Source of the DNA: a virus
DNA length: 27,702 bases
IMG/VR virus record: IMGVR_UViG_3300029319_000216
Location: 1-27,702 of that record
Strand: one strand, 5' to 3'
Position 1 is the first letter of the stretch; each line of letters opens with the position of its first letter. A model generated the notes under the pieces. That model did not search any database, had not been told where the DNA came from, and saw only the letters and a list, made by a program, of their open reading frames with translations. Below are positions 1 through 27,702 of this stretch, piece after piece. Made by a program: the position numbers and the translations under genes.

Positions 1-798
1 AATGGACCTCACGGTTATTATTTAAAATTACCATCAAATTATGAAACAACTTCCTCCAACCCAAATAAAGGTTCGGGAGTTTTTACAAACGGAAAAAGAC
101 TATACGATTCACGCGGAGAATTACAGCTAGTACCGCCGCTAATTTCTAACGCTAGTCCTAATAAGTATTTTATTAAAATTTATAAAGGTGACCCAACTAA
201 TGCAGCTAATGAGATAACATCTGGCGACACAATTGATTGGCAGTTTGATTATTATTCTGGAATTATCTTCATTCAAGATTATGATGCTGCAAAAGTGCCG
301 CTAACAGCATCTGCCTATCTTTATGTTGGTAAATATCTTGACGATAAAATTAATGACATATCAGGCTCAAGTGGTGGTGGAGGCATTTTTACTGAAGTTA
401 ATGCCACTAAAGCATTTACTACAAGTAGTGTTAATATTGGCTCCAACGCCACGCCAACCAAGACTCTCAACGTAAAAGGGACTACAGAGTTAAGTGGTGG
501 TGTTATACACAAAAGGGTTGTCAAAACCTCTAATTATACGGTCACAGTTTCAGATTACTATCTGGGAGGCAATTCAAGTGGTGGCGCATTTACGTTTGCA
601 TTGCCTGATGCGTCCGCAGCAATATCTGGGCAAACTTGGATTTTTAAAGACGAGGGCGGATCTGCTGGTAGCAACGGAATTACCATTTCTGCTTCTGCCG
701 GTCAAACAATCGATGGTGAAAATACGATAATTTTAGAATCACCTTATGCATCAGTGCAGGTTTATTCAGACGGTGTAAATAAATTCTATATCTTCTAA
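1..798 (+). CDS. Fibre-like virion protein, C-terminal part (5' end outside window)
   Basis: The frame is open from the first base, so the gene starts before the window. A GTG at 295 is inside the coding region and lacks a ribosome binding site. About 265 residues are visible. The first ~95 residues include GDTIDWQFDYYSGIIF, a beta-rich segment of a style common in tail and neck appendage proteins. A Gly/Ser linker (SGSSGGGG, about residue 120) leads to a C-terminal beta domain ending IDGENTIILESPYASV and then YSDGVNKFYIF. This last domain closely resembles the end of the next gene and more loosely the 159-residue protein at 6919, which points to a shared virion surface fold. No catalytic motif is seen. 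Its position next to two other fibre-like genes supports an appendage role; the exact appendage is unknown. Confidence 0.75.
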   Translation, partial: NGPHGYYLKLPSNYETTSSNPNKGSGVFTNGKRLYDSRGELQLVPPLISNASPNKYFIKIYKGDPTNAANEITSGDTIDWQFDYYSGIIFIQDYDAAKVPLTASAYLYVGKYLDDKINDISGSSGGGGIFTEVNATKAFTTSSVNIGSNATPTKTLNVKGTTELSGGVIHKRVVKTSNYTVTVSDYYLGGNSSGGAFTFALPDASAAISGQTWIFKDEGGSAGSNGITISASAGQTIDGENTIILESPYASVQVYSDGVNKFYIF

Positions 799-916
799 AA
801 TTTTTCACCCATATAGGCACTAATTAAAGACGAGCAGGTGTTTTATCTGATTCGCATTGGATAGCTGCACTTGTCTCAAGTCTTAATATAAAACTAAATA
901 TGGAGGGTTTTTAAAT

Positions 917-1972
917 ATGGCTTATAAATTTTTAAGAGGAGAAGCAATTCTTAGCGGTACTATGGAAGTTCAGTCTGCCACCGCTGAAATATCTGTCTCC
1001 CAACAAGACGGTTCTAAAGTCGTCGAACTAACTCAGGCTGGTGTTGTTTCTGGTTCAGGCGCTGCTAGCTTTGGCTCTATCGGTCAGCTTGACACAGACC
1101 TCGCTATCACTCATGGTGGTACCGGTGCTTCTAATGCTAGCGGTGCTCGTACAAACTTGGGTGTAGCTATTGGTTCCGACGTTCAAGCACACGATGCTCA
1201 ACTTGATGCTATCTCTGGTCTCGCCACAACAGATGGCGGTGTTATCATTGGTAACGGTTCTACCTATGTTCTCGAAACAGGTGCCACTTTGCGCACTAGC
1301 CTTGGCCTTGGAACTGGTGACAACGTTGCCTTCACAAACGTTTCTGGTTCAGGAACAGGTGATTTCGGCGGAACACTAAAGGCTGGTCTTGGCAACTTTG
1401 CTGTTGATGCTGACGGTGATGCTTCGGCTAAATCTTTGGTTTCTAACAGCACCATCTCTGGTTCTGGCGCTGCCTCTATCGGCGGAAAGCTGGAAACCAA
1501 CCAAGGTGTCGAATTCTTCGGAATCGCAGCTGACGGCAACTACGCGCAAGGTGCAGATGGTATTTATTACTTAGATGCAACTGATGGTCAGGTTAAGGCA
1601 TCAACCAACGATGCGTTCTTAACAGCCATTGCTGGTTCTGGTTTGAGCGTTAGTGGCAACAAGCTTGTTACTGACGGTGCTGGTACACCAAATGGTCTTC
1701 AGGATGGAAGTGTTTCCAACAGAAGACTGGCAGAAGGTGCCAACTTCGTTACCGGTACTAACGGTCTCGGAAACCCAGCGCTGCTCCCAGATTCTCCAAC
1801 TGCTGGTGACAAAGTTACACTTAAAATGGATAACTTAGGTGCTGGTAAGACTGTTGTTGTTTCTGGTTCAGGCGCACAAGTCATCGATGGAGAGTCCACA
1901 ATTACACTTGAATCACCATTCGCTGCTGTTACCATGGTTTACCTTGGCTCAAACAACTGGGGTATCATATAA
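917..1972 (+). CDS. Tail-fibre-like virion protein with SGSG repeats
   Basis: A 351-residue protein with a good ribosome binding site (GGAGGG, 902-907) nine bases before ATG. It begins MAYKFLRGEAILSG, much like the gene at 2100 (MAYNILKGTVEFTG), suggesting a shared N-terminal attachment segment. The body is low-complexity and beta-rich, with repeats of the type VSGSGAASFGSI (four SGSG-containing units) and a HGGTGASNASGARTNLG segment typical of phage tail-fibre repeats. The C-terminus (IDGESTITLESPFAAV, then SNNWGII) matches the end of the preceding fibre gene. Codon use favours GGT, GCT and CTC, as in the capsid gene, consistent with high expression. It is probably a structural appendage protein; receptor specificity cannot be read. 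An intrinsic terminator follows. Confidence 0.75.
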   Translation: MAYKFLRGEAILSGTMEVQSATAEISVSQQDGSKVVELTQAGVVSGSGAASFGSIGQLDTDLAITHGGTGASNASGARTNLGVAIGSDVQAHDAQLDAISGLATTDGGVIIGNGSTYVLETGATLRTSLGLGTGDNVAFTNVSGSGTGDFGGTLKAGLGNFAVDADGDASAKSLVSNSTISGSGAASIGGKLETNQGVEFFGIAADGNYAQGADGIYYLDATDGQVKASTNDAFLTAIAGSGLSVSGNKLVTDGAGTPNGLQDGSVSNRRLAEGANFVTGTNGLGNPALLPDSPTAGDKVTLKMDNLGAGKTVVVSGSGAQVIDGESTITLESPFAAVTMVYLGSNNWGII

Positions 1973-2001
1973 GATATCTCGCTGTTTTTCAGCTTACTTC
2001 T

Positions 2002-2035
2002 GGATGCCTCCCTTTTGGGGGGCATCCTTTTTTTT
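2002..2035 (+). terminator. Intrinsic terminator after fibre-like gene
   Basis: An 11-bp stem, 2002-2012 pairing with 2017-2027 with one T-G wobble, closes a TTTT loop and is followed by eight T (2028-2035). It lies 30 bases after the stop codon at 1972 and just before the candidate promoter at 2040. Confidence 0.9.
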
Positions 2036-2039
2036 GTGA

Positions 2040-2047
2040 ACTATTTA
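2040..2047 (+). promoter_or_regulatory. Candidate late promoter core ACTATTTA (copy 1)
   Basis: The first of six exact copies of ACTATTTA found between genes. It starts five bases after the terminator T-run and 60 bases before the ATG at 2100. A near copy, CCTATTTA, lies at 2074-2081. No shared -35 element is visible, as is also true of T4 late promoters. The promoter role is inferred from position and recurrence. Confidence 0.5.
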
Positions 2048-2099
2048 TATGTGAGATTCAAACAAAAAAGCAGCCTATTTATTAGGAACGAGGAAAAAT

Positions 2100-3581
2100 A
2101 TGGCTTATAATATTTTGAAGGGAACTGTAGAGTTTACCGGTGATAACGGCTCACTTGAAAATACCGTTGACCTGACAACTGATCAAACAGTAGCCGGCGG
2201 TAAAACATTTTCACAAAGAATAACTGCCAGCGCGATTACTCTTGGTGGCAGTAGCTTATCTCATCCCGCCATCACAACACTAAATAATAATGCATCATAT
2301 AGAGTTGCACTGTTTGACGTGGCAAACCCAAGCTTTGCGCTGTCGGGAAATGCGAACTTATCGTTTAGGTATGCTACATTAACATCGTCATTCTTTTCGG
2401 GCTCAGGAATTGGCTTAAGAAGCCTTCAAGCGCAAGAAATTATAAACAAACTAAGTGCGAGCCAAATTAATTTTAGTAATGGCTTAGTAGCCTCGGGATA
2501 CGATTTAATCGTATCATCCTCGCACGGGATATCAGCAGGTACCACTGGTGTGTCGTTTAATGTTGCATCTGCTGGTGGGTTGGCTATCACATCTTCGAAT
2601 GGTGTGTCAGTTGATCCAACTAACGCTTTAGACATCACGACAAGCGGACAAAGTTTAGCAGACGCTGATGTATTTATTGCTCATGATGCGTCCCGTGGCA
2701 AAATTGTTAAGGCCGATGCACTAGACATATACAACTATGTTAGTGGTAAATTGTCATCGCCAGCAATTACTTCATACACCAATGCCAGTAACAACAGGGT
2801 TGTCACCTCAGTCAGCAGCAATACGGTAAACGCAGAAGAAAACCTTACATTTGATGGCACCACTCTTTCATTAGCAGGCACGGGTAGTATTACCGGTGTA
2901 CTTGAGTTATCTAGCTCAAGTGATGCACTACTAAGGCTTAATAAGGCAAACGCATCCACTAAAGAAATTGAGTTTGTAAACTCAGATGTTCGTCAGGCAG
3001 CAATTACACTAAGTGCCAATGAACAGCTTATCATTGAGAATGAAACTACAAAAGATATTATTCTGAAAACAAATAACCAAAACACACTGAGAGTATTTGG
3101 TCAAAATCAAAGAGTTGGCATTGCTAAAGAAGGCACAGTTGCAAACGCAGAATTGGATGTCGATGGTGACGCAATTATCAGTGGTTCACTTAGTGTAACT
3201 GGTTCTAATTTGGACAGGCTCATATCACTTAAATCCGATTCAGAGGACCCTGCATTTTTTGTAAGTGGATCAGGTGACGCCGCCCTTTCTGGAAGACTAG
3301 CATTGAACTGTGATGGTACAACGGATCCCGCCACGGTGCTTAACCACGCACACATATACTCAAAACTCGACAGCGGTACCGCTGAAATGTTTGTAAGGGA
3401 TTCAGACGGTAATGTTACAAAAATTTCTCCTCACACTTCAGAAGGCGAATGGGAGTACTACTCCAGAAATACAAACACAGGCAAAGTCGTAAGAGTTAAT
3501 ATGGAAAGAATGATTAGAAAGCTTGAACAAATTACTGGCGAATCATTTATGGAAGAATGGTATGAAGACCCTGCCGATTAA
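2100..3581 (+). CDS. Long fibre-like virion structural protein
   Basis: A 493-residue protein; the AACGAGGAA stretch at 2087-2095 serves as ribosome binding site. The N-terminus MAYNILKGTVEFTG resembles that of the preceding fibre gene. A DQTVAGGKTFS segment (about residues 28-38) is common in phage fibre shafts. The middle is a long Ser/Thr/Asn/Ala-rich beta region with SGSG units. Residues about 350-390 (ELDVDGDAIISGSLSVTGS) resemble shaft repeats that precede terminal domains. The C-terminus contains DSDGNVTKISPHTSEGEWEY, and then a helical end (VRVNMERMIRKLEQITG) that could form a trimeric coiled coil. This tail differs from the IDGE-type ends of its neighbours, so it is a different appendage or a different part of one. 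Role as fibre or spike is inferred from composition and context. Confidence 0.7.
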   Translation: MAYNILKGTVEFTGDNGSLENTVDLTTDQTVAGGKTFSQRITASAITLGGSSLSHPAITTLNNNASYRVALFDVANPSFALSGNANLSFRYATLTSSFFSGSGIGLRSLQAQEIINKLSASQINFSNGLVASGYDLIVSSSHGISAGTTGVSFNVASAGGLAITSSNGVSVDPTNALDITTSGQSLADADVFIAHDASRGKIVKADALDIYNYVSGKLSSPAITSYTNASNNRVVTSVSSNTVNAEENLTFDGTTLSLAGTGSITGVLELSSSSDALLRLNKANASTKEIEFVNSDVRQAAITLSANEQLIIENETTKDIILKTNNQNTLRVFGQNQRVGIAKEGTVANAELDVDGDAIISGSLSVTGSNLDRLISLKSDSEDPAFFVSGSGDAALSGRLALNCDGTTDPATVLNHAHIYSKLDSGTAEMFVRDSDGNVTKISPHTSEGEWEYYSRNTNTGKVVRVNMERMIRKLEQITGESFMEEWYEDPAD

Positions 3582-3617
3582 CACAACAAACTAATTTGTA
3601 CTTTTCAAAGTGTAAAT

Positions 3618-3625
3618 ACTATTTA
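3618..3625 (+). promoter_or_regulatory. Candidate late promoter core ACTATTTA (copy 2)
   Basis: An exact copy of the recurring intergenic 8-mer, 42 bases before the scaffold gene start. It would drive the scaffold and major capsid genes, since no copy lies between those two. Confidence 0.55.
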
Positions 3626-3659
3626 TTTTGAACTACTATCTTTTTAGGAGAGATTCTTA

Positions 3660-4808
3660 ATGTCCAGCTTACTCAATGAAGCGATTATCGATGCCAAAGC
3701 ATTGAAGGAAGCAGCACTTAAAAATGCAGAAGCTGCTGTAATTGAAAAATATTCTGCTGAAGTTAAACAAGCTTTAAATACGCTCCTAGAGCAAGAAGCT
3801 GAAGAGCCAATGGGCGATCTTGGTGGCGAAGAGCCTCCTGCCGATTTAGGCGGTGAAGAGCCCCCTGTCGATTTAGGCGGCGAAATGGGCATGGAAGATC
3901 CTGCCATGGCAGCTGGAGTAGAAGAAGAGCAGCCAGAAATTGCTCCCGATGTTCCTCTCTCTGCTATGGACGACATAGCCGGCGGTGCTGAAGAAGGGGA
4001 AGCTGTAGAGTTTAATATAGATCTTCAAGCTCTACAAGAGGCAGTTACTGAGCTTCAATCTGAGCTTGAAGAAGATCAAGAAATTGAAATTACCGAAGAA
4101 ACAATCGCCAATATGCTTTCTGAAGAAGACGAAGAAGAAAGTTTGGATGAAGAACTAGAGGTAGACGCGTCTGCCGGCGAGCAGTCCGCTGAAGAAGAGG
4201 AAGCGGAAGCCGACGAAGACAAGGACCTTAAAACAGAAGAAATCGATGGCGACTCACTTGTTGACGCTATCATGGAAAAGCTTACCGTTGATATGGGCTT
4301 CGAACTCGCCGGCTGGGCCGGAAGAAGTGAAGAAGACAAGATTCACAATATTGAAAAAGAAATGGCACATCGCCGTTCTACAGAAGTAGAAGAAGAAATG
4401 AAGACTTTAAAGAAAGCTCAAGAAGAGTTAGTTTTTGAAAATAACGAACTCAGAGAGAGACTTTCAAATTACGAACAGGCTGTTGGACAGTTAAAAGAAA
4501 ATCTACAAGATGTTAACTTGTCAAATGCTCGTTTATTATACACGAACCGTGTACTTAGAAATACCTCCCTGAATGAGCGACAAAAAGATAAAATTGTCGA
4601 AGCAATTTCTAGCGCTGGTTCTGTCACAGAAGCGCGTACAATTTATGATACGCTTGAAAGCACAGTGCAGTCTACGCCAAAACGTGGACCACAATCGCTG
4701 GGTGAAGCTATTAACCGTCGCTCTACTGTAATTCGTGCTACCCGTATGGATAGCACTTCATCCGATCCAATTGCGGATCGCATGAAAAGACTAGCAGGTA
4801 TCAAATAG
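3660..4808 (+). CDS. gp22: Prohead core scaffold protein, T4 gp22-like
   Basis: A 382-residue, strongly acidic, mostly helical protein just upstream of the major capsid gene, where T4-like phages carry gene 22. The N-terminus (residues 10-40, with ALKEAALKNAEAAVIEKYSA) is of the type seen in marine T4-like scaffold proteins. Residues 53-76 are three DLGGE-type tandem repeats. Residues 80-190 are very Glu/Asp-rich. Residues 225-300 form a predicted coiled coil, and the C-terminus ends DPIADRMKRLAGIK. T4 gp22 is 269 residues, so the acidic insert makes this one longer. In T4 this protein fills the prohead core and is degraded by the gp21 protease; several L-x-E sites fit such processing. The start has an AGGAGAG ribosome binding site (3646-3652). 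The protease gene is not in this window. Confidence 0.85.
   Translation: MSSLLNEAIIDAKALKEAALKNAEAAVIEKYSAEVKQALNTLLEQEAEEPMGDLGGEEPPADLGGEEPPVDLGGEMGMEDPAMAAGVEEEQPEIAPDVPLSAMDDIAGGAEEGEAVEFNIDLQALQEAVTELQSELEEDQEIEITEETIANMLSEEDEEESLDEELEVDASAGEQSAEEEEAEADEDKDLKTEEIDGDSLVDAIMEKLTVDMGFELAGWAGRSEEDKIHNIEKEMAHRRSTEVEEEMKTLKKAQEELVFENNELRERLSNYEQAVGQLKENLQDVNLSNARLLYTNRVLRNTSLNERQKDKIVEAISSAGSVTEARTIYDTLESTVQSTPKRGPQSLGEAINRRSTVIRATRMDSTSSDPIADRMKRLAGIK
3816..3887 (+). repeat. Imperfect 24-bp tandem repeat in scaffold gene
   Basis: Three in-frame units encode DLGGEEPP, DLGGEEPP (with A or V before each following D) and DLGGEMGM. The DNA copies differ mainly at third codon positions, so the protein repeat is kept more strictly than the DNA. 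Confidence 0.75.
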
Positions 4809-4832
4809 ATGCCAAATAATACAATAAAATTT

Positions 4833-4840
4833 AAGGAGGT
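4833..4840 (+). promoter_or_regulatory. Strong ribosome binding site for the major capsid gene
   Basis: AAGGAGGT lies eight bases before the ATG at 4849. It is the fullest Shine-Dalgarno match in the window, in keeping with the need for very high capsid protein output. Confidence 0.85.
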
Positions 4841-4848
4841 ATTTTCAA

Positions 4849-6741
4849 ATGGCTAGTATTATTGAAAGACTCACCGAAGGTGTTGTCAATCGTGATATGC
4901 GCGCCGAAGGTCACGCTTTGTTAACAAAGTGGGAGCGCACAGGTCTCTTAGAGGGACTTGAAAATGACCGTCAGAAGAACTCCATGGCTCGACTCCTTGA
5001 GAACCAAGCCAAGGAACTTCTTCGCGAGGCAAGTACTCTTGCTGCTGGTGACGTTGAAGGTTTTGCCGCTGTTGCATTCCCAATCGTCCGACGCGTTTTC
5101 GCTGGACTTATTGCAAACGATCTCGTTTCTGTCCAGCCGATGAGCCTCCCAAGTGGACTCATCTTCTTCCTTGACTTTGTGTTCTCACCAGATCTTGGTG
5201 GCACCGCCGATGCACAAGACACACGTCTTGGAAACCGTCCTAACCGTTCCCTATATGGTACTGATCAGGTTGGTTCGGAAATCACTGGTGGCGTTGATCT
5301 GATCGACGTTTCCAACAAGGCAGGCTGGGGTGGCCCACTTCGTGATGGTGCCACTGGTTATGCATATGCATCTCCAACCGGCTCTAATGCAACCACTGTT
5401 GCAAACGATACAAGTAACGCTGTCCTTAGAACGTTCCTGCTTGATGGTGCCGTTTCTGAGACCGATATGAAGCGCATTCAGTATGATGCAGATTTGCTGT
5501 CTATTACTGACAGCTCTTATGGTGTTGCTGTACTCGATGTTGCCACAAGCGAGCATGATTCTTCCATTGGTGATCCTGACTTCAACAACTTGTCGGCTTT
5601 CACTTTGGCTCCACTTGCACGTGGAGTTGATCGTGAAGCGGCTCTGTCTAACACGTTCATCACTGCCTTGGCCAACCATGGTGGTATTACATCGGCATCG
5701 CTCGATGACAATGACGCAGATCAGGTTCGTCGTCTAACAACACGCCTGAAGAATGCTGACAGTATGTTGGCGTCTGATGGTGGTGAGGCAATTCGCTACG
5801 TTATTGTCGCTGATGCTACAATTGTTTCAGCGGAATCCGCCGCTGCCGCAGTCGGTAGTACTCTTGCTGCAGCCGACTTTGTGTACCCAGTTCAAGATCA
5901 GATTGACGCTGTTACTGGTGTGCCCGGTGCGGTTGTTGGTGACCTTTTCCCACTGGAAAACAACACCGACATTCCAGAGATCGATATCAAGGTCGACTCA
6001 ATCGCTGTTACAGCGCAGACCAAGAAGCTCAAGGCGAAGTGGACTCCAGAGTTAGGACAGGATCTTAACGCTTACCACAACCTTGATGCTGAGGTTGAGC
6101 TTACCAGCATTCTTTCGGAGCAGATCGCTCTCGAAATCGACCGTGAGATCCTCGCAGATCTCGTTAACGGTGCTACCGCTGCTACCTACTACTGGTCCCG
6201 CTCTCCCGGTCTTTTCGTGAACCGCGAGACTGGTGCTGAGCTTGGTGCAACTGCTGCCGCTCCAGACTTTACTGGTACGGTTAGTGAGTGGTATGAGACA
6301 CTCGTTGAGACAATCAACGATGTTTCTGCACAGATTCACCGCAAGACTCTCCGTGGTGGTGCTAACTTCGTCGTTTGTTCGCCAGAAGTTGCCAACATCC
6401 TTGAGTTCACTGCAGGATTCCGTGCATCCGTTACTCACGATGCAGAGAGTGGTTCAATCGGTGCTGTCCAAGTCGGCTCGCTGAGCAAGAAGTTTGATGT
6501 CATTGTTGACCCATACTTCCTCCGCAACGTTGTCCTCGTCGGCCGTCGTGGTTCTAGCTTCCTTGAGTCCGGATATGTGTACGCTCCGTACGTGCCACTC
6601 CAGACTACACCAACAATCTTCGGACCTGAAGACTTCGTGCCACGTAAGGGGGTCATGACCCGTTACGCGAAGCAGATGGTTCGTCCAGATATGTACGGTC
6701 TAGTCGTTGTGCGTGGCCTCTTAGGCGAGTCAGGCTCCTAA
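4849..6741 (+). CDS. gp23: Major capsid protein, T4 gp23-like
   Basis: A 630-residue HK97-fold capsid protein of the T4 type. The N-terminal helical part runs through QAKELLREASTLAAGD and PIVRRVFAGLIANDLVSVQP, followed by MSLPSGLIFFLDFVF. This matches the T4 gp23 pattern of a helix, then VQPM, then P-x-G with an aromatic strand. The C-terminal region (about residues 515-625) holds VSLSKKFDVIVDPYF-like, LVGRRGSSFLESGYVYAPYVPL and RYAKQMVRPDMYG segments typical of the family. T4 gp23 is 521 residues; the extra length lies mainly around residues 130-330. LRE at residues 58-60 fits the (L/I)-x-E rule of the T4 prohead protease and is a candidate cleavage site. Codons are strongly biased, as expected for the most abundant virion protein. 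A strong terminator follows. Confidence 0.95.
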   Translation: MASIIERLTEGVVNRDMRAEGHALLTKWERTGLLEGLENDRQKNSMARLLENQAKELLREASTLAAGDVEGFAAVAFPIVRRVFAGLIANDLVSVQPMSLPSGLIFFLDFVFSPDLGGTADAQDTRLGNRPNRSLYGTDQVGSEITGGVDLIDVSNKAGWGGPLRDGATGYAYASPTGSNATTVANDTSNAVLRTFLLDGAVSETDMKRIQYDADLLSITDSSYGVAVLDVATSEHDSSIGDPDFNNLSAFTLAPLARGVDREAALSNTFITALANHGGITSASLDDNDADQVRRLTTRLKNADSMLASDGGEAIRYVIVADATIVSAESAAAAVGSTLAAADFVYPVQDQIDAVTGVPGAVVGDLFPLENNTDIPEIDIKVDSIAVTAQTKKLKAKWTPELGQDLNAYHNLDAEVELTSILSEQIALEIDREILADLVNGATAATYYWSRSPGLFVNRETGAELGATAAAPDFTGTVSEWYETLVETINDVSAQIHRKTLRGGANFVVCSPEVANILEFTAGFRASVTHDAESGSIGAVQVGSLSKKFDVIVDPYFLRNVVLVGRRGSSFLESGYVYAPYVPLQTTPTIFGPEDFVPRKGVMTRYAKQMVRPDMYGLVVVRGLLGESGS

Positions 6742-6769
6742 TAGCTGACTAAGTTCTAAGAACTATTTG

Positions 6770-6801
6770 GCCCCGCCTTGAAAAAGGCGGGGCTTTTTTT
6801 T
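6770..6801 (+). terminator. Strong intrinsic terminator after the capsid gene
   Basis: A 10-bp GC-rich stem (6770-6779 with 6784-6793) closes a GAAA tetraloop and is followed by eight T (6794-6801). It lies 28 bases after the major capsid stop codon and is the strongest terminator in the window. Confidence 0.95.
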
Positions 6802-6840
6802 ATTGCAATATTAGATTATGAGACTTTACTGGAAGATAGT

Positions 6841-6848
6841 ACTATTTA
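6841..6848 (+). promoter_or_regulatory. Candidate late promoter core ACTATTTA (copy 3)
   Basis: An exact copy of the recurring 8-mer, 40 bases after the capsid terminator and 78 bases before the next start codon. It is the only visible way to transcribe the 6919-7734 pair after such a strong terminator. Confidence 0.6.
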
Positions 6849-6918
6849 TTATTGAATTAACGATGTATGTGCATCGGAAATCAATAATAATAAATCATAT
6901 TTAAGGAGATTAAAAAAT

Positions 6919-7398
6919 ATGGCTAAAGTAGGAAGAGCGGCAAGAGTCGCTAGCAAGCAGAGAACCGAGACACTTGGTAACGGAACATCTGCAGGAACCG
7001 ACAAGGTAATCAAAGATGCTGAAACCGGTGAGTTGTACTTAATTGACCACAACCACGCAAGTGCGCTAACAATTTCACTGCCTGCCGTTGCAGATGGAGC
7101 ATATTTTAGGTTCCAACTTATAACTCAGTTATCTGCTAATGGTACTATTGTGATTCAAGATCATGCAGATGCTTCAGCAGGTACCATGAAGGGCACCGTG
7201 TTGAATGTGGTTTATGCTGGCTCTAGTGCCGACACGACAATCGCAACTAACAAAGATGCTGGTTCGGCAACAAAATTCACAATTAACGATGATACTCATG
7301 TAGGTTCATATGTCGAGTGTTTCAGCGATGGAACAAGTTGGCATGTCTCCGGTGTTTGTATTACCTCAGCACTGAGCAACTGTGTCTTTGACGCTTAG
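6919..7398 (+). CDS. Small beta-rich virion protein, possible capsid decoration protein
   Basis: A 159-residue protein with a strong ribosome binding site (AAGGAG, 6903-6908). A short basic N-terminus (MAKVGRAARVASKQR) precedes a beta-rich domain with YLIDHNHASALTISLPAVAD and ending FSDGTSWHVSGV. This organisation (ITISLP..., buried strands, SDGTxW near the end) resembles the C-terminal domains of the two fibre-like proteins at the window start. Three cysteines lie near the C-terminal half (YVECFSDG, SGVCITS, LSNCVFDA). It sits directly downstream of the capsid gene but in its own transcription unit. A head decoration or small appendage role is inferred from this position; no family was recognised with certainty. 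Confidence 0.6.
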   Translation: MAKVGRAARVASKQRTETLGNGTSAGTDKVIKDAETGELYLIDHNHASALTISLPAVADGAYFRFQLITQLSANGTIVIQDHADASAGTMKGTVLNVVYAGSSADTTIATNKDAGSATKFTINDDTHVGSYVECFSDGTSWHVSGVCITSALSNCVFDA

Positions 7399-7407
7399 AG
7401 GTGATTG

Positions 7408-7734
7408 ATGGGTCGTAAAGCAAAAAGAGCTAAAGTATTAGCTAGAAGGGCTCGGCTTCTGGGAACACCAGAGGTCGTTCCTGAGCCAGTACCAGTGGTT
7501 CAGGTAACTCCTTTAGTTGAAGAAGCTCCTGTTGTTGAAAAAGCTCCTGTTGTTGAAAAGTTACCGGAACTACCAGAGGAACCGGCCGCTGAAGTAAAAG
7601 CTGCGTCTGTACCGAGGTCTGCTAAGGTAAAAAAGACCGTTGAGAAAGCCGAAGCGGAAGTGGCCGAAAAGCCCAAAAAACCAGTTCGCAAGAAAAGACC
7701 GACAGTAAAAAAGAAAACAACTACGAGAAAATAG
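7408..7734 (+). CDS. Lys/Ala/Pro-rich basic protein, possible internal head protein
   Basis: A 108-residue protein. ATG at 7408 is chosen over TTG at 7405 because AGAGGTG (7397-7403) would sit only one base from the TTG. The N-terminus is basic (MGRKAKRAKVLARRAR), the middle is Pro/Val/Glu-rich with a repeated APVVEK unit (residues 40-51), and the C-terminus is histone H1-like, ending in KKKTTTRK. LPE occurs twice in tandem at residues 52-57; L-x-E is the T4 prohead protease rule. A cut there would release a basic ~50-residue fragment able to bind DNA, as with T4 internal proteins. That role is inference. It shares a transcript with the upstream gene and is followed by a terminator. No known domain was recognised. 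Confidence 0.6.
   Translation: MGRKAKRAKVLARRARLLGTPEVVPEPVPVVQVTPLVEEAPVVEKAPVVEKLPELPEEPAAEVKAASVPRSAKVKKTVEKAEAEVAEKPKKPVRKKRPTVKKKTTTRK
7523..7558 (+). repeat. Perfect 18-bp tandem repeat
   Basis: Two identical, adjacent 18-bp units (7523-7540 and 7541-7558) inside the basic protein gene encode the doubled APVVEK unit. Perfect identity suggests a recent duplication. Confidence 0.9.
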
Positions 7735-7760
7735 AAATAATCTCCTTGTTTATTGAATAG

Positions 7761-7784
7761 CCCCCTGCTTTGCAGGGGGTTTTT
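7761..7784 (+). terminator. Intrinsic terminator after basic protein gene
   Basis: An 8-bp stem CCCCCTGC/GCAGGGGG (7761-7768 with 7772-7779) with a TTT loop is followed by five T. It ends the two-gene unit that starts at 6919. Confidence 0.9.
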
Positions 7785-7796
7785 GTTTATGTATCC

Positions 7797-7804
7797 ACTA
7801 TTTA
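7797..7804 (+). promoter_or_regulatory. Candidate late promoter core ACTATTTA (copy 4)
   Basis: An exact copy of the recurring 8-mer, 13 bases after the terminator T-run. The start codon at 7825 is only 20 bases further on, so the mRNA leader would be very short and begin near the AGGAG at 7811. Confidence 0.55.
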
Positions 7805-7824
7805 TTGAGTAGGAGAACACATGC

Positions 7825-9099
7825 ATGCCGACCAATCTATCGCCAACCTCAACAACAAGCGCCTTAATACTCACATCAACGGGCAGCACAAGTGAAGTAA
7901 CCGCTTCGTTACCAATTGGTGCATATACCGCATCAGCTGAATTTATTAGTGGTGCTGCGGCACAAGTTTCTTATGTATACAAAAAGCTTGGAGGCGATGT
8001 TGTAGACATTGAGCTAACAACGGCGAATGTTTACGCAGCCTATGAAGAAGCAGTCTTAGAATATTCGTACATTATCAACCTTCACCAAGCTAAAAACGTC
8101 TTATCCTCCGTTTTAGGAGAAACAACAGGAACATTTGATCATCGCGGTGAAACTTTAAGTGGCCCGGTTAGCGCTAGTTTAAAATATCCTCGATTTACTC
8201 TCGGATATTCTCGCCGCGTTGGAGACGCCGCTGCAGCAGCCGGCGGTTTTGGTGGAACAACTCCACAGTACTCGGCTTCATTTACAATTGTAGCAAACAA
8301 ACAAGATTATGACGTGCAAGAGATAATTCAAAGCGCTTCAGACTCCGGAGTTGACGACACAGGTGTAACAGTAGATTATTCAGGTAAAATTGATAACAAG
8401 AGGGTGATAGTCACAAAAGTTTTTTACCGTTCTCCAAGAGCAATGTGGAGATTTTATGGTTATTATGGCGGGTTTGGTGTTGTAGGAAACTATTCAACAT
8501 ATGGACAGTTTGCTGATGACTCGACATTTGAAATTATTCCAACATGGCAAAACAAAATGCAAGCCATAATGTACGAAGATTCAATTTACACACGCACATC
8601 ACACTATTCATTTGAGATTATAAACAATAAGTTAAGGCTCTTCCCAACTCCGTCTGACTTTACAATCGGCGACCAGAGTGACAGAATATGGGTTAAATTT
8701 TATGTGGAACAAGGCGCCTTCGATGAGGACGGCACCACTAAGACTGGTATTCAGGGTGTGAACAACATGAACACGTTGCCATTTCACAATATTTCATATG
8801 AAAACATTAACTCTATGGGTAAACAATGGATTCGAAAATATTCTCTTGCGCTTTGCAAGGAGATGTTGGGTCAAATTCGCGGCAAATTTACCACAATGCC
8901 AATTCCCGGTGAATCAGTAACACTAAATCATGCCGAATTGTTATCTCAAGCAAAAGAGGAACAGCAACAGTTAAAAGATAAGCTAACCGAAATGCTGAAA
9001 GAAATGGAATATCCTGCCTTGGCCAAACAGGATCAAGAGATTGCAGATGCATCTTCCAATGTTTTGAAAGTAACACCGCTGCCAATCTTTGTGGGGTAA
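7825..9099 (+). CDS. Putative neck protein, T4 gp13-like
   Basis: A 424-residue protein. AGGAG (7811-7815) lies nine bases before ATG 7825; the ATG at 7821 is in another frame. After a Ser/Thr-rich N-terminus, a helix (VYAAYEEAVLEYSYIINLHQ, about residues 68-87) resembles the helical start of connector and neck proteins. A beta domain follows, with SFEIINNKLRLFPTPS and RIWVKFYVEQG, then a helical end rich in Gln/Glu/Lys. It sits directly before the gp14-like and gp15-like genes, the T4 order 13-14-15, which is the main reason for the gp13 proposal. T4 gp13 is about 309 residues, so this one is longer. It may act at the head-tail joint after DNA packaging. A generic structural protein is the alternative. 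Confidence 0.55.
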   Translation: MPTNLSPTSTTSALILTSTGSTSEVTASLPIGAYTASAEFISGAAAQVSYVYKKLGGDVVDIELTTANVYAAYEEAVLEYSYIINLHQAKNVLSSVLGETTGTFDHRGETLSGPVSASLKYPRFTLGYSRRVGDAAAAAGGFGGTTPQYSASFTIVANKQDYDVQEIIQSASDSGVDDTGVTVDYSGKIDNKRVIVTKVFYRSPRAMWRFYGYYGGFGVVGNYSTYGQFADDSTFEIIPTWQNKMQAIMYEDSIYTRTSHYSFEIINNKLRLFPTPSDFTIGDQSDRIWVKFYVEQGAFDEDGTTKTGIQGVNNMNTLPFHNISYENINSMGKQWIRKYSLALCKEMLGQIRGKFTTMPIPGESVTLNHAELLSQAKEEQQQLKDKLTEMLKEMEYPALAKQDQEIADASSNVLKVTPLPIFVG

Positions 9100-9104
9100 T
9101 ATGA

Positions 9105-9593
9105 ATGTCAAATGAGTGGAAAAATTCTGATGCACCTCCGCCGCCGTTATTTTTAGGCAAAAAAGAGCGAGACTTAGTTAAACAAGTTAACGATGAGCTT
9201 ATTGAAAAGGTTATCGGGCAACAAATTCTGTATTATCCCATTGATATGGTCAATACTGATTTTCATGATCTTTATGGGGAAGCAGTTGAAAAGACTTTTT
9301 TACCACCTATTAGGGTTTACGCGCTTGTTAAGTTTGATGACGAATCCACAAGTTACCTAGACGGAGTTGGAGTTGACAAAGTTTCCCAGATCACCGTTCA
9401 ATTCCACAAAAGACGCATAGAGGAAGATCAGGACATATATGTTAGGGAAGGTGATTTTATATTGTATGGCGATATATACTATGAGATTACAAAGCTGTCG
9501 CAACCCAGAAAACTTTTTGGGCAAGTTGAGGAAACTTTTGAAATAGCTGCGACATGCAAGCGTGCAAGAAAGGGACTTTTTGATGCTACCTAA
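9105..9593 (+). CDS. gp14: Neck protein, T4 gp14-like
   Basis: A 162-residue protein that keeps the core pattern of T4 gp14: GQQILYYPIDMVNTDFHDLYGEA near the start, a central stretch of strands, GDFILYGDIYYEITKLSQPR, and LFGQVEETFEIAA near the end. In T4 gp14 the equivalents are a Y-x-P segment, an FGED turn, EGDLIYFP with FEITWVEP, and a QLGQ segment. T4 gp14 is 256 residues, so this is a shorter version. In T4, gp13 and gp14 form the neck that closes the filled head and accepts the tail. ATG 9105 follows the upstream stop by five bases; an ATG at 9101 in another frame meets a stop after four codons. It overlaps the next gene by 11 bases, suggesting coupled translation. Confidence 0.75.
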   Translation: MSNEWKNSDAPPPPLFLGKKERDLVKQVNDELIEKVIGQQILYYPIDMVNTDFHDLYGEAVEKTFLPPIRVYALVKFDDESTSYLDGVGVDKVSQITVQFHKRRIEEDQDIYVREGDFILYGDIYYEITKLSQPRKLFGQVEETFEIAATCKRARKGLFDAT

Positions 9594-10452
9594 TAATTTT
9601 GACTTTGCCATGATCCCAGAAGGTGTAGGGCGCTATACTTTAAAAGAGGTCGGCTTAACTGCGTCCACTATTGAAGATATTGATTACGCCATTGTGTCGT
9701 GGCTAAAAAATGACTTGAATCTCAGTGTCCGGACCAACGAGGGGCATAAAAAGGTGCCTGTTTTGTGGCAAGCTCCAGAACGCGCCTATCAAGTAAAGAA
9801 CGAAAAAGAACTGAGAGATCAAAATAAGTCTCTTAAATTGCCGCTAATCAGTATTGAGAGAACTAATCTCAACAAAGATCCTGCTAAAAAAGGATCGTTT
9901 CAAGCCCACTTATATTCTGATAAAAAGAATGGACGTTCCGGTAGAATTGTTATTGCTAGAAGAATAGTCGGCGACAAAACTAGAAATTTTGCTGTTGCCA
10001 CCAACACCAGAACTAATACCGGAGCCAACAGGCAAAAGTACACTAATCGAACCAATAAGAAAATAGTTATCCAAACGGTCTCAATACCAATTCCAGTTTA
10101 TGTTGAATTAGAATATAAAATTAGTATAAAAACAGAGTATCAACAGCAGATCAACGAACTTATAACACCTTTCATAACAAGAACGGGACAAATAAATTCT
10201 TTTGTTATGAAGCGTCAGGGGCACACATACGAGGCTTTCATTCAATCAGGATTTGCCTCCAATAATAATGTGGCAACATTAGGAGAAGATACAAGACAAT
10301 TTTCAAGTGATATTTCTATCAATGTTTTAGGGTACTTAATCGGTGATGGAAGCGACAAAGACAGGCCGATCGCTAGAATAGACGAAAATCTTGTAGAGTA
10401 TCAGTTTCCTAATGAATCGGTAGTTCCTGAAGGATTCATTAATTTATCCTGA
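9583..10452 (+). CDS. gp15: Tail sheath stabilizer/completion protein, T4 gp15-like
   Basis: A 289-residue protein. ATG 9583 is preferred over GTG 9562 because AAGAAAGGG (9567-9575) is well placed for it. The gene overlaps the gp14-like gene by 11 bases. The N-terminal part includes WLKNDLNLSV and KVPVLWQAPERAYQ, followed by LKLPLISIERTNL. The later half has IPIPVYVELEYKISIKTEYQ, then QINELITPF, then NVLGYLIGDGSDKDRP. T4 gp15 shows the same sequence of elements: a V-P-I-x-Y/W segment, PR-type strands, MIYELSIFTRYEDDM, a long helix, and WSLTFEVNGWMY. In T4 this protein forms the ring ending tail tube and sheath and joins the tail to the neck. Middle basic residues (about 115-170) are an insertion relative to T4. 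Confidence 0.75.
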   Translation: MLPNNFDFAMIPEGVGRYTLKEVGLTASTIEDIDYAIVSWLKNDLNLSVRTNEGHKKVPVLWQAPERAYQVKNEKELRDQNKSLKLPLISIERTNLNKDPAKKGSFQAHLYSDKKNGRSGRIVIARRIVGDKTRNFAVATNTRTNTGANRQKYTNRTNKKIVIQTVSIPIPVYVELEYKISIKTEYQQQINELITPFITRTGQINSFVMKRQGHTYEAFIQSGFASNNNVATLGEDTRQFSSDISINVLGYLIGDGSDKDRPIARIDENLVEYQFPNESVVPEGFINLS

Positions 10453-10513
10453 CAGTTCAGGAAGTCAAAATGCTTTTTTATTAAAAGTTCAGTATCCTTT
10501 GGAAAGATGAAAT

Positions 10514-10521
10514 ACTATTTA
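10514..10521 (+). promoter_or_regulatory. Candidate late promoter core ACTATTTA (copy 5)
   Basis: An exact copy of the recurring 8-mer in the 120-base gap before the sheath gene, 52 bases from its ATG. The rest of this gap holds only a weak 6-bp hairpin around the previous stop codon (10447-10462). Confidence 0.55.
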
Positions 10522-10572
10522 AATTATGATTGAGACATCAATTCACAGTTTTATTTAAAGAGGGGCACTAAT

Positions 10573-13557
10573 ATGTCAGTTAAAAGTTTCAAGTTTGTAT
10601 CTCCGGGCGTCTTTATCAATGAGATTGATAATTCGTTCATTCCTAGGTCCGCAGATGCAATCGGTCCAGTGGTCATTGGTAGATCAACCCGTGGGCTAGC
10701 AATGACTCCTGTAAAAGTTGAGTCATATTCACAGTTTGTAGAGATGTTTGGAGAGACCGTTCCGGGTAACCGAGGCGGCGATATTTCAAGATATGGAAAT
10801 GAGCAATCTCCTATGTACGGTACGTATGCCGCTAAAGCGTTCTTAAACGCAAACGTTGCACCGCTGACCTACATCCGTCTTCTCGGAACTCAGAACACAA
10901 ACGCCACTTCAGGATATGCCGGCTGGAAGACAGCCAATAACCCAGTTTCGGGTAACGTTTTCAGAGCCGGCGGCGGCAACGTTGATAGCATCGGTGGTGC
11001 ATTCGGCTTGTGGTTGTTCCCATCAGGAAGTGATGATAGCTTCGCTCAAGACTCTGTTGGAACTGGCTCGTTAGCAGCAATTTTTTATGCTGAAAGCGGT
11101 GCATCTATTATGCTTACTGGCGCGATGTATCACGGTGGCCAAAAAGACTTAGGTCTTGGTAAGCCTATTGCAAACGATTCAACCTCTAAAGAGTACACAC
11201 TTGCGATTACATCATCTGATGGTCTAGAAAAAATAGCTATTAGCTTCGACGACACCAGTGAAAACTTTATCCGCAAGGTTGTCAGCACTAACCCACAGCT
11301 AACAACAACTGCTGGTGCCTTCTACCCGTCTTCTTCCGCCAAGAAATATTGGTTAGGAGAAACATTTGAGCAATCATACCGCGCTCATCCAGTCGGCAAC
11401 TATGGAACTTCCCCCTATACTGGCGGTGGAACAGACTTGTCAACTGCACAAGGATACGCTATAATTTTACCAATTGCCAGTGGTTCTTCAGCGGCCACCG
11501 GTCCACAAAACTTACAACAACAAAGTTCACGAGAAGCAGTTGCAGGTTGGTTTATAGGTCAGGATCTTGGAGCCGCCGCCAGCTACTTCCCAGAAAATGC
11601 ACAAAAGCTTTTCAGACTAGTCGGACGCGGCCACGGTTCATGGTTGTCTGAAAACGTTAAAGTTTCAGTTGAAAAAATTCGCCAATCTAATACGACCATT
11701 ACTGATTACGGAACGTTCTCAATTGTTCTTAGATCCCTGTCTGATACTGATAACAAGGTGCAGGTACTTGAAAGATTTGACAACCTAACACTTGATCCAA
11801 CATCACCTGACTTTGTGGCCCGTAGAATTGGCGACAAATATGTTGAATGGGACAACACTGCTCGCAGCCTTAAAACATACGGAGAGTACGATAACCTTTC
11901 TAAGTTTGTCTATGTTGATATGGACTCTACCGTAGAGGCCGGCGGAACCGACCCGCTATTGTTACCATTTGGTTACTACGGCCCTCCGAAGTTTAAAGAT
12001 CTAAACCTTGGAGGCACCGGCAGAGATATATCCACAACCGCTGGTGTATGCGATAAGGATAAGACAACTTATGTACGATCAGCCGCTGGTATTCACTTGG
12101 GCCCAACTGGTTCTGTTATGATTACCGGGTCTCATGTCAATGATGCGGAGACCTTCAAGTTGCTCTCTAAAGGTCTTGCTGGTCTGTTCACGTTCCCAAT
12201 GGCTCGTTTGCGTCTTTCTGCCTCCGATGGCGGCTTAGCAGACCCAACCAATGCATACTTTGGAATGAGTAGCACTCGTGAGGCGTCGGCAACCAGACCA
12301 GATCAGAGCTTAAGAGACTTCCATAGACTCTTGTACGCGTCTTTCCCCGATGATCCAACATCAGCAACAATCAACGGAGTTGATCAGTTTGCTTATATTT
12401 TCTCGCTAGACGACGTTCAGGCACATTCTTCCGACGGAGGATACTACTATCAATCTGGCTCTAGAAAAGGCGAAGGCAGCGTTTCAGGTAAGTCTAACCA
12501 AAATTACAAGACCCTTCTAGATGCAGGTTACGACAGATTCACTGCTCCATTCTGGGGAGGTTTCGATGGATTCGATATTCACCACCCAGACCCTCTTTAC
12601 AACGAGGGGATCGGTGCCAGTGCTACAGAGTTGAACAGCTATGCTTACAATACTTATAGGCAAGCAGTTGATACAGTTGCTGACCCTGAGTCTCTCGATA
12701 TGAACTTGTTACTAGCTCCGGGTCTAACTGTTGACGCACTAACCGGCCACATGGTAGACGTTTGTGAAGAGCGCGGCGACGCACTGGCTCTTATCGACCT
12801 TAAAGATGTATACCACCCGGCACATGAGAAGTACAATTCTAATAAAAAAGACAGAATTGCCACAACTCCAGTTCAGGCCGCAAATGCATTAAGAGATAGA
12901 AGATTGGATTCCTCCTACGGCGCCACATTCTACCCATGGGTTCAGACCCGTGACGACAGAACTGGTCAGCTTGTTTGGATTCCGCCCACAGTTGCCATGG
13001 CAGGTGTCTTGGCTTCCTCGCAAGCTAGTGCAGATGTTTGGTTCGCGCCGGCCGGCTTCAATCGCGGTGGCCTTTCCGACGGAGCAGCTGGAATCCCAGT
13101 TGTCGGTGTAACCGAAAAGCTTTCTTCTAAGGATCGCGACACACTTTACGAAGCTAGAATCAATCCAATTGCTTCATTCCCTTCAAGTGGTATTGTGGTC
13201 TTTGGTCAGAAAACCCTCCAAGAAAGACAGTCGGCTCTAGATAGAATTAACGTTCGCAGACTCGTTATCTACTTGAAGAAGCAGATTTCAGTTCTGTCAA
13301 CTCAGGTTCTCTTTGAACAAAATGTTCAAGCCACTTGGAACAGATTTATCTCACTTGTTGAGCCGTTCCTCGCCAATGTCAAGGTTCAATTTGGTATCAC
13401 TGATTACCGCTTGATACTTGACGAGAGCACAACTACCCCAGACTTAATCGATCAGAACATTCTATATGCGAAGATTATGGTTAAGCCTGCCCGCGCTATC
13501 GAGTACATCGCAATTGACTTTGTGATTGCCTCAACTGGCGCCTCGTTTGACGATTAA
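10573..13557 (+). CDS. gp18: Contractile tail sheath protein, T4 gp18-like
   Basis: A 994-residue protein with GAGGGG (10560-10565) as ribosome binding site. The N-terminus (FVSPGVFINEIDNS, then GPVVIGRSTRG) is the standard start of contractile sheath proteins. The C-terminal ~130 residues are the conserved sheath core, with GIVVFGQKTL, then INVRRLVIYLKKQISV, and then VQFGITDYRLILDE. T4 gp18 is 659 residues; the extra ~330 residues lie between residues about 110 and 640 and are probably surface domains of the sheath. The segment at about residues 710-860 (LAPGLTVDALTGHMV, ERGDALALIDL, FYPWVQTRD) is the usual Rossmann-like sheath domain preceding the C-terminal core. The protein polymerises around the tail tube and contracts during infection. 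Confidence 0.93.
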   Translation: MSVKSFKFVSPGVFINEIDNSFIPRSADAIGPVVIGRSTRGLAMTPVKVESYSQFVEMFGETVPGNRGGDISRYGNEQSPMYGTYAAKAFLNANVAPLTYIRLLGTQNTNATSGYAGWKTANNPVSGNVFRAGGGNVDSIGGAFGLWLFPSGSDDSFAQDSVGTGSLAAIFYAESGASIMLTGAMYHGGQKDLGLGKPIANDSTSKEYTLAITSSDGLEKIAISFDDTSENFIRKVVSTNPQLTTTAGAFYPSSSAKKYWLGETFEQSYRAHPVGNYGTSPYTGGGTDLSTAQGYAIILPIASGSSAATGPQNLQQQSSREAVAGWFIGQDLGAAASYFPENAQKLFRLVGRGHGSWLSENVKVSVEKIRQSNTTITDYGTFSIVLRSLSDTDNKVQVLERFDNLTLDPTSPDFVARRIGDKYVEWDNTARSLKTYGEYDNLSKFVYVDMDSTVEAGGTDPLLLPFGYYGPPKFKDLNLGGTGRDISTTAGVCDKDKTTYVRSAAGIHLGPTGSVMITGSHVNDAETFKLLSKGLAGLFTFPMARLRLSASDGGLADPTNAYFGMSSTREASATRPDQSLRDFHRLLYASFPDDPTSATINGVDQFAYIFSLDDVQAHSSDGGYYYQSGSRKGEGSVSGKSNQNYKTLLDAGYDRFTAPFWGGFDGFDIHHPDPLYNEGIGASATELNSYAYNTYRQAVDTVADPESLDMNLLLAPGLTVDALTGHMVDVCEERGDALALIDLKDVYHPAHEKYNSNKKDRIATTPVQAANALRDRRLDSSYGATFYPWVQTRDDRTGQLVWIPPTVAMAGVLASSQASADVWFAPAGFNRGGLSDGAAGIPVVGVTEKLSSKDRDTLYEARINPIASFPSSGIVVFGQKTLQERQSALDRINVRRLVIYLKKQISVLSTQVLFEQNVQATWNRFISLVEPFLANVKVQFGITDYRLILDESTTTPDLIDQNILYAKIMVKPARAIEYIAIDFVIASTGASFDD

Positions 13558-13561
13558 TAAT

Positions 13562-13580
13562 GTGGGGGTTTTTCCCCCAC
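13562..13580 (+). other. GC-rich hairpin between sheath and tube genes
   Basis: A perfect 7-bp stem GTGGGGG/CCCCCAC with a TTTTT loop starts five bases after the sheath stop codon. No T-run follows, so it is not a typical intrinsic terminator. It may protect or terminate the sheath mRNA 3' end. The candidate promoter at 13584 follows directly. Confidence 0.6.
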
Positions 13581-13583
13581 GCT

Positions 13584-13591
13584 ACTATTTA
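13584..13591 (+). promoter_or_regulatory. Candidate late promoter core ACTATTTA (copy 6)
   Basis: An exact copy of the recurring 8-mer, four bases after the hairpin and 38 bases before the tube gene start. It would give the tail tube its own transcript, separate from the sheath. Confidence 0.55.
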
Positions 13592-13621
13592 AAAATAGAT
13601 ATTCATAGGGAGTAACTTAAT

Positions 13622-14206
13622 ATGCCATTCTGGTCAGAATCGTTCCAAGATCCAGCTTTAAAGGATCCGAAAAGAAAATTTAGATTTACTGTAGAGTTCC
13701 AAGGTGTCTCTGCTGCCATTGGGGGCGCGGTATTGTGGTACGCCAAAACTGTATCAAAGCCTTCATTTCAAATTGCCGCTGCTGAGCACAAGTATTTGAA
13801 TCACACCTTCTATTATCCGGGTTCTGTTACATGGCAGGATGTTAGCGTTACTCTCGTTGACCCAGTTGATCCAGACATGGCAGCAACTTTCTCTGATATT
13901 ATTGTTCAAGGTGGCTATACCCCGCCAAGTGATGCAACTTCTCTCGGTACTATGTCCAAAGGAAAAGCATCCTCTGCGCTAGGATCAGTGATTATTACCC
14001 AAATTGACTCCGATGGCAACCCTTTAGAAACTTGGACCCTTTGGAATGCGTTTATTACAGAAGTTAAATATGGTGACCTAGAATATGGTGGTGACGATTT
14101 AACAGAAATGAGCCTTACTCTCAAGTACGATTGGGCAAGAGTCAAGACAGCCGGCGCTTCTGTTGCAACAGCTGGCTCAGGGCAGCAAGAATTCTTCAAA
14201 GTTTAA
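13622..14206 (+). CDS. gp19: Tail tube protein, T4 gp19-like
   Basis: A 194-residue protein directly after the sheath gene, the usual place for the tube. It carries the T4/phage tube pattern: FRFTVEFQGV near the N-terminus, WYAKTVSKPSFQI, then HKYLNHTFYYPGSVTWQDVSV followed by TLVDPVDPD. The C-terminal half has LETWTLWNAFITEVKYGDLEY and then LTEMSLTLKYDWARV, which matches the closing strands of the tube fold. T4 gp19 is 163 residues. The protein stacks as hexameric rings inside the sheath and forms the DNA channel. The start has GGGAG (13608-13612) upstream. Confidence 0.9.
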   Translation: MPFWSESFQDPALKDPKRKFRFTVEFQGVSAAIGGAVLWYAKTVSKPSFQIAAAEHKYLNHTFYYPGSVTWQDVSVTLVDPVDPDMAATFSDIIVQGGYTPPSDATSLGTMSKGKASSALGSVIITQIDSDGNPLETWTLWNAFITEVKYGDLEYGGDDLTEMSLTLKYDWARVKTAGASVATAGSGQQEFFKV

Positions 14207-14234
14207 TAAGACAAACTAACAAAAGAGGTGTATA

Positions 14235-15104
14235 TTGTCAAGAAATAAGGATCGGATGGGACTTGGTGAAATGCCAACACCCGAGAACGCTGAAGTCCCT
14301 CCGCAAATGATGAACCAAGGAAACAATGATAATCCTTTCTCGTTCATAGTCCCCACAGAGTTCGTAGAACTACCGTCAATGGGCATGTTTTATGCTCAAG
14401 GGCACCCTCTGCATAATCAGACTACGATTGAGATTAAGCAGATGACAGCCAAAGAAGAGGATATTTTAACTTCACGAGCCCTTCTTAAGCAGGGTATTGC
14501 GATTGATCGATTAATATCCAGTATTATAGTTAATAAGTCTATTAATCCTAATACACTATTGGTTGGTGACAGAAATGCGATTCTCATTGCAGCTAGAGTT
14601 TCTGGCTATGGTAATGTTTACGAGACATCAGTTCGTTGTCCAGCATGCGGCGAGACGAACAAGCATATGTTTAACCTAAGCGATCTGTCAACCTATACGG
14701 GCGACGGAATAGATCCCACAGAGATCGAAACCAATAACGATGGGACTTTTAACACTACGTTACCCAAAAGCGGCGTTGAAGTAACATTCAGGCTATTAAA
14801 CGGGCAAGATGAAAAAGCCCTACTTAGTCAGGCTGAGAATGCGCGCAAGAGAAAAGGTAACGAAAACGCGATAACACGACAGCTAAAAAGACTAATCTTG
14901 GCAGTAAACGGCAACACGGAGTTAAAAAATATTAACTATGTTGTCGATAACATGCCATCCTCAGATGCTAGACATTTGAGATTAATGTATAAAATCGCTA
15001 CTCCTAATATCGACATGTCTCAAAAATTTGAGTGTGAATCTTGCGGCCACGAAGAGGACATGGAGGTGCCGCTGACTGCGGACTTTTTTTGGCCTGACCG
15101 ATGA
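14235..15104 (+). CDS. Baseplate hub/assembly protein, T4 gp26-class, with zinc ribbon
   Basis: A 289-residue protein starting at TTG with AGAGGTG (14224-14230) four bases upstream. Residues 38-130 contain VELPSMGMFYAQGHPLHNQT, then the helix KQMTAKEEDILTSRALLKQG, then VGDRNAILIAARVSGYG. This is the pattern of the T4-type baseplate hub protein annotated gp26 in many T4-like phages. Two CxxC pairs (C135/C138 and C267/C270) probably bind zinc. It lies between tail tube and tape measure, where other tailed phages encode tail assembly chaperones. The last codons contain a seven-T run (15084-15090) that could shift ribosomes into the next frame. The gp26 label is from memory of the family, and a chaperone-type role is also possible. 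Confidence 0.65.
   Translation: MSRNKDRMGLGEMPTPENAEVPPQMMNQGNNDNPFSFIVPTEFVELPSMGMFYAQGHPLHNQTTIEIKQMTAKEEDILTSRALLKQGIAIDRLISSIIVNKSINPNTLLVGDRNAILIAARVSGYGNVYETSVRCPACGETNKHMFNLSDLSTYTGDGIDPTEIETNNDGTFNTTLPKSGVEVTFRLLNGQDEKALLSQAENARKRKGNENAITRQLKRLILAVNGNTELKNINYVVDNMPSSDARHLRLMYKIATPNIDMSQKFECESCGHEEDMEVPLTADFFWPDR
15084..15090 (+). promoter_or_regulatory. Seven-T run, candidate +1 or -2 frameshift site
   Basis: The zero-frame reading is GAC TTT TTT TGG CCT GAC CGA TGA. A slip of +1 (or -2) on the T run leads into an open frame reading GLTDEY and continuing as the 79-residue ORF. The shifted frame is open from 15076, so the overlap can be read through. Tail chaperone genes just before tape measures often use such shifts. 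Confidence 0.4.
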
Positions 15105-15108
15105 ATAC

Positions 15109-15348
15109 ATGGAGAACGTGTATGAACAGTTCTTCTTTTTAAAATACAGTGGTGGCTGGTCAATCTCAGAAGCCTATAATTTACCTATTGGGCTGAGAGA
15201 TTGGTTTGTTAAACGTTTAATTAAACAGCTAGAGACAGAAAGAGAAATAATTGAAAAATCCTCTAAAAGTAGAGGATCGGCTTTTGGTGGCACACAAACA
15301 TTAAGCGCCCATAATCAGCCTCCCACGCCACCGGGGATGCCAGAATAA
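15109..15348 (+). CDS. Small tail-assembly-like protein, possibly made by frameshift from the gp26-like gene
   Basis: From ATG 15109 it has 79 residues: NVYEQFFFLKYSGGWSISEA, then YNLPIGLRDWFVKRLIKQLE, then a Gln/Pro-rich tail. No ribosome binding site precedes this ATG. The frame stays open upstream through codons for FFGLTDEY, overlapping the end of the gp26-like gene. Its composition (aromatic patch, NLP-x-x-x-R-x-W, charged helix) is like small proteins encoded just before tape measures in other phages. It could be made by coupling after the stop at 15104 or as a gp26-like fusion by frameshift. A weak terminator follows, before the tape measure. The family was not firmly identified. Confidence 0.65.
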   Translation: MENVYEQFFFLKYSGGWSISEAYNLPIGLRDWFVKRLIKQLETEREIIEKSSKSRGSAFGGTQTLSAHNQPPTPPGMPE

Positions 15349-15357
15349 ACCGTTAAA

Positions 15358-15383
15358 GGCAAGATCATGAATCTTGTCTTTTT
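15358..15383 (+). terminator. Weak intrinsic terminator before tape measure gene
   Basis: An 8-bp stem (15358-15365 with 15371-15378, one G-T wobble) with a CATGA loop is followed by five T. It starts ten bases after the small ORF. No ACTATTTA copy follows, so the tape measure may depend on read-through. Confidence 0.7.
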
Positions 15384-15428
15384 CTGTTTATCACTAATTA
15401 CTAATGCTACGAATGCGAGGGCTTCAAA

Positions 15429-18074
15429 TTGGCTTTAACCCCAGAACAACAAAAAGAGCTTAATGAGTTAACTATTGAGCAAATCAAGCTTAAAAAAGAA
15501 GCTAATGAACTAAACGCAGAAGAAGAGGCGTATCTTGATAGAATTTTATCTAAACGACGCGAAGCAGTTGAAAGGTCACGAGAAGCACTAACTACTGCAC
15601 AAAAAACAGTTAGCGTTTTAAATCAAAAAGCCGCCGAGGAAGAAAATTCATATGTTCGCAAATTAAGAGAAAAAGAACTCGGCGACGCAAGGCTGTCAGC
15701 ATTTGAACGAGAGCTTGCACTTTATCGGAACATGGTGCAATCAGGCCAAGAACTGACAGAAGAGACTAAAAAACGCCTTAAGGAATTAGAAGATGTAGAA
15801 AAGTCCCAGCAAAAATTTAACCAAGCACAGGAGAAATCTAGAGGCTTAATTAACAGTATTGGTGATAACTTAGAGGACAAAATCCTTGTAAAAATGATGG
15901 CTCTGGGAGATCCAGATCTTAATCTTGGGGCTTTAGCGTTTGATAAAATGAATAAAGCCGCTGATAACCTTGCGGCTCAAGGCTTACAAAAACTAAAAAG
16001 TGGTGTCATAGATATGATCTTCACTTTTGATGAACAAACAAAAGCGTTTGAAAGACAGTTTCAACTAGGCGAAGAATATACGCAGTCTATCCAAGAACAG
16101 TTCACAGAGTTAAACAATTTCGGCGTTTCAATCGAAGAAGCCACAGAAGCACAAAGACAATTAGCAACTTCTTTCACTGATTTTACTATGTTAGCGAAAG
16201 ATCAGCGTGACTCATTGACAGAAGTAAGTGCGGTTCTAGGCGAGCTTGGGGTCGAACAAGCAGACTTTGCTAAAGGTGTCCAGAACTCAACAAAATTCTT
16301 CGGACAATCAGTTGATCAGGCTCAAATGACTCAAAGAGAGTTGGTGGCAACTGCTCGCGAACTTGGTGTGGCACCGGGACAATTGTCAGCACAATTTGCT
16401 GCAGCCGGCGGTCAATTAGCTAAATTTGGACAAGACGGTGTTAAAGCGTTTAAAGACCTTTCTCGTATTTCTAAGCTCACCGGCATGGAAATGGAAAAGG
16501 TGTTATCTGTGACAAACCGATTCGACACCTTTGAGGGCGCCGCAGAAGCCACAGGACAGCTAAACGCAGCGCTCGGCGGCAACTTTGTTAACGCCATGGA
16601 CATGATGATGGAAACTGATCCTGCCGCTAGATTCGAAAGTATCCGAGGGGCAATTAGTGATGCAGGGCTAAGTTTTGACACGATGTCCTACTACCAGAAG
16701 CAGTTTTACACCGAAGCTCTAGGGCTTTCTGATGTTGGTGATTTGGCGCTCATGCTGTCTGGCAACATGGACATGCTTGGCGGTGCGACAAACGCGACTG
16801 CCGAGGAACTTATTAAAGAAAAAGAGCGAGCACTAGAAGTACAATCGGCAAAAGAGCAGTTGGCGATTGCTGGACAGCAGGTAATGGAAACGTTTTTACC
16901 GTTAGTAAATGTTATACAATCTGTTAGTGAGTTTCTGGCTAAAAACACATACCTCGTCAAAGCCGCAGTTATAGTATATGGTGCATGGAAAGCGGCTGCG
17001 ACGGTTGCGAAAGCCATAGAAATGGCCAGAACCCTAGGTATTCTTACGCAAAACAAAGCCCTTGCAGTAAACACTGTAGAGACCGGGCTAAACGCCGCCG
17101 GAAGTGAAGCAGATGCACTAGCAAAAGGCACACAAAAAGGTGTAACTGATCAATTGTCCGTTTCCCAACAAAATCAAACCAGAGTCCAGCGCCAGCAGAC
17201 TGCAGCCACGAGGTCGTCAGTTGGGCCCATGTTAGCGTTTGGTGCAGCAATTTTGATGATAGGCGGTGGTGTCTTTTTGGCAGCACAAGGCATCGCGGAA
17301 ATGGCCCGCGCCTTTCAAGATATGGATATTGCCTCCATAGTTCTGTTGGCCGGTGTTTTGGTAGGTATGTCCATAGGCATGTATGCGCTCGCCGGTGCAG
17401 CCGTAGCCTTGGGGGCCGCCGGCACAGCCGGCGCCGTTGGATTGTTGGCGTTTGGTGCTACGGTTTTGATGATTGGCGTGGGTATCGGTATTGCTGCGGC
17501 TGGTGTTGGACTAATGGCCGAAGGAATTGTCAAGATATTTGAAGCTATTGATATGGAAAAGGCGCAAGCCTTTGGTGTTTTCTTGCTTTCAATTGCTGCA
17601 GCCGCATTTGTCGTACAATTTGCAGGAATGGGCATGTTTATATTAGCTGCAGGACTAGGCGCCGTCGGCTTTGCGTTAAAGTTTATCGCAACCAAAGATC
17701 TAGAAGCTATCGCACAATTTGCCACAGGATTGGCAGAGCTTGAAGTCTCGCAAATTGCAGCACTAGCTGGCGCCATTAAAAAAGTTGCAAAAGCTATGGA
17801 CGATGTGCCTACTTATAAAGCAATTACCATGACAGCAACAATGCAGGCTGCAACCACAGCAGTAAAAGCGGCGCAATTATTGGCAGGCAACAAAGTTGCC
17901 ACCAACAGGACTGTCGGTGCTGCGGCCGGCGCCTCAAGTCAACCAATAAACGTCAATGTTACTTTGGAGCTTGATGGAGAAGTGTTGGCAAGACACACAG
18001 AAAAAGTTATTAAAAAAGAACATGAGCCCGGTGGTATATTATCATCAATAGGCGGCTTGTTAGGAATGGGATAG
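15429..18074 (+). CDS. Tail tape measure protein
   Basis: An 881-residue protein starting at TTG, with GCGAGG (15415-15420) as ribosome binding site. Residues 1-165 are highly charged coiled coil. Residues about 210-430 hold a helical region with the phage tape-measure style of alternating Ala/Gln/Phe segments (GQLSAQFAAAGGQLAKFGQD). Residues about 595-760 contain several strongly hydrophobic Gly/Ala-rich helices, typical of the membrane-active part of tape measures. The C-terminus ends with a short strand region (INVNVTLELDGEVLARHTEK) common in tape measures. At the usual ~1.5 Å per residue the tail would be roughly 130 nm, longer than that of T4 (gp29, 590 residues). Position between tail tube/chaperone-like genes and baseplate genes supports the call. 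Confidence 0.88.
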   Translation: MALTPEQQKELNELTIEQIKLKKEANELNAEEEAYLDRILSKRREAVERSREALTTAQKTVSVLNQKAAEEENSYVRKLREKELGDARLSAFERELALYRNMVQSGQELTEETKKRLKELEDVEKSQQKFNQAQEKSRGLINSIGDNLEDKILVKMMALGDPDLNLGALAFDKMNKAADNLAAQGLQKLKSGVIDMIFTFDEQTKAFERQFQLGEEYTQSIQEQFTELNNFGVSIEEATEAQRQLATSFTDFTMLAKDQRDSLTEVSAVLGELGVEQADFAKGVQNSTKFFGQSVDQAQMTQRELVATARELGVAPGQLSAQFAAAGGQLAKFGQDGVKAFKDLSRISKLTGMEMEKVLSVTNRFDTFEGAAEATGQLNAALGGNFVNAMDMMMETDPAARFESIRGAISDAGLSFDTMSYYQKQFYTEALGLSDVGDLALMLSGNMDMLGGATNATAEELIKEKERALEVQSAKEQLAIAGQQVMETFLPLVNVIQSVSEFLAKNTYLVKAAVIVYGAWKAAATVAKAIEMARTLGILTQNKALAVNTVETGLNAAGSEADALAKGTQKGVTDQLSVSQQNQTRVQRQQTAATRSSVGPMLAFGAAILMIGGGVFLAAQGIAEMARAFQDMDIASIVLLAGVLVGMSIGMYALAGAAVALGAAGTAGAVGLLAFGATVLMIGVGIGIAAAGVGLMAEGIVKIFEAIDMEKAQAFGVFLLSIAAAAFVVQFAGMGMFILAAGLGAVGFALKFIATKDLEAIAQFATGLAELEVSQIAALAGAIKKVAKAMDDVPTYKAITMTATMQAATTAVKAAQLLAGNKVATNRTVGAAAGASSQPINVNVTLELDGEVLARHTEKVIKKEHEPGGILSSIGGLLGMG

Positions 18075-18084
18075 GAGGTTCAAG

Positions 18085-19449
18085 ATGTCAGATCAAGAAA
18101 CCAATGACGAGGAAATAACAGACATTTTTCCACCGGCCGCCGGCTCGATGAATAACGTCGCTACAGCGAATTTCGAAACCGGTGTAGAAATTGTTGGACA
18201 AGCATTTAACGCACAAAAATATGGCTCGGTTGTTGATGTAGCCGGCGGTAATAATCCGAATCCGGCCCGCGCTAAAGGTTCAACCGCATATAGCATGCAG
18301 GGCTATCGGCCTCATTTCTTTGATGCCAGCGATTCTTTAGCTAATGCTGGATATACTATTAATTTTATGCACGTTAGTAGTGAAAGAGAAGTGCACTTTA
18401 AAGCATTCATAACAGCTTTTAACGAAACATATGCATGCGACTGGGCAGAAGAGCAAGTTTATGGTCGCACTGACCCAATTTATATGTTCAAACAAAACAA
18501 AAGAGATATTACCCTATCCTTCCAAATCCCCGGCTCTACCGTAAGCGAGGCTTATGAAAACTTAGGCAGAGTACAAAAGTTAATTCAATTCTTATACCCA
18601 AGTTATTCTAGAAGAACAGCAGCATCCGAACTCGATCAGCCAACAAATGTCTCCGCGATGACAAGTTCTCCGCTGATACGATTAAAAGTGATGAATATCA
18701 TCGGAGATCGTAAGCGAGGCTCCGGCGATACAGAGGCTGAAACTGACAGAATAGTTCGCTCTTTTAAGCCCGGCGGTAGCCCTCCCGGCTATAACCGTGG
18801 ACTATTAGGTGTTATTAAAAACGTTACTGTCAATCATAATTTAGATAATCCTGATATCGGTGTCTTAGGAAACAAAGGAACAATTCTATCAAAAATGATA
18901 GAAGTTAATCTAAGCTTTTCTGCCATTCACGAACATACAGCCGGCTGGCAATATGATGGAGATGGCGAGAATTTTAATTTAAAACCCATTAACTCCAGCT
19001 TTCCTTATGGGGTCAATACCGAACGAGAATCCCCAAAGATTCCAAGATTTCTCACAACAGCCGCGAGTGCGTCAGCAGGAAATAACGCACAGATAGAAGA
19101 AAACAACAATACTCTCGACAGACTTACTGAAAATGCGACAATGACCGATCAAATGAGAGATCATGCAGCCCAGAGATATGCCGGCGCTTTAGGTGGCTTA
19201 AGGGCAAGATTTGATGGAAACAGAAATCTAGACAGGCTACAAAATAGAAATGCCAATGCCGGCGGCGCCTACTTTGATGCACTGGATGCATACGGTGATG
19301 CTCTGAGAAATGCTGAGCGTGACGGTATGGGTGCTGTACGTCGTGCGGAAAGGCAACTTAATAGGGCGCAATCACGGTTTGACCGTAGGTCTAGAAATAT
19401 GGCAGATGCGTCATACTATGCAGAGATATCTGAATTTGTAGAGGACTAA
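18085..19449 (+). CDS. Baseplate tube-cap-like protein (T4 gp48/gp54 class)
   Basis: A 454-residue protein with an excellent ribosome binding site (AGGAGG, 18073-18078) overlapping the tape measure stop. Residues about 95-175 contain VHFKAFITAFNETYACDW, then EQVYGRTDPIYMFK, then DITLSFQIPGS and AYENLGRVQKLIQFLYPSY. This arrangement (strand, VYGR-x-D, strand, long helix, LYP-Y) is that of proteins initiating or capping the tail tube on the baseplate. A second half holds PLIRLKVMNIIGD, then GLLGVIKNVTVNHNL, then EVNLSFSAIHEH, completing a tube-like beta fold. The last ~115 residues are Asn/Arg/Ala-rich helix, probably extra to the family. The gp48/gp54 assignment is from pattern and position. 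Confidence 0.6.
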   Translation: MSDQETNDEEITDIFPPAAGSMNNVATANFETGVEIVGQAFNAQKYGSVVDVAGGNNPNPARAKGSTAYSMQGYRPHFFDASDSLANAGYTINFMHVSSEREVHFKAFITAFNETYACDWAEEQVYGRTDPIYMFKQNKRDITLSFQIPGSTVSEAYENLGRVQKLIQFLYPSYSRRTAASELDQPTNVSAMTSSPLIRLKVMNIIGDRKRGSGDTEAETDRIVRSFKPGGSPPGYNRGLLGVIKNVTVNHNLDNPDIGVLGNKGTILSKMIEVNLSFSAIHEHTAGWQYDGDGENFNLKPINSSFPYGVNTERESPKIPRFLTTAASASAGNNAQIEENNNTLDRLTENATMTDQMRDHAAQRYAGALGGLRARFDGNRNLDRLQNRNANAGGAYFDALDAYGDALRNAERDGMGAVRRAERQLNRAQSRFDRRSRNMADASYYAEISEFVED

Positions 19450-19456
19450 TTATATT

Positions 19457-19795
19457 ATGGCAAGATATAAAGAAACAATGATTGTCAGGAACGACATAGA
19501 GTTTTACGATTTTCTTCGCAAAAGCAAAGGAATTAGCTCAGTTCGTCATTACAACACAGCATATCTGTACCATCCTGATGCAGCCGATAGAGCCACAGTA
19601 GCCACATCTGGCCATGTTTGGAAATATGGCGACAGATTCTATAAGCTAGCTCAAAAATATTATAGCAACCCTGAACACTGGTGGGTTATCGCATGGTGGA
19701 ATGGAGTGCCAACTGAGGCCGACATAACCAACGGTTCAATAATTGATATACCAATTAACCTTGAAGATGCATTGTTAGTATTGGGGGCGTATTAA
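19457..19795 (+). CDS. Small LysM-like baseplate protein (T4 gp53-like)
   Basis: A 112-residue protein. After an N-terminal strand region, residues 52-103 form a LysM-like unit: HVWKYGDRFYKLAQKYYSNP, then EHWWVIAWWNGVPTEADI, then GSIIDIPI. In contractile phages a LysM domain of this kind occurs in T4 gp53 and in P2 gpX-type proteins, where it helps hold the inner baseplate to the tube. T4 gp53 is about 196 residues, so this is short. It lies between the tube-cap-like protein and the giant tail protein, with four-base spacing to the latter, consistent with a baseplate operon. There is no signal peptide, so a free cell-wall enzyme is unlikely. Confidence 0.7.
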   Translation: MARYKETMIVRNDIEFYDFLRKSKGISSVRHYNTAYLYHPDAADRATVATSGHVWKYGDRFYKLAQKYYSNPEHWWVIAWWNGVPTEADITNGSIIDIPINLEDALLVLGAY

Positions 19796-19798
19796 GAT

Positions 19799-22700
19799 AT
19801 GCCATACGATTATGATCCGGGTTATGAGCCCGAAACCCCAGAGGAACGTCACCGCCGTATAGAGCGAGAAGCGGCACTAAAAGTAAAATGTAAACAAATC
19901 TTCCTCGACTATGACAATGAGGAATACGAGACCAAATGGGATGCATCCCGTTGCGACCGGTACTTCAGCGACGAAGACATGAATGAATTATGGAACACGT
20001 GGGCCCGTAATGAGCTTGGGGAACTGTATTCCGACAAACTACCAGATTTAAATGAAGCAGCAACAGCAATCTACGAATATTCGAAACAGATAGAGGGCGG
20101 AGAAGGCAAAGAGTCCCTTTTTGAAGCTTTTGCTAACAAATTGTCTGCTGTGGCCGCCAACAGTTTCGGCGCCGAAGCCGACAACATAAAAGCTTTTTTT
20201 TCTTCGACTGACTTTGGTTTCACTCCTTATCTATTCCCCGCTGCTAGCGGCGCAGAGAACAAATTGACACTTCGGCCAGACTCCGAGAATGGCCGTCTCG
20301 GAGGACCTTTAATGGGCCAAAGCCAGACATTTAATTATGACAACTATGGTGATTTCAACAATCAAAGCATGTACGGCGAGATATCCTATAGACCCAGCTC
20401 ACTAGACGACGGGCAACCCAATGCGACAAAGATAGATAATTTATTAAACATCGAAGCCGGCCTTGCCGCGATAACCGACAGCATGTTTGACGGCCCCGAT
20501 TCCAGCGCTTTGCAGCCAAATCGATTTGGAAAACCGTCAGCGGCCGGTGTAGATGGAGGCCCCTCGACCAAATTTAGTTTTAACTGGGGCGTTGGCGCAT
20601 GGGACGATAAACTGCGCGAATTAGGAGCCCCAACTGATTTTGGGGACAATGATTTTACTGTAGATGGCGATGGAGATCTTGTCGGTGGCAGTGAAGCCTA
20701 TAAAGATTATCCTTATTTTATTATGAGCACTCTCGCTGCGATTTATGGACAATTCCGTTTTTTGACTTTAAGGCGCCCTTTCAGCGATCTTCCATCATAT
20801 GGGCGCGGCAACCAAACCGGCGTATCTGGCGAAGGTCCAACCGCCGGCGGCGGAATATGGGATGAAGATGTATTACAAAAATTAAGAGGTGGAGGTGGCG
20901 ATGACATATCAAAAGCCATACAAAGAATTTTCTTTTTAAATCACAGAGCGTATGAAGGCTTTTTTGGCTGGGGCAAAATTAAGAGCCCCGATAGTGGCTG
21001 TCCTGATTTTAAAGAAAAGGATTGGAATCTTTTCACTGGATGGACAAATTACGTTTACCAAATTGAAGATGACGGTGCTTACGATTTTTTTTGGGCCGAG
21101 GATAAAGATGCATCGACTGGTTATGCTGACTGGATTAAATACCCATTTATTGTCACAAACAATCCGGCCAATAACTCTATTAAGGGTATTCTGCAAAGCG
21201 GTGGCCCTTATATGGGGCACAACGAAATAAGCGCTTGGCAACTAAAATTTTCAGATTGGACCGATGGCCTCGGAAAGTGGAACAGCGATTACATCACCGC
21301 TAATCTGGCCGCCATCCCGGCTGGAGCGGCGAAACAGCCATCAACATACGGCCCCAGCGACTACAGCGAGGACACAGATCAAGGCTCAAGCTTTGGCAAC
21401 GTGCACCAAGAGCAAGGCGTCTATTCTTTGGCTGCGAACTGCAGGCGCCTGAAACACCAAGCGAAAATGCTACAAAATACAAGTTATTTCAAATGGGCCG
21501 CGCCACTTATACAAGTTGCTGATTTCGCGTTCGCAATCGCTGATAAAATCCAAGGTCACAGTGATAAAATTGTTAATATTCACATGGAAATATTGAGGAA
21601 AGAGTGTGAACTTAAAAAAACATTAAGCGAGAAAGTTGACGCTGGCTATAGCGCTCTTGAAGATTGGTGGACCGACGGCGCGGTCGATGCACAGTTACAA
21701 GAAGCTGCCCGGTCGAATGTAGATTCGGCAAAATACGATATCGAAGGTCTTATTCAAGGTTCCGACCCAGAAACTGTCATCTTTAAAGAGCAATGTTTTT
21801 TGCTAGGATTTATTACTGATTTAGCAAAACACAAACAAAGAGACCTAGATCGAATTTACCGCAAAGAAGATGGCACCTACAAGTCCGGCACAATTTTTGG
21901 ACAGGACATAATGGGAGTTAGAAATAAGAAAAAAATAAATAAAAAATTACCATACTTTGCTTCTAAATTTAACGTTAATCAAGAAAAAGATAATGCATGT
22001 GTTATGATTGACGGCGCGCCTTATGCATTTATGAATCGCTTAACGGTAAGCAACCAGTTGGCCGCCCTGTATAACGCTAAAAATTCAGTTATTTCAAGCT
22101 TGCAGCCAAAAATTAAACTCTATAAGGTGATATTTCAAGAAAGCGAAGGAGGAGACATTATAGAAGAAGAGGTTGAAATGCACTTCGATACTCATATGAC
22201 TAGAGAAGAAATGAATATTTTTAAAGAAGGCAAGTCAAGGGGCCATGGTGTCGGTATAAAAAGCTTTAACTTTACTTACGATGGCAGCAACCCTTTCGCT
22301 GTCAAGAAAAGCATAAAAGCAAATTTAAAAATATTTGCCAACACCTTCAGTGATTTATTTAGATTACGAGAAAACAATAAAAACCAAACGTATAGTTACC
22401 TTGACCTTGCGCTTAAAACATGGAATACCGCAGCAGAACAACTAACCCAAGAAGACAATGCGCTTCTTAAGTCATTCTATGAAAATGTTGCTAAAAACGA
22501 GTTAAACTTTAGACTGAAGGCCGAAGTGGGCCTCGCGTTGCCACCCTCTAAAATGAAAACTGTGCCAATCGGCATAAGAAACGCACTATCTGAATCATTT
22601 GTAACGTTGCAGCTAACACCCACTGTGCACAATTTTGAGTTTGATGAAATGGGTCGAGTTGTTTTTAATATAAATTTTCTCGCCTACATTGAACAATTTA

Positions 22701-24457
22701 TGGATACAAAAAACTTTAATGTATTTAGCGGTACTGAGGTGTCTATCAATAGGTTTGAAAGAGAGTTTAAGATGGAGACTGCTGGCCAGCGATGTAACTC
22801 TGAACAAACAAATCAGCTAAAGAGAGAGTATGCCGAAGATGTCAGAGAAGAAAAACAGATCGCTATATCTTCTTTGATGTCCGAGATGATGAGTCGAGAT
22901 TTGATTTATGACCTGTCGCTAGATTACAAATTTGTCGATAAATTTACGCTTCTTGGGCCATATGCAGATTATGACCGTGACGACCTTGATTTTAGACCGC
23001 TAAATAGTCGAGAACAAAGAGAATCACTCCAGAACCTAATTGACAAGGGTTTAGACGACACATTCAGTGGCGTGCTAGGCGACGACGCCACTGATGAAGA
23101 TCGCAAAAGAGCAATAACAGCCGCACTTGTTGGCAATATTGACAAAGAAGCAAACTTAAGCTTTTTCTATCTTAGTGATTTGGTTGATACTATATTGTCG
23201 AAAATAGGACGAGAATTAGAAGATTTGGCTGTCAACGGGGCTTTAGAAGACATGCTAAGCAAAAGTCACACTATTCCAATAACTCTTGAACAAATTGAAG
23301 AAAAGAGCAGAGAACTTAGGTCATCGCTTAAGGCATTTAAGAAGTTTAGAGTGCTTTTGGGCCCAGTCGAGTTTGTCAGACCAAGAGGCAGTGACAAGCC
23401 GTTGATAAGAGCAAACCTTGGAGATATTCCAATATCAGTTAGATATTTTGTTGAATGGTTAACGTCAGTTATGATCGCGAAAGAAGAGATCTATTATCCA
23501 TTAACAAAATTTATGAATGACCTTATCAATAACCTTGTGAAAAACTTCTTAAATAATGAATCATGCTTTACTTATAAAATAAGCCAAAAGACCAGACTCC
23601 AGCAAGCCAGTATTACCGCGTATGGAAATTCATCTGAGCTTGATCCTGTAACTGAGAGAATCACAACGTCCGGACAATTCCATAGATATCGCGTAGTAGA
23701 GGACACGGGGTTTCAAAACGGCGTCGCCGGCGCGGTACAGAGAACAATTGCCTCTACACAAGCAAATATAGCGTTTAGGGCACACATAAGCGACTTTGAT
23801 GATTTTCCTATATTAAGAATGTCTGGCCCTCCCGGTGAGGTTACAAAAATACCAATTAACAATATGTATAATTTTTTTGTGTATTCGGTATCAAGAACAA
23901 TGCCGACTGAACTTATGAAAGGGGATAAGGGCTCCGACGAACGCAGAGGTATTTTTCACTATAAACTAGGAAGAAGAAGGGGCTTTTTAAAAAACGTCAA
24001 ACTCTCCAAAACACAAACAAAAGGCTTGGCAGAAGTTAGATTTGAACAAGAAGGCTATGATGGTCTTTCACAGTTGAGGGTTATTTACGACGCTCAAATA
24101 GATTTGTTCGCGAGCGTTAGTAGTTTTCCGGGCCAATATATATTTATAGATCCTAGAGGGTTTGCTCCAGATATGCCGTTAGGTCTTGCTGCCGGCTCTT
24201 CTGGATACGATAGACAAAAATTTGGCTTGACAAAATTAGGTATTGGCGGTTATTATATGATAGTTAGATCGGAACATGAATTTTCTTCTGGAAAAGCAAA
24301 TACTATATTACATACCAAATGGGTTAATCAAATTGAGACGGAAGCAGACGGAGATCTTGAGCCAATACCCTCCACAGCCGGTGTTGGAGATCGAAAGGCG
24401 CCAAGATGTCACTTTATCGAATTAGAGGATGATGAGGCTGAAGAAGTAGATGAATGA
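19799..24457 (+). CDS. Giant tail/baseplate structural protein, function unknown
   Basis: The longest gene in the window, 1552 residues. The N-terminus is charged (PETPEERHRRIEREAALKVK), followed by a Gly/Asp/Phe-rich stretch to about residue 520. Residues about 540-640 are helical, and about 810-870 contain GVGIKSFNFTYDGSNPFAVK and a strand repeat. The C-terminal 200 residues hold FFVYSVSRTMPTELMKGD, then GIFHYKLGRRRGFLKNVK, then VRFEQEGYDGLSQLR, SFPGQYIFIDPRGF and LGIGGYYMIVRSEHEF. That last block resembles the ends of large marine phage virion proteins. The acidic end is EDDEAEEVDE. No lysozyme, protease or lyase motif was found. Placement after LysM/tube-cap genes suggests a hub or wedge part. 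It may combine several proteins that are separate in T4. Confidence 0.6.
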   Translation: MPYDYDPGYEPETPEERHRRIEREAALKVKCKQIFLDYDNEEYETKWDASRCDRYFSDEDMNELWNTWARNELGELYSDKLPDLNEAATAIYEYSKQIEGGEGKESLFEAFANKLSAVAANSFGAEADNIKAFFSSTDFGFTPYLFPAASGAENKLTLRPDSENGRLGGPLMGQSQTFNYDNYGDFNNQSMYGEISYRPSSLDDGQPNATKIDNLLNIEAGLAAITDSMFDGPDSSALQPNRFGKPSAAGVDGGPSTKFSFNWGVGAWDDKLRELGAPTDFGDNDFTVDGDGDLVGGSEAYKDYPYFIMSTLAAIYGQFRFLTLRRPFSDLPSYGRGNQTGVSGEGPTAGGGIWDEDVLQKLRGGGGDDISKAIQRIFFLNHRAYEGFFGWGKIKSPDSGCPDFKEKDWNLFTGWTNYVYQIEDDGAYDFFWAEDKDASTGYADWIKYPFIVTNNPANNSIKGILQSGGPYMGHNEISAWQLKFSDWTDGLGKWNSDYITANLAAIPAGAAKQPSTYGPSDYSEDTDQGSSFGNVHQEQGVYSLAANCRRLKHQAKMLQNTSYFKWAAPLIQVADFAFAIADKIQGHSDKIVNIHMEILRKECELKKTLSEKVDAGYSALEDWWTDGAVDAQLQEAARSNVDSAKYDIEGLIQGSDPETVIFKEQCFLLGFITDLAKHKQRDLDRIYRKEDGTYKSGTIFGQDIMGVRNKKKINKKLPYFASKFNVNQEKDNACVMIDGAPYAFMNRLTVSNQLAALYNAKNSVISSLQPKIKLYKVIFQESEGGDIIEEEVEMHFDTHMTREEMNIFKEGKSRGHGVGIKSFNFTYDGSNPFAVKKSIKANLKIFANTFSDLFRLRENNKNQTYSYLDLALKTWNTAAEQLTQEDNALLKSFYENVAKNELNFRLKAEVGLALPPSKMKTVPIGIRNALSESFVTLQLTPTVHNFEFDEMGRVVFNINFLAYIEQFMDTKNFNVFSGTEVSINRFEREFKMETAGQRCNSEQTNQLKREYAEDVREEKQIAISSLMSEMMSRDLIYDLSLDYKFVDKFTLLGPYADYDRDDLDFRPLNSREQRESLQNLIDKGLDDTFSGVLGDDATDEDRKRAITAALVGNIDKEANLSFFYLSDLVDTILSKIGRELEDLAVNGALEDMLSKSHTIPITLEQIEEKSRELRSSLKAFKKFRVLLGPVEFVRPRGSDKPLIRANLGDIPISVRYFVEWLTSVMIAKEEIYYPLTKFMNDLINNLVKNFLNNESCFTYKISQKTRLQQASITAYGNSSELDPVTERITTSGQFHRYRVVEDTGFQNGVAGAVQRTIASTQANIAFRAHISDFDDFPILRMSGPPGEVTKIPINNMYNFFVYSVSRTMPTELMKGDKGSDERRGIFHYKLGRRRGFLKNVKLSKTQTKGLAEVRFEQEGYDGLSQLRVIYDAQIDLFASVSSFPGQYIFIDPRGFAPDMPLGLAAGSSGYDRQKFGLTKLGIGGYYMIVRSEHEFSSGKANTILHTKWVNQIETEADGDLEPIPSTAGVGDRKAPRCHFIELEDDEAEEVDE

Positions 24458-24469
24458 TGAGAGTAACAA

Positions 24470-25765
24470 ATGTCAGAATATTTAATTGAAGATACCACTA
24501 AAGAGTCTACTATAACCAGATTCAACAAGAGGGTCATATACGAAACAGCAGCGCGCTCTAGAACGGTGCACAGGGGTATATCAAACGTCACTACTTTTAA
24601 TTATTTTGAGCTTGCTTATTACGGTAAGCTTGATCAGAGATATGTTCCTTTTTATTTAGATGGTAGTAATAACACTGCGTTTGGCGTAATCGCCAAACCT
24701 TATTCTGATGGCAATCAGCCGATGAAAGTGGCAAACTTTGTAGCTGACATCTTTAATGAAATGGCTAGAGTATTTAACCAGTCGGCAGGAGTTGGTAAAA
24801 TATCTAAAAATGAAAAATACCTGTCGCAGTTAAAGGTTTACAGAGCATACGAAGACCCGATTATCGGCTATAACAACTACATCAATCTTATTGGACAAAA
24901 ACTAAGGTCCATATTTATAAAAAAATCGATTAAAGTAGAAAACTTTGATCATTTTATGAAAGAAATGCAGGTGGTTATGCCAGAGATAGCAAAAAGGTTT
25001 CCGTTGACGCTTTCTGGCTATATCAAAAGTAAACACAGCACCATATTCTCTTCCGGCTTGGCCCTTGAGTTGGCCGACATAGACTATGAAAATGATCATG
25101 AAAAAATTGTTAACTTTTACAACAGCAAAAACTGGGATTTTTTTGTACAAGCTTGCAATAACTACGGTTTTAGAATAGATAGAAACATACCTTGGAGAAT
25201 CGTGTGCGATATAGAGGCCGACGGTGTTGTTGACTTTATTGCAAGCCGAGGTTATATTGCAGCTGGAGATTTTTTATCCAGAGGTACCGCATCTGGAGTT
25301 GCTGGATCAATTAAAGAATTGCCTCGTATTTTACTGAGAATTTATAACATAGTGAGATTTAATCGATTCTCTGAAACCGTAAGGTGCGATGACGGAACAA
25401 TAAAACAAGTCGCTAAAACATCCCAAACATATTCACAAAGCAATTTTATCAGCGAAGCTAATTTAAGTGTTACATATTTTGCTAGAGAATATATTAAATT
25501 GAGATTGATAGAAGAAAATATTGATATAACTCAAAAAAGAAAAGAAATGCTAATTAGAGATCTTATAAAACTCTCGCTCGACAATAGAAGTTTCTTTCCG
25601 ATCGAGAGACTTTTTGAAGAAAAAATAAACAATTTAGTTGACAAAAAGTTTACTTTCAATTATTATAAATACGTAAAGGAGCCGGCCCGAGTTATGAGAG
25701 AGTTTGATCGCGGAGAAATCTCTTCATACAGCATGGGCAACTCCAACTCTTCCACAGGCTACTAA
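24470..25765 (+). CDS. Conserved-looking phage protein of unknown function
   Basis: A 431-residue protein. The start is 12 bases after the giant gene; its ribosome binding site is weak (GATGAGAG). The N-terminal half contains SNVTTFNYFELAYYGKLDQR and IAKPYSDGNQPMKV, suggesting beta strands around a virion-style domain. The middle (about residues 140-250) is helical, with FDHFMKEMQVVMPEIAKRF and NNYGFRIDRNIPWRIVCDIE. The C-terminus ends in a low-complexity Ser/Gly/Asn tail (SYSMGNSNSSTGY). No known enzyme motif was seen. Its stop overlaps the polymerase start by one base (TAATG), so the two are probably translated together. It may be the last structural gene or may belong functionally with the polymerase. 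Confidence 0.5.
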   Translation: MSEYLIEDTTKESTITRFNKRVIYETAARSRTVHRGISNVTTFNYFELAYYGKLDQRYVPFYLDGSNNTAFGVIAKPYSDGNQPMKVANFVADIFNEMARVFNQSAGVGKISKNEKYLSQLKVYRAYEDPIIGYNNYINLIGQKLRSIFIKKSIKVENFDHFMKEMQVVMPEIAKRFPLTLSGYIKSKHSTIFSSGLALELADIDYENDHEKIVNFYNSKNWDFFVQACNNYGFRIDRNIPWRIVCDIEADGVVDFIASRGYIAAGDFLSRGTASGVAGSIKELPRILLRIYNIVRFNRFSETVRCDDGTIKQVAKTSQTYSQSNFISEANLSVTYFAREYIKLRLIEENIDITQKRKEMLIRDLIKLSLDNRSFFPIERLFEEKINNLVDKKFTFNYYKYVKEPARVMREFDRGEISSYSMGNSNSSTGY

Positions 25766-26946
25766 TGTTTTTCCAAACCCTTGACGACAAGTCAGAGTGT
25801 GTCGGTGTGTATCAGGCCGGCAAACTTTATTTTGACACCATACCGAACGATCTCAAAATTACATGGAACCATAGCGGATTTTTGACTGATAAAGAAATCG
25901 AATATGTATCTTTGTGGACACAAGGCAAAACGCTTGAAGAGTGCTGTCCTGAAGAGCACATCGATGAGCTTCGAAGCTGTAAAAACAAATTACGGGCTTA
26001 TCTAAAATCTTTTAATATCGCTAAAATCAATATGAACGATCACTGCATCTATGATCTGATACCGCATGATTTTTTGCTGAGATTTTGTGAGATTAAAAAT
26101 AAAATCACCGAACACGTATACAGCAATTTTGAAAAACCTGTTCATTATGAGCACCTCAAAGACGTTCACATCCTACTCAGCAAGATAAAATGTCAAAAAC
26201 TAAACGTCTCTACATCTGATTGCATACATCTCTTAACGAACACGAGAGATAGAAACAAAATTGTTGACTTGGCAAAAAGAAGCAACTATATTGATTATAA
26301 CTTATTTGGTACTGCAACAGGACGCCTTACGACAAATAAAAATTCATTTCCGATACTGACTCTCAAAAAAGAATTGCGACAAATTGTTAAGCCAAACAAC
26401 GACCTGTTCGTTAGCTTAGATTATAATGGCGCAGAGGTTAGGACGTTGATAGAACTATCTGGAGAAGAGCAGCCAGATATTGATATTCACGATTGGAACT
26501 CAAAGCACCTGTTTGAACAAGAGGTCAACAGAGACGAGTGCAAAGTTAGGTTTTTTGCTTGGCTCTACGACTCAGAGTCTAATGATGTAAAGAACTCGAT
26601 TTATGACAAAGAAAAAGTACTTGACAAGTGGTATTTAAACGGTTATGTTATGACCCCATACGGTAGAAAATTGCTAGTAGAGAAGAGAAAAGCCCTAAAC
26701 TATCTGCTCCAAAGCACTACGTCCGACAGGGTGTTGGCCAAGTCAGTTCTTATTGACAACTACTTAACACAGAATAATTGTAAATCTTATATTTCTCACA
26801 TTGTTCATGACGAACTTGTAATTGATTATTGCGATAAAGATCGCCATCACCTTGAAGCAATAAAGCAAATTTTTGAAGATGGCTTTCTTACTAATATAAG
26901 TGCAGGCAAAGATTACTTCAATCTTAAAGAGTTGGATAGAATATGA
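25765..26946 (+). CDS. Compact family A DNA polymerase (polymerase domain only)
   Basis: A 393-residue protein with all main family A polymerase motifs. TGRLTT is at 185-190. Motif A is SLDYNGAEVRTLIELSG at 217-233, with catalytic D219. Motif B aligns as R256, K260, F264 and Y268 with E. coli Pol I R754, K758, F762 and Y766. The GR turn is at 300-301, N312-Q316 match Pol I N845-Q849, and motif C HDE is at 348-350 with catalytic D349. The 180 residues before TGRL fit a thumb; there is no exonuclease or 5' nuclease domain. Motif A to C is 130 residues against 177 in Pol I, so fingers and palm insertions are short. T4 itself uses a family B polymerase. It overlaps both neighbours (1 and 4 bases). 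Replication role is likely, though repair is possible. Confidence 0.88.
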   Translation: MFFQTLDDKSECVGVYQAGKLYFDTIPNDLKITWNHSGFLTDKEIEYVSLWTQGKTLEECCPEEHIDELRSCKNKLRAYLKSFNIAKINMNDHCIYDLIPHDFLLRFCEIKNKITEHVYSNFEKPVHYEHLKDVHILLSKIKCQKLNVSTSDCIHLLTNTRDRNKIVDLAKRSNYIDYNLFGTATGRLTTNKNSFPILTLKKELRQIVKPNNDLFVSLDYNGAEVRTLIELSGEEQPDIDIHDWNSKHLFEQEVNRDECKVRFFAWLYDSESNDVKNSIYDKEKVLDKWYLNGYVMTPYGRKLLVEKRKALNYLLQSTTSDRVLAKSVLIDNYLTQNNCKSYISHIVHDELVIDYCDKDRHHLEAIKQIFEDGFLTNISAGKDYFNLKELDRI

Positions 26947-27702
26947 TATCAATCGTCGGCATCGGCAACCCAGCATCAAAAATAGCTACTTTGTTTAAAG
27001 AAACTAGCAATTATGACGTTTTTTGCCTTAACAGTGCTGTTAAGAAAAACTCTAAAAGGAACTTTAGGCTCAAAGATTACGACAATCCAGAGGAATACGA
27101 AAAGAACATTCCAAACTTAAAAAAGTTTTTTACCGAGATACAAGACACGGTTCAAGTTATTGTAGTCGGAGCCTCAAATAGCTCAAATTATACACTTGGC
27201 ATCTTAGAGCAAATCAAAGATAAAAAAATAGAATTATTTTATATAATGCCCGACACCGAACTTATGAACGGCACAAAGAAGCTTATTAACAATGCTGTAT
27301 TTGGGGTGCTTCAGGAGTATGGTCGCTCCGGTGTATTTGAGTCGTTCACAATAATTTCAAATCTTGAGATTGAAAAAACACTTGACAGCGTGCCGATAAA
27401 GAGTTACTATGATACTATCAATAAGACAATATTTTCTGTCATGCACTATATTAATTTTTTTAATCACGCTGAGCCCGAGATTGGAATGGTTTCAAAACCA
27501 CTAGATATGAATCGAATTCGTGCTTTCGGCGCCCTCAGTCCAAAAAATCTTGAAGAAAAATGGTTTTTTGAGCTTGACACTCCGAGGGACATGTGCTATT
27601 ATCTTTGTATAAATAAAGAAAAACTTGAAACAGACGGTACTTTACACAGAAGAGTGGTGGACATTATTAAAAACAAACCAAAAAATTCATATAAGCGCAT
27701 AT
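26943..27702 (+). CDS. Possible tubulin/FtsZ-like protein (3' end outside window)
   Basis: Starts at ATG 26943, overlapping the polymerase stop (ATGA), and runs open to the window end; 253 residues are visible. The layout resembles FtsZ/tubulin: VGIGNPASKIATLF (5-18) like the first nucleotide loop, YDVFCLN (24-30) like the FtsZ strand before NTD, VVGASNSSNYTLGIL (74-88) where the GGGTGTG loop would be, IELFYIMPD (96-104), FTIISNLEIEKTL (135-147) like FtsZ IPN-x-x-L, SYYDTINKTIFSVMHYIN (154-171) like the core helix, and DMNRIRAFGAL (188-198) like the D-x-A-D-v-x-t-v-M region. The signature loop is not canonical, so nucleotide hydrolysis may be lost. A plain Rossmann-type protein is the alternative. 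Phage tubulins are known (PhuZ), but from other phage groups. Confidence 0.5.
   Translation, partial: MISIVGIGNPASKIATLFKETSNYDVFCLNSAVKKNSKRNFRLKDYDNPEEYEKNIPNLKKFFTEIQDTVQVIVVGASNSSNYTLGILEQIKDKKIELFYIMPDTELMNGTKKLINNAVFGVLQEYGRSGVFESFTIISNLEIEKTLDSVPIKSYYDTINKTIFSVMHYINFFNHAEPEIGMVSKPLDMNRIRAFGALSPKNLEEKWFFELDTPRDMCYYLCINKEKLETDGTLHRRVVDIIKNKPKNSYKRI

Follow-up and report, generated by a model that had tools for sequence, protein, structure and literature searches.

Results

A family A polymerase gene between the tail and replication genes

The window, i.e. the whole stretch of viral DNA analysed here (27,702 nucleotides), is part of a 34,293-base virus record of which the adjoining 6.6 kb were read too. 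It carries a gp23-type major capsid protein (4849..6741, +; PF07068, E 4e-73) and, as further context, a contractile tail sheath (10573..13557, +), a gp19-type tail tube protein (13622..14206, +) and a T4 baseplate hub-type protein (14235..15104, +). These genes bore out an earlier reading, made from the letters alone (the sequence-only reading), that the DNA belongs to a T4-related phage. The last gene of the tail module codes for a 431-aa protein (24470..25765, +) which was present in 78/78 eligible loci and had no match in Pfam. Its stop overlaps by 1 bp (TAATG) with the ATG start of a 393-aa frame (25765..26946, +), a putative family A DNA polymerase of the divPolA1 type that has no 3'-5' exonuclease domain. 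The polymerase stop overlaps by 4 bp (ATGA) with the next gene which encodes a predicted tubulin/FtsZ-fold protein and runs off the window end (26943..27702, +). Thus, the previously reported overlap with both neighbours was confirmed. It suggests translational coupling of the polymerase with these genes.

Behind the polymerase follow genes for the tubulin-fold protein, a gp32-like SSB, RecA, UvdE, a 5'-3' exonuclease and the DnaB helicase. All were assigned by Pfam except for the tubulin-fold protein which was recognized from a structure model. After DnaB the window's record contains the beginning of one more gene, whose homologue in the related record G001 resembles ribonucleotide reductase; the G001 assignment is based on similarity to the annotated phage RM378 and on the position in Flavobacterium phage immuto. 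Gene order was surveyed in 88 related loci, each gene being counted over those loci that were long enough (eligible). Except for UvdE the order hardly varied. The tubulin-fold gene came first after the polymerase in 88/88; SSB was found downstream in 56/56, RecA in 32/33, the 5'-3' exonuclease in 22/23 and DnaB in 21/21 eligible loci. UvdE, a UV-damage endonuclease, was near the polymerase in 10/23 eligible loci and absent or elsewhere in the rest. In the window's subgroup it is located in the replication operon (L003:15681-16622, positions 30681-31622 of the G000 record). With SSB, RecA, UvdE, the 5'-3' exonuclease and DnaB all located downstream, the replication module starts with the polymerase gene, immediately after the last tail gene. 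The sequence-only reading had placed it inside the virion gene cluster. The gene does lie at the edge of this cluster, directly after tail genes, yet it is the first replication gene; because the window stops shortly past the polymerase, just the tail side had been visible.

At least 556 loci of this polymerase group were matched in one scan. The relatives are T4-related phages of environmental metagenomes, and a host-integrated relative was not detected in a scan of genome contigs. A tblastn search of 50,697 phage records matched only immuto phages and four human-gut records. Both gut records that were examined (L141 and L142; MT836618 and MT835753) are labelled human-gut phage and encode a full-length Pol I of bacterial type, 5' nuclease domain included. 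They were rejected as relatives and are probably mislabelled bacterial contigs.

The catalytic residues are intact

The 393-aa protein matched Pfam DNA_pol_A with an E-value of 1.6e-14 and 54.1 bits (curated cut-off 34.3) and the PHROG DNA polymerase phrog_17 with E 3.5e-20. An AlphaFold2 model computed from 51 sequences had a pLDDT of 88.3 and a pTM of 0.88, with helices starting from about residue 57. Its top PDB matches were the Klenow, Bst and Taq polymerase folds (E about 1e-11), and in a viral structure library it also matched phage family A polymerases. The family A assignment is thus well founded on both the Pfam score and the fold.

Conservation was examined in an alignment of 51 sequences, and residue equivalence to E. 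coli Pol I was taken from hhalign. The catalytic aspartate of motif A, D219 (in DYNGAEVRT; 26419..26421, +), corresponds to Pol I D705 and was unvarying in 51/51 sequences. Motif B, the O helix, reads R256-xxx-K260-xxx-F264-xxx-Y268 (26530..26571, +). R256, K260 and F264 (Pol I R754, K758 and F762) were invariant, and Y268 (Pol I Y766) was replaced by F in 2 of the 51 sequences. The residue following Y268 is D or N in all 51 aligned polymerases whereas motif B of Pol I has G. Motif C is H348-D349-E350 (26806..26814, +), of which H348 and D349 (Pol I H881 and D882) were invariant. E350 (Pol I E883) is S in one lineage of the set, G002, and in immuto gp001 the motif C Glu is replaced by Ala. R187 (Pol I R668) and Q316 (Pol I Q849) were invariant as well. 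The steric gate E224 (Pol I E710) is E in 49/51 sequences and D in the other two. Judged from the sequence, E224 together with F264 points to the use of dNTPs. Motifs A, B and C with the catalytic D219 and D349, as noted before, therefore hold across the entire group.

Purifying selection on the polymerase is strong. Comparison of the window with the related locus L004 gave a pN of 0.14 and a pS of 0.87, and among close pairs dN/dS was about 0.05-0.07. Unvarying catalytic residues and the large excess of synonymous over replacement changes demonstrate a maintained polymerase gene and rule out a chance frame.

A proofreading domain is absent

In the window polymerase only 218 residues precede motif A. 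In E. coli Pol I about 350 residues lie between the first exonuclease Asp, D355, and D705. Accordingly, an exonuclease domain cannot fit. The protein also had no Pfam match to PF01612, and on both counts the reported absence of a proofreading domain stands. Motif C follows motif B at a distance of 89 residues, compared with 124 in E. coli Pol I (alignment numbering). This indicates reduced fingers, shorter by about 35 residues. With short fingers, and with D or N at the position of the motif B glycine, the polymerase may have an altered or weak activity.

The sequence-only reading had proposed a search for a separate 3'-5' exonuclease. None turned up among the related records in Pfam searches with PF01612 and DnaQ/RNase_T. 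The gene annotated as 'exonuclease' in immuto, gp090, which lies beside the primase, was considered as a candidate; the neighbouring gene in G001 did not match it.

The polymerase matches the published divPolA1 type

Yutin et al. (2024, Virol J 21:200, PMC11348598) described divPolA1 as a divergent PolA which has lost the exonuclease, in 14 phages, namely Flavobacterium phage immuto and its relatives, some of them ocean GOV bins. It always occurs beside a regular PolA, PolB or PolC. Conserved replication genes are located downstream, and chaperonin genes are near the regular DNA polymerase. From the fixed replication context these authors inferred that divPolA1 takes part in replication (PMC11348598). 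Tubulin is not mentioned in that paper.

In a direct comparison of sequences with immuto gp001, the window polymerase matches this published type. By hhalign the two aligned with an E-value of 1e-11 over 276 columns, the region before the palm included, whereas E. coli Pol I aligned over the palm alone. Like gp001 and divPolA1 in general, the window protein has lost the exonuclease, i.e. it has no working 3'-5' exonuclease, and it has intact palm residues and a truncated thumb. Replication genes are directly downstream and the order in immuto is the same: tail genes up to the map end, then gp001, two small genes, SSB, recombinase, 5'-3' exonuclease and DnaB. As in divPolA1 phages, where it belongs to family A, B or C, the regular DNA polymerase is encoded elsewhere in the genome near chaperonin genes (GroEL/GroES); in our relatives this was seen as DnaE in 17 records and GroEL in G001. 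There are also differences. The window protein has 393 aa and gp001 441 aa, with 24% identity. The partner in the present group is always a family C DnaE, and between polymerase and SSB there is a tubulin-fold gene, a place taken in immuto by two small genes that are unrelated to it.

Phylogeny, which the sequence-only reading had suggested, was examined in a tree of 16 sequences. The group was split from regular PolA with support of 100/99. Immuto gp001 and T7 formed long branches, so the inner order of this tree says little.

With bacterial Pol I the window protein shares the palm, the R-K-F-Y motif B and the HDE motif C, and it occurs, as Pol I does in the bacterial cell, together with a replicase of family C and a 5'-3' exonuclease activity. 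Here, however, the 5'-3' exonuclease is a separate gene, the 3'-5' domain is gone and the fingers are shortened. The divPolA2 proteins of barbaviruses are likewise extra, exonuclease-less PolAs next to a regular DNA polymerase (Yutin et al., 2024). By their description they differ in that the genes around them vary, the N-terminal domain is novel and several paralogues are often present, in contrast to one copy in a fixed neighbourhood here.

Rhodothermus phage RM378 had been named as a precedent because it too is a T4-related phage with polymerase and exonuclease in different genes. This was not tenable. RM378p092 has the family B palm motifs DFTSLYPS and YSHTDS, and RM378p024 has a family B-type exonuclease motif, FIDIET. 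It is a split family B enzyme, non-homologous to the window protein (hhalign probability 0.4%, no relation), and lends no support to a split of a family A polymerase.

Relatives encode a family C replicase

Whole-record searches covered 22 related records, the window's own included, among them records of 195,690, 192,821, 203,204 and 187,393 bases. G001 begins and ends with the same 98 bases, which suggests a complete circular map. A family C DnaE was found in 17 of the 22 records, 12.8-18 kb downstream of the family A polymerase. The five records without DnaE end at or before that distance. The window's own is one of them and ends about 8 kb past the polymerase; for this phage we infer a DnaE by synteny.

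DnaE of G001 (L029:12778-16248) consists of 1156 aa and comprises a PHP, a catalytic, a fingers and an HHH domain, and its closest PDB structure is Taq DnaE; the G002 copy is at L035:15790-19245. Thirteen full-length copies were compared on the basis of an alignment with Taq DnaE, and none of them had lost a catalytic Asp or any of the nine PHP metal ligands. A PHP domain of the DnaE1 type is capable of proofreading when its set of ligands is complete. With ligands and catalytic Asp intact, this DnaE may thus proofread for itself, which fits the absence of DnaQ-type and PF01612 exonucleases in the relatives.

Family B polymerases, which the sequence-only reading had named as potential evidence against a main replicase, were not found in the 22 related records. 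The 16 records in which Pfam matched a family A polymerase contained just one such gene each. Pfam searches of the relatives yielded neither a beta clamp nor a phage DNA ligase, and runs on further G001 genes detected no clamp or clamp loader. Several other genes were recorded. A DnaG-like primase homologue is located elsewhere in relatives. In G001 a GroEL homologue is 11 kb from dnaE, a dUTPase is near dnaE, and there are two Clp-protease-family genes (L029:3974-4645 and L029:11763-12395). In addition, G001 has a calcineurin-like nuclease (SbcD/gp47-type) fused to an SMC-like ATPase (SbcC/gp46-type; L032:11710-14823, i.e. G001:182710-185823, -); in T4 these are separate genes.

The tubulin-fold neighbour

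Of the genes at this locus, that of the tubulin-fold protein is the hardest to account for. A full copy is available, for example, at L004:11176-12030. The protein had no match in Pfam or PHROG and no convincing match in a sequence search of the PDB. Its model (pLDDT 89.6) matched structures of TubZ and FtsZ with E about 1e-12 and a TM-score of about 0.65-0.72. In most members the phosphate loop has the sequence G[SAG]S[YF]SSNY, compared with GGGTG[ST]G in FtsZ, and the T7 catalytic loop is changed too. G001 has a second, canonical tubulin/FtsZ-family protein (L032:10054-11193, i.e. G001:181054-182193, -) with a Pfam Tubulin match above cut-off and an intact GGGGTGS loop.

Possibly the polymerase and a non-polymerising tubulin-fold partner with degenerate GTP loops form one functional unit in which the partner would tether or position an accessory polymerase at the replication site. 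We consider this quite doubtful. If true, a member of the tubulin family would serve as a replisome component.

Discussion

DnaE was present wherever a record extended far enough and a family B polymerase was not found in the 22 records. Hence DnaE most likely is the replicase and the family A enzyme is accessory. The window protein probably is an accessory, proofreading-free polymerase of Pol I type (divPolA1) which serves in gap filling and primer replacement while DnaE most likely copies the genome. The polymerase would extend 3' ends into gaps and put new DNA in the place of RNA primers or excised patches, like Pol I does beside Pol III. The separate 5'-3' exonuclease of the operon would stand in for the 5' nuclease part of Pol I that the polymerase lacks, and the gp32-like SSB and RecA would assist the polymerase. 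DnaE would copy the bulk of the phage genome. As a phage ligase was not found by Pfam, sealing of nicks would fall to the host ligase. Enzymatic activity, the gap-filling role, cooperation with the 5' nuclease and DnaE as main replicase are what we infer from these data. UvdE in 10/23 loci fits a repair role, and the inference of Yutin et al. (2024) may leave room for a core function of divPolA1 at the replication fork.

Could the enzyme be confined to low-fidelity lesion bypass or to repair, e.g. to filling patches after incision by UvdE? The lack of an exonuclease and the reduced fingers are in line with this, as is the fact that in the window's subgroup the operon encodes both UvdE and a 5'-3' nuclease. 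However, UvdE is nearby in fewer than half of the eligible loci and the polymerase in all, and the equivalents of R754, K758 and F762, which act in the closed-fingers state, are fully conserved as in the accurate Pol I. An exclusive role of this kind therefore appears unlikely.

The sequence-only reading had favoured a main replicase, with proofreading either lost or provided by a separate exonuclease. The position of the gene at the head of an operon with SSB, RecA and DnaB in essentially all loci argues for it, as does the distance of 13-18 kb to DnaE. Against it, every related record reaching far enough (17/17) encodes in addition a full-length DnaE whose PHP and catalytic residues are intact, a DnaQ/RNase_T or PF01612 exonuclease which might proofread was not found, and an enzyme with reduced fingers and without proofreading is a poor candidate for copying 190-200 kb. 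A main replicase is thus very unlikely. The original observation was sound; its reading as the main replicase within a virion cluster was mostly wrong.

That the fold was reused for a primase, an RNA polymerase or a structural subunit, with DNA synthesis lost, is highly improbable: T7-like phages did co-opt Pol A folds as RNA polymerases, Yutin et al. (2024) kept the possibility for divPolA2, and the motif C Glu is Ser in the G002 lineage and Ala in immuto gp001, yet both catalytic Asp, the steric gate (Glu, or Asp in two sequences) and the dNTP-binding Arg, Lys and Phe are conserved, purifying selection is strong and relatives already possess a DnaG-like primase homologue elsewhere.

The accessory Pol I-type polymerase belongs to a known class. 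What is new is the abundance of the group, its constant pairing with a DnaE that has an intact PHP domain, and the coupled tubulin-fold gene with altered GTP loops. The notion of a T4-like phage which replicates by an error-prone family A enzyme is thereby removed. Instead, an abundant group of T4-related phages consistently combines DnaE with a pared-down Pol I and with a 5' nuclease encoded by a gene of its own, so that the bacterial division of labour between Pol III and Pol I would be united in a single virus.
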